From: Gammaproteobacteria bacterium
GTDB taxonomy: Bacteria > Pseudomonadota > Gammaproteobacteria > Ga0077536
DNA length: 64,000 bases
NCBI GenBank assembly: GCA_016209015.1
Contig: JACQWY010000022.1
Location: 310,001-374,000 of the forward strand
Direction of reading: 5' to 3'
Below are positions 1-64,000 of the stretch, piece after piece (position 1 is the stretch's first letter; every line of letters starts with the position of its first letter). Below the pieces are notes generated by a model that saw only the letters and a list, made by a program, of their open reading frames with translations, did no database searches and had not been told where the DNA came from. Position numbers and translations under genes: made by a program.

Positions 1-848
1 CGATCTCGGCTTTCGGACAGCAGGGGCCCCTCGCGAACCTGCCGGGTTACGATTACATCGCGCAGGCCTATTCCGGCGTCACCAGCATGATCGGCGAGCC
101 GGACGGCGCGCCCTCGCTGCCGATGCTCGGCATCGGCGACGTGATGACCGGCGTGCACGCGGCCTGCGCGATCGGCTATGCGCTCCTGCATCGCGAGCGC
201 GGCGGACTCGGCCAGTATCTCGACATCTCGCTGCTCGACAGTTATTTCCACTGCCACGAGATCAACGTGCAGGTCTACAGCGCGAGCGGCGGACAGACCG
301 TGCCGACGCGTTGCGGCCATCACCATTTCGCAGTCACACCGCTCGGTCTCTTCAAGGCGCGCGAGCACTACATCTGCATCATCGCGCTCGACCAGCAGTG
401 GCCCGGCGTGTGCCGTGCGATCGGCCGGCCCGAGCTCGCGGCGGACGAGCGCTACGACAAGAATCTGAAGCGCGTCGAGCGCTCGGCAGAGGTCAATGCG
501 ATGATCCAGGCGTGGATGGATTCGATGCCGTCCGACGACGCGATCCTCAAAGCGCTCGAAGCGGAGCGCATCCCGGTCGCACCGGTGCGCACGATTGCGG
601 AGGCCGTCAACGAGCCGCACCTGCGCGATCGCGGCACGGTGCGTGCAATCACGGATCCGAAGTTCGGCTCGCTCGAAGTGCCCGGCATGCCGCTGCGCTT
701 CTCGGGCTTCCCGAACAACATCCCGCTCGATGCCGCCTATCTCGGCGAGCACAACGCGGAAATCCTCTCGAGCGTGCTCGGCTACTCGGCGGAACGTATC
801 GACACGCTCGCGCAGAACGGCGTGCTGTACGCGAATCCGGAGACGTAG
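1..848 (+). CDS. CaiB/BaiF family (class III) CoA transferase, 5' end missing
   Basis: The reading frame is open from base 3, so the gene runs in from beyond the left edge and the real start is not visible. The product would move CoA from one acyl-CoA to a free acid in the cytoplasm. The visible part opens with ISAFGQQGPLANLPGYD, a typical class III sequence. GIGDVMTGVHAA follows; its Asp aligns with the catalytic aspartate of formyl-CoA transferase (family knowledge). About 282 residues remain of the usual ~400. A 49-bp tandem repeat begins just after the stop. The substrate cannot be told. Confidence 0.9.
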   Translation, partial: ISAFGQQGPLANLPGYDYIAQAYSGVTSMIGEPDGAPSLPMLGIGDVMTGVHAACAIGYALLHRERGGLGQYLDISLLDSYFHCHEINVQVYSASGGQTVPTRCGHHHFAVTPLGLFKAREHYICIIALDQQWPGVCRAIGRPELAADERYDKNLKRVERSAEVNAMIQAWMDSMPSDDAILKALEAERIPVAPVRTIAEAVNEPHLRDRGTVRAITDPKFGSLEVPGMPLRFSGFPNNIPLDAAYLGEHNAEILSSVLGYSAERIDTLAQNGVLYANPET

Positions 849-1023
849 GTCCGATTAGCCGAAGGCGTAATCGGACGCTCGGCTGTGCATTTCGGCACCA
901 CGTCCAGCCGCAGGCGTAATCGGACGCTCGGCTGTGCATTTCGGCGCCCCGTCCAGCCGAAGGCGTAATCGGACGCTCGGCTGTGCATTTCGGCACCATG
1001 TCCAGCCGCAGGCGTAATCGGAC
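849..1023. repeat. REP-like palindrome (family C) expanded into a 49-bp tandem repeat
   Basis: The palindrome GTCCGATTA/TAATCGGAC occupies 849-876, directly after a stop codon. Its right half then recurs: GGCGTAATCGGAC starts at 864, 913, 962 and 1011, an exact 49-bp period over about 3.3 copies. Copies differ at only a few positions (for example GCACC/GCGCC, CCGAA/CCGCA). There are no unique spacers, so this is not a CRISPR. Confidence 0.9.
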
Positions 1024-1047
1024 CTGCGACATCGCGAATTCGCCGCC

Positions 1048-1833
1048 TCAATCCCCCGTGAACTTCGGCTCCCGCTTCGCGAGATACGCTTCGATCGCCT
1101 CCGCCTGATCCTGCATCGTCCGGTTGTAGAGGTTCTGGTCCGCGTCCATGTGCATGATGGCACCGTCGAGCGCGGCGCTGATGCGGTTGATGCTGCGTTT
1201 GATCATCTGCGCCGCGACCGGCGGCTTGCCGGCGTAGAACGCCGCCATCGCGAGTGCGCGCGGCAGGACGTCCTCGACCGGCACGCACTCGTCGAGCACG
1301 CCCCAGGCGGCGAGCGTCGGGCCGTGGATGCGTTCGCCGCCGACGACGAGACGCTTCGCGCGCGCCGGGCCGACGAGGTGCACGCAGAGCGGCAGGCTCT
1401 GCCACATCAGGTTCATGCCGATGTCGACCTCGGGGTACTGCATGAAGCAGTCGGTCGCGCCGATGCGGAAATCGAGCGCGGTCGCGAAGCACGCGCCGCC
1501 GCCCATCGCCGCGCCCGTCCACGCCGCGATCGTGATCTGATCCATGTCCATCAAGGCCGTCATCGCGCGCGCGCCGATGCGCGTGCGCCGGCGGCGGATC
1601 ACGAGCGAGTCGCCGTAACCGCTCGCATCCTTCAGGTCCATCCCCGAACAGAAATGCGGACGCGCGCCGGTGAAGACCACGGCACGCGTCTCGGCGTCCT
1701 CGCGGAACGCGAGTGCGATCTCCTCGAGCTCGCGCAGCACCTCGTAGGTGACGGCGTTCGCGCGGCCGGGCCGGTTCAGGGTCACGACCGCGACGTGCGC
1801 GCGGCGTTCGACGAGGAAATGCTGAGGGCTCAT
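1048..1833 (-). CDS. Crotonase-fold (enoyl-CoA hydratase/isomerase family) protein
   Basis: The 261-residue length and motif order fit the crotonase superfamily: VVTLNRPGRANAV near the N-terminus, the oxyanion-hole stretch FCSGMDL around residue 60, GAAMGGGACFATALDFRIG around 105-125 and YPEVDIGMN around 135. The glutamate normally found after the triple glycine is Ala-Cys here, while the later Pro-Glu is kept. Classical hydratase chemistry is therefore not assured; an isomerase, lyase or thioester hydrolase is possible. It is transcribed divergently from the LLM gene at 2056. The ATG at 1833 was chosen because family homology begins there. Confidence 0.85.
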   Translation of the reverse strand: MSPQHFLVERRAHVAVVTLNRPGRANAVTYEVLRELEEIALAFREDAETRAVVFTGARPHFCSGMDLKDASGYGDSLVIRRRRTRIGARAMTALMDMDQITIAAWTGAAMGGGACFATALDFRIGATDCFMQYPEVDIGMNLMWQSLPLCVHLVGPARAKRLVVGGERIHGPTLAAWGVLDECVPVEDVLPRALAMAAFYAGKPPVAAQMIKRSINRISAALDGAIMHMDADQNLYNRTMQDQAEAIEAYLAKREPKFTGD

Positions 1834-1977
1834 CGGCGGCTTCCTGGGCTGCTTTCGGGCGAGGGAGTTCGCGCCGCGGCGCGCGTGAATTCCGGCCGCG
1901 ATGCTTCAAATTGACACACCGTCGGCCGTCTGCCGCGACTCCCGCGTGGTGCTGCATCGCGGTGTCCGGAGCTCGCC

Positions 1978-2007
1978 TTGACACCCGCGAGTAGCAAAAC
2001 GTACCTT
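1978..2007 (+). promoter_or_regulatory. Candidate sigma-70 promoter for the LLM gene at 2056
   Basis: A perfect TTGACA -35 (1978-1983) is followed after 18 bp by a weak TACCTT -10 (2002-2007), about 50 nt before the start codon. The surrounding stretch is AT-richer than the flanks. The -10 matches poorly. Confidence 0.35.
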
Positions 2008-2055
2008 TGCGTAAGTCGCACTATTCCAACAACAGTACTCTGGAGGCCAATGGAA

Positions 2056-3150
2056 ATGAAGCTCGGCTACTTCATGATGCCGCTGCATCACATCGACCGT
2101 GATTATCACGAGACCCTCATGGAAGACACGGAAGCGGTCGTGCTGGCCGACGAGCTGGGTTATTCGGAGGCCTGGGTGGGCGAGCACTATTCGTCCAAGG
2201 TCGAACAGATCACCTCACCGCTGATCTTCCACGCGAACCTCATCGCGCGCACGAAGCAGATCAAGCTCGCGACCGGCGTCATCTGCCTGCCGCAGTATCA
2301 TCCCGCGGTCGTCGCCGGCCAGTGCGCGATGTTCGATCACCTCTCGAAAGGCCGCTTCATCATGGGCGTCGGTCCCGGCGGACTGCTCTCGGACTTCGAG
2401 CTGTTCGACACGATGGAGAAGGATCGCAACGAGATGATGATGGAGTCGATCGATCAGATCCTGCAGCTCTGGTCGCAGAAGCCGCCGTACAAGATCCACG
2501 GCAAGCACTGGTCGATCGACATGAAGAACTGGACGCATCACGACATCAAGCTCGGCTACTTCCCCCAGCCCTATCAGCAGCCGCATCCGCCGATCGGCAT
2601 CTCGGCCATGAGCCCGTCGTCGGGCTCGATCAGGTACGCGGGTTCGCGCGGCTACCTGCCGGTGTCCGCGAACTTCATCGCGACCTGGGCGCTGAAGACG
2701 CACTGGCCGACGTATGTCGCCGGCGCGGAGGCCGCCGGGCGCGCGGCGAGCCCGGACATCTGGCGCGTCGCGCGCAGCATCTACGTCGATGAATCCGATG
2801 GCGCGGCGGACAAATTCGTGAAGACGCCGGGCGGCGCCTACGACTACTACTACGACTACCTCTACGCGATCTTCGATCGCGCGAACTTCAAGGCCGGCTT
2901 CGTCGTGAACAAGGGCGACGATCCCGCGAAGCTCACGCCGCAGGCGTTGCGGGATGCCTGCGTCATCGCCGGCAGCCCGGAGACCGTCGCGCAGAAGATC
3001 CTGGCGCTGCGCGAGGAGATCGGCGACTTCGGCACGCTCATGTACGCGGCGCACGACTGGGCCGATCAGGCGCGCATGAAGAATTCGATGCGCCTGATGG
3101 CCGAGGAAGTCATGCCGCGCGTGAATTCGCAACTCAAGGCTGCGGCCTGA
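2056..3150 (+). CDS. LLM-class flavin-dependent oxidoreductase (limonene monooxygenase LimB-like)
   Basis: 364-residue TIM-barrel flavoprotein of the bacterial luciferase superfamily. Visible are MKLGYFMMPLHH at the N-terminus, GYSEAWVGEHY (strand 2 region), IKLATGVICLPQYHPAVVAGQ and LSKGRFIMGVGPGG. The overall length and the middle segment with FPQPYQQPHPPIGISA resemble limonene 1,2-monooxygenase-type enzymes, which use reduced FMN and O2. A GGAGG at 2042-2046 lies 9 nt from the ATG at 2056; the in-frame ATG at 2050 is only 3 nt from it and is less likely. A strong hairpin follows the stop. The substrate is unknown. Confidence 0.88.
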   Translation: MKLGYFMMPLHHIDRDYHETLMEDTEAVVLADELGYSEAWVGEHYSSKVEQITSPLIFHANLIARTKQIKLATGVICLPQYHPAVVAGQCAMFDHLSKGRFIMGVGPGGLLSDFELFDTMEKDRNEMMMESIDQILQLWSQKPPYKIHGKHWSIDMKNWTHHDIKLGYFPQPYQQPHPPIGISAMSPSSGSIRYAGSRGYLPVSANFIATWALKTHWPTYVAGAEAAGRAASPDIWRVARSIYVDESDGAADKFVKTPGGAYDYYYDYLYAIFDRANFKAGFVVNKGDDPAKLTPQALRDACVIAGSPETVAQKILALREEIGDFGTLMYAAHDWADQARMKNSMRLMAEEVMPRVNSQLKAAA

Positions 3151-3153
3151 TCC

Positions 3154-3186
3154 GGCGCACGGCCGGCGCTGCGCCGGCCGTGCGCC
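3154..3186 (+). terminator. Strong GC hairpin after the LLM gene
   Basis: The 16-nt arms 3154-3169 and 3171-3186 are perfectly complementary around one central base and begin 3 nt after the stop codon. There is no T-run, so a rho-independent terminator is only probable. Confidence 0.5.
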
Positions 3187-3304
3187 CCGACGAAGCTCCG
3201 ATCCCGTGCAGAGCTTCTTCAAGCCGCCGGCCGTGCCTGGTGCACCGCGGCCGGCGTTCGAAACGACCACATTGCCGCCCGGCGGCGAAAAGCGAGGTTT
3301 CAAC

Positions 3305-4606
3305 GTGCGCTGCATCGTATTCGCTTCGATCCTCTTGCTGGCGACGGGCGTGTCCGCGGACACGCCCGGTCGCGACGATCTCAACGGCTGGCTCGGCGCC
3401 GCACAACCCGAGCAGGGGCCGGCCGCCGGCTCGACGCTCGGACAGGCGGACCTGCCGCAGCTCGCACCGTTCCTGCCGCCGGGTTATCGCGAGGAATTCG
3501 ACATCCCCGATCTGGTGCTCGAGATCCAGGCGACCGCGCCTTATCAGCCGCACCCTGCCTATCTCGAAGCGAGCGCGAAGTTCGCCGGTCAGGCGACGCT
3601 CGCGGCGAACGGCAGCCTCGAGAATTACACCGCGGGCCGGCCTTTCGATCCCGCGCAGTTCGCCGCCGCGCCGCCGGATCAGGCCGGTCTCATGCTCGCC
3701 TGGAATCACGTTCATCGCTGGCAGTATTTCGGCTACAAGGTCGACGGGCTCGTCATGGCGTATCTGCGCAGCGGCGCGGGCACCCTCATGCCGGGCGTCG
3801 GGGGCGGCGCGCACCTCGATCGCTCCATGATGCAGAACTACCATCGCGTGTATCTCAATCATCTCGCGATGCTGCCGGAGAACGGCTATCACGTGGGCGC
3901 GAGCGATTACGGCAAGCGCTTCTACAAGGACTACATGGAGTTCCTCGATCCGCGCGACGTGGCGGGTACCGCCTTCATCATCGAGCGCTCGCTGGACGCG
4001 ACGGAAGAGGACCAGGTCAACTCCTTCCTGCCGACGGAACGGCGTGTGCGCCGCCTCTCGGCGCAGGAACGGGCCGACAGCTTCATGGGCTCGGAATACA
4101 CGCTCGACGATCTCGAGGGCTTCTCCGGACGCGTGCTCGATTTCACCTGGAACTACCTCGGCGAGCGCAGGCTGCTCGTGGTCGCGGACAGCAAGCACGA
4201 TCAACTCCAGTTCTACGGCCCGGAGAGCCGCCTGCCCAGGGATCGCTTCCAGTTGCGGCGCTGCCACGTCGTCGAGCTGAAACCGCATTGGGCAGGTCAT
4301 CCCTACGGCGCGAAGGTCCTGTTCATCGACGCCGAGACCTACAATCCGGCGCTCGCGCTGATCTTCAACCGCGAGCAGAAGCTCTGGAAGGTCATCTACC
4401 CGGCTTACAAGTGGCCTGCCCTCGCGCCGGGCGAGACGCCGGAGCTCACGCAGATCCCGGTGTGGCGCGGCAGCGTCGCGCTCGATCGGATCGCCAACAC
4501 CTCGACGCTCGCGTTCTCGACGGGCGGCTCGAGTTACGTCGCGATGAAGGATGCGGACGTCGATCGCCTGTTCAACACCTCGCGTCTGACGAGCGGACGG
4601 AAGTAG
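3305..4606 (+). CDS. DUF1329 domain protein, exported (paralogue 1)
   Basis: 433 residues with a signal peptide (MRCIVFASILLLATGVSA). The GTG at 3305 is preceded by GAGG at 3294-3297; translation further upstream would put extra sequence before the signal peptide. The body fits the DUF1329 family: AGLMLAWNHVHRWQYFG, then ERRVRRLSAQERADSF, then a tryptophan-rich C-terminal region. DUF1329 proteins are periplasmic or outer-membrane associated, often found with steroid, alkane or terpene degradation genes; their biochemical role is not settled. A clear paralogue follows 54 nt downstream, so the pair is probably one transcript created by tandem duplication. Confidence 0.82.
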   Translation: MRCIVFASILLLATGVSADTPGRDDLNGWLGAAQPEQGPAAGSTLGQADLPQLAPFLPPGYREEFDIPDLVLEIQATAPYQPHPAYLEASAKFAGQATLAANGSLENYTAGRPFDPAQFAAAPPDQAGLMLAWNHVHRWQYFGYKVDGLVMAYLRSGAGTLMPGVGGGAHLDRSMMQNYHRVYLNHLAMLPENGYHVGASDYGKRFYKDYMEFLDPRDVAGTAFIIERSLDATEEDQVNSFLPTERRVRRLSAQERADSFMGSEYTLDDLEGFSGRVLDFTWNYLGERRLLVVADSKHDQLQFYGPESRLPRDRFQLRRCHVVELKPHWAGHPYGAKVLFIDAETYNPALALIFNREQKLWKVIYPAYKWPALAPGETPELTQIPVWRGSVALDRIANTSTLAFSTGGSSYVAMKDADVDRLFNTSRLTSGRK

Positions 4607-4660
4607 TCCGCGTCGCGCACGTGAGGAATCCGAAGACGCAGTCCAGGGCCTGGAGGAATC

Positions 4661-6001
4661 GTGCATAGTTCGAAGAAGACCGTTTTGAAAGCATGCCTCG
4701 CGCTCGCTCTCGGCGCCCTCGCCGGCGCGGCGGGCGCCGCGGGACTCGGGCGCGAGCAGATCATGGCCTTCATCGCCCAGCCGGCGCCGGAGCCGCTGCC
4801 CGCGGCCGGTGCGGTGCTGCATCAGGCCGACATGCCGCTGGTGAGGCAGCTCCTGCCGCCGGGTTACGCCGAGGAGTTCGACTTCCCCGATCTCGAGATG
4901 GAGATCCAGGCTACGGCGCATTACCAGCCGCATCAGACCTATCGCGACGCGACCGGGAAATTTGCGGGGCAGGCGAAGCTCGGCGCCGACGGCACGCTCG
5001 AGAACTACACCTCGGGTCAGCCGTTCTCCGCCGCGCAGATCGAAGCGGCGACGCCGGACCAGGCCGGGCTCATGATCGCCTGGAACCGCGTCTACCGCTG
5101 GCAGTACTTCGGCTGGCAGACCGATCTCATCACCATGAACTACCTGCGTCCGACCTCGGACGGGCGGCCCGGCAAGTTGAACGAGGGGCACGAAGGCGGC
5201 GGCTACGTCGATCGTTTCGTGACGCAGAGCTATCACCGGGTGTACCTCAATCACCTCGCGATGCGCCCCGAGAAGGACTACAGGCTCAAGGCGAGCAACT
5301 CCGACGTCCGGCACTTCAAGGACTACATGGAATTCTTCGAGCCCTACGACGTCGCCGGCACGCGCTTCATCGTCGAACGCGCGCTCGATACCCACGAAGA
5401 GGATCAGGTCAGCTCCTTCCTGCCGTCGCAGCGTCGCGTGCGCCGCCTCTCGGCGCAGGAGCGCGCCGACAACTTCATGGGCGCAGACATGAACATGGAC
5501 GATTTCGAGGGCTTCTCCGGTCGTGTGCTCGACTGGTCGTGGACGTACCTCGGCAAGCGCCAGCTTCTGCACGTCACCGACGCGAAGGGGCCGACCTCGA
5601 CGTTCTTCGGCCCCATGAGCCGCGTGCCGAAGGAGCGCTGGCAGGTGCGTCCGGCGTATGCGGTCGAGATCAAGTCGAAGTGGGAAGGCCATCCCTACGC
5701 GAGCAAGATCATCTTCTTCGACACCGAGACGTGGAACTGCATCTCCGCGCTCGCCTTCAATCGCAAGGGCGAGGTGTGGCGCATGTTCAGTGCGATCTAC
5801 AGCATGACGCCGAACGTCGGCGATCCGAGCGTGCCGATCGAGCAATCGGTGCCGCGCTGGAACGCCACGATCGCGATCGATCGGCTGAACGCCTCGGCGA
5901 CCGTCGCGCGCGCGAACAAGCCGACGCTCACGCCGACGATGACGGAACCGCAGACCGAGAGCATCTTCAACGTCTCGAAGCTGACGGAAGGCCGGCGCTG
6001 A
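4661..6001 (+). CDS. DUF1329 domain protein, exported (paralogue 2)
   Basis: 446 residues starting at GTG 4661 with GGAGG at 4652-4656. The signal peptide is lysine-containing and alanine-rich (MHSSKKTVLKACLALALGA). It aligns over its whole length with the preceding gene: LPPGY.EEFD, the EIQATA.YQPH segment, LMIAWNRVYRWQYFGW, QRRVRRLSAQERAD and the final FN.S.LT.GR are shared. It is therefore a tandem duplicate, both copies intact. A role in handling hydrophobic substrates at the outer membrane is only a guess from the neighbouring LLM enzymes. Confidence 0.82.
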   Translation: MHSSKKTVLKACLALALGALAGAAGAAGLGREQIMAFIAQPAPEPLPAAGAVLHQADMPLVRQLLPPGYAEEFDFPDLEMEIQATAHYQPHQTYRDATGKFAGQAKLGADGTLENYTSGQPFSAAQIEAATPDQAGLMIAWNRVYRWQYFGWQTDLITMNYLRPTSDGRPGKLNEGHEGGGYVDRFVTQSYHRVYLNHLAMRPEKDYRLKASNSDVRHFKDYMEFFEPYDVAGTRFIVERALDTHEEDQVSSFLPSQRRVRRLSAQERADNFMGADMNMDDFEGFSGRVLDWSWTYLGKRQLLHVTDAKGPTSTFFGPMSRVPKERWQVRPAYAVEIKSKWEGHPYASKIIFFDTETWNCISALAFNRKGEVWRMFSAIYSMTPNVGDPSVPIEQSVPRWNATIAIDRLNASATVARANKPTLTPTMTEPQTESIFNVSKLTEGRR

Positions 6002-6039
6002 GGGACGTCGTCCGGCCGTGATGAAGGACGCGTAGAGGG

Positions 6040-6126
6040 CTTGGGGCCGGGTTCGAGTTCGCGGCCGACGCGGGCGAACCCTGTCCGTGTGCCTGCCCGT
6101 GCATTCGAACCTGCGCCCATTTCCCG
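6040..6126. repeat. Degenerate family D (GGGGTCAG-type) inverted repeat
   Basis: The right arm (reading leftwards from about 6126) matches most positions of the 51306-51394 element: GGGAAATGGG then CAGGTTCGAAT. The left arm near 6043-6064 is more eroded. It fills the 267-bp gap between the DUF1329 pair and alkA. Confidence 0.55.
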
Positions 6127-6268
6127 TCGGCGTCGCGATGGCATCCTGCGCCTCGCGCCGGCGGCTCGTGCCACCGTCCACGAGTCATGTGCATCGACGC
6201 TGGAAATGCCTCAGCGCGCGCCGTGACGCGCCTGCGCCCGATCCACTCACCGCACCCGGGTGACACCC

Positions 6269-7144
6269 ATGGCCGAAACCGACAGCCTCCTCGCCCCGTA
6301 CACGCCGCCGTTCGCCTTCGACGTCGTCGCGCGCTATCTCGCGCTGCGCGCTTTCGGCGGTGCGGAGACGGTGAGCGGGGGGCGTTACGTGCGCAGCGTG
6401 CGCCTGGGCGCGGTGACGGGCTGGCTGTGTGTCGAGCCCGCGCCCGGGCGGGATGCCTTGCGCGTGAGCTTCCCGGCGGCGCTCGCCGCGCAGCGCGCGG
6501 AGATCCTCGCCCGCGTGAACCGGCTCTTCGACCTCGAAGCGGACCCCGCGGTCATCGAGCGCCACCTCGGGGCCGATCCGCTGCTCGGGCCTCGAGTCGC
6601 GGCGGCGCCGGGGCTGCGCGTCCTCGGCGCATTCGAGACGTTCGATCTCGTCGTGCGCGCGGTGCTCGGTCAGCAGGTCAGCGTGAAGGGCGCGACGACG
6701 CTCGCCACGCGGCTCGTCGCGCTCGCCGGTACGCCGCTCGCGACACCGTTCGCGGGCGTCACGCATCTCGCGCCGGCGGCCGCGACGCTCGCGGCGCTGC
6801 CGGTCGCGGCACTCGCGGGTATCGGTCTGCCGCAGAAGCGGGCGGCGACGCTCGTCGCGCTCGGCGCGGCCGTCGCAGCGGGCCGCGTCGCGCTCGACGG
6901 GGGCGACGCGGCGGCCATTTCCGCCGCACTGCAGGCCCTGCCCGGCATCGGGCCGTGGACCGCACAGTACGTCGTCATGCGCGCGCTGCGCGATCCGGAC
7001 GCGTTTCCGGCGGGCGATCTGGGCTTGCAGAAAGCGCTGCATCCCGGGCGCCGCGTCAGCGAACGCGAGCTCGAACGGCAGGCCGAAGCCTGGCGGCCGT
7101 GGCGCGCGTACGCCGCGATGCATCTGTGGCATAGTCTCGGCTGA
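6269..7144 (+). CDS. alkA: DNA-3-methyladenine glycosylase II (AlkA family)
   Basis: 291-residue base-excision glycosylase that removes alkylated bases from DNA. The N-terminal AlkA-type domain starts with PPFAFDVVARYLALRAF. The helix-hairpin-helix glycosylase core contains VVRAVLGQQVSVKGA and the HhH loop LPGIGPWTAQYVVMRAL. The Asp of PAGDLGLQKAL is the expected catalytic residue. The ATG at 6269 is preferred over the in-frame GTG three codons upstream. There is no Ada or AraC domain. The ogt-type gene follows after 26 nt, forming an alkylation-repair operon. Confidence 0.9.
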   Translation: MAETDSLLAPYTPPFAFDVVARYLALRAFGGAETVSGGRYVRSVRLGAVTGWLCVEPAPGRDALRVSFPAALAAQRAEILARVNRLFDLEADPAVIERHLGADPLLGPRVAAAPGLRVLGAFETFDLVVRAVLGQQVSVKGATTLATRLVALAGTPLATPFAGVTHLAPAAATLAALPVAALAGIGLPQKRAATLVALGAAVAAGRVALDGGDAAAISAALQALPGIGPWTAQYVVMRALRDPDAFPAGDLGLQKALHPGRRVSERELERQAEAWRPWRAYAAMHLWHSLG

Positions 7145-7170
7145 ACGGGCCCAGCCGCCGGAGAACCGCC

Positions 7171-7665
7171 ATGCCGTCCAGCGTCCTGCGTTACGAGCGC
7201 CTCGACAGCCCCCTCGGCGAACTGCTGCTGACGGGCGATGGTGAGACGCTATCGGGCCTGTTCATGTCGCCGTTCGGGAAAGCGCCCGAGGAATGGCCGA
7301 ATGCGCAGCGCGACCCGGGCGCGTTCGCCGAAGTGCGGCGCCAGCTCGCGGCGTATTTCGCGCACGAGCTGCAAGTCTTCGAGCTGCCGCTCGCGTTCGC
7401 CGGCACGGCGTTCCAGGTGCGGGTATGGAACGAGCTGCTGCGCATACCGTTCGGGACGACGATCACTTACCGGCAGCTCGCGGAACGCATCGGCAATGCG
7501 AAGGCCTGTCGCGCCGTCGGCCTCGCGAACGGCAAGAACCCGATCGCGATCATCGCGCCCTGTCATCGCGTGATCGGCAGCGACGGCTCGCTCACGGGCT
7601 ACGGCGGAGGACTCGATCGCAAACGCTGGCTGCTCGCCCACGAGCGGGGCGGGACATTGTTTTGA
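7171..7665 (+). CDS. ogt: Methylated-DNA--[protein]-cysteine S-methyltransferase
   Basis: 164-residue suicide repair protein that transfers methyl groups from O6-methylguanine to its own cysteine. The active site IIAPCHRVIGSDGSLTGYGG is complete, with acceptor Cys131. The helix-turn-helix segment is TTITYRQLAERIGN. Length fits single-domain Ogt/AGT proteins. It is co-directional with alkA. A family C palindrome follows the stop by 15 nt. Confidence 0.93.
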   Translation: MPSSVLRYERLDSPLGELLLTGDGETLSGLFMSPFGKAPEEWPNAQRDPGAFAEVRRQLAAYFAHELQVFELPLAFAGTAFQVRVWNELLRIPFGTTITYRQLAERIGNAKACRAVGLANGKNPIAIIAPCHRVIGSDGSLTGYGGGLDRKRWLLAHERGGTLF

Positions 7666-7680
7666 CGCATCGATCGTCCG

Positions 7681-7719
7681 GTAGGTCCGATTAGCCGCAG
7701 GCGTAATCAACGGACCTAC
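7681..7719. repeat. REP-like palindrome, family C
   Basis: GTAGGTCCG at 7681-7689 pairs with CGGACCTAC at 7711-7719; ATTAGCC and GGCGTAAT pair inside. An extra AA interrupts the right arm. It lies between the convergent ogt gene and the LLM gene ending at 7725, and may serve as their shared terminator. Confidence 0.8.
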
Positions 7720-7724
7720 GAAGA

Positions 7725-8762
7725 TCACGAATCCCGCTTGAAATGCGGGATCACTTCCGCGCCGAACTGGCGGATGCAGGCGAGCACCTTCTCCGGCGCC
7801 GGCCCCATCGGCAATCTGAAGCGCATGATGAGATAGTCCGCACCGATCGCCTCCGTCCACTGCGTGATCTGCTCGACACAGTCCTCCGGCGCGCCGAGCA
7901 CCATGTACTTGCGCAGCTTCTCGAGCGTGAAGTCGGCGGTCGACTGGAACTCGGGGTTCGGCGGCAGCAGGTCCCACTTGTAGTAGAACAGCATTTCCTC
8001 GACCCACAGCGGGCCGAACGTGCGCTCGGCTTCTTCGCGCGTCGGCGCGACCCAGCCGTCGCGCATCAGCACGACGAACGGCTCGCGGCCCGCTTTCGCC
8101 GCGTGCTCGCGATAGAGATCCGCCTGGCGTTTCGTGCTCTCGATCGATTCCCAGAACGGCAGGATGCCCCAGCCGTCGCCGAGACGGCCGGCGCGCTCGA
8201 TCGCCGGATCGTAGGCCGCGCCGATCCACAGCGGCGGACCGCCGGCTTGCCAGGGCTTGGGCGTGAGCAGCACGTCGTCGAACTGGAAACGTCTGCCGTG
8301 ATACGACCACGGCTCGGTCTCCGTCCAGGCGCGGCGCATGATTTCGAGACTCTCCTCGAAGCGCGAGACGCGATGCTTGTAGTCGTAGCCGAAGAGGCGG
8401 AAATAATCGGGATGGTAGCCGACGCCGACGCCGAGGATGACGCGGCCGCGCGACATCAGATCGATCATCGCGATGTCTTCGGCGAGGTGCATGGGATTGT
8501 AGTACGGCGGCTGCAGCACGAACGTCCCGATGTCGACGCGCGAGGTCTGCGTGGCATACGCGGACATGAGCGGGATCGGCGCGGGGAACATGGTCTCGGT
8601 GCGGTGATGCCGCTCGGGGAGGAACAGACCGTCGAAGCCCGCGGCTTCCGCGACTCGGCCCTCGAGCAGGAGCTGATCGAAAAACGCGGCGGAAGCCTCG
8701 CGCGAAGGCGCGGGCTGATTGTAGGGCCCGCCGTGCGTGTCCGGCATGTAGCCTATCTTCAT
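7725..8762 (-). CDS. LLM-class flavin-dependent oxidoreductase
   Basis: 345 residues. It starts MKIGYMPDTHGGPYNQP, then VAEAAGFDGLFLPERHH, VDIGTFVLQPPYYNPMHLAEDIAMID and MSRGRVILGVGVGYHPDYF, the classical luciferase-family order. The initiating MKIGYMPDTH closely resembles the LLM gene at 61149 (MKIAFMPDTH), so these two belong to one subfamily. An AAGGGGAA motif precedes the ATG at 8762. It is divergent from the LLM pair starting at 8966. FMN or F420 use cannot be decided; the substrate is unknown. Confidence 0.88.
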   Translation of the reverse strand: MKIGYMPDTHGGPYNQPAPSREASAAFFDQLLLEGRVAEAAGFDGLFLPERHHRTETMFPAPIPLMSAYATQTSRVDIGTFVLQPPYYNPMHLAEDIAMIDLMSRGRVILGVGVGYHPDYFRLFGYDYKHRVSRFEESLEIMRRAWTETEPWSYHGRRFQFDDVLLTPKPWQAGGPPLWIGAAYDPAIERAGRLGDGWGILPFWESIESTKRQADLYREHAAKAGREPFVVLMRDGWVAPTREEAERTFGPLWVEEMLFYYKWDLLPPNPEFQSTADFTLEKLRKYMVLGAPEDCVEQITQWTEAIGADYLIMRFRLPMGPAPEKVLACIRQFGAEVIPHFKRDS

Positions 8763-8965
8763 GAATCTGCTTCCCCTTGCAGCGTGACGATGCGGCGCGG
8801 CACGGCCGGGTGCGGCGCCTGGGCCCGCGTGACGGCAGGCCGGGGCATGATACACCAGAAGGCCGGGCCGCCCGGCGTGGCGGCGGGCCCGCGCGCGCCT
8901 GCTAGAATGAGCCGCGTCCCGGGCGCGGCCGCGCCGTTCCGATCACCGTTCCGGCAGAAGAGGGC

Positions 8966-9985
8966 ATGACGATGACCGACCGCAAGATCCGTTTCGGCCT
9001 CTGGTACGACTTCCGCAATCCGCCCGCCTACGGGCACAGCAACGTCGAGATCTACGGCGCGACGCTCGAACAGATCGCGTATGCCGAGCAACTCGGCTTC
9101 GACGACATCTGGCTCTCCGAGCATCACTTCTTCGAGGACAGTTATTCGCCGTCCATGCTCCCGATCGGTTGTGCGATCGCCGCGAAGACGCGCCGCATCC
9201 GCATCGGCACGAGCGTGCTGCTGCTGCCGCTGCACGACCCGGTGCGCGTCGCCGAGGACGCAGCGACGCTCGACGTGATCTCGAACGGCCGGCTCGAGCT
9301 GGGCTTGGGCGTCGGCTATCGCAAGGAGGAGTTCACGGGCTGGCGCATCGATCCGAAGGAACGCGCGCAGCGCATGGAGGAGGGGATCGAAATCATCACG
9401 CGGCTCTTCGCCGGCGAGCGCTTCAGCTACGACGGCAAGCACTATCGGTATACCGATATCCAGCTCTACCCGCCGCCCGTGCAGGCGCGTCCGAAGCTCT
9501 GGATCGCGGGCTTCAGCAACGCGGCGGTGCGCCGCGCCGCGCGCGTCGGCTACGGTTACATCGCGACCGGTCCGATCAGCCCGTTCGCGAAGCTCTTCTG
9601 GGACGAATTGAAGAAGCACGGCAAGGAGCCGTCCGATCACGAGATCGCCGGCGGCTACATGTGGCTGCACGTCGCGCGCGATCCCGAGAAGCGCTGGCGC
9701 GAGGCCGAGGCGCACTTCACGTATCAGCAGAACTGGTACGGCAAGTGGTTCTCCGAGGCCGGCATGGGCTTCATCAAGCCCGTGGAGGGCGGGCGCGCGG
9801 ATCTCGAGGCGCGCACCTGCTACATCGTCGAACCCGCGAAGGCCGTCGACATGATCCGGAACTACTGTGCCGAGACCGGCACGACACGCTGGTACTCCTG
9901 GGCCGTGCCGCCGGGCCTGCATCCGAGCTGGAGCGAGGAGCATCTCGAGCTCATGGCGAAGGAAGTGATACCGGCGTTTCGTTGA
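8966..9985 (+). CDS. LLM-class flavin-dependent oxidoreductase
   Basis: 339 residues of the luciferase-like fold: AEQLGFDDIWLSEHHF, RIRIGTSVLLLPLHDPVRVAEDAATLD, ISNGRLELGLGVGYRKEEF and the late strand PKLWIAGFSNAAVRRAARVGYGY. Probably a class A two-component monooxygenase needing externally reduced flavin; the flavin reductase at 51638 is a possible partner (inference). Another LLM gene follows after 21 nt, so the two are likely co-transcribed. The 203 bp separating it from the divergent LLM gene at 7725-8762 should hold both promoters; none is obvious. Confidence 0.88.
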   Translation: MTMTDRKIRFGLWYDFRNPPAYGHSNVEIYGATLEQIAYAEQLGFDDIWLSEHHFFEDSYSPSMLPIGCAIAAKTRRIRIGTSVLLLPLHDPVRVAEDAATLDVISNGRLELGLGVGYRKEEFTGWRIDPKERAQRMEEGIEIITRLFAGERFSYDGKHYRYTDIQLYPPPVQARPKLWIAGFSNAAVRRAARVGYGYIATGPISPFAKLFWDELKKHGKEPSDHEIAGGYMWLHVARDPEKRWREAEAHFTYQQNWYGKWFSEAGMGFIKPVEGGRADLEARTCYIVEPAKAVDMIRNYCAETGTTRWYSWAVPPGLHPSWSEEHLELMAKEVIPAFR

Positions 9986-10006
9986 TTCATCGAAGAGAGG
10001 TCGATC

Positions 10007-10897
10007 ATGCCCGCACCCTTAGGACTGCTGCAATTCACCGAAGGCGTCGACGGCGCCACGCTCATCGCGAACGCGCAGAAGCTCGAGCGTCTCGGCTACG
10101 ACACGCTCTGGATCCCGGAAGTGTTCGGCCGCGAGCCGGTCGCGACCTGCGCGTATCTGCTCGCGAAGACGGAGAAGCTCCGCGTCGGCTCGGGGATCCT
10201 GAACATCTATGCCCGCGACGCGCACGCCGCGGCGCAGACCGGCCAGACGCTCGCCGAGATTTCCGGTGGGCGCTTCAGTCTCGGCCTCGGCGTCTCGCAT
10301 CCCGTGCTCGTCGAGCCGCGCGGGCATACGTTCGAGCCGCCCGCGAAGAAGATGCGCAGTTATCTGAAGGCGCTGAAGGCCGCGCACTGCGACGGCCCGA
10401 AGCCCGCACAGCGCCCGCCGGTGATCATCGCCGCGCACGGCCCGAAGCTCGTCGAGCTCGCGGCGCAGGAGGCGGACGGGCTGTTCATGTACCTGCAGCC
10501 GCCCGAGCAGATCGCCTATGCGCGCCAAGTGCTCGGTCCCGACAAGGACATCCACGCCGTCGTGCGCACCGTGCTCTGCCCCGACGGCGCGAAGGCGCGT
10601 GCGATCGCGCGTGCCGCGCTCGGTTTCTACATCCAGTTGCCCGCCTACCATCGCGCCTGGGCGAGCGCGGGCTTCGCTGCCGGTGATTACGCGAACGGCG
10701 GCAGCGATCGCCTGCTCGACGTGATCGCGCCGTGGGGCGATGCGGCGAAGCTGCGCGCGACGCTAGATGCCTTCGTCGCGGCAGGCGCTTCGCACGTCAG
10801 TCTCTATCCGATCCATCCGGACGATGACTACAGTCCGGATCGGGCCGGCGGTCTGCTCTGGGACTGGAAGACGCTGGAGGCGTTGGCGCCGGGGTGA
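10007..10897 (+). CDS. LLM-class F420/flavin oxidoreductase (TIGR03620-like)
   Basis: 296 residues, shorter than the other LLM proteins here. LERLGYDTLWIPEVFGREP, LRVGSGILNIYARDAHAAAQTGQTLAEIS and GGRFSLGLGVSHPVLVEPRG match the family often annotated as F420-dependent TIGR03620; the cofactor is inferred from resemblance only. An AGAGAGG ribosome-binding sequence precedes the ATG. It is the last gene before the low-GC cassette. Confidence 0.86.
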   Translation: MPAPLGLLQFTEGVDGATLIANAQKLERLGYDTLWIPEVFGREPVATCAYLLAKTEKLRVGSGILNIYARDAHAAAQTGQTLAEISGGRFSLGLGVSHPVLVEPRGHTFEPPAKKMRSYLKALKAAHCDGPKPAQRPPVIIAAHGPKLVELAAQEADGLFMYLQPPEQIAYARQVLGPDKDIHAVVRTVLCPDGAKARAIARAALGFYIQLPAYHRAWASAGFAAGDYANGGSDRLLDVIAPWGDAAKLRATLDAFVAAGASHVSLYPIHPDDDYSPDRAGGLLWDWKTLEALAPG

Positions 10898-11069
10898 GCG
10901 ACCGTCTGGGAGTGGTGCCGGGATGTCGCGTTTTAGATCCGCGGGGGTGCTAAGAGCTTTCGCGCAATACTGAGTGAGGTGGTGCGATCCGGTTCAGCGT
11001 AATGTCGCGATAGATCTCAGCGCGTATGTTTACTTAATATCAACGACGTCGAAACGCAGAGCGATCAAC

Positions 11070-12224
11070 TTGATAGTTACACACCTACTTGCGAAGAACT
11101 GGAGAAACTTTCGACACATAGATGTGGCATTGCGTGAGCGGCAGTTTATTGTCGGGCCGAACGCAGCCGGAAAGTCGAATTTTCTTGACTTGTTTAGGTT
11201 TCTCCGAGATATCGCCAAGTCGGAGGGTGGGGGGCTACAGAAAGCTCTAAAGGACCGGGGGGGTGTTCCAAAAGTTCGGAGCCTTGCTGCGCGAAAAGAC
11301 CCCGAAATTGCGATCCAAATTACGCTTGGTGATACACCGTCGACCCCGGCTCTTTGGCGCTATGCTCTAGGCATTAAGCAAGAAGCGCGCGGCTTAAGAC
11401 TGCCCTTTGTCAGCTACGAGCGCGTCTGGCGAGATGGGGAACAAGTTCTTGATCGGCCAGATGGTGAGGATAACAAGGACCCAGCCCGTCTGACGCAAAC
11501 ATTCTTGGAGCAGATCGGTGCGAACAGTAGCTTTCGCGATATAGCGCGCTTTCTTCAAGCGGCGACGTACCTTCACCTTGTACCACAATTGCTGCGGTTT
11601 GCGGACGTAATCCAGGGGCGGATTGTTGAGGACGATCCTTTTGGCCAGAGCTTCTTGGAAAGGATCGCACGAACCACAGACAAGACGCGCCGGGCGCGAC
11701 TGCGCATAATTGAAGAAGCACTTAAAGTTGCTGTGCCGCAGCTTCAGCAATTGCAGTTTACGAGGGATTCAGACACCGGCAGACCGCATCTACAAGCGCT
11801 CTATTCTCACTGGAGGCCCAATGCGGGGTGGCAGCAGGAAGATCAATTCTCGGACGGTACTCTGCGGTTAATTGGCTTGCTTTGGTCACTCTTGGAAGGT
11901 GACTCTCTACTATTGCTAGAGGAACCGGAACTCTCTCTGAATTCCGGGATTGTTGCTCAATTTGCCCCTCTAGTGGCGAGACTTCAGCGACCCCGAAAGC
12001 GCCAAGTAATCGTTAGCACGCACAGCGAAGCCCTCCTAACCGAGCGCGGAATCGATGGAAAAGAAGTGCTCCTACTTACGCCAGAAACAGAAGGCACCCG
12101 CGTAGTCGTTGTTTCAGAGCTATCGGAAGTGCGCTCGCTATTGGAAGCCGGATTCACAGTTGGAGAGGCTGTTCTTCCCAAGACCCGGCCCACTAATCCA
12201 ACTCAACTCGCGCTACTCGATTAG
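11070..12224 (+). CDS. ABC/OLD-type AAA ATPase (COG4637-like), first gene of a putative two-gene defence cassette
   Basis: 384 residues from the proposed TTG start. Walker A GPNAAGKS is at residues 29-36, an ABC-like signature FSDGTLR near 260, Walker B LLLLEEPE near 280-287 and the switch histidine in VSTHSEALL near 318. This is the RecF/SMC-like AAA_15/AAA_21 arrangement, with no transmembrane or nuclease domain of its own. The TTG (MIVTHLLAKNWRNF) is where family homology begins; an in-frame GTG at 10974 would add 32 unlike residues. A TAATAT -10-like hexamer sits at 11035-11040. Base composition is much lower in GC than all neighbours. The stop is 2 nt from the next start, so translation is probably coupled. 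Confidence 0.8.
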   Translation: MIVTHLLAKNWRNFRHIDVALRERQFIVGPNAAGKSNFLDLFRFLRDIAKSEGGGLQKALKDRGGVPKVRSLAARKDPEIAIQITLGDTPSTPALWRYALGIKQEARGLRLPFVSYERVWRDGEQVLDRPDGEDNKDPARLTQTFLEQIGANSSFRDIARFLQAATYLHLVPQLLRFADVIQGRIVEDDPFGQSFLERIARTTDKTRRARLRIIEEALKVAVPQLQQLQFTRDSDTGRPHLQALYSHWRPNAGWQQEDQFSDGTLRLIGLLWSLLEGDSLLLLEEPELSLNSGIVAQFAPLVARLQRPRKRQVIVSTHSEALLTERGIDGKEVLLLTPETEGTRVVVVSELSEVRSLLEAGFTVGEAVLPKTRPTNPTQLALLD

Positions 12225-12226
12225 TA

Positions 12227-12811
12227 ATGATTCTTGCAGTCGAGGATACGCTAAGCGAAAGCTTGCTTAGAAAAATGGTAACGGTAATCCGCTCCGACAT
12301 TGCAATTGGAAGCACCATCGGGAACCGCGGCAAGAGTTATCTTCAGTCCCGAGCTCTTGAATTGAATAGAACTGCTCGAAGTCTACCAGTATTCATGATG
12401 ATCGATTTGGACAGTCGCACACACTGCCCGCTTGAAGTTCGTGATCAGTGGTTCAAAGCCGCACCTCAACCGAATATGTTATTTCGCGTTGCGGTAATGG
12501 AGGTCGAGTCCTGGATTCTCGCTGATCGCGTTCGCTGCGCGACATTCCTTGGAGTGCAAGCTAATCGAATACCTCACGAGTGCGATTCGATCCAAATGCC
12601 AAAGGAATTCATAGTAAATCTTGCGCGTCGGTCGCGAAAGAAGAGCATTCGGGAAGATATGGTGCCGGCGCTCGGAGCGACTATATCATTTGGCCCCGCG
12701 TACAACGCGCGGCTCACTGAGTTCATCGAACGTTGTTGGGACCCGACTGAAGCGGCTACGAATTCTGAAAGCCTAGATCGCGCGCTGCGCCGTCTCGAGG
12801 TCGCATTTTGA
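12227..12811 (+). CDS. TOPRIM-like small protein (DUF4276/RloB-like), partner of the ATPase
   Basis: 194 residues. The acidic pattern resembles a TOPRIM-type metal site: Glu6 in MILAVEDTLSE, Asp60 and Asp62 in FMMIDLDSR, and Glu92/Glu94/Asp100 in MEVESWILAD. I do not recognise the exact family; DUF4276-, RloB- and OLD-nuclease-type proteins share this layout (inference). Later conserved-looking blocks are NLARRSRKKSIRED and GPAYNARL. The gene follows the ATPase with a 2-nt gap and shares its low GC. ATPase plus TOPRIM is the arrangement of PARIS, OLD/Gabija and AbiL-type phage defence, but no known system is matched exactly. Confidence 0.7.
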   Translation: MILAVEDTLSESLLRKMVTVIRSDIAIGSTIGNRGKSYLQSRALELNRTARSLPVFMMIDLDSRTHCPLEVRDQWFKAAPQPNMLFRVAVMEVESWILADRVRCATFLGVQANRIPHECDSIQMPKEFIVNLARRSRKKSIREDMVPALGATISFGPAYNARLTEFIERCWDPTEAATNSESLDRALRRLEVAF

Positions 12812-13063
12812 GAGATGATGCAGATTGATCGATCTGCGATCGCGTGAGGCGAGTGGAGCCCGGCTCCAGGGACAATGCGTTTTGGTCTGAAGCTAGCGTG
12901 GTCGAGCACGCAGGTAGAGCTGGTCCTGGCTTGTAATCCACGTGGCCGAGCAGCGCCTCTCCGGCTATTCTCCAATCCAACCAAATGGCCCTATGATTCG
13001 GGCAGCAGCGTCACCCGCTGTCCCGCCAAGGCAGGCGCCCCCATCGACGTGTCCACGTTCACG

Positions 13064-13081
13064 CGAGGAGATGACCTGATG
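13064..13081 (+). promoter_or_regulatory. Ribosome-binding site fixing the original monooxygenase start
   Basis: GAGGAG at 13064-13069 stands 9 nt before the ATG at 13079. This marks the ancestral start of the Baeyer-Villiger gene, out of frame with most of its coding sequence. Confidence 0.6.
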
Positions 13082-13300
13082 AACGAGCCCGTACCGCCCG
13101 TGTCTTTCGTCCGCGACGGCAAGCTCTACGTGCCGACGACCGCCGAGCTCGGCTTCGATCCGCAGGCGCTGCGGCGCAAGTACGATTTCGAACGCGATCG
13201 CCGCCTGCGTCCGGACGGCGCGACGCAGTACCAGAACACCGACGGCGCGCTCGAGCACTACGTCGACGATCCCTATGTCACCGAGCACGTCGCGCGCGCC
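13079..13300 (+). pseudogene. Out-of-frame N-terminal segment of the Baeyer-Villiger monooxygenase
   Basis: The frame from ATG 13079 encodes the leader typical of this BVMO group ([19 protein letters not shown], then [12 protein letters not shown]). It continues meaninglessly after about 13290 and stops at 13636. The rest of the protein is in the next frame (from 13275). A one-base insertion in the GC run at 13290-13305 would explain this; removing one base there restores a single ~616-residue enzyme. It may be a real mutation or a sequencing/assembly error. Confidence 0.75.
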
Positions 13301-14927
13301 GCTGACGGCGACGATCGAGGTCGCGATCCTCGGCGGCGGCTTCGGCGGGATGTTGATGGGCGCACGCCTGGAAGAAGCGGGCATCCGCGACTTCCGCATC
13401 ATCGAGCGTGCCGGCGATTTCGGCGGCACGTGGTACTGGAACCGCTATCCGGGCGCGCAGTGCGACGTCGAGTCCTACATCTATCTGCCGCTGCTCGACG
13501 AGACGGGCTACATGCCCGAGCTCAAGTATTCCTTCCAGCCCGAGATCTTCGCGCACGCCCAGCGCATCGGCCGGCACTTCGATCTCTATTCGCGCGCGCT
13601 GTTCCAGACGCACGTGACCGGGCTGCGGTGGGATGACGAGGACGCGCGCTGGATCGCGACGACGGATCGGGGCGACGTGCTGCGCGCGCGGCAGGTCGTG
13701 ATCTCGAGCGGCTCGCTGAACCGGCCGAAGCTGCCGGGCATTCCGGGGCTCGATGAATTCCAGGGCCACACGTTCCACACGAGCCGCTGGGACTATGCGT
13801 ACACGGGCGGCGCGGCGGGCGGCAGTCTCGATCGCCTCGGCGACAAGCGGGTCGGCATCATCGGCACGGGCGCGACGGCGATCCAGGCGATTCCGCATCT
13901 CGGTGCGGCGGCCGGGCGGTTGTACGTTTTCCAGCGCACGCCGTCCTCCATCGACGAGCGGCGCAACCGGCCGACGGATCCCGCGTGGTTCGCGGGGCTG
14001 CGCAAGGGCTGGCAGCGCGAGCGCAACGACAACTTCACGAAGCTCCTCGTCGGCGTGCCGGTCGAGGAGGACCTCGTGAACGACGGCTGGACGGCGCTCT
14101 TCAAGTCGCTCGGCGAACTGCTCGGCAACGGCGGTGCCGAGCTCTCGCCGGACGAGCTGAAGCTGCTCGGCGAGCTCCTCGACTTTCAGCACGACGAGCG
14201 CGTGCGCGCGCGCGTCGACGAGATCGTGCGCGATCCGAAGACCGCGGAAGCGCTGAAGCACTGGTACCGGCCGTGGTGCAAGCGGCCGTGCTTCAACGAC
14301 GACTATCTGCCGACGTTCAACCGGCCGAACGTGACGCTCGTCGACACGAACGGCCGCGGCGTCGAACGCCTCACGAAGCACGGCATCGTCGTCGACGGCG
14401 TCGAATACGCGCTCGACTGCCTCATCTTCGCGACGGGCTTCGAAGTGAGCCGCGCGACGTACACGCATCAGGCGGCGCTCGACATCGTCGGCCGCGACGG
14501 CGTGACGCTCGGCGCGCACTGGGCGCGCGGCATGCGGACGTATCATGGTCTCATGAGCCACGGCTTCCCGAACCTCTATCACCTGGGCTTCACGCAGACC
14601 GGCTACACGCCGAATTTCACGTATCAGCTCGACAAGCAGGCGCAGCACCTCGCCGCCGTCTTCGCCGACTTGCAGGCGCGCGAGTGGCGCGCGCTCGAGC
14701 CGACGCGCGAGGCCGAAGCGGACTACGTCGCGCTCGTCACGGCGCCGAACGCGATGTCGGAATATCTCGCGAACTGCACGCCCGGTTACTACAACGCCGA
14801 GGGCTCTTCGAAGCACGACAACGACGGCTTCCTGCAGGGACATTACCCGGAAGGCGGATTGAAGTTCTACGAGATGCTCGCCGCGTGGCGCGCGCGTGGG
14901 GATTACGCAGGCATGACGGCGTGCTGA
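13275..14927 (+). CDS. Flavin-containing (Baeyer-Villiger) monooxygenase, main reading frame
   Basis: 550 residues carrying the full catalytic body. The FAD Rossmann motif [15 protein letters not shown] comes first, then [21 protein letters not shown], characteristic of BVMO-type enzymes. A second nucleotide-binding motif for [20 protein letters not shown], and a late [12 protein letters not shown] block follow. Such enzymes insert oxygen beside a ketone to give an ester or lactone. The normal N-terminal leader lies upstream in another frame (13079-13300), so the gene is either frameshifted or restarts at ATG 13275. It fits the ketone/terpenoid theme of the LLM neighbours. Confidence 0.85.
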
Positions 14928-14932
14928 GCGCC

Positions 14933-14963
14933 GCGGCCCGGTCCGGCCTCCGACACGGGCCGC
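14933..14963 (+). terminator. GC hairpin after the monooxygenase
   Basis: GCGGCCCG (14933-14940) pairs with CGGGCCGC (14956-14963), 5 nt after the stop. No T-run. Confidence 0.35.
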
Positions 14964-15218
14964 AGCGCGTCCATCGCGGTCGCCGCGGGTCGCATCGCTT
15001 CGATCGTCGCGGCTCGGCGCAGCACCCTGGCGGGCCCGCGGTCTCGCGTACGTTCCCCAAAGCACGTTTTCACGCCTCTGTCTGCCGGTGAAGCAGGCGC
15101 CGATCCGCGGGTGAACCTCCCGGCGCGAAAGCACTCGAGAAGCCTCCGGCCGGAGCGATTGCATCCGGGGCCTCGGATCCTCATCATCAGGCAACCCCAT
15201 CGCGGTGATTCCATCAGC

Positions 15219-16457
15219 ATGAGAACCCAGGCACTTTCCACGCCCTCCGTCGCGGCCGCGTTCGCCGAAGCCCTGCTCGACACGGTCACGGAAATCGGCC
15301 GCGCCCGGACGCTCGACGAAGTGACCGCGCACGTGCGCAGCGCCGTGCGCTCGCTCCTCGGCGCCGACGGCGCGACGTTCGTGCTCCGCGACGGCGAGTA
15401 CTGTCGTTACGTGGACGAGGACGCCATCGCGCCCTTGTGGAAGGGGCAGCGCTTCCCGATGCATCAATGCGTGAGCGGCTGGGTGATGACGCAGCGCGAA
15501 GCGGTCGCGATCGCCGACGTCTTCAAGGACCATCGCATTCCGGTCGCGGTCTACCGGCCGACGTTCGTGAAGAGCCTCGCCATGGTGCCGATCGGCGCGG
15601 CGGAGTGCGGCGGTGCCATCGGTGCCTACTGGGCGCAGCGCCATCATGCGACGGGGACCGATCTCTGGGCGCTGCAGGCGCTCGCGGCGGCCGCGGCCGG
15701 GGCCCTGGCGAACATCGCGCGGTGCGACGCGCTGGAGCGCGACGTCGCCGCTCTGCAGCGCGGGCTCGAGCTCGCGAACCGTGATCTCGCGACGTTCGCC
15801 TCGACGCTCACCCACGATCTGCACGAACGTCTGCTGAGCGTCGACAACCGCGCGCGGCAGATCATGCGCGACGCGGACACCGGGGATCCCGCGGCACTCG
15901 CGACGCAGGCGGCGCTGATCCGCGAGTCCGTGCAGGGCATGGACGCGCAGATCGACGCGACGCGCGCCCTGCACCGGCTCTCGCAGAAGCCGATGTCCGT
16001 CGAGGACGTGGACCTGAGCGCGCTCGCCCGGGAAACCCTGGCGCATCTCGACGCGAATGCCTGGCCGAGGAAGCATGTCGATTGCACGACGGCGGACGGT
16101 GTAACCGCACGCGGCGACGCGAACCTGCTGCGCATCCTGCTCGAAAACCTGTTGAGCAACGCCTGGAAGTATTCGTCCAAACAGGACGTGCCGCGCATCG
16201 AGTTCGGCGCGCGCCGCGCCGACGACGGCACGCCGGGATTCTTCGTGCGCGACAACGGCGCGGGCATCGATGCACACGTCGCGGGCAAGCTGTTCGCGCC
16301 CTTCGCGCGCCCGCTCGGCGGCAGCCCCGTCGCGGGTCACGGCGTCGGTCTCGCGACGGCCGAGCGCATCGTGCAGAAGCACGGCGGACGGCTGTGGGCC
16401 GAAAGCGCTCCCGGGCACGGCGCGACGTTTTTCTTCACCCTCCCCGAGACGGACTGA
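15219..16457 (+). CDS. GAF-domain sensor histidine kinase, soluble
   Basis: 412 residues. An N-terminal GAF sensory domain (about 20-165) contains FVLRDGEYCRYV and RFPMHQCVSGWVM. The kinase part has the phospho-acceptor region FASTLTHDLHERLLS, an N box LLENLLSNAWKYSS, G1 DNGAGID and G2 GHGVGLATAERIVQKHGG. There is no transmembrane segment, so it senses a cytoplasmic signal. It resembles phytochrome-type kinases, but no chromophore cysteine is evident. No response regulator lies nearby, making it an orphan. The ATG at 15219 was chosen because sequence before it does not resemble protein. Confidence 0.85.
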   Translation: MRTQALSTPSVAAAFAEALLDTVTEIGRARTLDEVTAHVRSAVRSLLGADGATFVLRDGEYCRYVDEDAIAPLWKGQRFPMHQCVSGWVMTQREAVAIADVFKDHRIPVAVYRPTFVKSLAMVPIGAAECGGAIGAYWAQRHHATGTDLWALQALAAAAAGALANIARCDALERDVAALQRGLELANRDLATFASTLTHDLHERLLSVDNRARQIMRDADTGDPAALATQAALIRESVQGMDAQIDATRALHRLSQKPMSVEDVDLSALARETLAHLDANAWPRKHVDCTTADGVTARGDANLLRILLENLLSNAWKYSSKQDVPRIEFGARRADDGTPGFFVRDNGAGIDAHVAGKLFAPFARPLGGSPVAGHGVGLATAERIVQKHGGRLWAESAPGHGATFFFTLPETD

Positions 16458-16501
16458 ACGGACCGCAGTGGCCGCATCGCCGCGGCGAAAGGGCGCTACC
16501 C

Positions 16502-17206
16502 ATGGGCACAGGCTTCCACCTCGGCGCGGGCGAGACGAACGCGCCGCGCATTCTCTATCACAGCGTCGCGGCGCGCTCCTTCCGTCCGCTCTGGGCGCTC
16601 GAAGAGCTCGGCCTCGGCTACGAGCTCGTCGTCATGCCGTTCCCGCCGCGCGCCCACGTGAAGGACTACAAGAGCCTGAACCCGCTCGGCACCGTTCCGC
16701 TCTTCCTCGAGGGCCTGACGCGCATGACGGAATCCTCGGCGATCTGCGAATACCTCGCGGCGCGTCATCCCGAGGCGGGCGTCGGCGTCGCGATCGACGA
16801 TCCGGCCTACGGCGAGTATCTGAACTTCTGCCATTTCGGCGAAGCGACGCTGACGTTCCCGCAGACGCTCGTGCTGCGCTACGGGCGCTTCGAGCCGGCG
16901 GAGCGGCGGCAGCCGCAGGTCGCGGCGGATTATGCGGCCTGGTTCCTCGCGCGGCTGCGCACGCTCGAGCCGCGCCTCGCGGAACACGAGTACGTCGCGG
17001 CCGGCCGCTTCACCGCGGCGGACATCTCGGTAGGTTATGCGCTGCTGCTCGCAGGCCACCTTGGTCTCGCCGCGGAGTTCACACCGGCCGTCACGGCGTA
17101 TTGGGCGCGGCTGCAGAGGCGGGCGGCATATCGTGCGGCCCTCGAGGCCGAGCGCACGGCGGCGATCGCGCAGGGCGTCGATCCGCGCGCCTCGACGGAG
17201 GTCTGA
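16502..17206 (+). CDS. Glutathione S-transferase family protein
   Basis: 234 residues. The thioredoxin-like N-terminal domain starts RILYHSVAARSFRPLWALEELGL, with the cis-proline segment LNPLGTVPLFLEG and the glutathione-binding MTESSAICEYLA. An all-helical C-terminal domain follows (AAGRFTAADISVGYALL). It probably conjugates or isomerises electrophiles in the cytoplasm. The catalytic Ser/Cys is not obvious. A second GST lies at 25901. It stops 17 nt before MITE copy 1. Confidence 0.87.
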   Translation: MGTGFHLGAGETNAPRILYHSVAARSFRPLWALEELGLGYELVVMPFPPRAHVKDYKSLNPLGTVPLFLEGLTRMTESSAICEYLAARHPEAGVGVAIDDPAYGEYLNFCHFGEATLTFPQTLVLRYGRFEPAERRQPQVAADYAAWFLARLRTLEPRLAEHEYVAAGRFTAADISVGYALLLAGHLGLAAEFTPAVTAYWARLQRRAAYRAALEAERTAAIAQGVDPRASTEV

Positions 17207-17223
17207 GGCGCGGCGGCGTCTAG

Positions 17224-17375
17224 GGAAGCTCTGAACAAGTTCAGAGCTTTCTGCGGCACATGGACGTGCCGCCGTGAACAGTGGCGTAAGCCATTGTTCA
17301 CCTAAGATCGGTAAGAACCCCGCTTCTTGCCGACCGTGCTCCGAAAAGTCCAGGATGGACTTATTCAGAGCATCC
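17224..17375. mobile_element. MITE-like element, copy 1
   Basis: 152 bp beginning GGAAGCTCTGAACAAGTTC and ending TTATTCAGAGCATCC, flanked by CTAG (17220-17223) and CTAC (17376-17379). Inside are successive stem-loops, including GTGAACA/TGTTCAC and CTTCTTGCCG with its partner. There is no coding capacity. The right-hand flank supplies the TAG stop codon of the minus-strand gene ending at 17376. Confidence 0.85.
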
Positions 17376-17978
17376 CTACTTCTTCGCTTTCTTCTTCGCC
17401 GCAGCGGCCGGCTTGTCGGCGGCGGCGGGCTTCGCCTTCGGGCGGCTGAGCGTGAAGCCCGTCTTGAGCGGTAATTCGGTGTTGCGGTTCGCGTCGCGGA
17501 GCATCACCTCGAACGTCCAGAAGCCTTCCGGATCGTCCGGCTCGCCGCTGAAGTTGATCGAGCCCGGCGCGAGCGCTACGTCGTTCGCGCCGCCGGCGTA
17601 CCTGCCCTCGAAACACGCCGAGTCCTTCCGGTCGAGCGTCACCGTGCCGTCGGGTCCGGTGATCCTGATGTCGCAGCGGACGTTCACATTGCCGTCGCCG
17701 TCGAGTTTCGGGTTCACGAAGAAGACGAGCACGAATACCGGCCGGCCCGGCGGCACGGACGTCGCGAGCGTGAAATCCGGCTTGTCGCCTGTCGGGTTGT
17801 TCCACTTCCCGGCCCAGTCACGATCCGTCGTCGCGAGGATCGCACCCGTGAAACCGTCGTGCGTCTTGCGCGCTTCGGTGTCGATCATCGGCTGGACGGT
17901 GGCGGTGGCGGCGTCCTCGGCCCGCACCGCGGCGGCGAGGCTCGAGCTCAGGAGCGCGAGCGGGAGCAGGAACTTCAT
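17376..17978 (-). CDS. Exported protein of unknown function with Lys/Ala-rich tail
   Basis: 200 residues. A signal peptide (MKFLLPLALLSSSLAAAVRA) sets the start at 17978. The mature part looks like a single beta-rich domain (FVLVFFVNPKLDGDGNVNV, GTVTLDRKDSACFEG, FWTFEVMLRD). It ends in a low-complexity tail KPAAADKPAAAAKKKAKK, which could bind polyanions. I recognise no family. The stop codon TAG coincides with the target-site duplication of MITE copy 1. Confidence 0.7.
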   Translation of the reverse strand: MKFLLPLALLSSSLAAAVRAEDAATATVQPMIDTEARKTHDGFTGAILATTDRDWAGKWNNPTGDKPDFTLATSVPPGRPVFVLVFFVNPKLDGDGNVNVRCDIRITGPDGTVTLDRKDSACFEGRYAGGANDVALAPGSINFSGEPDDPEGFWTFEVMLRDANRNTELPLKTGFTLSRPKAKPAAADKPAAAAKKKAKK

Positions 17979-18094
17979 GATCACGAGGGGTACCGCGTTG
18001 CAAATGAGCGCGGATTGTACCGGGCGTCGCCCGCGCGGGGAACGGGAAGCGCTTTTCCGGTAAGCTCGGCGCGAATCCACAGCCCGGAGCCCGC

Positions 18095-18919
18095 ATGCCG
18101 GAGATCGTCACGCCGCCCGCGCTCGTGCCGGGCCCGAACCGCTCGCCGCCCCGCGGCACGCGACCGATCCGCGCGTTCTTCTTCGATACCTACGGCACGG
18201 TCTGCGATTTCCTGCAGCCGCTGTCGCGCGCGCTCGCCGGACTCGCGACGCGCGAGCAGCTCGCCCTGGAGGCGACGCGCCTCGCGATTGCCTGGCGCAC
18301 GGCCTATATCCACGCGACGGCCGCGCGCGCCGATCCCGCGCTGCCCTTCGTGCCTTTGCGCGCGATCCTCGCGGACTGTCTCGGTGCGGTGCTGCGGCGT
18401 GACGCGGGCATCGAACCGTCCGCGGCCGTGCTGGACGAGCTCGCCGCGGTCTGGCATCGACTCGAGCCCTGGCCGGATGCGGTGCCCGGTCTCCACGCGC
18501 TGAAAGCGCAGGCCGTGATCGCGCCGCTCTCGAACGGCAATCTCGCGGACATGACGCGCCTCGCGCGCCATGCGGGCCTGCCCTGGGACGTGATCCTCGG
18601 CTCTTCGATCGCACGCTGCTACAAACCGCACCCGCACGTCTATCTCGAGTCCGCGGCGGCGCTCGGGCTGCCGCCCGGGGAAGTGTGCATGGTGGCCGCG
18701 CACCAGTTCGATCTGCACTTCGCCGCGGGCGTCGGCATGCAGACTGCCTTCGTGAGCCGGCCGCAGGAGTTCGGCGGTCCGACGCGGCCGCGCGTGCTGG
18801 CGCCGGGCGTGGATCATTCGGCGGCCGCAGAAGTGTTCGCCGAGGCGGACTGGACTTACGTCGCCACGGACTTCCTCGATCTCGCCGCGCAGACGCACGA
18901 CGCCTGCGCGCCACTCTAG
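18095..18919 (+). CDS. Haloacid dehalogenase, type II (HAD superfamily)
   Basis: 274 residues. The nucleophile Asp31 lies in AFFFDTYGTVCDF. Motif II is PLSNGNLADM, motif III lysine is in RCYKPHPHVY, and the type II signature MVAAHQFDLHFAAGVG is present. Such enzymes hydrolyse L-2-haloacids, although many homologues act on other substrates. An N-terminal extension of about 25 residues, rich in Pro and Arg, is unusual. It is divergent from the exported protein at 17376-17978. Confidence 0.87.
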   Translation: MPEIVTPPALVPGPNRSPPRGTRPIRAFFFDTYGTVCDFLQPLSRALAGLATREQLALEATRLAIAWRTAYIHATAARADPALPFVPLRAILADCLGAVLRRDAGIEPSAAVLDELAAVWHRLEPWPDAVPGLHALKAQAVIAPLSNGNLADMTRLARHAGLPWDVILGSSIARCYKPHPHVYLESAAALGLPPGEVCMVAAHQFDLHFAAGVGMQTAFVSRPQEFGGPTRPRVLAPGVDHSAAAEVFAEADWTYVATDFLDLAAQTHDACAPL

Positions 18920-19078
18920 CGTGAAATTTCGACACGCCGTCGGCCGCGGCTTCCGGCCCGACGGCGGCGCTCTCCCTGGGCCTCGCGAAGCGGCCGGCGC
19001 GCCCGGTGAGCGCGCGCTGCAGCGGCCGCGATGACTCGAGCGGCGATCGCGCGGGAAGGACTCCGGCCCGATCGCCGT

Positions 19079-19606
19079 TCACAGACCCTGGCGTCGCGGG
19101 TTGCTGCCGTGCTTCGCATCGGGGCAGATCACGCTGATCCTTCCGTCGGCCTCGAGATAGCAGCGCGCGACGTCCTCGACGCGCGCCACGCCCTGCTCGC
19201 GCAATTGACCCAGGAGTTCCTCTTCAGTGATCAATTCCTGGCGCATATTGCGCCGGAGCAGCCGGCCGTCGCGGACGAGCGCGAGCGGCCGTGGGCGCAG
19301 CCAGCGCTCGACGCGCGGAAAGCGGTGACCGAGCCAGTCGAGGAAGTAGTCCCAGCCCGCGATCGTCGCGACGAGGACGATGCCTTCGGTGATCGAACCG
19401 TACCGGCTAGACATCGCGTTCTGCGCGGCGTCGGCGATGAGCACGACGACGAGCAGATCGGAGATGCCGAGCGCGCCGGCCTGGCGGCGCAGGATGCGCA
19501 GGATGACGTAGAGCAGGAAGTACACGGCCGTGCCGCGCAGGAAGATTTCGGCGAGCGACACCGTGGGCACGAACATCGCGTGCCAGTCGACGGCAGAGAA
19601 TTTCAT
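19079..19606 (-). CDS. DUF421 (YetF-like) membrane protein
   Basis: 175 residues. N-terminal transmembrane segments (AVYFLLYVILRIL, LLVVVLIADAAQNAM, GIVLVATIAGWDYFLDWL) precede a cytosolic domain RPLALVRDGRLLRRNMRQELITEEELLGQLRE, the DUF421 core. Family members are small inner-membrane proteins of unknown function. Length and the ATG at 19606 fit. Confidence 0.87.
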   Translation of the reverse strand: MKFSAVDWHAMFVPTVSLAEIFLRGTAVYFLLYVILRILRRQAGALGISDLLVVVLIADAAQNAMSSRYGSITEGIVLVATIAGWDYFLDWLGHRFPRVERWLRPRPLALVRDGRLLRRNMRQELITEEELLGQLREQGVARVEDVARCYLEADGRISVICPDAKHGSNPRRQGL

Positions 19607-19716
19607 GGCACGCTCCGTGAGACGTTCGCAGTCTTGGAGCGTCGCACGCGTGCGATGGTTGCGGTGCGAGCGGCAGGAAGAGAGCCGCCGACACGCCGCC
19701 GGCCGGCGTGCCGACA

Positions 19717-19742
19717 GCGCGGGCCCGCTCGCGAGCCCGCGC
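19717..19742 (-). terminator. GC hairpin after the acyl-CoA ligase
   Basis: GCGCGGGC (19717-19724) pairs with GCCCGCGC (19735-19742), 12 nt past the stop of the minus-strand ligase. No T-run. Confidence 0.45.
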
Positions 19743-19754
19743 GTCTGCCGAAGA

Positions 19755-21401
19755 TTACTTGCGCAGCTCGCGGCGCATGATCTTGCCGCTCGCCGTCTTC
19801 GGCAGCTCGTCGACGATCTCGACTTCGTGCGGACGCTTGTACGCCGCCATCAGGCCCTTGCAGTACTCGACGATCGCCGGACCCGTCGTATTCGCCCCGG
19901 GCTTCAGGCTCACGAACGCCTTCACCGTCTCGCCGCGATAGGCATCGGCGACACCGACGACCGCGCATTCCCTGACGTCGGGGTGCGTGTAGAGCACATC
20001 CTCGACTTCGCGCGGCCAGACCTTGTAGCCGGAGGCGATGATGAGATCCTTCTTGCGATCGACGATGTAGAAATAACCCTTCGCGTCCATGAAGCCGACG
20101 TCGCCGGTATGGATGCCGCGTTCCTCGAAGGCGAGCTTCGATTCCTCGGGCTTCTCCCAGTAGCCGGGCACGACCATCGGCCCGCCGCTGACGAGCTCGC
20201 CGATTTCGCCGACCGGCAGTTCCTTGCCCTCGTCGTCGACGATGCGCACGACCGCGCCGCAGACCGGCACGCCGACGGAGAGCGCGCCCGTCGCGGGATC
20301 GACCGGCGCATCCGCGCCGAACGGCACGGCGTGCGTCGGGCTCGTGGTCTCCGTCATGCCGTAGATGTTGTGGATGTAGGCACCGAACTGCTTCTGGTAG
20401 GCCTCGACCGTCGCCGGCGCGACGGGCGCGCCGCCGCTGTAGACCTTCTTCAGGCTCGAGAAGTCGCGCGTCTTCGCGTCCTCGCTGTTCATCAGCGCGA
20501 TGAACACCGTGATCGAGGCGACCACGAACGTCACGCGATACTTTTCGACGAGCTCGGCCGTCGTCGCGACGTCGAAGCGGAAGTACAGCACGAGCGGACA
20601 GCACAGCATCGCGGACGTGATGCAGGCGATGAGGCCCGTGACGTGGAAGAGGGGTGCCACGCCGAGGATGACGTCCTTCGCGTCGAGCGACATCCATTCG
20701 CGATACACCTGCGTGTTGTAGACGATGTTCCGGTGCAGGTTCATCGCGCCTTTCGGCGGGCCCGTCGTGCCCGAGGTGTAGGTGAGGAGCGCGACGTCGC
20801 CGCCGTCGATCGCGATCGCCGGCGGATACTTGCCGTCGAAGGACTTCAGGAGCGTCACGAGATCTTCCGCGCCGGCACAGGCGCGGCGCTCGTGTCCTTT
20901 CAGGAGCGCCGGCAGCGGGCCGTCGAGGAACTCGAGCTCGGACGTCGTGAGCACGATCTTCACGGCGGTGTCCGGCAGCACTTCGGCCGCGACCTCGTGA
21001 TACAGCGATTCCAGCGTGACGAGGGCCTTCGCGCCGGAGTCGTCGAGGATGAGCGCGACCTCCTTGTGGCGGAGCATCGGATTGACCGAAACCATGATCG
21101 CGCCGAGCTTCCAGGCCGCGAGCATCGTCAGCACGAATTGCGGAACGTTCTGCAGATAGGCTGCAATGCGATCGCCCTTCGCGAGGCCGCGCGCGGCGAG
21201 CGCACAGGCGAGCGCGTCGCTCAGGCGATCGACTTCGCCCATCGTGAGCGTGCGATCGAAATAGTGGATGAACGGCCGGGCGGGATCCTTCGCGACGCTG
21301 CCCTGGAACATCGCGAGCGCATGCGGGAATTCAGGGATGATGTCCGCGGGTACGCCCGCTCGATACTGGCTGAGCCAGGGACGTTCTGTGTACACACTCA
21401 T
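19755..21401 (-). CDS. Long-chain fatty-acid/aromatic acyl-CoA ligase (AMP-binding family)
   Basis: 548 residues, normal for the ANL family. It activates a carboxylic acid to its CoA thioester through an acyl-adenylate. The AMP-binding signature LLTYTSGTTGPPKGAMN, the YGMTETTSP motif, the HTGDVGFMDAKGYFYIVDR block and the catalytic lysine in LPKTASGKIMRRELRK are all complete. The acid is not predictable. Start ATG 21401 gives MSVYTERPW. It fits with the dehydrogenase, crotonases and CoA transferase in the same window, though not in one operon. Confidence 0.92.
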   Translation of the reverse strand: MSVYTERPWLSQYRAGVPADIIPEFPHALAMFQGSVAKDPARPFIHYFDRTLTMGEVDRLSDALACALAARGLAKGDRIAAYLQNVPQFVLTMLAAWKLGAIMVSVNPMLRHKEVALILDDSGAKALVTLESLYHEVAAEVLPDTAVKIVLTTSELEFLDGPLPALLKGHERRACAGAEDLVTLLKSFDGKYPPAIAIDGGDVALLTYTSGTTGPPKGAMNLHRNIVYNTQVYREWMSLDAKDVILGVAPLFHVTGLIACITSAMLCCPLVLYFRFDVATTAELVEKYRVTFVVASITVFIALMNSEDAKTRDFSSLKKVYSGGAPVAPATVEAYQKQFGAYIHNIYGMTETTSPTHAVPFGADAPVDPATGALSVGVPVCGAVVRIVDDEGKELPVGEIGELVSGGPMVVPGYWEKPEESKLAFEERGIHTGDVGFMDAKGYFYIVDRKKDLIIASGYKVWPREVEDVLYTHPDVRECAVVGVADAYRGETVKAFVSLKPGANTTGPAIVEYCKGLMAAYKRPHEVEIVDELPKTASGKIMRRELRK

Positions 21402-21613
21402 GGCTGAAACACCTGGGGAAAACGAGGACGCGCGCACCCTACACCGAAACCGGTGCCGCGGTCACCCCTGCCGCCGCGGCTCACGGCATCTGCAGCGTAC
21501 GCGCCCCCTCGCGGAGCACGCTGGCGGAGGGCGCCACACGCGCGCCTGCGACGAGGCGGGCCGCGGCGTCGGGGGACGTGCCGGTCAAATCGGGTCTCCG
21601 GCGGGGGCGGCGC

Positions 21614-22774
21614 TCAGCCGCCGAACACGGCGGTCTTGTTGCGTCCTTCCTCTTTCGCGGCGTACAAGGCGCGATCCGCCTCGTCGAGCGAACGACCGTC
21701 GGCCGTGCAGCGCGCGATGCCGACGCTCACGGTCGCCTGAATCGGCGCGTCGGGCGTGCCGAAGTTCGCCGCCTCGATCGCCGCGCGCAGCCGCTCGGCG
21801 ATCGCCCGCGCCTCCTCCAGCGTCGTCTCCGGCAGCAAGGCGAGGAATTCCTCGCCGCCGTAACGCGCGAACGTGTCGGTCGTGCGCAGACAATCGTTCG
21901 CCACTGTGACGAGGGACTTCAGCACGCGGTCGCCCGCGAGATGACCGTGGCGATCGTTCAGGTCCTTGAAGTGATCGACGTCGATCAGGCAGAGCGCGGG
22001 CCACAGGCCGGAGCGACCGGCCCGCGCGAGTTCGCGTTCGAGTTGCGCGAAGAACGCCCGGCGCGTGAGCGCGCCGGTCAGGTAATCGTGGCTCGCCATG
22101 AATTCGAGCTCGCCGCGTGTGCGCTCGTTGATGACCTGAACCATCGCGACCGCGCCGGTGAGCGCAAGCAACATCTCGGCGGCGAGGAAGAGCTTCTCCG
22201 GCAGGCCGCGCGCGGCGAGCGCGGGCAGCGGTGCGAGCATCGCCACGGTGTGCGCGATCACGACTGCCGCCTGCGACCACGCTGCGATCGCGCCGAGCAG
22301 GCAGCCGCTCAGCAAGCGCTCGCGGCTGCGGCTCCGCCAGGCGACGACGCCGATCGCAATAGGGATCGCGGCCTGTCCGACCGCGAGTGCGAGCCCCGCG
22401 GAGCGCACGCTCGCGACGACGAACGTCGCGTAGGCGAGCCAGACGGACTGCAGCGCGACGAAAGGCGCGAGCGCGCGTGTCGGGGTCACCTGGTGAAAGA
22501 ACCGGCACACGCCGATGAACAGCAGCGTGTTCGCGGTGATCTCGAAGCCCGACGCGAGAAACGTTCCGGTGCCGCTGCCGGGCTCCCCCGGAATCCTGAA
22601 CGCCGTGGCAAGGCCATAGATCGCGAAGCTGGCGACCCAGTAGCGCAGGCCGCGCACCTCGCCCGGAACGACGCGGGAGAACGTCGCGAGCAGCACGCTC
22701 GTCAAGAGCGTGACCGCAGCGGTTACCACGAGCAGCGTCTCTCGATCGAGCGTCGCGAGGAAACGCCATGTCAT
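21614..22774 (-). CDS. Membrane-bound diguanylate cyclase (GGDEF)
   Basis: 386 residues. About six hydrophobic helices fill residues 15-215 (for example LLVVTAAVTLLTSVLLATF and LFLAAEMLLALTGAVAMV). A GGDEF domain follows with HDYLTGALTRRAFF, LIDVDHFKDLNDRHGH and an active-site GGEEF at 306-310. An inhibitory RxxD site (RTTD, 297-300) stands five residues before it, so product feedback is expected. It makes cyclic di-GMP. No EAL domain is present. The sensor region is of unknown ligand. Confidence 0.92.
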   Translation of the reverse strand: MTWRFLATLDRETLLVVTAAVTLLTSVLLATFSRVVPGEVRGLRYWVASFAIYGLATAFRIPGEPGSGTGTFLASGFEITANTLLFIGVCRFFHQVTPTRALAPFVALQSVWLAYATFVVASVRSAGLALAVGQAAIPIAIGVVAWRSRSRERLLSGCLLGAIAAWSQAAVVIAHTVAMLAPLPALAARGLPEKLFLAAEMLLALTGAVAMVQVINERTRGELEFMASHDYLTGALTRRAFFAQLERELARAGRSGLWPALCLIDVDHFKDLNDRHGHLAGDRVLKSLVTVANDCLRTTDTFARYGGEEFLALLPETTLEEARAIAERLRAAIEAANFGTPDAPIQATVSVGIARCTADGRSLDEADRALYAAKEEGRNKTAVFGG

Positions 22775-23022
22775 ACGTGGTCCTCCGGGTACGATTGTCC
22801 ACCGGCCGCAGTGACCGGGTGCTGATGTGGCGCAACGGGAGGGGCCGACGACCGGGATGTCGTCACGCTTGCCGTCAGCCTCGATCCGGCTGCGGCTTGA
22901 TCGTAGGATACAGCGTTCCGAGCCACGGCGTAGTGCAGCGTGGCCTCACCGGTCCGGTGCTACGCGTCTCCCCGACCGTACCTGCGGCCATCTGTCCGAG
23001 AATGCGAGAGGAGCCCGCAGCG

Positions 23023-23982
23023 ATGGCGATCCGTGCCGGTTTCATGATCACGAGCTTTCCCTTCGACGGCCCGCGGAGCTTCTTCCGCTGGGCGGAATAT
23101 CTCGAGCGTCAACGTATCGATTCGATCTGGCAGAGCGACAGGCTCGTCTCGGCGGATCCCTATCTCGAGGCGATGTCGACCATGGCGACGCTCGCGGGCT
23201 GCACGGAGAAGATCAAATTCGGCATGAACGCAATCGTCGCACCCTTGCGCGATCCGCTCGTGCTCGCGAAGGAATGTGCGACGATCGATTACCTGAGCAA
23301 CGGGCGCCTGCTGCCGATGTTCGGCATCGGTTATCCGCGCGCCGGCGAATGGGCCGCGACCGGTCGCGATTCCGGCGATCGCGGTGCGCGTTCGAGCGAA
23401 TTCTTCGAGCTCCTGCGGCGGCTGTGGGCCGAAGAGTCCGTGACGTTCGAGGGCAAGTTCTATCGCTACGAGAATGCGACGATCACGCCGCGGCCGGTGC
23501 AGCGCGAGCTGCCGCTGTGGATCGGCGGCAGTGCCGAGGCCGCGTTGAAGCGCACCGCGCGGCTCGGCACCGGCTGGATCGGCGGCATCGCGACGCCGGA
23601 GCAGGTCCGGCAGGCGATCGAGACGATCAGCACGGAGGCGACGCGTCTCGGCCGGCGCATCGAGCCCGACCACTACGGCGCGACGCTCGCCTGCCGCATC
23701 GGCTCGCTCGACGATCCCGTCGTCGCGAACTTCCCGCTCGTCAAGCGCACGGGCACGGGCGAGGAGGGCGCGGATCTCTCGGCGTTCCTCGCCGTCGGCA
23801 GCGCGAAGGACATCGTCGCGCGCCTCGAAGCCTACAAGGCCGCGGGCGCTTCGAAGTTCGTGCTGCTGCCGATTGCGATGGGCGACAAGGACATGTTCGA
23901 TCAGACCGAACGGCTGTGCGCCGAAGTCGTGGATGCGATCGAGGATCGGGTCCGCGTGCCGCTCGACGTCGCGAAGGCATGA
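23023..23982 (+). CDS. LLM-class flavin-dependent oxidoreductase
   Basis: 319 residues. ATG 23023 follows GAGAGGAG; an in-frame ATG at 23002 lies before that sequence and is rejected. The protein shows FFRWAEYLERQRIDSIWQSD, KFGMNAIVAPLRDPLVLAKECATID, NGRLLPMFGIGYPRAGEW and ELPLWIGGSAEAALKRTARLG. It is the standard luciferase-like barrel. The crotonase gene starts 7 nt after its stop, a tight pair that suggests an oxygenated product is passed into CoA metabolism (inference). Confidence 0.87.
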   Translation: MAIRAGFMITSFPFDGPRSFFRWAEYLERQRIDSIWQSDRLVSADPYLEAMSTMATLAGCTEKIKFGMNAIVAPLRDPLVLAKECATIDYLSNGRLLPMFGIGYPRAGEWAATGRDSGDRGARSSEFFELLRRLWAEESVTFEGKFYRYENATITPRPVQRELPLWIGGSAEAALKRTARLGTGWIGGIATPEQVRQAIETISTEATRLGRRIEPDHYGATLACRIGSLDDPVVANFPLVKRTGTGEEGADLSAFLAVGSAKDIVARLEAYKAAGASKFVLLPIAMGDKDMFDQTERLCAEVVDAIEDRVRVPLDVAKA

Positions 23983-23989
23983 GCCGGCG

Positions 23990-24811
23990 ATGAGCGAGCT
24001 CGTCCTGAAGACACTCGAGGATCGCGTACTCACGCTGACCCTGAACCGCCCGGAAGTCCTGAACGCATGGAACGCGGAATTGCACGCGGCGACGATCGCC
24101 GCCTTCGACGAAGCGGATCGCGACGACGCAGTGCGCGTCGTGATCCTGACCGGCGCCGGCCGCGCGTTCTGCGCGGGCGCCGACCTCGCGGGCGGCGGCA
24201 GGATCTTCGACCATCGCGACGAGACGATCGACGAGCATCGTGATACCGGCGCGGAGCTGGCGCTCCGCATCTACGACGGCCGCAAGCCGGTGATCGCCGC
24301 GATCAACGGGCCCGCGACCGGCGTCGGTATCACCATGACCCTGCCCTGCGACGTCAGGCTCGCGAGCAGCAAGGCGAAGATGGGCTTCGTGTTCGCACGC
24401 CGCGGCATCGCGCCCGATGCCTGCAGCTCGTGGTTCGCGCCGCGCGTCGTCGGCATCAGCCGGGCCGCGGAGTGGTTCCTGACCGGTCGCGTGTTCGACG
24501 CCGCGGAAGCGCTCGAGGCGCGTCTGGTCTCGGAGGTGCTGGAGCCCGAGGCGTTGTTGCCGCGGGCCCGCGAAATCGCGCGAATGATCGCCGAGAACAC
24601 GAGCGCCGTATCGGTCGCCGCGACGCGCCGGCTCATGTGGCGCATGCTCGGGGCAACCGGACCGCGCGATGCGTTCCGCCTCGAGTCGAAGGTGCTGTGG
24701 TATCTCGGCGGCGCGGCGGATGCCCGCGAAGGCGTGGCGAGCTTCTTCGAGAAGCGCCGCCCGGAGTTCACGCTGTCGGTGTCGAAGGACTTCCCGGACT
24801 TCCTCGATTAG
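23990..24811 (+). CDS. Crotonase-fold (enoyl-CoA hydratase/isomerase family) protein
   Basis: 273 residues from ATG 23990. LTLNRPEVLNAWNAEL, the oxyanion motif AFCAGADLAGG, INGPATGVGITMTLPCDVRLAS and FVFARRGIAPDACSSWFAPR are visible. Both catalytic glutamates of classical enoyl-CoA hydratase are absent: the GGGxE position reads GVGIT and the Pro-Glu is Pro-Asp. It therefore probably catalyses a different crotonase reaction or acts with a single Asp. It is coupled to the LLM gene just upstream. Confidence 0.85.
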   Translation: MSELVLKTLEDRVLTLTLNRPEVLNAWNAELHAATIAAFDEADRDDAVRVVILTGAGRAFCAGADLAGGGRIFDHRDETIDEHRDTGAELALRIYDGRKPVIAAINGPATGVGITMTLPCDVRLASSKAKMGFVFARRGIAPDACSSWFAPRVVGISRAAEWFLTGRVFDAAEALEARLVSEVLEPEALLPRAREIARMIAENTSAVSVAATRRLMWRMLGATGPRDAFRLESKVLWYLGGAADAREGVASFFEKRRPEFTLSVSKDFPDFLD

Positions 24812-24820
24812 CGCCGCGCC

Positions 24821-25861
24821 TCACGGCCGCTGCGCACGCAGGATCGTGAAGTGCTCCGCGAACGTCTCGCGATGGACGGGGGTGCCGAAGCCGGCCGTCG
24901 CGAGCAGGCGTTCCTGCTCCTCGCGCGTCGGGATGTCGTTCCCCCACACGAGCTCTTCGAACGCGGTCTGCACCGCGAACTGGAACGCGGGATCGCGCAG
25001 CTCCGCGAGCGTGCCGGGATAGGTCTCATCGATGATGACGAGCCAACCGCCGGGGCGCAGCGCGCGCGCGCAGGCGGAGATGACGTCCTGGCGGATGTCC
25101 GCCGCGATCTCGTGCAGCACTTCGACCATCACGACCGCGTCGTAAGGTCCGTGGACCGCAGCGTCGTCGATCGTGCCCGCGACGACGCGGACGCGCTCGC
25201 CGAAGTCCGCGGCGGCGGCGTTCCGTTCGGCGATCGCGATGCTCGTCGGATCGATGTCGACGCCGACGCAGGTCGCGGCCGGAAACGATTTCGCGATCTG
25301 CAGGAGATGACGCGCCGTGCCGCAGCCGACCTCGAGCAGCCGCCCGCCGGCGCCGAGCGCTGCTTTCACTGCGGCGATCTCGGGCAGCACCTTGCGCGCG
25401 CTCATGTACTGGAGGCCGTTCGTCGCCTCGGAGACGAGTCGCGGGAAGGACTCGGGACGACCCTGGAACGGCCGGTTCTCGCCGCTGCGGAACGCTGCGC
25501 GGCAGAGCAGGAAATCCTCGACGGCGGCATCCGTCCCGAGTTGCACGTAACCGCCGACGTAGCGCGGATGGCCGGGCGTCGCGAGCACCTGATCCATGAA
25601 CGGCGCGAGTGTGAAACATCCGTCGCCGGCGGCTTCGAGCATCTCGAACGCATAGGCCGTGCGGCACCACACGCCGACGTGCCGCGGCTTCAGCCCGAGA
25701 CGTCCGGCGAGCTCCTCGGCGCTCAGGCCGGGCGTGTCCGCGAGCGCGCGGAAGAGGCCGAGCTTGATGCCGAGATCGATGAGGAAGGTCGCGTTGAAGC
25801 CGTGGCGCCAGGCGAAGACGCGCGCGGTCTGTTCCTCGACGGTGTAACGGGGTGTCGTCAT
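24821..25861 (-). CDS. SAM-dependent methyltransferase, class I
   Basis: 346 residues. The N-terminal part looks like a small winged-helix/dimerisation domain (IDLGIKLGLFRALAD, LSAEELAGRLGLKPRHVGVW). The Rossmann methyltransferase domain starts around 170 with LLEVGCGTARHLLQIAKSF, then GVDIDPTSIAIAERNA, VMVEVLHEIA and LRPGGWLVIIDE. This arrangement resembles small-molecule O-methyltransferases. The substrate is unknown. It converges on the crotonase with a 9-nt gap. GGAG precedes the ATG. Confidence 0.85.
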   Translation of the reverse strand: MTTPRYTVEEQTARVFAWRHGFNATFLIDLGIKLGLFRALADTPGLSAEELAGRLGLKPRHVGVWCRTAYAFEMLEAAGDGCFTLAPFMDQVLATPGHPRYVGGYVQLGTDAAVEDFLLCRAAFRSGENRPFQGRPESFPRLVSEATNGLQYMSARKVLPEIAAVKAALGAGGRLLEVGCGTARHLLQIAKSFPAATCVGVDIDPTSIAIAERNAAAADFGERVRVVAGTIDDAAVHGPYDAVVMVEVLHEIAADIRQDVISACARALRPGGWLVIIDETYPGTLAELRDPAFQFAVQTAFEELVWGNDIPTREEQERLLATAGFGTPVHRETFAEHFTILRAQRP

Positions 25862-25900
25862 GAGTACTCCTGCGGGTATGGACGAAGCCGCGCCGGCGGC

Positions 25901-26545
25901 TCAGCGTCGGTAATGCGGATCCTCGAGGCCCGGCATCGAGACGTAGCCGGGCAAGGCCGCGAAGCGCGCGATCCAGGCCTCGACGGCCGGATACGGCGTC
26001 AGCGGGATGTCCCCCATCGGGGCGAGTGCGACACAGGGAAAGTTCGCGACGTCGGCGATCGTCGGACGGCCGAGCGCGAGCCAGTCGCGGCTCGCGAGAT
26101 GGCCCTCGAGGATCTCGAGCGATCTGCGGCCACGGAGGCGCGCCTCATGGAGGCTCGCCGGGAAGTCCGTCGGCATTCCGTTCGCCGGAATGCCGAACGA
26201 GACGAGCGCGCGGGCGGTGAAAACGCCGTACTGCACCCAGCTCGCGGCGAACGCCAGCCATTCCGAGATCGCGGCGACGTCGGCCGGCGCTTCCGCGTAC
26301 CAGCTCGTCGGTGCGTACGTCGCGGCGAGATAGACGAGGATCGCCATGGAATCGCGGAGCGTGAGCCCGCCGTCGCTCAGCGCCGGAACTTCGCCGCGCG
26401 GATTCACCGCGAGGTACTCCGGCTGATGCTGCGCGTCCTGCAGCAGATCGACCGTGACGGATTCGTACTCGAGCCCCACGAACGACAGCAGCAGGCGGAC
26501 CTTGTGGCTGTTGCCGCACTCGGGATGTTCGTAGAGCTTCAGCAT
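25901..26545 (-). CDS. Glutathione S-transferase family protein
   Basis: 214 residues. The N-terminal MLKLYEHPECGNSHKVRLLL places Ser/Cys residues at the usual catalytic turn. VNPRGEVPALSDGGLTLRDSMAILVYLA is the glutathione-binding segment. The helical C-terminal domain includes LALGRPTIADVANFPCVAL. The start at 26545 has the family N-terminus. It lies downstream of, and in the same direction as, the DUF1348 gene. Confidence 0.88.
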   Translation of the reverse strand: MLKLYEHPECGNSHKVRLLLSFVGLEYESVTVDLLQDAQHQPEYLAVNPRGEVPALSDGGLTLRDSMAILVYLAATYAPTSWYAEAPADVAAISEWLAFAASWVQYGVFTARALVSFGIPANGMPTDFPASLHEARLRGRRSLEILEGHLASRDWLALGRPTIADVANFPCVALAPMGDIPLTPYPAVEAWIARFAALPGYVSMPGLEDPHYRR

Positions 26546-26576
26546 TGCGATCCTCGAGCCGTGCTCCGGGCCTGTA

Positions 26577-26990
26577 TCACCTGAATTTGCGCTCGCCGTC
26601 CTGGATGGGCACGTCGTTGATGCTCGCTTCGCGCCGCTGCATGAGTCCATTCGGTGCGAACTCCCACATTTCGTTGCCGCAAGAGCGGAACCAGTAGCCG
26701 CCGTCGTCGTGCCATTCGTACTCGAACGTCACGGCGATGCGGTTGTCGTGGAAGCACCAGAGGTTCTTCCTCAAGCGGTAATCGATTTCCTTGCGCCACT
26801 TGCGCACGAGGAACTCGCGGATCGCCTGCCGCCCGGTGAAGAACTCCGCCCGGTTCCGCCACACGGAGTCCTCGGTATAGCCGAGGCACACGCGATCGGG
26901 ATCGCGCGTGTTCCAGGCATCCTCGGCAGCCTGGACTTTCTGGCGGGCGGTCTCCGCCGTGAAAGGCGGGAAGGGCGGACGCTGCTCCAT
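26577..26990 (-). CDS. DUF1348 (NTF2-like) family protein
   Basis: 137 residues. Nearly every block of the DUF1348 family is present: [75 protein letters not shown] and ASINDVPIQ. The fold is SnoaL/NTF2-like. No enzymatic role is established for the family. GGAGGT just before the ATG at 26990 fixes the start. It is probably co-transcribed with the GST gene 31 nt downstream. Confidence 0.9.
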
Positions 26991-27075
26991 GGGGACCTCC
27001 GGGCGGCGGGATGAGGCCGCAAGTCTAGCGGCTGGAGGCGATACGCAAAACCACTGTGCCCGCCGCACGAACCCC

Positions 27076-27588
27076 TCAGTGCGCGCGGTGGCTGGCGAAG
27101 GCTATCCGATCCAGCACGGCGAGCAGCAGCGCCGAGACCACGAACGTGAGATGGATGACGACGTACCATAACAGCTTGTCGTTCGCCGTCTTGTCGACCT
27201 CCATGAAAATGCTCAGCAGGTGAATGGAGGAAATCGCGACGATCGAAGCCGCGACCTTGAGCTTCAGCGTATTTGCATCGAGCTTGCCGAGCCATTCGGG
27301 ACGCTCGGCGTCCTCGGCGATGTTGAGGCTCGAGACGAAATTCTCGTAGCCGCTCAGCATGACCATGACGAGCAGGCTGCCGACCAGCGAGAGATCGATG
27401 AGCGACAGCAGCGTGAGCACCATCCCCGCGTCGGGCATGGTGATCAGCGTGTGCATCATGTGATAGAGCTCCTCGAAGAACTTCACGACGAGCGCGAGTA
27501 CCGCGAGTCCCAGTCCGAGGTAGAGCGGCGCCAGCAGCCAGCGGCACGCGAACAGAAGGCGCTCGAGAACGGTTTCGATCGAATTCAT
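27076..27588 (-). CDS. yqhA: UPF0114 family membrane protein YqhA
   Basis: 170 residues with three to four transmembrane helices ([60 protein letters not shown]). The SGYENFVS and [22 protein letters not shown] blocks are typical of YqhA/TIGR00645. Inner-membrane location; function unknown. Confidence 0.92.
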
Positions 27589-27844
27589 CAGACGGGGTCC
27601 CCATTTCCTGAAGCGCGATTGTACACGCTCGGCGCGGGACCAAAATTCTTCGCGGGCGCAGCCATTCGCGAAACCCGGGTTCGAGGCGCCGGCCGGCGCT
27701 CACGGGATGTCCGCCGGCTCGCGATCTGCGGCTGGAGGTGTGCCGACGAGAAGCTCCGGGCGCGACGATGCGACCCGCGGCGCCGCAGGCGCCGCGTACG
27801 AAAGCCTCGCGCACCCGTGGCGCGCGAGGGCTCTGGAAAAGCGC

Positions 27845-28138
27845 CTAGTGCTGGCGGGGTGGGCGTCGGCCCGGACCCATGCCGCCGCCGGAGGGCGCGC
27901 GCGGCTTGGCCGGGTTGACGCGCGCCGGACGGCCGTTCAGCGGCGCGCCGTCCAGGGCCTTGATGGCCGCTTCGGCTTCCTCCTGGTTCGGCATCTCGAC
28001 GAAACCGAAACCCTTGGAACGGCCCGTCTCGCGATCGATGACGATCTTCGCGGAGGTGACGGTGCCGTGACGCTCGAAGGTGCTGCGCAGTTCTTCTTCA
28101 GTGATGGTGTAAGGCAAGTTGCCGACGTATATGTTCAT
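27845..28138 (-). CDS. RRM RNA-binding protein (small, cold-shock type), copy 1
   Basis: 97 residues: a single RNA-recognition motif with RNP2 IYVGNL at residues 3-8 and RNP1 KGFGFVEM near 43-50, plus a short Gly/Pro/Arg tail (PSGGGMGPGRRPPRQ). Such proteins are common in cyanobacteria and proteobacteria and bind single-stranded RNA. Its transcript would carry a perfect 10-bp hairpin 21 nt before the ATG (28159-28199), possibly a control element. A close paralogue is at 30984-31256. Confidence 0.92.
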   Translation of the reverse strand: MNIYVGNLPYTITEEELRSTFERHGTVTSAKIVIDRETGRSKGFGFVEMPNQEEAEAAIKALDGAPLNGRPARVNPAKPRAPSGGGMGPGRRPPRQH

Positions 28139-28471
28139 CGCGGAAGGCTTCCCCGTACGTGCTATTGCCCCGACCCAACCTGCCCCCGCGCAATAGCACT
28201 GAACGCGGGCGCAGATCAAAGTGACGCGAACACCCCGAAGGGTTGGCACCGTCCTCGCCCGGCGCGGTGGCACGCCTCGACACGACTGCGTACGCGGCTC
28301 GCATCCGGCATTGGGTCGAATGCGGCGTGGCGTCACGCACTTCGTCTCGAGGAGCCCCCTCACCGATCGACACTGCGCGGCGACGCGCGGATTTCCGTGC
28401 GCCGTGACTGAATTTAGCAATTCGAGCCCCTCGATACAACGAGCGACCCGGCGTGGACGCCGGGCGATCGA
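28139..28471. other. Gene-free stretch upstream of RRM copy 1
   Basis: 333 bp between the RRM start and the end of ygiQ. The only clear structure is the hairpin at 28159-28199. No open frame looks like protein. Confidence 0.6.
28159..28199 (-). promoter_or_regulatory. Perfect inverted repeat in the RRM leader
   Basis: GTGCTATTGC (28159-28168) and GCAATAGCAC (28190-28199) are exact complements around a 21-nt C-rich loop. It begins 21 nt upstream of the RRM start codon on the minus strand. It could be a leader hairpin or a dimeric operator. Confidence 0.55.
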
Positions 28472-30658
28472 TCAACGGCGTCGCTTGCCGGCGCCGCTCG
28501 GACTGCCCGGCTTCTGCTGGCGAACCGGCTTGCGCGGTGCCGTGCGGGCGGCGCTCTCGAGCCCGGTGTGCTGCGTGCGGAAGTTGCCCGTCTTGCGGCG
28601 CGCACCCTCGGGGGCATGGCCCGTGCCGCGGGGCTGGAAACGCGGCACGAGCTGCTCGGAACCGCTGCCGATCAGATCCGGGCGCCCCATGCGTTCGAGT
28701 GCCGCGCGCAGCATCGGCCAGTTGTTGGGATCGTGGTAGCGGAGGAAGGCCTTGTGCAGGCGGCGCACGCGCAGGCCGCGCGGGATGACGACGTCTTCGC
28801 TCGTCCGCGTGACTTTGCGCAGCGGGTTCTTGCCGGAGTGATACATCGCGGTCGCGATCGCCATCGGGGAGGGCAGGAAAGCCTGCACCTGATCGGCCCG
28901 GTAATCATTGCGCTTCAACCAGAGTGCGAGCGCGAGCATGTCCTCGTCCGTCGTCCCGGGATGAGCCGCGATGAAATAGGGAATGAGGTACTGCTCTTTG
29001 CCGGCAGCCTTCGAATACTTGTCGAAGAGCTGTTTGAAGCGATGGTACGCACCCATGCCCGGCTTCATCATCTTGCCGAGCGGCCCGGGCTCCGTGTGCT
29101 CCGGTGCGATCTTGAGATACCCGCCGACGTGATGCTGTGCGAGCTCCTTGACGTACTCGGGCGACTTCGCGGCGAGGTCGTAGCGCACGCCGGAGGCGAT
29201 GAAGATTTTCTTGATGCCCGGAAGCGTGCGCGCGCGGCGATAGAGCTTGATGAGCGGCGCGTGATCCGTGTCCAGATTCGCGCAGACGTCGGGGAACACG
29301 CAGGACGGCTTGCGACACGCGGACTCGATCTCGCGGCTGCGGCAGGCGAGACGATACATGTTCGCCGTCGGGCCGCCGAGATCGGAGATGACGCCCGTGA
29401 AGCCCGGCACGGTGTCGCGGATCGTCTCGATCTCGCGGATTACCGAATCCTCCGAGCGGCTCTGGATGATGCGGCCTTCGTGCTCCGTGATCGAGCAGAA
29501 CGTGCAGCCGCCGAAGCAGCCGCGCTGAATGGGGATCGAGAAGCGGATCATTTCGTAGGCCGGAATCTTCGCATCGCCGTAGGACGGGTGCGGCAGCCGG
29601 CGATAAGGAAGCTCGTAGATCCGATCGAATTCCTCGGTACTGAGCGGCAGCGGCGGCGGATTGAGCCAGACGTCGACGTCGCCGTGTCGCTGCACGAGCG
29701 CGCGAGCGTTGCCCGGATTCGACTCTAGATGCAGGAGGCGCGAGGCATGCGCGTAGAGCACCGGATCGTCCACCACCTGCTCGAACGACGGCAGGCGCAC
29801 CACGCTGCGCCCGCGATCGGCGTTCGCCACTTTCATACGCCCGATGGCGCCTGGCGCGATCCGGATTTCGCCCGGGATCGCCGCCGGCGTATCGGCCTGG
29901 GGCTCCATGGCGTAGGGATCCCGCGGCGGATCGATCGGCCCGGGATGGTCAATGGTCGTCGAATCGATCTCGATCACCGCGCCCGATCGCGCGTGGCTCA
30001 CGAAAGCCGTACCGCGCAGGTCGCGGATCTCGTCGATCGCCGCGCCGCCGGCGAGGCGGTGGGCGATCTCGACGATCTGACGTTCCGCATTGCCGAAGAC
30101 GAGCAGGTCGGCCTTGGCGTCGAGGAGTATCGAGCGGCGGACCTTTTCCGACCAATAGTCGAAGTGCGCGATGCGACGCAGGCTCGCCTCGATCCCGCCA
30201 ATCACGATCGGCACGTCGGAGAACGCCTCGCGCGCACGCTGCGCATAGACGATGACCGAGCGGTCGGGGCGCTTGCCGGCTTCACCACCCGGCGTATAAG
30301 CGTCATCGTGTCGCAGCCGGCGATCGGCGGTGTAGCGATTCACCATGGAATCCATGTTGCCCGCCGTAATGCCGAAGAACAGACGCGGTCTGCCGAGCCT
30401 CGAGAACGCCGCCGCGCTGCGCCAGTCGGGCTGGGCGATGATGCCCACGCGAAAGCCCTGCGCTTCGAGCAGCCTGCCCACGATCGCCATGCCGAAGCTC
30501 GGATGGTCGACATAGGCATCGCCCGTGACGAGGACGATGTCGCAGGCGTCCCAACCGAGCGCGTCCATTTCGTCCACGGTCATGGGCAGAAAAGGCGCGA
30601 TCCCGAACCGGGATGCCCAGAATTTCCGGAAGGAAAAGAGGTTTTTTGCGGAATCCAT
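28472..30658 (-). CDS. ygiQ: YgiQ family radical SAM protein
   Basis: 728 residues. The N-terminal B12-binding-like region begins after [18 protein letters not shown]. The radical SAM cluster motif CFGGCTFCS lies in the middle, preceded by [10 protein letters not shown]. The signature segments [18 protein letters not shown] and [16 protein letters not shown] are typical of YgiQ/UPF0313. The C-terminus ends in a basic Arg/Lys/Gly-rich tail. The reaction is not established. Length matches the family and start ATG 30658 gives the usual [10 protein letters not shown]-like opening. Confidence 0.93.
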
Positions 30659-30766
30659 TGCGGAATGATACCGGAATGCCGGGAACCGGCGCCTCCGGTC
30701 GGAATACGCGGAACAGGCCCGTGCAGGCCTAGCGCTCGAGCGAGCGAATCACCTATTCGACATTAA

Positions 30767-30918
30767 GGAAGCTCTGAACAAGTTCAGAGCTTCCTGCGGC
30801 ACATGGACGTGCCGCCGTGAACAGTGGCGTAAGCCATTGTTCACGTAAGATCGGTAAGAACCACGCTTCTTGCCGACCGTGCTCTGAAAAGTCCAGGATG
30901 GACTTATTCAGAGCTTCC
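30767..30918. mobile_element. MITE-like element, copy 2
   Basis: 152 bp, same orientation as copy 1, with exact TTAA duplications at 30763-30766 and 30919-30922. The ends GGAAGCTCTGAACAAGT and TTATTCAGAGCTTCC are intact. Unlike the other three copies it does not touch a stop codon; the RRM gene stops 62 nt to the right. Confidence 0.88.
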
Positions 30919-30983
30919 TTAAGAAACCGGGACCGCCAAACTCGCGGCCCCGGTGTCCTTCCGCGGAAGGAAGTACTGACAGC

Positions 30984-31256
30984 TCAGTACTGAACTCGGC
31001 GTCGCGGACGATCTTCGCGGGGCTTCGCTTCATTCACCCGCATGTTTCGCCCTTTGAGGGGTTTTTCGTTCAAGGCTTTGATTGCCTCGTTCGCCTGCGC
31101 GTTGTTTGGCATCTCCACGAAACCAAAACCTTTTGAACGGCCGGAAAACTTATCCATCACGACGTTTGCGCTGGACACGTCACCATAGGCCGAGAAGGCC
31201 TCGTTGAGATCGGTATCCGTCACGCTATAGGCCAGATTGCCAACGTATATATTCAT
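30984..31256 (-). CDS. RRM RNA-binding protein (small, cold-shock type), copy 2
   Basis: 90 residues with RNP2 IYVGNL and RNP1 KGFGFVEM and a basic tail PREDRPRRRVQY. It is about half identical to the RRM protein at 27845-28138. The shared MNIYVGNL start confirms ATG 31256. The gene is AT-richer than its neighbours. It would act as an RNA chaperone or regulator in the cytoplasm. Confidence 0.92.
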   Translation of the reverse strand: MNIYVGNLAYSVTDTDLNEAFSAYGDVSSANVVMDKFSGRSKGFGFVEMPNNAQANEAIKALNEKPLKGRNMRVNEAKPREDRPRRRVQY

Positions 31257-31640
31257 TCGGGTCTCTCATCATTGAAGTGCGTTGATCAAAATCGCGATAC
31301 CGGGCAACCAACCGCACAAATTCCCCGACACCGAATTGCCGTCAAAGCGGCAAATCTCTCTTCACCTTAAAGCTTTTTACGTTGGTCTCTGGTCAGTGCT
31401 CGAGCGTCGTTAGCGATGCGCGCAGCCATTTTGAGCCGGCCGTTAATAATGTGTGGTTGACATACTAACTCAACAGATCCGGCGAGGGATATACCTTTAA
31501 AAAGAAAATGTTACGCGCGAATTATGTGGCGCCGCACTAGGTGCGCCGCAGCAAATCATCGGCGGCGATTGCGCGATGCCCGACGGCTAAGACAAGTGCG
31601 CGACTGGATACGGCGGTGCCGTGCGGCGCGAGACCGTACT
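31257..31640. other. Gene-free AT-rich stretch upstream of RRM copy 2
   Basis: 384 bp, AT-rich between about 31300 and 31530. It presumably holds the RRM promoter and a long leader. A lone TTGACA (31457-31462) has no convincing -10. No coding signal seen. Confidence 0.5.
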
Positions 31641-32522
31641 TCATGCCGCCCCGTCGGGCCAGAATTCGTAGTGGAATGCGCGGGCGTCGCTTCGAACGTG
31701 GCCCACGGAGGGCGAGGGGAAGTGCGTCGCGAGTATCGCGGTGGCGGTGTCCGCGTAGCGTTCCAGGAAGCAGCGGCGCGTGAGCCGCGCGAGTTCGGGA
31801 TTGTCGTCGAAACGGAACGCCCACTCGGGATGAAGGCATTGCAGGGGGCTGTGGATCAGATCACCGGTCACTACGCCCTCCGCACCGCGCGATTCGACGT
31901 GAATCGCACTGTGCCCCGGCGTGTGTCCGGGCGTCGCATCGAGCCAAATCTCGTCGTCGATGCGATGATCGATGTCGACGATGACGCCGAGGCCCGCATC
32001 CATCACCGGCGCGACGTTCTCGTCGAACGTCGGATCCTTGCCCTCGCGCGCCTGCCGCTCGGCATATTCGAATTCCGGCTTCGCGAAGAGATGACGCGCG
32101 TTCGGAAACGTCGGCACCCAGCGACCGTCGCGCATTTGCGTGTTCCAGCCGCTGTGGTCGACGTGCAGATGCGTGCACAGTACGAAGTCGATCTCCTCCG
32201 GGCGTATGCCATGATCGCGCAGACCGCGCAGATAGACGTCGTCGGTCTTCTTGTGCCAGGCGGGAAACCACTCGACGGTCTTGTCGTTACCCACACAGGA
32301 ATCGATGAGGACGAGATGGCGGCGGGTGCGCATCACGTAACTCTGGATCGGCAGTATCAGGCGACCGGTCCGGGAGCACAGCGCACGCGGCTGCAGCCAC
32401 GAGAGGTGAGGGGCGAGCGCTTCGGGCGTGGCTTCGCGAAAGAGTTTGTGCGGCTCGAGGAAGGGGGCTTCGGATTCGACGATACGCGCAATCTCGATGT
32501 CACCAATCCTGAACCATGTCAT
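31641..32522 (-). CDS. MBL-fold metallo-hydrolase
   Basis: 293 residues. The zinc-binding motif THLHVDH is near residue 118, the TPGHTPGHSAIHV histidine near 200 and VVTGD near 218, with a final ATHF. This is the lactonase/glyoxalase-like branch of the metallo-beta-lactamase fold (AHL lactonases have the same layout, but so do many unrelated hydrolases). Cytoplasmic, no signal peptide. It is divergent from the LLM gene at 32756; a lactonase acting on Baeyer-Villiger products would fit, but this is speculation. Confidence 0.86.
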   Translation of the reverse strand: MTWFRIGDIEIARIVESEAPFLEPHKLFREATPEALAPHLSWLQPRALCSRTGRLILPIQSYVMRTRRHLVLIDSCVGNDKTVEWFPAWHKKTDDVYLRGLRDHGIRPEEIDFVLCTHLHVDHSGWNTQMRDGRWVPTFPNARHLFAKPEFEYAERQAREGKDPTFDENVAPVMDAGLGVIVDIDHRIDDEIWLDATPGHTPGHSAIHVESRGAEGVVTGDLIHSPLQCLHPEWAFRFDDNPELARLTRRCFLERYADTATAILATHFPSPSVGHVRSDARAFHYEFWPDGAA

Positions 32523-32675
32523 CTTGAAACACTCCCGATGGATTTCGGACCGCTACGCGAATCGATCGTCTCACTCTGAAACACTTCGGCTCGAGGGCCG
32601 TGCTCCGCAACGCCAACCGGCGGATTTCAGCCGGAAATTCCGCGAATTTTCCGTGTCGCGAAAGTGCCGGCCAGT

Positions 32676-32716
32676 TTGATTTAGGTCAAGTTCGACGACT
32701 TGCGCATCCCTAGCAT
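32676..32716 (+). promoter_or_regulatory. FNR/CRP-family box with matching -10
   Basis: TTGATTTAGGTCAA (32676-32689) differs from the FNR/Anr consensus TTGATnnnnATCAA at one base. TAGCAT at 32711-32716 is placed for a -10 element. A start near 32724 would centre the box at about -41.5, the standard class II activator position, 32 nt before the LLM start codon. Confidence 0.5.
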
Positions 32717-32755
32717 CACCCGCTCCACATAACCACGCGTACCTTAGGAGGTCGA

Positions 32756-33955
32756 ATGAAAGTTGGTGCATTTTATCTTCCGTCCATCGGCAGCTTCGCC
32801 GAGATCCAAAAGGGAATGGCCGGAAGGAGAACCGACCTTTACCAGCAGATGCTGGATGAACTGAGCGAACAAATCAAATTCATGGACGCTCACGGCTTCT
32901 ACGGTGTGGGCTTCACGGAACATCACTTCCACATCGAAGGCGAGGAAGTCTCGACCAACCCCGTCATGCTCGACCTCTACTTCGGGATGCAGACGAAGAG
33001 CATCAAGCTCGGCCAGCTCGGCAACGTCCTGCCGTCGCACAACCCGGTGCGTCTCGCGGAAGACATCGCGATGCTCGATCAGATGACGAAGGGGCGCGCT
33101 TTCGCCGGCTTCGCGCGTGGCTATCAGCCGCGCTGGGTGAACGTGCTGGGGCAGCAGATCAAGGGGCTGGACGGGACCTTCAGCGAGGCCGAGTACGAGC
33201 AGTTGAAGAAGGACCTCTATTACGATCATTTCGAGATCATCAAGAAGTGCTGGATGAACGACACGTTCTCCCATCGCAGCCGCTTCTGGCAGATCCCGGC
33301 CCCGAACACCCACTGGGCAGCCCACGACGTCACCCGTAAGTACGGCCGCGGCGTGGACGAGAACAACATCCTCACCGAGATCGGCATCGTGCCGCCGCCG
33401 TTCCAGAAGAAGATGCCGGATCTGTTTCAGCCTTTCAGCGTTTCCGAATCCTCGATCCGCTGGGCGATGGAGAACGACGTCGTACCGGTGACGATCCTCA
33501 CGCATCCGGAGGTGGCTCTGAGTCAGTTCCAGGCTGCGCAGGACGCCGCCAACAAGATGGGCAAGAACTACAAGCTCGGCGAGAAGATCGGTCTGGTACG
33601 CGAGGTCATCGTCGCCGACACCGATGCCGAGGCGCTCGAAATCGCGCGCAACGGCGGTTCAATCATCTGGTGCAATTTCTTCGGGCCCTTCGGCTTCAAC
33701 GCCGCGGTCGCAGCGCCGGGCGAAGGTGCGTTCGACGTTCCGAACAACTTCGAATCGATGGCGGAGCGTGGGCTAGTCATATTCGGCAGCCCGGATACCG
33801 TCAACCGCAAGCTCGAAGCGCTCTTCAAGACACTTCCTGCCGAGTACTTCTGGATGTTCACCTACAACGGTCTCATCCCGCAGAAGCAGATGATGCGGCA
33901 TCTCGAGCTCGTCAGCACGAAGGTGCTGCCGAACTTCACGGACACCGTGCGCTGA
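32756..33955 (+). CDS. LLM-class flavin-dependent oxidoreductase, larger subtype
   Basis: 399 residues, the longest LLM protein here. MKVGAFYLPSIGSF, GFYGVGFTEHHFH, IKLGQLGNVLPSHNPVRLAEDIAMLD and KGRAFAGFARGYQPRWVNVLG define the barrel. It has an insertion around residues 135-205 (LKKDLYYDHFEIIKKCWMN and beyond) compared with the others. AGGAGGT at 32746-32752 is a strong ribosome-binding site. Its base composition is less GC-rich than that of its neighbours at the 5' end. It stands alone behind an FNR-like box, so expression may respond to oxygen or nitric oxide. Confidence 0.88.
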   Translation: MKVGAFYLPSIGSFAEIQKGMAGRRTDLYQQMLDELSEQIKFMDAHGFYGVGFTEHHFHIEGEEVSTNPVMLDLYFGMQTKSIKLGQLGNVLPSHNPVRLAEDIAMLDQMTKGRAFAGFARGYQPRWVNVLGQQIKGLDGTFSEAEYEQLKKDLYYDHFEIIKKCWMNDTFSHRSRFWQIPAPNTHWAAHDVTRKYGRGVDENNILTEIGIVPPPFQKKMPDLFQPFSVSESSIRWAMENDVVPVTILTHPEVALSQFQAAQDAANKMGKNYKLGEKIGLVREVIVADTDAEALEIARNGGSIIWCNFFGPFGFNAAVAAPGEGAFDVPNNFESMAERGLVIFGSPDTVNRKLEALFKTLPAEYFWMFTYNGLIPQKQMMRHLELVSTKVLPNFTDTVR

Positions 33956-33970
33956 GCGCATGAGTCCGCG

Positions 33971-34003
33971 GCTGCGGAACCGGGCGTGCCCCGGTTCCGC
34001 AGC
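33971..34003. terminator. Bidirectional hairpin between convergent genes
   Basis: GCTGCGGAACCGG (33971-33983) pairs perfectly with CCGGTTCCGCAGC (33991-34003). It lies between the LLM stop at 33955 and the dehydrogenase stop at 34031, serving both strands. Confidence 0.6.
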
Positions 34004-34030
34004 ACTCCCCTCAGGCGGCGCGAGCGCCGC

Positions 34031-35386
34031 TCAAAATTCCGAGCCCGCCCACTTGAACGGCCCGTAGAGGCCCTGCGCGATGTCGATGCGATCGCGCTGC
34101 GCGCCGCCGAGCCACATCTGCACGATCTTGTAGTCGCGCATGTATTTCTCGACGTGGCTCTCGTAGGCGTAACCTGCGGCCCCCATGAGCTCCATCGCGC
34201 GATTGCACACCATCTGCGCCGTGTCCCCGGCAAACGAACGCGCGTTCGAGAACTTGGCCTTCATCTCGCGCGACCACGGCGCACCGTAGATGTCCGGCTT
34301 CGTGACCTGCCAGGTGATCGTCAGGTAATACTGGCGCGCCATGTCGATCGCGCGATACATCTCGCCGAGCATGCCCGCGAACATCGAGCGCTCGCGCATC
34401 GGCGTGCCGGCGATGATGCGATTGCTCGACCAGTTCAGCACGATTTCCAGCACCGCATCCGAGAGGCCGACGAGACGCGCAGCACCGGCGAGACGTCCGA
34501 GGCCGATGACGAAACCGTTGATGAGCTGGGCGCCTTGTCCGGGCTGGGTGTCGATGCGGTAGCGCTTCGGGATCCGGACGTCGTTGAACCAGATGTCGGA
34601 ATTCGATTCCGTCCACGAGAAGCCCATCTTCTCGTAGGGGTTGGAGAACTCGAGGCCCGGCGCATCGGGCGGAACGTAGAAGATGCCGGCGCCTTCCGGC
34701 CCGAGCTTCGGATCGGTCGTCGCGACCGTCCAGTAGCCGAGGTGCCCGCTCAGATGCCGGCTCTTGAAGTGATCCGCATAGCCGGACGGTCCGGGCCAGA
34801 GCTTGTGGCCGTTGATGACGTAGCTGTCGCCGTCCTCGCGCGCAATCGTACGTACGGTGCGGAACTCGAGCGCAGGGTCTTCGATGTTCGCGCCGCCGGC
34901 GGGCTCGGTGATCGCGACGCAGGCGGTCCAGGAATCCGCGCCGACGATTTTCGGCGCGAACTCGGTGAGCAGGTCTTCGCGTCCGGCCGCGGCCATCACC
35001 GAGACGATCCAATGAATCTTCCCGACTTTCGTCGCGAGGCCGATGTCCGCACGCGAGAGCTCCTCGTTGATCATCTGGCGCACGACAGGCGAATAGGCGA
35101 GGCCGCCGAACTTCTCGGGAAGATTAGTCTTCGTCACGCCGAGATCGACGAGCTTCGCGTACAGGCGATGCAGGGTCTCTTTCGCGAGCTTTTCGTCGCG
35201 ATGCCAGCCGCCTTCGAGATCGTGACGGAACGGCATGATCTCCTTGTTGACGAAATCGCGGATGTGACCGGCGATCTGGACTTCCTCTTCCGTGCAGAAG
35301 GCGCGCGTGTACTTCTGAGCGGGCTCGAGCAGGCGGTAGTCCGCGATTGACGCGGTGGAGGCGCGAGGGGCAGGAACGGCGTTCAT
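34031..35386 (-). CDS. Acyl-CoA dehydrogenase family protein
   Basis: 451 residues. It starts with helices around FCTEEEVQIAGHIRDFVNKE. The FAD/substrate signature VAITEPAGGANIEDPAL, the strand YVINGHKLWPGPSGYADH and the C-terminal helical domain with MELMGAAGYAYESHVEKYMRD are visible. It oxidises an acyl-CoA or similar thioester, passing electrons to ETF. It is longer than the usual ~385 residues because of an N-terminal segment and a middle insertion. The second ATG (35386) has GGAG six nt upstream and is chosen over the ATG at 35392. Confidence 0.88.
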   Translation of the reverse strand: MNAVPAPRASTASIADYRLLEPAQKYTRAFCTEEEVQIAGHIRDFVNKEIMPFRHDLEGGWHRDEKLAKETLHRLYAKLVDLGVTKTNLPEKFGGLAYSPVVRQMINEELSRADIGLATKVGKIHWIVSVMAAAGREDLLTEFAPKIVGADSWTACVAITEPAGGANIEDPALEFRTVRTIAREDGDSYVINGHKLWPGPSGYADHFKSRHLSGHLGYWTVATTDPKLGPEGAGIFYVPPDAPGLEFSNPYEKMGFSWTESNSDIWFNDVRIPKRYRIDTQPGQGAQLINGFVIGLGRLAGAARLVGLSDAVLEIVLNWSSNRIIAGTPMRERSMFAGMLGEMYRAIDMARQYYLTITWQVTKPDIYGAPWSREMKAKFSNARSFAGDTAQMVCNRAMELMGAAGYAYESHVEKYMRDYKIVQMWLGGAQRDRIDIAQGLYGPFKWAGSEF

Positions 35387-35874
35387 GAGCATCTCCGGAA
35401 CGGTGTGAACTGCGCCGGATGATAGGAAAACGGCTGCGCCAATGCCAGCGAAGCGGATGAAACGAGGGAGGAGGAGAAAGTGGCGCCCGCGATGGTGCGA
35501 ATCGCGGGCGCCTGTCGTGTAGCGCGGCTAGCCCATTAGCCGCACCACCCAACGCTGGGCGAGGCCTGCGGAGATTCCCGCAGCTTGCCTCGTGGATCCT
35601 TCGGCACGACGCTCTCGATGGTTCCTGCGCGGCTGGCCGCCGGAATCTCTGCGACGTGTTCGAATCGAGCGCTCTCGGAGCAGAAGTCACAGCCCGGTCA
35701 CACGTTTCCAACGACACCGGGTGCGTCGCCGAGCGGTCGGTCTGGATGTCTCTCTGCTTCCGTTCCGCCTGGCGCCCTCATCGAGCGCGAAGCCACTCTA
35801 TGCCCCCGTGTGCCGCCCTTTATTGATCTAGAGCAGGAACACCGCAGGCGTGGGGCGCCGTGAATTGCGCGCGC
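35387..35874. other. Gene-free stretch with two stem-loops
   Basis: 488 bp between the dehydrogenase start and the amidase end. It contains hairpins at 35482-35512 and 35524-35543. The remaining ~330 bp shows no convincing coding sequence; a decayed fragment cannot be excluded. Confidence 0.5.
35482..35543. repeat. Pair of perfect stem-loops
   Basis: First stem: GGCGCCCGCGAT (35482-35493) with ATCGCGGGCGCC (35501-35512), a 7-nt loop. Second stem: GCGGCTA (35524-35530) with TAGCCGC (35537-35543). It looks like a REP/BIME-type unit, possibly the 3' processing site of an upstream transcript. Confidence 0.55.
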
Positions 35875-37371
35875 TCAGTCCGTCGAGGCAAGTTCGAAGG
35901 CATGAGCGGCATGGGCGAGCGTGTCCTCGCGCCAGGGTGCCGCCACGAACTGCACGCCGAGCGGCAGGCCGTCGGCGTTGCGGCCGCCGGGCACGCTTAT
36001 CGCCGGCAGTCCGGCGAGGCTCACGGAGAACGTGTAGCGGATGAACGTCGCGAACGTGTCGAGACGTTCGCCGTTCAAGGTCATTTCGCGATCTTCCGCG
36101 ATCGGTACGGCAGGCGCCGGTGTCGTCGGCATCAACACTACGTCGACCTCGCCGAGTACCCCGAGGAACGCCGCGCGCAGCCGCTCGCGACCCACGCGCA
36201 GGGTTTCGACATAGACGTGGGCGGGCACGGGCCGAGCCGAGCCGCCGAGCTCGGACGCGACGACGCCGCCGAAGTCCGCGCCGAAGTGCGCGATGTCGTC
36301 GCGCAAACTCCGCGCCGGGTGCTGAGCGGACCAGTAGCGTTCGAGCAGCACCATGGATTCCGGGACGACGATTGCGAAGCCCTGCTGGATCGCGCGCTCG
36401 ATGCCGGGAACGTCGACATCGACGATGAGCGCGCCGAGCTCGCGCAGGCGCGCTTCCGTCGCCCGCATGCAGGCGTCGACGGCGGGCGCGTTGCCGGCGG
36501 CGACGTGCGCCCGTGGCACACCGATGCGCAATCCCCGCAGATACGCGGCATCACTGCCGAGACGCGAAGGTGCAGGCAACGCCGGCAGCTTGTCGCGTGC
36601 CGGGGCGGCCATCGCCTGCAGCATGATCACGGCGTCGGCGACGCTGCGCGTCATCGGGCCCGCGACGTCGCAGGTCCACGACAGGCCCATCATGCCGGCG
36701 ACGTCGAGACGGCCGAGTGTCGGCTTGAAGCCGACGCCGCCGCACAGCGCCGCCGGGATGCGCACCGAGCCGCCGGTATCCGTGCCGACCGCGCCGGCGC
36801 ATAAACCGGCAGCGACGGCAGCGCCGCTCCCGCCGCTCGATCCGCCGGGGATCCGTGAGCGGTCGTGGGGATTGCGCACCGGTCCGTAATGCGGGTTGTT
36901 CGAGGTGATGCCGTAACTGCATTCATGGAGATTCGTCTTGCCGAGCACGACCGCTCCCGCGTGCCGCAGGTTGTGCACGACCGGGGCATCGCGATCAGGC
37001 ACGCGCCGCTCGAAGACTTTCGCGCCGCCCGTGGTACGCAGTCCGGCCGTGTCGAGCGCATCCTTGATCGCAATCGGCACGCCGTGCAGGGGACCGAGAT
37101 ATTCGCGCTTCGCGGCGAGCTCGTCGCAGCGCCGGGCCTGCGCGAGCGCGCCTTCGGCATCGACGGTGACGAAGGCGTTGAGACCGTCGCGGCCGTCATG
37201 CGCCGCGATGCGCTCCAGGCAGGCCTGCGTCGCTTCGCGCGACGACAGTCTGCCGCGGCGCAGAGCCGTTGCAAGATCGTGCAGCGTCATCGCGGCGATC
37301 TCCGTGGCAGGGCCACTCACCGCGGCCGGCGGTGGTGTGATCAACCGGTTGAACGGGGTGCGTGCGGCCAT
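35875..37371 (-). CDS. Amidase (amidase signature family)
   Basis: 498 residues. The amidase signature is complete: the catalytic lysine in GVPIAIKDALDTAG, the Gly/Ser-rich core IPGGSSGGSGAAVAAGL with the bridging serine, and TDTGGSVRIPAALCG with the nucleophilic serine. It hydrolyses an amide to acid and ammonia in the cytoplasm. GatA-like proteins share these motifs, but no gatB or gatC is present, so a free-standing catabolic amidase is more likely. The ATG at 37371 matches the family N-terminus after a short extension. Confidence 0.9.
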   Translation of the reverse strand: MAARTPFNRLITPPPAAVSGPATEIAAMTLHDLATALRRGRLSSREATQACLERIAAHDGRDGLNAFVTVDAEGALAQARRCDELAAKREYLGPLHGVPIAIKDALDTAGLRTTGGAKVFERRVPDRDAPVVHNLRHAGAVVLGKTNLHECSYGITSNNPHYGPVRNPHDRSRIPGGSSGGSGAAVAAGLCAGAVGTDTGGSVRIPAALCGGVGFKPTLGRLDVAGMMGLSWTCDVAGPMTRSVADAVIMLQAMAAPARDKLPALPAPSRLGSDAAYLRGLRIGVPRAHVAAGNAPAVDACMRATEARLRELGALIVDVDVPGIERAIQQGFAIVVPESMVLLERYWSAQHPARSLRDDIAHFGADFGGVVASELGGSARPVPAHVYVETLRVGRERLRAAFLGVLGEVDVVLMPTTPAPAVPIAEDREMTLNGERLDTFATFIRYTFSVSLAGLPAISVPGGRNADGLPLGVQFVAAPWREDTLAHAAHAFELASTD

Positions 37372-37418
37372 GGCGCGAGATGCCTCCTGGGAGACTCGAA
37401 CGTCGGGATGCGGCGCGC

Positions 37419-38183
37419 TCAGGGCGCGGGGAACGGCGTGCAGCCGCGGTCGGAGTATTCCACTTCGCCTGCGCGTTGTCGCGTCACGCCGCCGAAGCGG
37501 CAGACGTCGATCATCTCGAGCCGCCACTCGAGCGGCCGGTTCATCGGCAGCGTCACCGTGACGGGCGCGCCATGCACGTCGTGGACGTCGAGCCGGCAGA
37601 GCGTTTCGTGGGTCTGGGGATCGATGGAGGTGGTCGCGCAGACCTGCGGATCGCGGATCGCTTCCGGCCCGAGCCACGCCTCGCCGGACGCGCGGCCGAG
37701 CGTCCACGGGCCGAACAGCGCCGCGTGTGGCGCGAACCAGCGCGCCACGAGCTCGGGCGGCGCCGGCCTGCGGAACCACGCGCCCCACGGCCGCCAGTGT
37801 GCGGCGAGTGTCGCGGGGGAGATCGGTGGCGGCGGATAGACGAAGCTCACGACCATGCTCGGATAGCCGGAGTTGCGGACCATGTCTATCACCTCGACGC
37901 GCAACCGCACTTCCGCCGGCGCTTCGAAGCGGCCGCCGACGCCCATGATCGTCGTGGTCCAGGGCGTGCGCGCGTGACCTTGGGCGCAGCGCGCGACGAG
38001 CCCGGCGGCGTCGCGGACATTGCGCAGATCGTGACCCTCGCCGACGAGCATCGCATAGGTATCACAACTGTCTTCGGCGAATGCGGGAGGCGCGAGCGGA
38101 GTCCAGTCGCCGCCGGGCGCGCCGCGCCAGACCACGTAGGCCGCGATGGCGATGACGCAGACGAGAGCGAACAGTCGGGCCAT
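37419..38183 (-). CDS. Membrane-anchored or exported protein of unknown function
   Basis: 254 residues. An N-terminal hydrophobic segment (LFALVCVIAIAAYVVW) serves as anchor or signal. The mature part contains several cysteines (DSCDTYAM, ARCAQGH, CATTSID, CRLDVHD, CRFGG, RGCTPF) that could form disulfides in the periplasm. No family recognised. It lies between the amidase and opgH in the same direction; membership of the glucan operon is possible but unproved (67-nt gap to the opgH stop). Confidence 0.65.
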   Translation of the reverse strand: MARLFALVCVIAIAAYVVWRGAPGGDWTPLAPPAFAEDSCDTYAMLVGEGHDLRNVRDAAGLVARCAQGHARTPWTTTIMGVGGRFEAPAEVRLRVEVIDMVRNSGYPSMVVSFVYPPPPISPATLAAHWRPWGAWFRRPAPPELVARWFAPHAALFGPWTLGRASGEAWLGPEAIRDPQVCATTSIDPQTHETLCRLDVHDVHGAPVTVTLPMNRPLEWRLEMIDVCRFGGVTRQRAGEVEYSDRGCTPFPAP

Positions 38184-38250
38184 GGGCGGGGCTCCGGGCG
38201 GTGAGGCGGCTCGATTCTAATGCAACGGGCGGCGCCGTGCCGCCGCGGTG

Positions 38251-40734
38251 TCAGCGGAAGCGGCCGATGCTCCGGCGCAGGCGCGCGATGCTGGCCTTGT
38301 CGGCGAGTGCGCCCGCGGTCAGCCGCGCGTCGAAGCGCTGCACGAGCTCCTCGGGCGTCTTCACGAGACAGGCGTTATAGCTCGCGAGCAGCATCGCTTC
38401 CGAGCGCTGTTTCGGTCCGTCCTGGGAGAGCATCGCGAGATGCAGGCTGCCGACCCGGTTGTCGCCCGCGACGGCCTGCAGGCCGGAACGCGGCAGCACG
38501 ATCTCCGCTTCCGCCTCCTCGAGCCGGTGCGCGGCATCGGCGAGTATCGGCGGCGGCGCGTTCTCCTCGGGGATCGTGAAGATGCCGTGGGCACGCAACG
38601 CGAGCCCGGTGCTCGGGCGCGAGCCGTAGCACGAGACCGGCGCGGCGAGCAGCATGCCGAGCAGTGCGGGCGACATCCACGCGAGGAGACCCGGATAGAC
38701 GGCATAGGCCGCGACCGCGAGCACGGTGCCCATGATCATGTGGCCGCGATGGCGCCGGAACGATTCCGCCCAGGGAATGCCGCGGTCGTCGCGGTTCTGG
38801 GTCTTCCAGCCGCTGTCGCGGCCGAGGAAGACGTCCATCACGAACTGGCTCTGGAACAGCATCTGCACCGGCGCGATGAGCGAGGAGAACACGGTCTCCG
38901 CGAGCACGCCGAGGAAGGCCTTGCCGTAGCCGCCGAATTCGCGCGCCGCGCCGCGCTCGAAGAAGATTGAGAAGAAGCCGAAGAACTTCGGCGCGAGCAG
39001 CACGATCATCGTCGTGCCGAACAGCCACGCGGCGAGCTCGGCGTCGATGATGTGCCAGACGGGGTAAGGCGTCTCGCTCGGGAAGAAATATTCCGGCAGT
39101 TGGAAGCGGCCCTGCAGCGCCGCGAGGATGCCGACGAGGATGAACAGGAACCACAGCGGCGACGCGAGGTAGGACATGATGCCCGTGAGCAGGTGGAACC
39201 GGCTCAGCGGGTGCAGCCCGCTCGCGCGCAGCACGGCGATGTGCTGCAGATTGCCCTGGCACCAACGGCGGTCGCGCTGGGCATGGTCGATCAGCGAAGG
39301 CGGGGACTCCTCGTAGCTGCCCGCGAGATCCGGCAGCAGGAAGACGCGCCACCCGGCGCGGCGCATGAGTGCCGCCTCGACGAAATCGTGACTGAGAATA
39401 TGGCCGCCGAACGGCGGACGGCCGATCAGCACCGGCATGCCGGCGTGGCCGGCGAACGCGCGGACGCGGATGATGGCATTGTGGCCCCAGTAGTTGCTGT
39501 CGCCGAGATGCCAGTACGAGAGTCCCGCCGCGAGCACCGGCCCGTACATGCGGCCGGCGAACTGCTGGGCGCGGGCGAAGAGCGTGTTGCGGTTCACGAG
39601 CCGCGGCACGGTCTGCAGTATGCCGACGCCGGGATTCGCTTCCATCAATTGCGCGAGCCGCACGATGGTGTCTCCCGCCATGAGGCTGTCGGCGTCGAGC
39701 ACGAGCATCTGCGCGTAGCGTCCGCCCCAGCGTTTGCAGAACTCCGCGATGTTGCCCGCTTTGCGCCCCGTGTTCTCGAAGCGGCGCCGGTAGAAGAAGC
39801 GCCCCGTCGCGCCGAGGCGCCGGCGCGTGATGTCCCAGGCGATCTCCTCCTGCACCCAGACGTTCGCATCCGTGGTATCGCTCAGCACGAAGAACTCGAA
39901 TGCGTCGAGGTGGCCGGTCGCGCGGATCGATTCGTAGATCGTCTCGAGCGCGGAGAAGATGTGCACGGGGTTCTCGTTGTACGTCGGCATGAGCACCGCC
40001 GTGCGTTCCCGCAGACGCGTGTCGTGCGGCGTGTCCTCGAGTCCGGGCGGCAGGCCGCCGCGCCACAACACGGCGAGTCCCGCCAGCGCGCTCCAGAACG
40101 TGAGCGCAATCCACACGAAATTGATCGCGAAGAGCACCATCAAGACGATTTCGACGCCGTAGACTTCGCCCGGCTCGAACACGCGGTAGAGCTGGAACGT
40201 CGCGGCACCTGTCGAGCCGAACGCGAGACCGAAGACGAGCCCGCGCCGCAGCCAGGGCTTCTTGGACATGCCCGTCGGCGCATGTTCGACCGTCCACTCG
40301 TGGAGCGACTGCTCGGGCATGGGGAGACCCTGCTCGGGCGGATGCGCGATCGGCAGCGCGGCGCGGTAGGCGGCGATGAACGCCGTGTCCGGTGCGGAGG
40401 AGAGCAGCGCATCGGGCCACGCGCGACCCATTTCGAGCGCGATCAGCGCCGCGCGGCTCGCCTCGATCGTCGGCGGCAGCGGCAGACCGCAGCGCGCATT
40501 CATGTCGAGCAGCCAGCCGTCGATGCGCTGACCCGCGTGGGCCACGGCCTGCGAGGGGCTGCACTTCGCGGGGAGGGTCGAGTGCACGAGTTGGAGCAAC
40601 CGGTCGAGCGCCGGCGATTCCAGGTAGGCGAGCGCGCCGAAGTACAGGCGCAGAGCCTTGTCGACGTTGTGGGCGCGCCGTTGTTCGCGCTGGTCTTCCG
40701 CCGTGGCGGCGGGAGCTTCGAGTTCAGTAGACAT
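38251..40734 (-). CDS. opgH: Glucans biosynthesis glucosyltransferase OpgH (MdoH)
   Basis: 827 residues, matching the OpgH length. It polymerises UDP-glucose into the beta-1,2 backbone of osmoregulated periplasmic glucans in the inner membrane. The family-2 glycosyltransferase core shows RTAVLMPTYNENPVHIFSAL, QMLVLDADSLMAGDTIVRL and RRAGWRVFLLPDLAGSYEE, with the product-gating motif QRDRRWCQGNLQHIAVL. Transmembrane helices flank it (VYGVEIVLMVLFAINFVWIAL and several after residue 515). It follows opgD by 42 nt. Confidence 0.94.
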   Translation of the reverse strand: MSTELEAPAATAEDQREQRRAHNVDKALRLYFGALAYLESPALDRLLQLVHSTLPAKCSPSQAVAHAGQRIDGWLLDMNARCGLPLPPTIEASRAALIALEMGRAWPDALLSSAPDTAFIAAYRAALPIAHPPEQGLPMPEQSLHEWTVEHAPTGMSKKPWLRRGLVFGLAFGSTGAATFQLYRVFEPGEVYGVEIVLMVLFAINFVWIALTFWSALAGLAVLWRGGLPPGLEDTPHDTRLRERTAVLMPTYNENPVHIFSALETIYESIRATGHLDAFEFFVLSDTTDANVWVQEEIAWDITRRRLGATGRFFYRRRFENTGRKAGNIAEFCKRWGGRYAQMLVLDADSLMAGDTIVRLAQLMEANPGVGILQTVPRLVNRNTLFARAQQFAGRMYGPVLAAGLSYWHLGDSNYWGHNAIIRVRAFAGHAGMPVLIGRPPFGGHILSHDFVEAALMRRAGWRVFLLPDLAGSYEESPPSLIDHAQRDRRWCQGNLQHIAVLRASGLHPLSRFHLLTGIMSYLASPLWFLFILVGILAALQGRFQLPEYFFPSETPYPVWHIIDAELAAWLFGTTMIVLLAPKFFGFFSIFFERGAAREFGGYGKAFLGVLAETVFSSLIAPVQMLFQSQFVMDVFLGRDSGWKTQNRDDRGIPWAESFRRHRGHMIMGTVLAVAAYAVYPGLLAWMSPALLGMLLAAPVSCYGSRPSTGLALRAHGIFTIPEENAPPPILADAAHRLEEAEAEIVLPRSGLQAVAGDNRVGSLHLAMLSQDGPKQRSEAMLLASYNACLVKTPEELVQRFDARLTAGALADKASIARLRRSIGRFR

Positions 40735-40776
40735 GCAATTCCCGGATCCGGTCAGCGCAGCCCCGAGGGCCGCAGC

Positions 40777-42303
40777 CTACTCGGACCACTGGTAAGTCCA
40801 CGTCTCCGACAATATCTGGCTGCCGGACTTCAACTGGCAGCGCAATTCCGTCGGCCCGTCGCCCTCGGGCCTCAGATCGAAGCTCACGCGCCAGGTTCCG
40901 GTCGCCTCGTTGCGGCGCGTGGACACGTTCGTGATGCCGCCCTTCGATGCCGAGACATCGGCCTGCAGGCGGCCGTCCGCGCCCGTCGGCAGGATCGTGC
41001 CGAGGAAGTCGACGATGAAGCGGCGCTCGTCCTCGCCGGCCTTGCCGACCCGCGTGTCGACGACGGTCGCGGGATAGGCTTGGACGGGGGCCTCGTAGCA
41101 CCAGTGGAGACGATACGTGAGACTGAATTCCGCGCCGCCCTGGATCGGCTCGTCGGGCATCCAGAACGCGACGATGTTGTCGTTGATCTGTTCCTTCGTC
41201 GGGATCTCGATCAGGCGCACGACGCCCGAGCCCCAGTTGCCGACGGGCTCGATCCACACGCTCGGACAGAGCTCGTAGCGCGCGTCGAGATCCTGGTATT
41301 CGTCGAAGTTGCGGCCGCGCTGCATGAGACCGAAACCCTGCGGGTTGCGATCCATGAACGAGCTGATGCGCAGGCGCTTCGGATTCACGAGCGGGCGCCA
41401 GAGCTTCTCGCCGGCGCCGTTCCAGATCATGAGGCCGTCGGAGCTGTGCACGGCCGGACGGTAGTCGTCGACGCCGACGCGATCGTTCGCGCCGAAGAAG
41501 AACATGCTCGTCAGCGGCGCGATGCCGACGGACTGCAGACGCTTGCGCGGATAGAGCGTGAGCGCGACGTCGGTGATCGTCGCCTGGCCCGGACGGATCG
41601 TGAACGTGTACGCGCCCGTCGTCGATTCGCTCTCCATCAGCGCGTGTACGACCATGGTGTGCGAGTCGCGCGGCCGTTCGAGGTAGAACTCGGTGAAAAC
41701 CGGGAATTCCTCGCCCTGTTCGGTCGCCGTGCCGAGCGTGAGGCCGCGGGCGGAGGCGCCGTAATGCATGCCCTTGCCGAGGGCGCGGAAATCGCTCGCG
41801 CTCCGGAACGCGATCAACTCGTCGTCGTAGCCCGGCGAGTTCAGCGGATAGTGCAGCCGCATGCCCGCGAAGCCGAGCTGGCGGCCGAGTGAGGAAAAGT
41901 CGAAGGAGTTGCCGCTGAAGTCGAACAGGTTCGGGTCGTAACGGATTTCGCGCGCCTTGCCGTCGAGGACTTCGAAGGCCCGCACCGGCGTCTCGTAGTA
42001 GAAGCCGAGATGGAAGAACTGCGCGCTGAACGCGAGATTGTCGTTACCCCACAGCGCTTCGCTGTCGCGATAGCGGATCGCGCGGTACTGATCCGGCGAG
42101 ATGTCCTTGAGCGGCTTCGGCAGCACGGCTTTCAGATTGCGGAGCGGATGTCCGGCCATCTGTTTCGCCTTCTGCCGCAGGCGATCGATCGAGAACGGGG
42201 CTGGTTGCCCGAGCACGGGGGCCGCGAAGACCTGGCCGACGGGGGCGAACTGCGCGCCGAACACCGTGGCCGCCGCGTTCAACAGAAAATCTCTTCGATT
42301 CAT
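40777..42303 (-). CDS. opgD: Glucan biosynthesis protein OpgD/OpgG, Tat-exported
   Basis: 508 residues with a twin-arginine signal (MNRRDFLLNAAATVFG), which distinguishes OpgD from Sec-exported OpgG. Periplasmic protein with the MdoG fold needed to finish or branch periplasmic glucans. Visible blocks: YRDSEALWGNDNLAFSAQFF, RFHLG-like FHLGFYYETPVRAFEVLDG, TSMFFFGANDRVGVDDYRPA and HSSDGLMIWNGAGEKLWRPL. ATG 42303 is just before the Tat motif. It is upstream of opgH in one operon; an opgD-opgH pair without opgG is unusual against the opgGH of enterobacteria. Confidence 0.9.
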   Translation of the reverse strand: MNRRDFLLNAAATVFGAQFAPVGQVFAAPVLGQPAPFSIDRLRQKAKQMAGHPLRNLKAVLPKPLKDISPDQYRAIRYRDSEALWGNDNLAFSAQFFHLGFYYETPVRAFEVLDGKAREIRYDPNLFDFSGNSFDFSSLGRQLGFAGMRLHYPLNSPGYDDELIAFRSASDFRALGKGMHYGASARGLTLGTATEQGEEFPVFTEFYLERPRDSHTMVVHALMESESTTGAYTFTIRPGQATITDVALTLYPRKRLQSVGIAPLTSMFFFGANDRVGVDDYRPAVHSSDGLMIWNGAGEKLWRPLVNPKRLRISSFMDRNPQGFGLMQRGRNFDEYQDLDARYELCPSVWIEPVGNWGSGVVRLIEIPTKEQINDNIVAFWMPDEPIQGGAEFSLTYRLHWCYEAPVQAYPATVVDTRVGKAGEDERRFIVDFLGTILPTGADGRLQADVSASKGGITNVSTRRNEATGTWRVSFDLRPEGDGPTELRCQLKSGSQILSETWTYQWSE

Positions 42304-42663
42304 GCGAGGTGGTCGTTTCCGCTGTCTGTGAGTCCTGGGCATGGCTTGGAGCTCGACGCCGGCGAGCTGTCGCGTCACCGTGATCTCGTCGCGGACCGGC
42401 TGCGGTCTGCCGTGCCCGTCGGGACGTCGCGCCTCGTCGCGCGCTCGCCGCCGCTTGGCCGCGTCAGGACTTGCGAAGTCGGGATCCCTGCCTCTCGTGA
42501 ACGGGCGTCGGCAGTGACTCCTGCGCCGCGCTGCCGACGGTAAATCGTGGCCGCACCACGCTGTACCGTCGGGCATGAAGATACCATATGATCCCTATCA
42601 TAATAAGGGTCAGTGCTCCGCCTTGACGCAGTCGATCTCATTCCCCGAAGAGCACCGTGCGTG
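42304..42663. other. Divergent promoter region between opgD and the VirJ-like gene
   Basis: 360 bp without a gene. The only AT-rich part is 42583-42609, holding an imperfect dyad GATCCCT...AGGGTC (42590-42611) with CATAAT/TATGAT hexamers on either strand. It is the likely site of both promoters. Confidence 0.4.
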
Positions 42664-43998
42664 ATGCGCAGCGCGTGCGTGCTCGGCCTCGTGATCGCCT
42701 CTGTCGCCGCACTTCTCCATGCGCTCCCCGCCGCACCGTTCCAGGCCTGGCGCGACGGCGTGACGATCACCCGCCCGGAGGGCGCCGCGAAAGGTTTCGT
42801 GCTGCTGCTCCACGGCGGCCCGTCGTTCCGTCTCAGAGCCCGCACGCTCGCCGCGGAGCTCGGTGACCTCGACTACGTCGTCGTCTCCGCCTCGCTCGAC
42901 ACGTACGCCGCCTGGAACGCCGATAGACATGCAAGCTGTACGGCGCCCGCGGCGGATCTCGCGGCCTTCGCCGCCGCGGCGCTGCCGACGACGGGCGCGC
43001 TGCCCGCGGCGAAGCCCGTGCTCGTCGGCGTCGGCGAAGCGGCCGCGCTCGCCTACGCGGCCGCGGCGCAGGCCGGCACGGCGGCGTTCCACACCGTGCT
43101 CAGCGTGGATTTCTGCCCCGAGCTGCCGCGCGAAATCGTGCCCTGCACGGGTTCGCGCCGGCTGGAACCGCAGGGCGATCTGCATCCCGGCTGGTTCCTG
43201 TTCCAGCGTCCGGACTACGGCGCCTGCCCGCTCGCGAGCATCCAGTCGTTCGTCGGCGGCATCGCCAATGCGAAGCTCGCCGTCGTGGCGCCGGGGGGCG
43301 AGCCGGATCGCGAGTTCCGCGCGATCATGCAATGGCTCGATCCGGCGAATGCGCGGCAGTCCGCGGCTTCCGGCGACGTACAGGGCGTGCCGGTGATCGA
43401 AGTGCCCGCGAGCGGGGACCCTCGTCTTGCGCTGCTCATGACCGGCGACGGAGGCTGGGCGGAGCTCGATCGCGCGATCTCGCGCCGGCTCGCCGACCGC
43501 GGTATCGCGACCGTCGGCTGGGATGCGCTGAGCTATTTCTGGCGCGCCCGCACCGCGGACGAGCTCGGCCGGGATTTCGAACGCACGCTGCGCCATTACC
43601 TCGAGGCCTGGGGCCGCGAGCACATCCTGCTCGTCGGCTACTCCTACGGCGCGGACGTGCTGCCGTTCGCCATCAGCCGTCTGCCCGCCGACCTGCGCGC
43701 GCGGATCGCTCTCGTCGCACTGCTCGGCCCCGGTCCGACGGCGAGCTTCGAGTTCCACCTCACGCAATGGCTCGGCGAGGACGAGGGCGAGACGCACGCC
43801 GTCGCGCCCGAGCTCGCGAAGCTCGCGGACCTGCGGGTATTGTGTGTCTACGGCGAGGACGAGGAGGCGGAGGACACGCTGTGTCCGAAGCTCGCCGCGC
43901 CGGTGCACGTGGTGAAGATGCCCGGCGACCACCATTTCGATGCGGACTACGACGGCCTCGTCGCGGCGATCCGCCGCGAGCTGGAAGCGCAGCCTTAG
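42664..43998 (+). CDS. VirJ/AcvB-like periplasmic alpha/beta-hydrolase
   Basis: 444 residues with a signal peptide (MRSACVLGLVIASVAALL) from ATG 42664. The C-terminal half fits the AcvB/VirJ family: MTGDGGWAELDRAISRRLA, VGWDALSYFWRARTADELG and VGYSYGADVLPFAISRLP, with nucleophile-type Gly-Tyr-Ser-Tyr-Gly. Agrobacterium AcvB is reported to hydrolyse lysyl-phosphatidylglycerol; the same job here is inference. The N-terminal half repeats a weaker hydrolase-like fold (FVLLLHGGPSFRLRARTL). Its last 4 bp overlap the convergent gene at 43995. Confidence 0.82.
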   Translation: MRSACVLGLVIASVAALLHALPAAPFQAWRDGVTITRPEGAAKGFVLLLHGGPSFRLRARTLAAELGDLDYVVVSASLDTYAAWNADRHASCTAPAADLAAFAAAALPTTGALPAAKPVLVGVGEAAALAYAAAAQAGTAAFHTVLSVDFCPELPREIVPCTGSRRLEPQGDLHPGWFLFQRPDYGACPLASIQSFVGGIANAKLAVVAPGGEPDREFRAIMQWLDPANARQSAASGDVQGVPVIEVPASGDPRLALLMTGDGGWAELDRAISRRLADRGIATVGWDALSYFWRARTADELGRDFERTLRHYLEAWGREHILLVGYSYGADVLPFAISRLPADLRARIALVALLGPGPTASFEFHLTQWLGEDEGETHAVAPELAKLADLRVLCVYGEDEEAEDTLCPKLAAPVHVVKMPGDHHFDADYDGLVAAIRRELEAQP

Positions 43999-44873
43999 GG
44001 TTTCGGCGACGCGGCGGCCGGGGCCTGCTGCGCCGGCGGCTGCGCAAGCTTCTCGCTCTCGGCGCGCGCGGCGGCGCGCAGCGCGCCGACGGTCTTCAGG
44101 CCGCCCTGACGGCGCTGCGCGCCGTATTCGAGGATGACACCCGATTCGAACGCGCGCGGATTGCCGCCGACGTAGTGCATCGTCCAGCCCTCGACGGACG
44201 TGTCGTCGGCGATCGTCGCGGGCTGCGCGTCCTTCGTCCATTGCCCGCGCAGCTTCATGAAATACTCGGTCTCCGGCGCGGCTTCCGCGTGGAACGTGAA
44301 ATCGAGTTGATAGTCGACGGTATGCTCGTCGGCGCGCGCCGCTTTCGCTTTCAGCTTCCAGGGCGGTGTGAAGAGGTGGCTGCCGGCGAAAGTGCCGACC
44401 GCGATCGGCTGCTTGTCGTTCGTGACCTCGACGGTCTGCTCCTTCGTCACGCTCTGCGGTCCCTCCGGGAACGCGGCCTTCAGAAGTTGCACGAGCAACT
44501 GGAAGTGCAGGGTCGCGACGACGAGCGGCTCGCGCTCGTGCTTCTTCTCGAGCGGGATGTCCTTCGTCACGAGGAAGCGGCCGGCGACGAGCATCATGCG
44601 GCCGTGCGCCGGCCCGCCGTGCGTGCTGTCGTCGAGCGTGATGGCGAGATTGCCGGGATCCTGGATCGCATAGTCCCACACGCTGTGCGGGCCGCCTTCC
44701 CGATCGGAGAGCTCGAGGCGCACGCGGGTCGGATCGAACCACGGCGGCGCTTGCCTGCAGCTCGCGGGCGGCTCGGGACTCTTGCAGGGATCGACGGCGT
44801 CGGCCGCCTGCACGGCAGGCAGCGCCGTGAGCCAGACGCCGAGCAGAAGCATGGTCGTGATACGCGTGTTCAC
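43995..44873 (-). CDS. Exported protein of unknown function
   Basis: 292 residues with a signal peptide (TTMLLLGVWLTALPAVQA). It is acidic and beta-rich, with two early cysteines (DPCKSPEPPASC) and a C-terminal Ala/Pro/Gln tail (QPPAQQAPAAASPKP). No family recognised. It overlaps the end of the VirJ-like gene by 4 bp in convergent orientation. Confidence 0.65.
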   Translation of the reverse strand: MNTRITTMLLLGVWLTALPAVQAADAVDPCKSPEPPASCRQAPPWFDPTRVRLELSDREGGPHSVWDYAIQDPGNLAITLDDSTHGGPAHGRMMLVAGRFLVTKDIPLEKKHEREPLVVATLHFQLLVQLLKAAFPEGPQSVTKEQTVEVTNDKQPIAVGTFAGSHLFTPPWKLKAKAARADEHTVDYQLDFTFHAEAAPETEYFMKLRGQWTKDAQPATIADDTSVEGWTMHYVGGNPRAFESGVILEYGAQRRQGGLKTVGALRAAARAESEKLAQPPAQQAPAAASPKP

Positions 44874-44954
44874 CGTCGGTTTCTCCCTCTGTCCCTGGCG
44901 CGTCCCGTCAGTATCGGCGTTCCGGGCGCGGACTGCACCGCGCCCGCGCCGCGT

Positions 44955-46007
44955 TCACACCTGAATTGCGAGCAAGTCCCGCAGGTGCCCGTCGAGCTCG
45001 GCGAGGAAGGCCTGATCGAAACCGTTCAGCGCGAGATGGCCGCCCTTGCTGTGGAGCACGCGCAGCTCCGAGCCCGCGATCATCGCCTGCTCGATCGCGC
45101 AATCGCGCGGCGGGAACAGCAGATCCTCGTCGATCGGCAGCACGAAGACCTTCGCCGTGACGCGCTCGAGCGCGGCCTTCAGATCGCCGCCCGTGAGCCG
45201 GCTCACGTCGCCGCGCTGCCACTTCCAGGCCATGCACAGGAGATCGTTGGGATCCATGGGCAGGAAATAGGCTTCGAGAAAATTCGTCATGAAATCCGCG
45301 AGTGAGCTGAAGCCGAGCGTGCGCCAGACTTCGTGGCGATAGAACTCGCCGCTGAAGCCGAGCACGCTCCACAGGCTCGCATGGTGGCGCAGGCCCAGGT
45401 GCACGTCGGCGTTGCTCGCGTACCAGCCGCCGGCCCAGGCGGGATCGGACGTGATCGCTTCGCAGAGCGTGTGCGCGCACAGGAAATCGTGATCCGTGTT
45501 CTTCGCCGTGCCGGCGATCGGCGCGGCGCGCTGCACGAACTCGGGATAGCGCACGGCCCATTCGTAGGTCTGCTGTGCGCCCATCGAGCCGCCGACGACG
45601 AGCGCGAGGCGCTCGAGCCCGAACTGCGCGGTGAGGAACCGGTGCTGGGCGCGCACGTCGTCGCCGATCCGCACGTGCGGGAAGCGCGCCATGCCGGCCG
45701 GGGCAGGCGTATTGTGCGGCGAGGAGGAGAGCCCGCTGCCGAGCTGATTCACCGCGATGATGAACCAGCGCTCCGGATCGAGCGCGCGGCCCGGGCCGAT
45801 GTAGACCTGCTCCCAGATCTTGTGCGTGCCGGAGTACCACGTCGGGATCAGGATCGCGTTGTCGCGCGCGGCATCGAGCTTGCCCCAGGTCGCGTAGGCG
45901 AGCTGGCAGTCGCGGATCGTGCCGCCTTCCTCGAGTGCGAAATCGCCGAGGCTGTAGAGCTCGTACGGGCCGTGCACGGCCTGGCTGTAGAACTCGTTCG
46001 CAAGCAT
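44955..46007 (-). CDS. Alpha/beta-fold hydrolase of the MetX (homoserine acetyltransferase) family
   Basis: 350 residues. The nucleophile elbow is VGGSMGAQQTYEWAVRYP, the acid is in FVLPIDEDLLFPP and the histidine in HSKGGHLALNGF. The N-terminal LAYATWGKLDAARDNAILIPTWYSG matches the MetX superfamily. True MetX proteins are usually ~370 residues and sit with metW; neither metW nor other methionine genes are near, so a related hydrolase or acyltransferase is more likely. The thioesterase lies 24 nt upstream in the same direction. Confidence 0.85.
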   Translation of the reverse strand: MLANEFYSQAVHGPYELYSLGDFALEEGGTIRDCQLAYATWGKLDAARDNAILIPTWYSGTHKIWEQVYIGPGRALDPERWFIIAVNQLGSGLSSSPHNTPAPAGMARFPHVRIGDDVRAQHRFLTAQFGLERLALVVGGSMGAQQTYEWAVRYPEFVQRAAPIAGTAKNTDHDFLCAHTLCEAITSDPAWAGGWYASNADVHLGLRHHASLWSVLGFSGEFYRHEVWRTLGFSSLADFMTNFLEAYFLPMDPNDLLCMAWKWQRGDVSRLTGGDLKAALERVTAKVFVLPIDEDLLFPPRDCAIEQAMIAGSELRVLHSKGGHLALNGFDQAFLAELDGHLRDLLAIQV

Positions 46008-46031
46008 GGTGACCTCCGTGATTTGCGCCGG

Positions 46032-46475
46032 TCAGTGGGCTTCGTTCGCGACCCGCATCATCGTCGCGACCAGTGTCGCGACGTGCGTTTCCCGCCCGTC
46101 CTGCACGCCGTAGACGTCGCCCTGGCAGATCGAGAGCGTGCGGCCCGGCTTCAGCACGCGGCCGCGCGCGACGAAGCGCTCGCCGAGCGCGGGCCTGAGG
46201 AAATTGATCTTGAGCTCGACCGTCACGACTTCGGCGTCGGCCGGCATGAGCGTGAGCGCGGCATAGCCCGCGGCGCCGTCGGCGAGCGCGGTCACGAACG
46301 CGCCGTGCAGCGCGCCGAGCTGTTGTGTGAGCTCCGGCCGGTTGACGAGCGCGACCTCGACCTCACCGGGCGCGACGCGCTCGACGGTCATCCCGAGGTA
46401 GGGCATCGCCTGCTGGCCCGCAAAGCTCGCGCGGACGCGCGCTTCGTAATCGGAATGCCGGGGCGTGAATTCCAA
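46032..46475 (-). CDS. PaaI-family (hotdog) acyl-CoA thioesterase
   Basis: 147 residues. The hotdog signature LGALHGAFVTALADGAAGYAALT and the strand VTVELKINFLRPALGERFVARG are clear. It hydrolyses acyl-CoA thioesters, aromatic ones in the type member. The start is TTG 46475, supported by AGGAG 7 nt upstream on the coding strand. MITE copy 3 lies 39 bp upstream of it. It is probably co-transcribed with the MetX-like gene. Confidence 0.88.
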   Translation of the reverse strand: MEFTPRHSDYEARVRASFAGQQAMPYLGMTVERVAPGEVEVALVNRPELTQQLGALHGAFVTALADGAAGYAALTLMPADAEVVTVELKINFLRPALGERFVARGRVLKPGRTLSICQGDVYGVQDGRETHVATLVATMMRVANEAH

Positions 46476-46513
46476 GGTCTGCTCCTGGTGTCGCTCGAAG
46501 TCCGCGAGGTTAA

Positions 46514-46672
46514 GGAAGCTCTGAATAAGTCCATCCTGGACTTTTCAGAGCACGGTCGGCAAGAAGCGTGGTTCTTGCCGACCTTACGTGAACAATGGCT
46601 TACGCCACTGTTCACGGCGGCACATCCCTGTGCCGCCGGAAGCTCTGAACTCTGAACTTGTTCAGAGCTTCC
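46514..46672. mobile_element. MITE-like element, copy 3 (inverted)
   Basis: 159 bp in the opposite orientation to copies 1, 2 and 4, with exact TTAA duplications at 46510-46513 and 46673-46676. The extra 7 bp come from a local duplication (CTCTGAACTCTGAAC near 46643-46657). The right TTAA contains the TAA stop of the MFS gene. Confidence 0.88.
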
Positions 46673-47875
46673 TTAATCGACGCCCCGCGCTTTGTCATGC
46701 CGGAGCGCGTGCTGGAAGCCGAGCGCGCCCGCGACCGACCAGGCGAACGCCGTCCACAGCATCGGCGCGCTGTCGCCGCCGAGCCGCCAGATCGAAGCCA
46801 TGGCGAGCGGCGAGAGCGCGATCGCGACCATTGCCGGCACGGCGAGCGCGCCCATCGTGCGCGCATAGCCCGCCGTGCCGACGAGCTCGGCCGGCGCGAC
46901 GCCGCGCAGGATCGTGGTGATGCCGTTCGCGAGGCCGTAGCAGAACGCGAAGAGGCAGAGTCCCGCGGTCTGCGCCGGGCCGAGGATCAGGATCAGCATC
47001 GCGGCCGGCATGAGCAGCGTCGTCAGCGTGCCGGCGCTCCGCGTCGTGATGCGGGCGCCGCCGGCGAGCATCACGATCCTGCCGAACACCTGACTCGGCC
47101 CGAACAGCGCGACGGCGATCATCACGAGCTCCGGCGCGACGCCGCGGGATTTCATCAGCGGCACGAATTCGAACGTGACGGTCGCGAAGACGACGCTGTT
47201 CGCCGTGAGCCAGACCGCGAGGCCCGCGAACGCCGGATGCCGGTGCGGGCGGAACGTGTCCGCGGCGGATGTCGTCTCGCGCGGCGGCTGCGGCGGCCGC
47301 CGCGGAATGCACGTCGCGTGGATCGGCAGCGCGATCGCGAGATGGCAGAGCGCGAGCAGGCGCAGTGTCGTGCGCCAGTCGAAATGCGCGAGCAGCGTCT
47401 GCGTCAGCGGCATGAACACCGTGCTCGCGAAGCCGGCGACCAGCGTCAGCGCCGTGATGCCGCGGCGCGCCTCCGTGCCGAAGTGCTGCGTGACCGTCGC
47501 CATCGCCGGTTCGTAGAGCACGGCCGCGAGCGTCGCGCCGAGGCCGAGCCAGACGAGATAGAACGCGGGCGCGGATTCTAGCGTCGACCACGCGAGCAGG
47601 AGCAGTGCGGCGGCGATTGATCCTGCCGTCATCACGGCGCGCGCGCCGTGACGATCGACGTAGGCGCCGACGGCGGGCGCGATCGCGCCCGTGACGAGCA
47701 GGCCGACGGTCAGCGCGCCGTTGAGCAGCGGCAGCCCGTAGCCGAGGCTCGCCTGCATCGGCAGGACGAAGAACGAGAAGCTGTAGTAGAGGCTGCCCCA
47801 GGAGACGATCTGGGCAATCGCGAGCAGCCAGACCATCGCCCACGGCAGGCGCGTGGTGTCGGCTCCCGCGCTCAA
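46673..47875 (-). CDS. Major facilitator superfamily transporter
   Basis: 400 residues with about 12 hydrophobic helices (AMVWLLAIAQIVSWGSLYYSF at the start, LTVGLLVTGAIAPAVGAYVDRHG next). YVDRHGARAVMTAG is the MFS loop 2-3 motif. Substrate unknown; the size and layout fit the monocarboxylate/oxalate-formate-like branch. A TTG at 47875 is the likely start. The stop codon TAA is part of the TTAA target of MITE copy 3. Confidence 0.87.
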   Translation of the reverse strand: MSAGADTTRLPWAMVWLLAIAQIVSWGSLYYSFSFFVLPMQASLGYGLPLLNGALTVGLLVTGAIAPAVGAYVDRHGARAVMTAGSIAAALLLLAWSTLESAPAFYLVWLGLGATLAAVLYEPAMATVTQHFGTEARRGITALTLVAGFASTVFMPLTQTLLAHFDWRTTLRLLALCHLAIALPIHATCIPRRPPQPPRETTSAADTFRPHRHPAFAGLAVWLTANSVVFATVTFEFVPLMKSRGVAPELVMIAVALFGPSQVFGRIVMLAGGARITTRSAGTLTTLLMPAAMLILILGPAQTAGLCLFAFCYGLANGITTILRGVAPAELVGTAGYARTMGALAVPAMVAIALSPLAMASIWRLGGDSAPMLWTAFAWSVAGALGFQHALRHDKARGVD

Positions 47876-47885
47876 GCGTTGCGCA

Positions 47886-49028
47886 TCAGCCGGCGACCGC
47901 CACGCCGAACGCGCGCCCGACGCCGTAGGTCACCGCCGCGGCGGCGAGGCCGAAGGCGAGCTGTCGCATGCCCGAATACCAGACGCTGCGTCCGGTCATG
48001 AGCGTGATCGCGGCACCGATGGCGAACAGACCCAGCGCGCTCGCGACGAGACAGACGGTTTTCGCAACGGCCGCGGGTGCCGCCCAGAACGCGAGCAGCG
48101 GGATGCCTGCCCCGAGCGCGAACAGCGTGAACGAGCTGAACGCGGCTTCCCAGGCCGAGCCGCCGGGATCGCTGACGTCGAGGCCGAGCTCTTCGGCGGC
48201 GAGCGTCGCGACCGCGGTCTCGCGATCGCCGGAGAGCAGACGATCGGCGAGCTGCCGCGCTTCGTCTTCCGACAGTCCTTTGGCCTGATAGATCAGCGCG
48301 AGCTCGGCCGCTTCCTCTTCCGGCGTGTGCTCGAGCTCCTCGCGCTCGATGTCGATCTGGCGCTCGTTCAACTCGCGCGCGCTCTGCACGGACAGCCACT
48401 CGCCGAGCGCCATCGAGATCGCGCCGGCGAGCAGCCCCGCGACGCCGGCGACGAGCACCGGCCCGGGCGATTGCGCGGCGCCGGCCATGCCCATCATGAG
48501 GCTCAGGTTCGAGACGAGACCGTCGTTCGCGCCGAGCACCGCCGCGCGCAGCATGTTGCCGCCCATCGAACGATGCCGGCCCTCGAAGCGGGCGATGGCA
48601 CCTCCCTGCATGCCGTGGCGGCTCGCCTGCTGCATCGTCTCGAGCAGCACGCCGTGGGTGTTCTCGAGGCCGCTCGGCTCGAGGCCCCAGCGACGCTTTG
48701 CGAGCTGTGCCGCTTCGCCCATCGCGCGCTCGGCTTCGGCGAGCGTCGGCAGAATGATGCCCGGTCCGAAACGGCCGGCGAGGCGGGCGAGGATGCGGGC
48801 GCGCCAGGAGGGTCCGGTCGGTGCGCCCGCGACGCCTTCCTTCGCGAGCTGCCGGCGCCAGTGCTCGGCATGGCGATGTTCGGAGGCGGCGAGCTGCTGG
48901 TAGACGCGTGCGAGATCCTCGCGCGGTTCGAGCGCGGCGAGCGTCTCGTAGAGGACGCCAGAGTCGATCTCGGTCTGCAGATTCGCGCGCAGGCGCGCAT
49001 GGCCCGCGCCGTGGGGGTCACGCCGCAT
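47886..49028 (-). CDS. Ferritin-like/VIT1 fusion membrane protein (MbfA-like iron transporter)
   Basis: 380 residues. Residues ~10-150 form a rubrerythrin-like domain with carboxylate/histidine ligands (EIDSGVLYETLAAL, LAASEHRHAEHWRRQL). The rest is a VIT1/CCC1 membrane domain beginning RSMGGNMLRAAVLGANDGLV, then LLAGAISMALGEWLSVQS and three hydrophobic helices at the end. This fusion is known as the Erv1-Vit1/MbfA type, which exports iron across the inner membrane (family knowledge). It is co-directional with the MFS gene 10 nt downstream. Confidence 0.88.
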   Translation of the reverse strand: MRRDPHGAGHARLRANLQTEIDSGVLYETLAALEPREDLARVYQQLAASEHRHAEHWRRQLAKEGVAGAPTGPSWRARILARLAGRFGPGIILPTLAEAERAMGEAAQLAKRRWGLEPSGLENTHGVLLETMQQASRHGMQGGAIARFEGRHRSMGGNMLRAAVLGANDGLVSNLSLMMGMAGAAQSPGPVLVAGVAGLLAGAISMALGEWLSVQSARELNERQIDIEREELEHTPEEEAAELALIYQAKGLSEDEARQLADRLLSGDRETAVATLAAEELGLDVSDPGGSAWEAAFSSFTLFALGAGIPLLAFWAAPAAVAKTVCLVASALGLFAIGAAITLMTGRSVWYSGMRQLAFGLAAAAVTYGVGRAFGVAVAG

Positions 49029-49106
49029 GGTGGTCAGTTCCGTCGTGTCGGAGAGCCGGAACGCGCGATCGACACGGCCGGCGCGAGGCCGGCCGCGTCC
49101 GGTGCG

Positions 49107-49628
49107 TCAGCCCCGGAGCATGCGCAGGAGTATACCGTCCCGGGCGATGAAGTGATGCTTGAACGCCGCGGCCGAGTGCAGCGCGAGCAGCACGAGGAAG
49201 CAGATGGCGATCGTCTCGTGCACTTCCCCGACCGTGTGCGCGAGCGGTTTGTCGGCGGCGAGGAACGTCGGCACGTCCCACAGCCCGAAGAAGCTCGCGA
49301 CCTTGCCCTTCAACTGCACGTAGGTGGTGCCGGTGATCGGCAGCACGATCATGAGGAGATACCACGACGCATACGTCAGCTTCGCGACGAGCCGCTCCCA
49401 GGCGGGGCCGCTCTCCGGCAGCGCGGGCGTGGGATTCGTCGCGCGCCAGACCAGGCGCAGGATCGTGAGCGCGGCGAGCAGCAATCCGAGCCCGATGTGG
49501 AACTTGCGGCCTCCGAACAAGTCGTCCCATGCGCCCGCGACCCATTGCAGGGCGAACAGCGCGGCCATGGACCAGTGGAGGAGGCGGGCCCCGAGGCCCC
49601 AGGTATCGATGCGGTTGCGAACGCTCAT
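49107..49628 (-). CDS. Cytochrome b561 family protein
   Basis: 173 residues with four transmembrane helices. Heme-ligand histidines are plausible in LLHWSMAALFALQW, KFHIGLGLLLA, HETIAICFLVLLALHSAAAF and FKHHFI. It shuttles electrons between quinol and a periplasmic acceptor in the inner membrane. ATG 49628 gives MSVRNRIDTWG, a typical start. Confidence 0.9.
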   Translation of the reverse strand: MSVRNRIDTWGLGARLLHWSMAALFALQWVAGAWDDLFGGRKFHIGLGLLLAALTILRLVWRATNPTPALPESGPAWERLVAKLTYASWYLLMIVLPITGTTYVQLKGKVASFFGLWDVPTFLAADKPLAHTVGEVHETIAICFLVLLALHSAAAFKHHFIARDGILLRMLRG

Positions 49629-49721
49629 GAGATCCTTCCGACGACGGTGTGACGACGCGGCAAATCTAATGGCGCGTCGCGGTCCCCGCTTGACCGGAAT
49701 CAAATGTCGGGCACCCTCAGC

Positions 49722-50114
49722 TCAGCGCCCGAACGCGGCGGTGACGAGCTCGGTATCGAGGTATTCCGTCACTGCGACGACTTTGCCGTCCCGGAAACGG
49801 TAAATCCAGCAATAGCGGTTGTCGTAACGCACGCCGGATTTCGTCAGCGCCCGGCCGCTCGCTTCGACGACGACGCAATCGCCTTCGCCGAGGTAACGCT
49901 CGGGCGTGAGCGCGACCTGCTCGGCGAGCGCCGCCGCCATCGGCGCGAACACTTCGTCGATCAGCGCCTGCTTGCCGCGATAGGTCTTCGAGAGCTTCGT
50001 CGTGCCCATCACTTTCCACTCCACGTCCTCGGCGAGGATGTCGAGCAGGGCGCGGCGCTTGCCGGCGGCAAGGCCCGCGAAGGCGTCTTTGAGGATTTGT
50101 TTGTTGTCGCTCAT
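49722..50114 (-). CDS. NTF2-like/SnoaL-like family protein
   Basis: 130 residues. MSDNKQILKDAFAGLAAGKRRALLDILAEDVEWKV and YRGKQALIDEVFAPMAAAL are typical of the SnoaL-like fold, as is YCWIYRFRDGKVVAVTEYLDT. Members include isomerases and many proteins of unknown role. Cytoplasmic. A family B repeat lies just upstream of its start. Confidence 0.87.
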   Translation of the reverse strand: MSDNKQILKDAFAGLAAGKRRALLDILAEDVEWKVMGTTKLSKTYRGKQALIDEVFAPMAAALAEQVALTPERYLGEGDCVVVEASGRALTKSGVRYDNRYCWIYRFRDGKVVAVTEYLDTELVTAAFGR

Positions 50115-50130
50115 GTTCCCGTCTCTATAG

Positions 50131-50162
50131 GATGTGCCGACGCAGGAGGCGCATCGATCGCG
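50131..50162. repeat. Dispersed stem-loop repeat, family B, copy 1
   Basis: GATGTGCC (50131-50138) pairs with GGCGCATC (50147-50154), allowing one G-T; CGATCGCG follows. The same unit occurs at 51227, 62353 and 62561. Confidence 0.75.
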
Positions 50163-50173
50163 CCGTCGTCACT

Positions 50174-51151
50174 TCAACGCATCACGACGATCTTTCCGTA
50201 CACCTCGCGCGCTTCGAGCATCGCGAGCCCCTGCTTCACGTCGGCGAACGCGAGCGTGCGATAGAGGATGGGCGAGATCTGCCCGTCCTTCAGCATGCCG
50301 TAGAGCTTCTCCTGCGCCGCGCCGACGAGCGGCGACCCGCGGTCGACGTATTGCCCCCAGGCGAGGCCCATCACCGCCATGTTCTTCAACAGCAGCCGGT
50401 TGCATTCGATCGACGGAATGCGTCCGGACGCGAAGCCGATGATGACGATGCGGCCCTCCCAGGCCGTGCAGCGCTTCACGAGATCGAAGGCATCGCCGCC
50501 GACCGGATCGTAGACGACGTCCGCGCCGCGCCCGCCCGTGAGCTCCTTCACGCGCTCGACGAGATCCTCGCTGCGGTAATTGATGACTTCCTGCGCGCCG
50601 GCCTTGCGGCAGATCCCGAGCTTCGTCGCATCGCTCGCGCAACCGATGACGCGCGCCCCCATCGCCCGCCCGAGCTGGATCGCGGCAGTGCCGACGCCAC
50701 CCGCACCACCCAGCACGAGCAGCGTCTCGCCGGGCTGCAGGTGCGCACGGTGCTCGAGTGCGAAATACGAAGTGCCGTAAGTGACGGAGAGGGCCGCGGC
50801 GTCGGCATCGCTCACGTGGTCGGGCACGGGCCAGGCGTTGTGATTGTCGACGAGGAAGTAATCCGCGAGCGTGCCGCCCGAGTGCGAAAAGCCGACGACG
50901 CGATCGCCCGGCTCGAACTTGCATCCGGGGCCGACCGCTTCGACGCTGCCGACGCCTTCGACGCCGGGCACGGCCGGCAGCGGCGCCTTGTGCTGATAGA
51001 GCCCCTGGATGATCAGCAGGTCCGGAAAATTCAACGACATCGCCACCGTGCGCACGAGCGCCTGATTCGGGCCGGGCTCGGGCGTCGCGCGTTCGACCCA
51101 ATGGAGGACTTCGGAATAATGGCCATAGCGATCGAACTGCCAAGCGTGCAT
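50174..51151 (-). CDS. Quinone oxidoreductase-like zinc-type dehydrogenase (NADPH-dependent MDR family)
   Basis: 325 residues of the medium-chain dehydrogenase/reductase family. The N-terminal catalytic domain includes VPGVEGVGSVEAVGPGCKF. The NADPH Rossmann motif is LVLGGAGGVGTAAIQLGRAM, then DVVYDPVGGDAFDLV. No structural zinc cysteines are seen, as in quinone/enone reductases. It would reduce quinones or enones in the cytoplasm. The ATG at 51151 is preceded by a family B copy and a long inverted repeat. Confidence 0.9.
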   Translation of the reverse strand: MHAWQFDRYGHYSEVLHWVERATPEPGPNQALVRTVAMSLNFPDLLIIQGLYQHKAPLPAVPGVEGVGSVEAVGPGCKFEPGDRVVGFSHSGGTLADYFLVDNHNAWPVPDHVSDADAAALSVTYGTSYFALEHRAHLQPGETLLVLGGAGGVGTAAIQLGRAMGARVIGCASDATKLGICRKAGAQEVINYRSEDLVERVKELTGGRGADVVYDPVGGDAFDLVKRCTAWEGRIVIIGFASGRIPSIECNRLLLKNMAVMGLAWGQYVDRGSPLVGAAQEKLYGMLKDGQISPILYRTLAFADVKQGLAMLEAREVYGKIVVMR

Positions 51152-51226
51152 GCGGGCTTCCCGGGCTGTGAACGGAGCGCCTGCAATATAGCGGAAAGCG
51201 GGGGACGCGGACGAGCCGCTCTATAC

Positions 51227-51260
51227 GATGTGCCGACGACGGAGGCGCATCGATCGCGCC
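51227..51260. repeat. Dispersed stem-loop repeat, family B, copy 2
   Basis: GATGTGCCGACGACGGAGG then CGCATCGATCGCGCC; same orientation as copy 1. Both are preceded by CTCTATA-like sequence. Confidence 0.75.
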
Positions 51261-51305
51261 TTCGGAACTTCGCGGCGGGGACGCGATCCCGTCGTCGCCC
51301 GGAAT

Positions 51306-51394
51306 GGGAAATGGGGTCAGGCTCGAATTCGCGGGCGAGCGCCCGGGGACGAGCCACCGCGCTGGCCGCGAATTCGAACCTGACCCCATTTCCC
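51306..51394. repeat. Long inverted repeat, family D (GGGGTCAG type)
   Basis: Two 29-bp arms (51306-51334 and 51366-51394) are complementary except at one position and enclose 31 bp. Key blocks are AATGGGGTCAGG and CGAATTCGCGG. A degenerate relative lies at 6040-6126 and a GGGGTCAGA hairpin at 62203. Confidence 0.85.
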
Positions 51395-51637
51395 GTCCGC
51401 ACCGCACTTCTTTCACGGCAACCTACGATCGCCACGGGCGCGCCGCTGCAGTGCCCTGGTCGCAGGGGCTCTGCGCGACCCTTTGGCCAGCACGACGACA
51501 CGTCCGATCAGCACCGTCTGCGACCGTCGGAAACGTTCCATTCGGCCGCGGGAATGCCGGAGCAAGATCCGGAGTGTGCCCCTGCCGGCCGTCGGAGAGA
51601 CTCGCTGCATCTCTACAGCAAGACACGAGGCCACCCC

Positions 51638-52339
51638 ATGACCGCACCGCTTCATCCCACCGTCACCATCGAGCCCGCGATCCTCTACTGGGGCACGCCG
51701 GTCGTGCTCATCAGCACGACGAACGAGGACGGCACGTCGAATCTCGCGCCGATGTCGTCGGCGTTCTGGCTCGGATGGCGCTGCATGCTCGGACTCGACG
51801 CGAGCTCGAAGACCACCGAGAACCTGATCCGCACGGGCGAGTGCGTGCTGAACCTGCCATCGCCCGCGCTCGCTGCGAACGTCGATCGCCTGGCGCGTCT
51901 CACCGGCTCCGATCCGGTGCCGCCGGCGAAGCAGATGCGCAATTACACGCACGAGAAGAGCAAGTGGGAAGTCTCGGGCCTCACGCCCGTGCCGGGCGAG
52001 ACGGTCCGGCCGCCGCGCGCCGCCGAGTGCCCGGTTCAGATGGAGGGTGTCCTGTCCGTCACGAACGGCTTCATGGCCGACGACCCCGTCTGGAGGGTCG
52101 GCATCAAGGTGTTCGAGGTGCGCATCCAGCGCGTGCACGTGCATCCGGAGATCGTGATGCAGGGCACGACGGACCGCATCGACCCGGACAAGTGGCGTCC
52201 GCTCATCATGAGCTTCCAGAAGTTCTACGGCCTGGCGCCGGGGCAGGTCCACGGCTCGCGCCTCGGCGAAATCCCGGAAGCGACGTACCTCAGCCCCGAC
52301 GTCGAGCGGGCGCGCGCGGCGTCGAGCGTCCGGGCCTGA
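51638..52339 (+). CDS. Flavin reductase-like (FMN-binding split barrel) protein
   Basis: 233 residues. STTNEDGTSNLAPMSSAFWLGW, LGLDASSKTTENLIRTGECVLNLP and the IVMQGTTDRIDPDKWRPLI end match the flavin reductase domain (PF01613-type). Such proteins reduce free FMN with NAD(P)H or act as FMN enzymes on organic substrates. With seven LLM enzymes in the window it could supply reduced flavin to them (inference). Start ATG 51638 gives MTAPLHPTVTIEPAILYWG. Confidence 0.85.
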   Translation: MTAPLHPTVTIEPAILYWGTPVVLISTTNEDGTSNLAPMSSAFWLGWRCMLGLDASSKTTENLIRTGECVLNLPSPALAANVDRLARLTGSDPVPPAKQMRNYTHEKSKWEVSGLTPVPGETVRPPRAAECPVQMEGVLSVTNGFMADDPVWRVGIKVFEVRIQRVHVHPEIVMQGTTDRIDPDKWRPLIMSFQKFYGLAPGQVHGSRLGEIPEATYLSPDVERARAASSVRA

Positions 52340-52346
52340 CACCGCA

Positions 52347-52368
52347 CGGCCGGCGGTGACGCCGGCCG
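52347..52368 (+). terminator. Perfect 9-bp GC hairpin after the flavin reductase
   Basis: CGGCCGGCG (52347-52355) and CGCCGGCCG (52360-52368) flank a GTGA loop, starting 8 nt past the stop. No T-run. Confidence 0.5.
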
Positions 52369-52574
52369 CGCACAGGCGTGAGGGATCGACGGGCGACGAT
52401 CGTGTCCGCACAGCGCAGGGCCCACGCGGAGGGCATTCGCGAATCGGGAGCAGTGCGGCGGGCAGGCCGGAGCCCGACTTGCGGCGATCCGGCGGCGTGC
52501 GTGATCACGCGGCCGCGACGCGCAGCCGCACACTCTCTGGATGAATCACCGGCCGTTCGGACCTGTGCCACGAC

Positions 52575-53675
52575 TCATCCGTGCTGCTTCTCGTGCAAGG
52601 CCTCGCAATAGTGCTTCAGCTTCACGGCCGAAGCCTGGAACGTGCGGGTGAGCTTCTTCTTCATCAGCAGCGCGAACAGGGCTCTCAGCACGAGACTGTC
52701 CCTGATGAACCCGTCGATGCGCACCTTCGTTCGCGCCTCGCCGTCGCGCCTGAGCGTCGTCACCGAGGAGATCGTCTTCTTGTCGTCCGTTTCCGTCAGC
52801 GTGACGGTGTCGGCAGCGCGCGTGGCGCCGCTGGTGATCATGATCGGGCTGTTGGCGTCGATGACGCAGCGATGCTTCGTGCCGAGCCGGTTGAGGTGAT
52901 GGTTCAACATCTCCACGTCCTTCGCGCCGTCCATCCAGTGCAGTCGCGCCGGCAGATCGCTCACGACCTCGACCAGCAGGTCGAGCGGCGCGAGCACGTC
53001 CTGCTCGCAGGAGAAGACGTGAACCTTGGCACCCCGGATCCCGAAGTCCTCGGTTCGCGGCGCCGGGATGAACTGCCGCAGCGGCGCGAGCCCGACATAG
53101 CCATAGTCGATTCTGCCGACGTCGTAGTCCTGGGAACCTTCCTGCCGCGCGCCCCACTCGGGAGCGCTTGCGGGGGGCCATTCCTGCCCGAGCGCCTGGG
53201 TGAAAAGCGCATACTCGTGATGCGCGATGTCGTTCTTCAACAGGCGATGTACCGTGATCACGTCCGTCCCGAAGAGCTTCGCATGCTGCTTGATGCGGCT
53301 CTCGGCGACGGCGCCGTAGTGCGCGACGATCTTCAACGTCAGCGCATGGGCGGTCACGCAGGCGCCGCACTGGCAGATGCGTTGCGTCTCGTAGAGCCGC
53401 AGATGACCGTGAAAACTGTCGAACATCTTCCGGATCTGCCGGAAGAAGGCGTCGGGGGCCGGCGGGTCCCCTAACCGGTAGAAGAGAATGGCATCGCCTT
53501 CCACTTCCGACACCTGCAAGCCGAGCTCGTTGGCGTCCATCAGCTTTTCCAGGAGCTCTTCGATGATGTGACGACTGTGCGCGATCTCGGTGCTCTTCAC
53601 GAATTGCGTGAAGCCGCTGATGTCGGGAACGAACAGGAGCGCAGGAGCAGCCGGTTCCGTCGCTTGTGGAGCCAT
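52575..53675 (-). CDS. DUF2652 (adenylate-cyclase-like) plus SRPBCC-like two-domain protein
   Basis: 366 residues from ATG 53675 with AGGGAA upstream. Residues 1-200 resemble the class III cyclase fold as seen in DUF2652: LLFVPDISGFTQFVKSTEI, VSEVEGDAILFYRLGD. Metal-binding Asp in PDISGF and the EGDA block are kept, but later substrate-binding residues are not evident, so cyclase activity is uncertain. Residues ~215-350 (KVHVFSCEQDVLAPLDLLVEVV onward) look like an SRPBCC/START-type ligand-binding domain. Role unknown. Confidence 0.78.
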   Translation of the reverse strand: MAPQATEPAAPALLFVPDISGFTQFVKSTEIAHSRHIIEELLEKLMDANELGLQVSEVEGDAILFYRLGDPPAPDAFFRQIRKMFDSFHGHLRLYETQRICQCGACVTAHALTLKIVAHYGAVAESRIKQHAKLFGTDVITVHRLLKNDIAHHEYALFTQALGQEWPPASAPEWGARQEGSQDYDVGRIDYGYVGLAPLRQFIPAPRTEDFGIRGAKVHVFSCEQDVLAPLDLLVEVVSDLPARLHWMDGAKDVEMLNHHLNRLGTKHRCVIDANSPIMITSGATRAADTVTLTETDDKKTISSVTTLRRDGEARTKVRIDGFIRDSLVLRALFALLMKKKLTRTFQASAVKLKHYCEALHEKQHG

Positions 53676-53874
53676 CGTGATTCCCTCGCCGGCAGTGACC
53701 TGCAGGCATTCGTTGCACCAGGTTGCGTGCGTCGGCCCGGCCGGCGACCGGTTTCGGACCCCGGAGCCTGGCGCGCGCGCCGCGTTTGTGGGACCGCGAC
53801 GTCGTGGAGCCCGGAACCCGGCGCGGGATCGCACGCCCAGTGCCGGGCGTGAGATCGAGGTAGCGCGACGCTAG

Positions 53875-54025
53875 GGAAGCTCTGAATTAGTTCAGAGCTT
53901 CCTGCGGCACAGGGATGTGCCGCCGTGAACAGTGGCGTAAGCCATTGTTCACGGGAGGCCGGCAAGAACACGCTTCTTGCCGGCCGCGCTCTGAAAAGTC
54001 CAGGATGGACTTATTCAGAGCTTCC
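53875..54025. mobile_element. MITE-like element, copy 4
   Basis: 151 bp, same orientation as copies 1 and 2, with exact CTAG duplications at 53871-53874 and 54026-54029. Both ends GGAAGCTCTGAA and TTATTCAGAGCTTCC are intact. The right CTAG supplies the TAG stop of the gene ending at 54026. Confidence 0.88.
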
Positions 54026-54886
54026 CTAGATCAGATCCGTCTCCGCCGGCTCCGCGATCACCTCGTTCTCGAGATGCCCGAGGCCCTCGATCTCGACGCG
54101 CACCTTGTCGCCGACCTTCAGATATTTGTGCGGCTTGAACCCGATGCCGACGCCGCTCGGGGTGCCGGTCAGAATCAAATCACCGGGCTCGAGCGTGAAC
54201 GCCTTCGTCAGTGTCTCGATCTGCTGATAGCAGTCGAAGACGAGATGCCGCGTGTTCGAATCCTGGCGGAGCTCGCCATTGACCCGGGTCGTGAGCGCGA
54301 GCGCGTGCGGATCGCCGGCTTCGTCCGGCGTGACGATGAAAGGCCCGAACGGACAATGCGTGTCGAAGGACTTGCCGAGCGTGAACGTCTGCGCCCAGAA
54401 CTGCCAGTCGCGCACGCTCACGTCGTTCGTCACGCAGAAGCCGGCGATGACCTCGTGGGCGCGCTCGCGCGGCACGTGGCGGCAGCGGCGGCCGATGACG
54501 AAGCCGAGCTCGCCTTCGTAGTCGAGCTTCTCGGAGACGCGCGGCATGTGGATGGGCGCATACGGTCCCTGCGCGGACGTCGACTGCTTGTTGAAGAACA
54601 GCGGGAACGTCGGCGTCTCGAGCTTCGTCTCCGCGATGTGGTCCGCGTAGTTGAGGCCGATCGCGAGAATCTTCGGCGGACGCAGCACCGGCGGGCAGAG
54701 CGTGACGGCCGCGAGCTCGTGGCGGGGACCGTCGGCGCGCGCGGCGGCGGCGAGTGCCTCGGGGCCGGCGGCCAGGAACGCGCTCATCTCGCGCGGCAGG
54801 CCGGGGGTGTCGATTTCGATCAGGGTGTCGCCGCTCACGCGGCCGAGCCGGGGCGTGCCGCCGGCGAGGAAAGTGGCAAGTCTCAC
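54026..54886 (-). CDS. Fumarylacetoacetate hydrolase family protein
   Basis: 286 residues. The FAH core is clear: KILAIGLNYADHIAE, FPLFFNKQSTSAQGP, the metal-binding KLDYEGELGFVIGRRC, GFCVTNDVSVRDWQ and DLILTGTPSGVGIGFKP. Family members cleave C-C bonds in beta-diketo acids or hydrate/decarboxylate catechol meta-cleavage products. The start is GTG 54886 with GGGAG upstream. It lies 89 nt behind the hydantoinase/carboxylase beta gene, so it may be the last gene of that operon and act on its acetoacetate-like product. Its TAG stop is shared with MITE copy 4. Confidence 0.9.
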   Translation of the reverse strand: MRLATFLAGGTPRLGRVSGDTLIEIDTPGLPREMSAFLAAGPEALAAAARADGPRHELAAVTLCPPVLRPPKILAIGLNYADHIAETKLETPTFPLFFNKQSTSAQGPYAPIHMPRVSEKLDYEGELGFVIGRRCRHVPRERAHEVIAGFCVTNDVSVRDWQFWAQTFTLGKSFDTHCPFGPFIVTPDEAGDPHALALTTRVNGELRQDSNTRHLVFDCYQQIETLTKAFTLEPGDLILTGTPSGVGIGFKPHKYLKVGDKVRVEIEGLGHLENEVIAEPAETDLI

Positions 54887-54975
54887 GATGGTCTCCCGTG
54901 TTTGAAAATCGCTGAAGGCCTCCGTCCTGACGCTTCAGAGGGGTGCCGCGGCGCGATGCCGCGGCACGGTCCGGC

Positions 54976-57126
54976 TCAACGGTAATGCAGGATGCGGTAT
55001 TTGTCGAAGCTCATGCTGCGGCCCGGCGGAATGACCACCGTCGTCATGGGGTCACGGATGATCGCCGGGCCCTCGACGACGTTGCCGGCCTCGAGCTCCA
55101 CCATCTCGTAGACCGAGAACGGCGTCCACTGCCCGCCGTGATAGACGTTGCGCGATTCGACATAGGCCTTGTCGGAAGGCTTCGCCCCGGCGAGCGGGTG
55201 CGCGGCGAGCATCGGCTGGGGCTTCGGCGCGATCGCTTCGAGATACACGGCCGTCAGCGAATAGCCCGCGTCCGGGAAGCGCGCACCTTCGGGGTAGACT
55301 TTCGTGTACATCGTCTCGAAGGCCTCGATCAGACGCTCGACGTCCTTCTCGTCCGCCATGTGGCCGTCGGCGAGGCGCGTGTCGAAGCTCTCGAGCTGGC
55401 CGATGTAGCGCGCGGCGATGCCGTAGCGGAACGTGACCTGCTTCGGATCCGCACCTTCGCGTTCCATCTCGAAGCGCGCCTCGTCCTCGAGCTCGCGCCA
55501 GGCGTTGCGGATCTGCTGCGCGACTTTCGCCTTGCCGGCGGCGTCGAGCGCATTCGGGACGAGGACGCGCAGGCCGCGATCGTAGCGGTGCATGTATTCC
55601 GCGCAGGCCGCGCCGAACGCCGAGAAGCCCGCGGCCCAGGGCAGGGTGATGACGTCCTGGAAGTCGATGCCGTTCGCGAAGCCGTGCATGTGCACCGGGC
55701 CCGCGCCGCCGTAGTAGAGCAGCGTGAAATCGTGGGTGTCGTAGCCCTTCGCGGCGATCATCGTGCGCAGGAGATCGTTCATCTGCGTGTTCACGATGTC
55801 GAGCACGCCGGCGCCGGCTTCGTACACGGTGAGTCCGAGCGGCTTCGCGACGGCCTCTTCCAGTGCGGCGAGCGCGGCTTCGCGGTTCAGCTTCACCTGG
55901 CCGCCGAGGAAGTAATCGGGATCGACGTAGCCGAGCGCGACGTTGATGTCGGTCACCGTCAGGCGATCGAAGTTCAGGCACACGCCCACCTTCGCGCCCG
56001 CGCTGTCGGGACCGACGTGCAGGCGCTTGTATTCGTCGACCCACACGACCGAGCCCGCGCCGCTGCCGACGGAATCGAGCTCGACCATCGGCAAGGCCAG
56101 ACGATGGCCGGCGATGTCCGCGCTCTTCGTGATGCCGATGCGGCCGTCGACGAGGAGGCCGACGTCGAAGCTCGTGCCGCCCATGTCCGCGGTCACGACG
56201 TTCTCGAGTCCCAGTTGCTCGCCGATGAACTGCGCGCCGATGAGGCCGCCGATCGGGCCCGAGATCATCGTTTCATAGAGACGTGGATACTCCATGTTCA
56301 CGGCGCCGCCGTAGGAGAGCAGCGTCAGCAGCCGCCCGCGATAGCCGTAGGCCTGCGCCTGCTTCTCGACCGCGAGCAGCGAATCGCGCACGAGCTCGGC
56401 CGCGAAGCACTGGAACAAGAGACTCTTCAGGCGATTGTTCTCCTTCGCGACGGGCGCGACGTCCGCCGAGCAGACGACCGGCACGTCGATGCCGCGCGAC
56501 TTCATCACGGATTCGACGATTTCCTTCGCGCGATGCTCGTGGCGCGGATCGACGAAGGAGTAGAGGAAGAGGATGCCGATGACTTCGACGTCCTTGTCGA
56601 GCATCTTCAGCGTCGCCTCGCGCACCTGGCGCTCGTTCACGGCGATCATCTCCGTGCCCGGCGCGAGATGGATGTTGCCGTGATAGCAGCCGCCGCTCAT
56701 GCGCTCGCTGACGCCGAAGACGAGCTTCGGATCGACGAGCGGGCGCGTGTGGCGATGCAATTGCTGGTGCAGCACTTCGGCCTGGCTCTGGCCGAGATAG
56801 GTGAGCCCGCCTTCCATGACCGTGATGTCCTCGAAGCCGCGCGTGACGAGGAGCCCGACCTTGCGGCCGCGCCCGGTCAGCACGGTGTTCAGCATGCCCG
56901 TGCCGCAATAGATGTCGGCGCCGCAGCGCGCGTGCACGTCCTCGGCCGTCATGCCGATGCTCTCGGCGGCGTCCACCACGGACTCGCGGTAGCTCTGCGC
57001 CTCGTCCTCGCGGCGGCTGATGGATTTGCCGACCGTGAAGCTGCCGTCCGGCTTGACCAGGATCGCGTCGGTCATGGTGCCGCCCGCGTCGAAGGCGAGG
57101 ATGTATTGTCGATCGTCATTGCTCAT
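54976..57126 (-). CDS. Acetone carboxylase beta subunit-like (HyuA/hydantoinase A family)
   Basis: 716 residues, the size of AcxA-type beta subunits (about 717). The ASKHA nucleotide-binding fold starts MSNDDRQYILAFDAGGTMTD; a second phosphate loop is VTADMGGTSFDVGLLVDGR. YYGGAGPVHMHGFA and LPWAAGFSAFGAACAEY are typical of the HyuA/acetone carboxylase group. It would use ATP to activate ketone and bicarbonate. ATG 57126 has GGAG upstream; a longer frame to 57270 lacks family sequence. Hydantoinase or acetophenone carboxylase remain alternatives, but the small gamma-type partner favours acetone carboxylase. Confidence 0.87.
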   Translation of the reverse strand: MSNDDRQYILAFDAGGTMTDAILVKPDGSFTVGKSISRREDEAQSYRESVVDAAESIGMTAEDVHARCGADIYCGTGMLNTVLTGRGRKVGLLVTRGFEDITVMEGGLTYLGQSQAEVLHQQLHRHTRPLVDPKLVFGVSERMSGGCYHGNIHLAPGTEMIAVNERQVREATLKMLDKDVEVIGILFLYSFVDPRHEHRAKEIVESVMKSRGIDVPVVCSADVAPVAKENNRLKSLLFQCFAAELVRDSLLAVEKQAQAYGYRGRLLTLLSYGGAVNMEYPRLYETMISGPIGGLIGAQFIGEQLGLENVVTADMGGTSFDVGLLVDGRIGITKSADIAGHRLALPMVELDSVGSGAGSVVWVDEYKRLHVGPDSAGAKVGVCLNFDRLTVTDINVALGYVDPDYFLGGQVKLNREAALAALEEAVAKPLGLTVYEAGAGVLDIVNTQMNDLLRTMIAAKGYDTHDFTLLYYGGAGPVHMHGFANGIDFQDVITLPWAAGFSAFGAACAEYMHRYDRGLRVLVPNALDAAGKAKVAQQIRNAWRELEDEARFEMEREGADPKQVTFRYGIAARYIGQLESFDTRLADGHMADEKDVERLIEAFETMYTKVYPEGARFPDAGYSLTAVYLEAIAPKPQPMLAAHPLAGAKPSDKAYVESRNVYHGGQWTPFSVYEMVELEAGNVVEGPAIIRDPMTTVVIPPGRSMSFDKYRILHYR

Positions 57127-57223
57127 CGTGAACTCCGTGTGAAGCTGCGCGCCTTCGTCACGCGAGGCGCGGCTGTCGTGCGAATCCGGAATGGGCGGCG
57201 GGGCGAACCCGCCGCGCAATCGA

Positions 57224-57793
57224 TCAGTGCGCCGCCCAGCGGCGCGTGATCTCGGCGGTGTGATCCGCATACCAGGCCGGTGCTTCGTCCGGCAGCGGAC
57301 GGCCGAGCGTTTCCCGGTAGTACTTGTCGAGGTCGGGCAGCATCTCGAAGACGATCGGATAGCCCGGGGCCACGACTTCCACCGCGTGCTGGGTCGCGCA
57401 CCCGGGGCAGAAGAACTCGCGGATTTCCTGCCAGCCCGGCTCCGGACAGGCCGGTGCGGGATCGTAGACTTCGCGCATCTCGGCGAGCGTGCGGCGCGTG
57501 CGGATGCGGCAGCCGAGCTTCCAGTTCCGGCGGTAGTCGCCGAACTCGTGGCCGCAGGCGCATTTCACGACCCGGCCGCCCGTGCCCGTGCGCACGATGT
57601 AGAGCTTGTCGCCGAGCCGGAGCAGGATCGGCTCCGGCCAGATCACGCGCTCCTGGAGTGCGGCGGTGTAGTTGATGAAACGTTCGGGATCCTTGCGGCC
57701 CATCTTCAGGAGTCGCAGCACGTTGTCGTCGTCGAGCGTGCCGTCGATGAGCTGCCCGATGAGCTCCTTGCTGATTCCGGCGTCATTCGCCAT
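57224..57793 (-). CDS. Acetone carboxylase gamma subunit-like zinc protein
   Basis: 189 residues (AcxC is about 168). Cysteine pairs in CACGHEFGDYRRNWKLGC and FFCPGCATQHAVEV form the expected zinc-type site. It begins MANDAGISKELIGQLIDGTLDD. GGAG on the coding strand and a 4-nt gap after the alpha gene show translational coupling; ATG 57793 is preferred to any upstream start inside the alpha gene. Gamma subunits occur only with acetone carboxylase-type complexes, which is the main reason for assigning the operon. Confidence 0.85.
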   Translation of the reverse strand: MANDAGISKELIGQLIDGTLDDDNVLRLLKMGRKDPERFINYTAALQERVIWPEPILLRLGDKLYIVRTGTGGRVVKCACGHEFGDYRRNWKLGCRIRTRRTLAEMREVYDPAPACPEPGWQEIREFFCPGCATQHAVEVVAPGYPIVFEMLPDLDKYYRETLGRPLPDEAPAWYADHTAEITRRWAAH

Positions 57794-57797
57794 GGTC

Positions 57798-60038
57798 TTA
57801 CTCCGCGCTGAACTTGAAGGCTTCGGGGACCTGCCAGAAGTCCCGGAACTCGCGATCGAATTTCGCGAACGAGAGGCTCTGCGCGTACATCTCGCGCACC
57901 TCCGGCACGAAGTCCTGCGCCAGCACCTGCTTGCGCTCCGTGGCCCACCATTCGGCCGGATCCTGGGATTCCGCGAGACGCGCTGCGCGCAGCGCCTTGC
58001 GCTGCGCTGCCGTCGCCGCGGCATCGAGCTGCCAGGAACCGTCCGCGGCCTGCGTCGCGACGACGCCGAACATGCGATTCACGAACGCGTAGTCGGGCGT
58101 CATGCCGTCGTCGAGATCGCGGATGACGAGGAGCGGATCGCGATCGAGCGGATCGCCCCAGCCGCCGGAGGAGCCCGCGGCGTCGACGTAGAGATCGTGA
58201 TCCTTCAGCGCGAGCTCGGGGCAGTCCGTCTTCCAGATTTCGAGGTTCCTGACGGTGAGCTCGCCGGCATCGATCTGCGCGAGCAGCTCGCGCGCATCGC
58301 GCGGCGTTTCGCCCTTGGCAATGAGATCCGGCAGGTTCGTGCCGCGCGCGGAAATCATGAACGAGCCTGGTCCGGGATACGCGCCGCTCATGCCGAGGCC
58401 GGAGGACGTCGTGCAGGAGAGACCACCGTTCGGGCGCGTCAGCGCGACGTGCTTGCCGGGCTCGACGCACCAGTGCACGGCCGAGTTGCCCGGGCCGCCG
58501 CGATACTTGCCGTAGCCGAAGTAGCCGGGCAGGAGCTTGCGGCCGAGATAGAAGAGCGGCGGCACGCAGCTCTCGAATTCCTCGGCGTCACCGATCGTCG
58601 CGAGCTGCGACCACGCGGCCCACACCAGCGGCTCGCCGTCCTTGTAGCACCACGCGCCGCGGCCCGTGCCGCCGAGCCATTCGAAGTTCGTGAAGCCGTA
58701 GGTCGTGCCGTCCGTCGTCGTGCCGGCGCCCTGGAACGCACCCCAGTTGCCGTCGACCGTGAAGGCTTCTTCCAGATAGCCGCGCGCGAACGAGGCTTTC
58801 GAGATCGCGTTGAAACAGATGCTGTTCAGGCTCACGGTCTGCGCCCAGAGATTCGAGTTCGACGTGAACTCGTAGTCCGGGTTGTAGATCGAGCCCTCGG
58901 GATAATGGCGCTCGACGGCGAGCTCGATGCCGGCCGTGACCTTCGTGTTGTGGGCGAAGGAATTGATCATGCCGAGGAAGACCGCGCAGTCCACGCCACC
59001 GGGTGTCGCGTTGTAGGAGTGATAACCCCAGCGCGAGCTGCCTTCGGTGTCGAGCTTCAGGCCTTTCTCGTTCGGCTCGACGGAGGCGCGGACATGAATG
59101 AGCGTGTTCTTGTCCGCGTGCGACCAGACCTGCTGCAGGCCCTGGTATTTCACGAGCCGGAATGCGCAGCCGTTGTAGGTGCCGGGCACCATCAGGCTCT
59201 TCATGTTGTCGACGACCATGCGCCGGCTCTCCTCGATGATCTCGCGGATCGCGCGCTTGTAATAGTCGATGCCGAATTCCTGGATGAGCTTGTGGACCGC
59301 GGCGTTGATCATCGCGCAGCCCGCGAGGCGCATCTTGTCGTCGAGGATGTTCATGGTCGCGGCGCGGGTGCGGCGCTCCCAGATCGCCTTCCACCAGCTC
59401 TCCTGCTTCAACTTCCGGCCCGTGCGCATCGGCGGGCAGACGAGGCCGTCCATGAACGTGTCGACCGAGAACGTCGCCCAGGAGCCGGCGACGGGCGCGC
59501 CGTTCTCCATCAGGTGGTTGATACCGACCGCCCAGCCGACGAGCTCGTCCTTTTCGCAGATCGAGACGAAAGAATAGAAGTCGCCCGGGTGCGGCACGCC
59601 GCCGGTCTTGCCGTCCGAGACGGCGTAGACGTCGCCGTCCTCGATGCCGTCGTTCACGTCGTAATCGTGGTCCGCCATGTAGCGGATCGACACCGGGAAG
59701 ATCGCGGTGTGCGAGAGGAAGCCGAGCGAGACGGCGAGCGTGTCGCCTTCCGGTGTCGTGAGTCCCCACAGGGATTCGCCCATTTCGCGCGAGCCGGGAC
59801 TCGCGGCGACGAAGCGGGCGGATTCACGCGCCGCGAGCACCGCCGCGTGGAGCTTGTTGTAGAAGCGCTCGTATTTGATCGGATCCGCGTCGCGCAGCGA
59901 CAGCGTCGTGACGCCGCAGTAATGGCCGGTCTCCGCGGTCAGGCGATCGCGTTCGGCGAGACGTTCGCGCAGTGTGGGGGACGGGGTTCGATACGGCACG
60001 ACGGCCAGACGGCCGCGTTCGCTTAGGGCTTCCGCCAT
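57798..60038 (-). CDS. Acetone carboxylase alpha subunit-like (HyuB/hydantoinase B family)
   Basis: 746 residues (AcxB about 770). The HyuB domain is continuous, with metal-ligand-like GVPHPGDFYSFVSICEKDEL near residue 150, VGWAVGINHLMENGAPVAGSW, GYHSYNATPGGVDCAVFLG and late KTDCPELALKDHDLYVDA. It would carry the Mn-dependent carboxylation site in an alpha2beta2gamma2 complex. The gene order here is alpha, gamma, beta, whereas the characterised Xanthobacter operon reads beta, alpha, gamma. GGAGAGG precedes ATG 60038. First gene of the operon. Confidence 0.87.
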   Translation of the reverse strand: MAEALSERGRLAVVPYRTPSPTLRERLAERDRLTAETGHYCGVTTLSLRDADPIKYERFYNKLHAAVLAARESARFVAASPGSREMGESLWGLTTPEGDTLAVSLGFLSHTAIFPVSIRYMADHDYDVNDGIEDGDVYAVSDGKTGGVPHPGDFYSFVSICEKDELVGWAVGINHLMENGAPVAGSWATFSVDTFMDGLVCPPMRTGRKLKQESWWKAIWERRTRAATMNILDDKMRLAGCAMINAAVHKLIQEFGIDYYKRAIREIIEESRRMVVDNMKSLMVPGTYNGCAFRLVKYQGLQQVWSHADKNTLIHVRASVEPNEKGLKLDTEGSSRWGYHSYNATPGGVDCAVFLGMINSFAHNTKVTAGIELAVERHYPEGSIYNPDYEFTSNSNLWAQTVSLNSICFNAISKASFARGYLEEAFTVDGNWGAFQGAGTTTDGTTYGFTNFEWLGGTGRGAWCYKDGEPLVWAAWSQLATIGDAEEFESCVPPLFYLGRKLLPGYFGYGKYRGGPGNSAVHWCVEPGKHVALTRPNGGLSCTTSSGLGMSGAYPGPGSFMISARGTNLPDLIAKGETPRDARELLAQIDAGELTVRNLEIWKTDCPELALKDHDLYVDAAGSSGGWGDPLDRDPLLVIRDLDDGMTPDYAFVNRMFGVVATQAADGSWQLDAAATAAQRKALRAARLAESQDPAEWWATERKQVLAQDFVPEVREMYAQSLSFAKFDREFRDFWQVPEAFKFSAE

Positions 60039-60200
60039 GATGACCTCTCCTCAAACGTACGCCGGCGGCATCGGGACGCCGGCATGGGCTCGTACCCGCC
60101 GGAGCGCGAGGCTCCGGCGGTGCGAGGGTTTTCCATCAAGCCCTTCTGTCGAGGGCGCACTCCTGAGCTCGTGGTCCGGCAGCACCGCCAAACCACAGAA

Positions 60201-60241
60201 ATTGTCGAAAATTTATTTTTATCGTGGTAATTTTCGAAAAT
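60201..60241. promoter_or_regulatory. Tandem palindromic operators between carboxylase operon and GntR gene
   Basis: ATTTTCGAAAAT (60230-60241) is a perfect 12-bp palindrome; ATTGTCGAAAAT (60201-60212) differs at one base. They are 29 bp apart, close to three helical turns, in a notably AT-rich stretch ending 31 nt before the GntR start codon. They are probably binding sites for the adjacent regulator. Confidence 0.6.
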
Positions 60242-60272
60242 CTGGATGGACTGTACTGCGGCGTAGGGGAAG

Positions 60273-61049
60273 GTGTCAACGGTGGAAAATGCCTCTGGAA
60301 CGGGTGTGGTGAAGCGCCTGCGTGCAACGGCCGGAACGGGCGGGGAACGAGCCCCCGACAGCGAGGCGTCGGGTTCCGCGACGCTCGCCGGCGCGGTCTA
60401 TCGGCGGCTGCGCGACGACATCATCAGCGGCCGGCTCGAGCCCGGTTCCTGGCTCAAGCTCGAGGCGCTGCGTCAGCGCTACCAGATCGGGATGAGCCCG
60501 ATCCGCGAGGCGCTGTCGCGGCTGTCGTCGGATTCTTTCGTCGTCGCGAGCGAGAACCGCGGCTTCCGGGTCGCGGAGCTGTCGCGGGACGATCTCGCCG
60601 ATCTCACCGAGGCACGCGTGGTGATCGAATGCGCGGCGCTGCGCCAGGCGATCGCACAGGGCGACGAGCGCTGGGAGATGGGCATCGTCACCGCGCACTA
60701 CCGGCTGTCGAAGATCGACGCCGAGCTGAAAGAGCGTGCGGGCGAGCTCATGGACGTGTGGGAGGAGGCGAACGGGCGCTTCCACGACGCGCTCGTCGCG
60801 GCCTGCGCGTCGCGCTGGGTCCGGCACTTCCGCGGCCTGCTCTACGATCAGTCGAAGCGCTACCGTCAGTTCTCGCTCCTGCGCAGCGCCGCGCTGCGCG
60901 CCATCCAGGACGAGCACGCGCGGCTGATGGAAGCGACGCTCGCGCGCGAAGCGGACGAGGCAGCGACCCTGCTCGAGTCGCACATGCGCGCGACGGCACG
61001 CTATGTCATGAACAACATCCCCGAGCAGCCCCCGCCGCGCGAAGCCTGA
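60273..61049 (+). CDS. GntR-family transcriptional regulator (FadR/FCD subfamily)
   Basis: 258 residues from GTG 60273. A ~35-residue extension precedes the winged helix (VYRRLRDDIISGRLEPGSWL, then the recognition part YQIGMSPIREALSRLSSDSF). The helical FCD effector domain follows, with DDLADLTEARVVIECAALR and metal-binding-type positions in EANGRFHDALVAA, DEHARLMEATL and LLESHMRATARYV. It is divergent from the carboxylase-like operon and most likely controls it and itself. Known acetone carboxylases use the sigma-54 activator AcxR instead, so this wiring is different. Confidence 0.9.
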   Translation: MSTVENASGTGVVKRLRATAGTGGERAPDSEASGSATLAGAVYRRLRDDIISGRLEPGSWLKLEALRQRYQIGMSPIREALSRLSSDSFVVASENRGFRVAELSRDDLADLTEARVVIECAALRQAIAQGDERWEMGIVTAHYRLSKIDAELKERAGELMDVWEEANGRFHDALVAACASRWVRHFRGLLYDQSKRYRQFSLLRSAALRAIQDEHARLMEATLAREADEAATLLESHMRATARYVMNNIPEQPPPREA

Positions 61050-61148
61050 GACGCCACGCGCGGTCGCACCCGCATTGACCGCGCGGAGAAGGGCTTCCTA
61101 CAATCGCCCGCTCAGTCGCGAAAATAGCAGACGCAGAGGAGAGGTCAC

Positions 61149-62171
61149 GTGAAGATAGCTTTCATGCCCGATACCCATTTCGGGAAATACGATCAGGCCG
61201 AGGCGCCCGATCGCGACGCCGTTGCCGACGCCATGCAGCATTGTCTGCAGGAAGCCGAGCTCGCCGAGCGCGTCGGCTTCGACGGCGTCTGGGTGCCGGA
61301 GCGCCATCAGCGTCCCGAGACCTGGTGGCCGAACACCGTGACGCTGCTCGCCGCGATCGCCGCGCGCACGAGCCGCGTGCAGATCGCGCCGACCGTCATC
61401 CAGCCCACGTTCCACCATCCGGTCCACCTCGCCGAACAGCTCGCGAACATCGACTCGCTGTCGCGCGGCCGTCTCGTGTTCGGCGCAGGCGTCGGCTATC
61501 ACCAGGATTACTTCCGGCATTTCGGCGTGCCCTTCGAGCAGCGCGGCAAGCGCTTCGAGGAGACGCTCGAGGTGATCGAGGGCTGCTGGACGCAGGAGGA
61601 GTTCAATTACCGGGGCAGGTTCTTCCAGTACGAAGGCGTGCGCCTGTCGCCGAAGCCGTATCAGAAGCCGCGCCCGCCGATCTGGATCGGCGCGTTCGCC
61701 GACAAGGCGCTCGAGCGCGCGCTGAAATGGGACGGCTGGTGCCTGTGGTTCCCGCCGAACGTGAAGGATCTGAAGCCTCAGGTCGAAGCCATGCGCGAGA
61801 AGGCCTACAAGCTCGGCAAGAAGGACTGGACGTTCGCGATGGCGCTCGAAGGCTGGATCGGCGACGAGCCGGACATCCGCGAGAAGCACGGTCATCGCTG
61901 GGTGCGCGAGTGGAGCTTCTACGCCGAGAAGGGACTCTCCCCGGATGCCACACCCGCGAACATGCTCTCGGCGATCGAGGACATGTTCCTGTGCCTCGGC
62001 AACAAGCAGAAATGGGCGGACCGTCTCGGCGAGCTGAAGGAGCAGATCAATCCCGACTGGGTGTGCATCCGCACCCGCAATCCCGTGAACGAAGGGCATT
62101 ACTATCCCTCGTTCCAGGAGAGCCTGGAAGTCGTCGAACGTTTCGGCGAGATCCTGCCCGGCGCGCGATAG
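61149..62171 (+). CDS. LLM-class flavin-dependent oxidoreductase
   Basis: 340 residues from GTG 61149, with GGAGAGG at 61139-61145. MKIAFMPDTHFGKYDQAEA, RVGFDGVWVPERHQ, VQIAPTVIQPTFHHPVHLAEQLANID and SRGRLVFGAGVGYHQDYFRHFG follow the luciferase-like pattern. It is closest within the window to the product of 7725-8762 (same MPDTH opening and GVGYH.DYFR.FG block). It stands downstream of the GntR gene on the same strand, so a shared role with the carboxylase operon is possible. Confidence 0.88.
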   Translation: MKIAFMPDTHFGKYDQAEAPDRDAVADAMQHCLQEAELAERVGFDGVWVPERHQRPETWWPNTVTLLAAIAARTSRVQIAPTVIQPTFHHPVHLAEQLANIDSLSRGRLVFGAGVGYHQDYFRHFGVPFEQRGKRFEETLEVIEGCWTQEEFNYRGRFFQYEGVRLSPKPYQKPRPPIWIGAFADKALERALKWDGWCLWFPPNVKDLKPQVEAMREKAYKLGKKDWTFAMALEGWIGDEPDIREKHGHRWVREWSFYAEKGLSPDATPANMLSAIEDMFLCLGNKQKWADRLGELKEQINPDWVCIRTRNPVNEGHYYPSFQESLEVVERFGEILPGAR

Positions 62172-62202
62172 GCGAGGGAAGGGGGCAGATGCGGGTGGTA
62201 GA

Positions 62203-62259
62203 GGGGTCAGATGCGGGTGGGTAACTCGCGCAGCGAGTTATCCACGCGGGTCTGACCCC
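62203..62259. repeat. GGGGTCAGA hairpin, family D relative
   Basis: GGGGTCAGA and TCTGACCCC close a long imperfect stem with AACTCG/CGAGTT near the loop. The right arm recurs at 62275-62299 with few changes. Confidence 0.7.
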
Positions 62260-62352
62260 GACTTCCAGAGTGCCGAGTTATCCATGCGGGTCTGACCCCG
62301 CCTTCCAGAGCGCGAACCAAAGGGATCTTCTTTCCGACGAAGCCGTCAAAGA

Positions 62353-62386
62353 CGCGATCGATGCGCCTCCTGCATCGGCACATCGT
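62353..62386. repeat. Dispersed stem-loop repeat, family B, copy 3 (inverted)
   Basis: CGCGATCGATGCGCCTCCTG then CATCGGCACATC, the reverse complement of copies 1 and 2. Confidence 0.75.
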
Positions 62387-62400
62387 ATGAGTCCTCGGAG

Positions 62401-62427
62401 GTCCGATTAGCGCCTGCGTAATCGGAC
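62401..62427. repeat. REP-like palindrome, family C
   Basis: GTCCGATTA (62401-62409) and TAATCGGAC (62419-62427) are perfect complements around GCGCCTGCG. A related, more diverged copy in the other orientation is at about 62480-62508. Confidence 0.8.
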
Positions 62428-62560
62428 GTCAAGCTCATTCGATCACCGGATGATCACGCGCCGCCCGAGGATCTGAACGTCCGATTACGTCTTCGGCTAC
62501 GGACCTACGCGAGCTTCCAGAGTGCCTGAACGAAGAGATCGCGAACCAGACCCCCAGCCC

Positions 62561-62592
62561 CGCGATCGATGCGCCTCCTGCGTCGGCACATC
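62561..62592. repeat. Dispersed stem-loop repeat, family B, copy 4 (inverted)
   Basis: CGCGATCGATGCGCCTCCTG then CGTCGGCACATC, nearly identical to copy 1 read on the other strand. Confidence 0.75.
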
Positions 62593-62651
62593 CTCTGAGA
62601 GCTCCGGACGCGGGCACTCCACCACGGCAGAGCACCCGCGCGAGCAGCCGC

Positions 62652-64000
62652 TCAACCGAACACGCAGTCCGCCGCGGTGAAGTGGTTCGCGGCGAGTCCG
62701 ACGAGCACGATCTCGTTGCCGTTCCATTGCACGTCGGTATCCGTTCCGACCTGCGTGACGGCGAGATTCGCGAAGCCCGCGATGCCGCTGCCGTGGAAGT
62801 CGAGCTTGTCCGAGCCGTCCTGGAAGTCGGTGATCGTGTCCTTGCCCCAGAGCGCCGCGGCGAACGCGAAGACGTCCGCGCCTTGTCCGCCGCTCAGCGT
62901 GTCCGCGCCCGCCCCGCCGTTCAGGACATCGCCGCCGCCGCCGCCCTGCAGGGTGTCCGCGCCCGCCGTGCCGATGAGCGTGTCGTCGCCGCCGCCGCCG
63001 TTGACGAGGATCTTGCCGAGGAAGCTGACGGCGCTGAAGTCGAGCGCGTTCGCCTGCCAGTCGCCGACGATGCGGACCGCGCCCGTGGCGCCCGTCGCAT
63101 CGATCGCTTCGATGCCGTTCGCGGCGCCGAACGCCGTGAGGCCGATGTCGACGTTCGGGCCGAAGGCCTTGATCGTGTCCGTGCCCGTGCCGCCCTGGTA
63201 GCTGTCGTAGCCTTCGAAGCCCGAGGCCGAGGTGCCGGTTACTTTGAACACGTCGTTGCCGATGCCGCCGTCCAGCACGTCGTCGTCCTTGCCGCCGATG
63301 AGCGTGTCGTTGCCGGCGCCGCTCCTCAGCGTCTGACTGCCCCAGCCGGTGCAGTCGAGGACGTCGTTGCCGGTGCTGCCGGTGATGACGTCGTTCCCGC
63401 CGCCGCCGAAGACGGTGACGCTGCCGAGGAGCTTCACGCTGCTGAAGTCGAGCGTGTTCGCCTGCCAGTCACCGACGACGCGCACCGCGCCCGTCGCGCC
63501 GGTCGCGTCGATCACCTCGATGCCGTTCGCGGCGCCGAACGAGGTGAGGCCGATGTCGACTTTCGTGCCGAAGGCCTTGATCGTGTCCGTGCCCGCGCCG
63601 CCCTGGTATTTGTCGTAGTCCTCGAAGCCCGAGGCCAGCGAGCCCGTGACCTTGAAGACGTCGTTGCCGTAGCCGCCGTCGAGCGTGTCGAGGCCCTTGC
63701 CGGCGATGATGACGTCGTCGCCGTAGCCGCCCTTGAGCGTCTGATTGCCCCAGCCCGTGCTGTCGATCACGTCGTTGCCGTACGTCCCGGTGATCACGTC
63801 GTCGCCGCCGCTGCCGTAGATCGTGATCGCGCCGTTGAACTTCGTCGCGCTGAAGTCCAACACGTTCGCCTGCCAGTCACCGACGATGCGCACCGCGCCC
63901 GCCGCCTGCGTCGCGTCGAAGAACTCGACGCCGTTCTCGGCGCTGAACGCCGTGATGCCGATGTCGACGGCGCCGCCGGTTGCACGGATGATGTCGAGAC
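62652..64000 (-). CDS. RTX (hemolysin-type calcium-binding) secreted protein, N-terminal part beyond window
   Basis: The frame stays open to the right edge, so only the C-terminal ~449 residues are seen. It is built from a 136-residue (408-bp) unit; the GDWQAN landmark recurs at that spacing three times. Each unit joins a segment (DIGLTAFGAANGIEAIDATG, then AVRIVGDWQAN) to RTX nonapeptides such as GGGGDDVITG and GGIGNDVFKV. The C-terminus has plain RTX repeats (GGAGADTLSGGQGADVF) and KDTITDFQDGSDKLDF, the type I secretion end module seen in serralysin-like proteins. It is calcium-binding and extracellular; its active domain, if any, lies outside the window. Confidence 0.9.
   Translation of the reverse strand, partial: LDIIRATGGAVDIGITAFSAENGVEFFDATQAAGAVRIVGDWQANVLDFSATKFNGAITIYGSGGDDVITGTYGNDVIDSTGWGNQTLKGGYGDDVIIAGKGLDTLDGGYGNDVFKVTGSLASGFEDYDKYQGGAGTDTIKAFGTKVDIGLTSFGAANGIEVIDATGATGAVRVVGDWQANTLDFSSVKLLGSVTVFGGGGNDVITGSTGNDVLDCTGWGSQTLRSGAGNDTLIGGKDDDVLDGGIGNDVFKVTGTSASGFEGYDSYQGGTGTDTIKAFGPNVDIGLTAFGAANGIEAIDATGATGAVRIVGDWQANALDFSAVSFLGKILVNGGGGDDTLIGTAGADTLQGGGGGDVLNGGAGADTLSGGQGADVFAFAAALWGKDTITDFQDGSDKLDFHGSGIAGFANLAVTQVGTDTDVQWNGNEIVLVGLAANHFTAADCVFG

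Follow-up and report, generated by a model that had tools for sequence, protein, structure and literature searches.

The two adjacent genes at positions 11070 to 12811 of the window, by which we mean the whole 64,000-nucleotide stretch that was analysed, constitute a real, well bounded and horizontally acquired unit, and by profile comparison the pair is a member of HEC-01, an already catalogued candidate defence family. It is fairly probable that this acquired HEC-01 module works like PARIS, acting by abortive infection. The initial annotation had placed both frames at these coordinates, 2 nt apart, and they were found there as claimed. The features are the following:

11070..12224, + strand: ABC/OLD-type ATPase of the HEC-01A family (384 aa, TTG start)
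12227..12811, + strand: predicted stand-alone small TOPRIM nuclease of the HEC-01B family, a remote DUF4276 relative by sequence (194 aa, ATG start)
10901..13096, no strand: extent of the foreign island, from flank DNA similarity to relatives and low GC

The TTG start of the ATPase falls at the same start residue in nearly all homologues. Both genes had been described as AT-richer than their flanks and rich in codons rare elsewhere in the window, which proved correct: GC is 0.53 in the ATPase gene and 0.51 in the TOPRIM gene vs 0.66-0.75 in 11 nearby genes, GC3 is 0.52 and 0.51 vs 0.84-0.90, and the rare-codon fraction is 0.36 and 0.32 vs 0.015-0.068 (32-36% against 1.5-6.8%). Compared with genomes of the same family, the flanking DNA loses its similarity at ~10890-10900 and regains it at ~13097, and these breaks delimit a foreign island of ~2.2 kb, with a low-GC stretch from ~10940 to ~12990 and with the ATPase and TOPRIM genes as its only gene content. 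An intact pre-insertion (empty) site was not found; both flanks are conserved in relatives, but on separate contigs there. Neither long direct repeats nor a tRNA were found at the island edges, a simple scan gave no promoter-like site for the pair, and there was no Rfam match in the window. The genes flanking the pair in the window encode luciferase-like monooxygenases and a Baeyer-Villiger-type monooxygenase, the downstream gene being a monooxygenase; neither a helicase nor a reverse transcriptase adjoins the pair in the window, in agreement with the earlier statement that no helicase lies beside it. The Baeyer-Villiger-type monooxygenase gene to the right of the island (13079-14927) is apparently split by a frameshift near 13290, a lesion that may be real or a sequencing error, the intact comparison gene being L131:2093-3937 (614 aa). 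Another AT-richer stretch (GC ~0.54), lacking a convincing long coding frame, was observed at 30500-31600 of the window.

The first protein is an OLD/Rad50-type ABC ATPase that belongs to Pfam AAA_21 (E 3e-37). Its Walker A (GPNAAGKSN, G29-N37), signature (FSDGT, F260-T264), Walker B (LLLLEEPE, L280-E285) and switch-His (THS, His318) motifs are invariant or nearly so across 75 aligned homologues, which share 44-72% identity with the window ATPase, and the chain has no nuclease domain, so that the original description of this gene is upheld on both points. The predicted model (pLDDT 89) resembles PtuA (Septu, retrons), Rad50/SMC heads and AriA (Z 19.3), and by sequence the closest solved proteins, GajA, match over residues 1-57. 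The HEC-01A profile PDLC04180 matches residues 1-381 of 384 (E 2.7e-154); the AriA model PDLC02980 (E 4e-35) scores like general AAA_21 and far weaker than HEC-01A.

The second protein is matched by the HEC-01B profile PDLC04194 over residues 2-191 of 194 (E 2.5e-58), and its key residues are E6, D60xD62, E92xE94 and K126. TOPRIM domains are marked by a Glu after the first strand, a Gly after the second and a DxD after the third (PMC6755086); in the second protein, with predicted strands at 2-5, 29-32 and 55-60, these marks are E6, G35 and D60/D62. Among 78 homologues E6, E92, E94 and W96 are invariant, D60 is present in 77, G35 in 76 and D62 in 73. The acidic layout originally proposed thus stands for E6, D60/D62 and E92/E94, and fails for Asp100, position 100 being D in only 61 of the 78. 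In Bp OLD the active-site residues are E400, D455xD457 and T506xE508, the last being the metal B ligands (PMC6755086). The E6-D60 spacing is 54 in the second protein vs 55 for E400-D455 in Bp OLD, and from order and spacing E92xE94 probably corresponds to T506xE508. At position 62 three homologues carry DxE (L060, L080 and L090), all from Chloroflexota (Dehalococcoidia), so that the active-site variation seems in part to go with lineage, and L064 carries DxN; in L002:12-617 (genome G081) the DxD is replaced by NQS and the ATPase branch is very long, this copy being possibly decayed or repurposed. With three DxE, one DxN and one NxS sequences, a few HEC-01B copies may be altered or inactive.

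A TOPRIM fold for this protein is firmly indicated by structural modelling. The AlphaFold2 model is confident (pLDDT 95.8, pTM 0.90), and in VIA-align each of rows 1-9 is a TOPRIM nuclease or else PH0156, which is TOPRIM-like (Z 5.7-9.5 over 140-163 aligned residues), the seven best matches each spanning 152-163 of the 194 residues. The top row is the OLD C-terminal region 6nk8 (Z 9.5, rmsd 3.6, 161 aligned), with further OLD C-terminal rows 6njv, 6njx and 6njw (Z 8.3, 8.1 and 8.0); AriB appears as 8ux9 (Z 8.7, 161 aligned) and 8v46, the second AriB at Z 7.8, PH0156 (2p62) scores Z 8.6 and retron Eco2 Z 6.0 and 5.7, while other folds start at 5.7 and then drop. Foldseek gave no significant match for the model against the PDB (best E 0.26, AriB at ranks 2 and 16) or against viral models (an RloB-like protein having the highest probability, 0.60, at E 0.51), and a PDB sequence search with the second-protein profile yielded no usable match, a profile match to Crov588 (E 2e-5) having been rejected since it covered 30 residues with no stretch passing alone. 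The structural comparison nonetheless left standing the TOPRIM-like character that the initial annotation had read from the acidic residues. With OLD at Z 9.5 and AriB at Z 8.7, in effect a tie, the fold is neutral between RNA and DNA as substrate.

By profile comparison the second protein is also a remote relative of DUF4276 (PF14103). It scores 16.6 bits, under the Pfam cutoff of 30.2, several of its relatives come nearer to that cutoff (L047, 27.1 bits), and in more distant HEC-01 pairs the DUF4276 protein lies above it. Profile-profile comparison with DUF4276 proteins gave 97.6% probability, aligning E6, D60/D62 and E92/E94 with DUF4276 E8 of VEGQ, D85xD87 and E120xE122. This suggests that DUF4276, a domain of unknown function, is a TOPRIM nuclease; a literature search on DUF4276 found nothing.

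A single-protein search of genome contigs found no relatives, and an alignment-based profile search, run on genomes of bacteria and archaea, turned up 344 confirmed relatives, the best 80 of which were analysed. In 79 of these 80 loci the ATPase gene immediately precedes that of the second protein in the same orientation, the remaining locus beginning at a contig end; among the same best 80 of 344 the junction measures -14 to +2 nt in 76 of 79 pairs, with a 4-nt overlap in 47, which suggests translational coupling. The homologues are thus regular neighbours, and chance, frameshift debris and core-gene readings of the pair are ruled out by the conserved open frames and the pairing. The best 80 of 344 represent at least 16 named phyla and include four Methanobacteriota (archaea) loci. 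Within the window's own family the pair is present in only one of 36 genomes, the window's own, and across the phylum 14 of 398 genomes have a second-protein match, six of them strong with the window's own counted. In the ATPase tree the window sequence groups with two Acidobacteriota (100/96) and then with one Myxococcota sequence, the 'same phylum' sequences being placed elsewhere, mostly among Pseudomonadota, which is probably also the phylum of the window. Foreign composition, presence in 1/36 family genomes and a cross-phylum tree together bear out the horizontal acquisition that had been proposed.

Some relatives are carried by phage-like DNA. In the viral contig L102, head-closure, tail and tape-measure genes, an Rz-like spanin and a DNA methylase gene are followed by the pair, which comes after the spanin gene in a tail cluster resembling that of P2; the viral contig L100 has portal and terminase genes together with the pair, and in L005 a phage-type repressor precedes it. 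Such a location of cargo, 3' of lysis genes, is typical of defence systems on prophages. A 78-kb viral contig (L103:8001-10440) has an HEC-01A-type ATPase followed by a second AAA_21-like ATPase, with no recognisable TOPRIM gene. No relatives were found in annotated phages or plasmids. The 133 genes adjacent to homologues include PADLOC families such as type II/III methylases, Hma, SoFic and Zorya-like MotB, among others; 115 more distant control genes scatter alike, so that this rough comparison of family tallies shows no clear enrichment of defence genes beside the homologues.

The HECs were reportedly defined in a 2024 preprint by Payne et al. The acronym denotes Hma-embedded candidates, several of which, including HEC-06, have been reported to be antiviral (PMC12988326), and HEC-01 is mentioned once, in the defence list of one strain (PMC12724379). 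No published test or mechanism of HEC-01 was found; the HEC-defining preprint (doi 10.1101/2024.01.29.577857) may report one. The suggestion that the pair represents an undescribed system has to be abandoned, given that the two adjacent genes match the HEC-01A and HEC-01B models of PADLOC-DB along their full length. The window pair differs in standing alone in a metabolic region and not within an Hma operon, and it falls in the PDLC04180/PDLC04194 subgroup, whose nuclease scores under the DUF4276 cutoff.

Its distinctness from PARIS, Gabija and AbiL proper, also claimed at the outset, was confirmed. With PARIS it shares separate genes for an ABC ATPase and a stand-alone TOPRIM nuclease, resembling AriA and AriB in structure (Z 19.3 and 8.7), but there is no match to the AriB (DUF4435-type) model at E up to 1, and the second protein has 194 aa vs 306 residues in the AriB chain. 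HEC-04/IbfA and the class 1-2 OLD proteins (Old, GajA) also combine an OLD-type ATPase with TOPRIM, but in one fused chain and not in two genes; HEC-04, in which TOPRIM is fused to an ABC ATPase, is reported to make E. coli resistant to T4 and T5 (PMC12111858). Gabija adds the GajB helicase to the fused GajA, whereas here there are two genes and no GajB. For AbiL/RloAB the likeness is a weak ATPase match to AbiLi (E 1.5e-18), but up to E 1 neither RloB nor AbiLii profiles match the second protein. The ATPase also matches mad3 of MADS (E 3.3e-20), but at 68.9 bits against a curated cutoff of 420, and other MADS genes do not adjoin it. Unlike retrons of the Eco8 type, the pair has no reverse transcriptase and no ncRNA Rfam match near it, its flanks being oxidoreductases.

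In PARIS, AriB stays attached to a hexamer of AriA as long as no phage protein has bound, and the freed AriB dimerises and cuts host tRNA (PMC12409363; PMC11455837). By analogy, HEC-01A would act as both sensor and restraint, assembling into an ABC dimer or a larger oligomer, binding ATP and keeping hold of HEC-01B, the small TOPRIM protein; on a signal from the phage HEC-01A would change, causing HEC-01B to be released or activated, and HEC-01B would then cut nucleic acid (RNA or DNA) through a two-metal site formed by E6, D60, D62 and E94, with E11/E92 helping, so that infection would be stopped by abortive infection. A HEC-01A/HEC-01B complex that operates by restraint and release is what we infer from the comparison, and it would be favoured by the division into two genes, by folds that match and by the constancy of the pairing; a PARIS-like mechanism is plausible, and the defence or toxin-type module first proposed is supported, with a predicted antiviral role. 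Counting against defence are the metabolic neighbours in the window, where there is no defence island.

The same data can be read in other ways, of which DNA restriction resembling that of OLD or Gabija, with ATPase and TOPRIM protein staying bound, the complex nicking or degrading phage DNA and ATP binding serving as a brake, is rather doubtful. The best structural match of the second protein is the OLD C-terminal nuclease, a DNA cutter, the ATPase N-terminus is by sequence nearest GajA, and retron-Eco8 and GajA are DNA cutters; but OLD and AriB are tied in fold, and separate genes with a small stand-alone TOPRIM resemble AriA/AriB more than a one-chain OLD. The tight coupling of overlapping genes, the prophage carriage and the description of PARIS as a toxin-antitoxin type system (PMC11455837) would fit a selfish toxin-antitoxin pair, in which HEC-01A restrains a toxic HEC-01B and the pair is kept by addiction, phage defence being at most a side effect. 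We regard this as unlikely, for the size of the ATPase and its place as the first gene speak for a sensor rather than a plain antitoxin, and no plasmid copies were found. Both readings partly overlap the PARIS-like one, so the likelihoods given here do not exclude each other.

Very improbable is a housekeeping or chromosome-maintenance function like that of the archaeal OLD-family enzyme Cran1, which has a cell-cycle role rather than a defence one (PMC12796447). That precedent, the metabolic neighbours and the lack of clear defence-gene enrichment around homologues speak for it, but the patchy presence, the foreign composition with a cross-phylum tree, the prophage carriage and the occurrence of relatives beside type III R-M genes argue against it. 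A further proposal can be made only tentatively: the HEC-01 subgroup of the window pair could represent a class of its own within split OLD-type immunity, having its own phage trigger and a minimal ~195-residue TOPRIM nuclease that acts on a particular tRNA, on rRNA or on an intermediate of phage replication, and thus on a substrate unlike those of AriB, GajA or retron OLD.

HEC-01 is widespread, given the range of phyla reached by relatives of the window copy, and the alignment, the confident fold and the near-invariant residues point to the exact mutants with which it can be tested. The window's genome (G000) carries a second, divergent HEC-01 pair at 53.5-55.4 kb of contig C5 (L129:7473-9436; L004), matched by HEC-01A PDLC04182 (E 6e-170) and HEC-01B PDLC04205 (E 1.7e-78); this pair adjoins a type III R-M methylase and is AT-richer than its surroundings.
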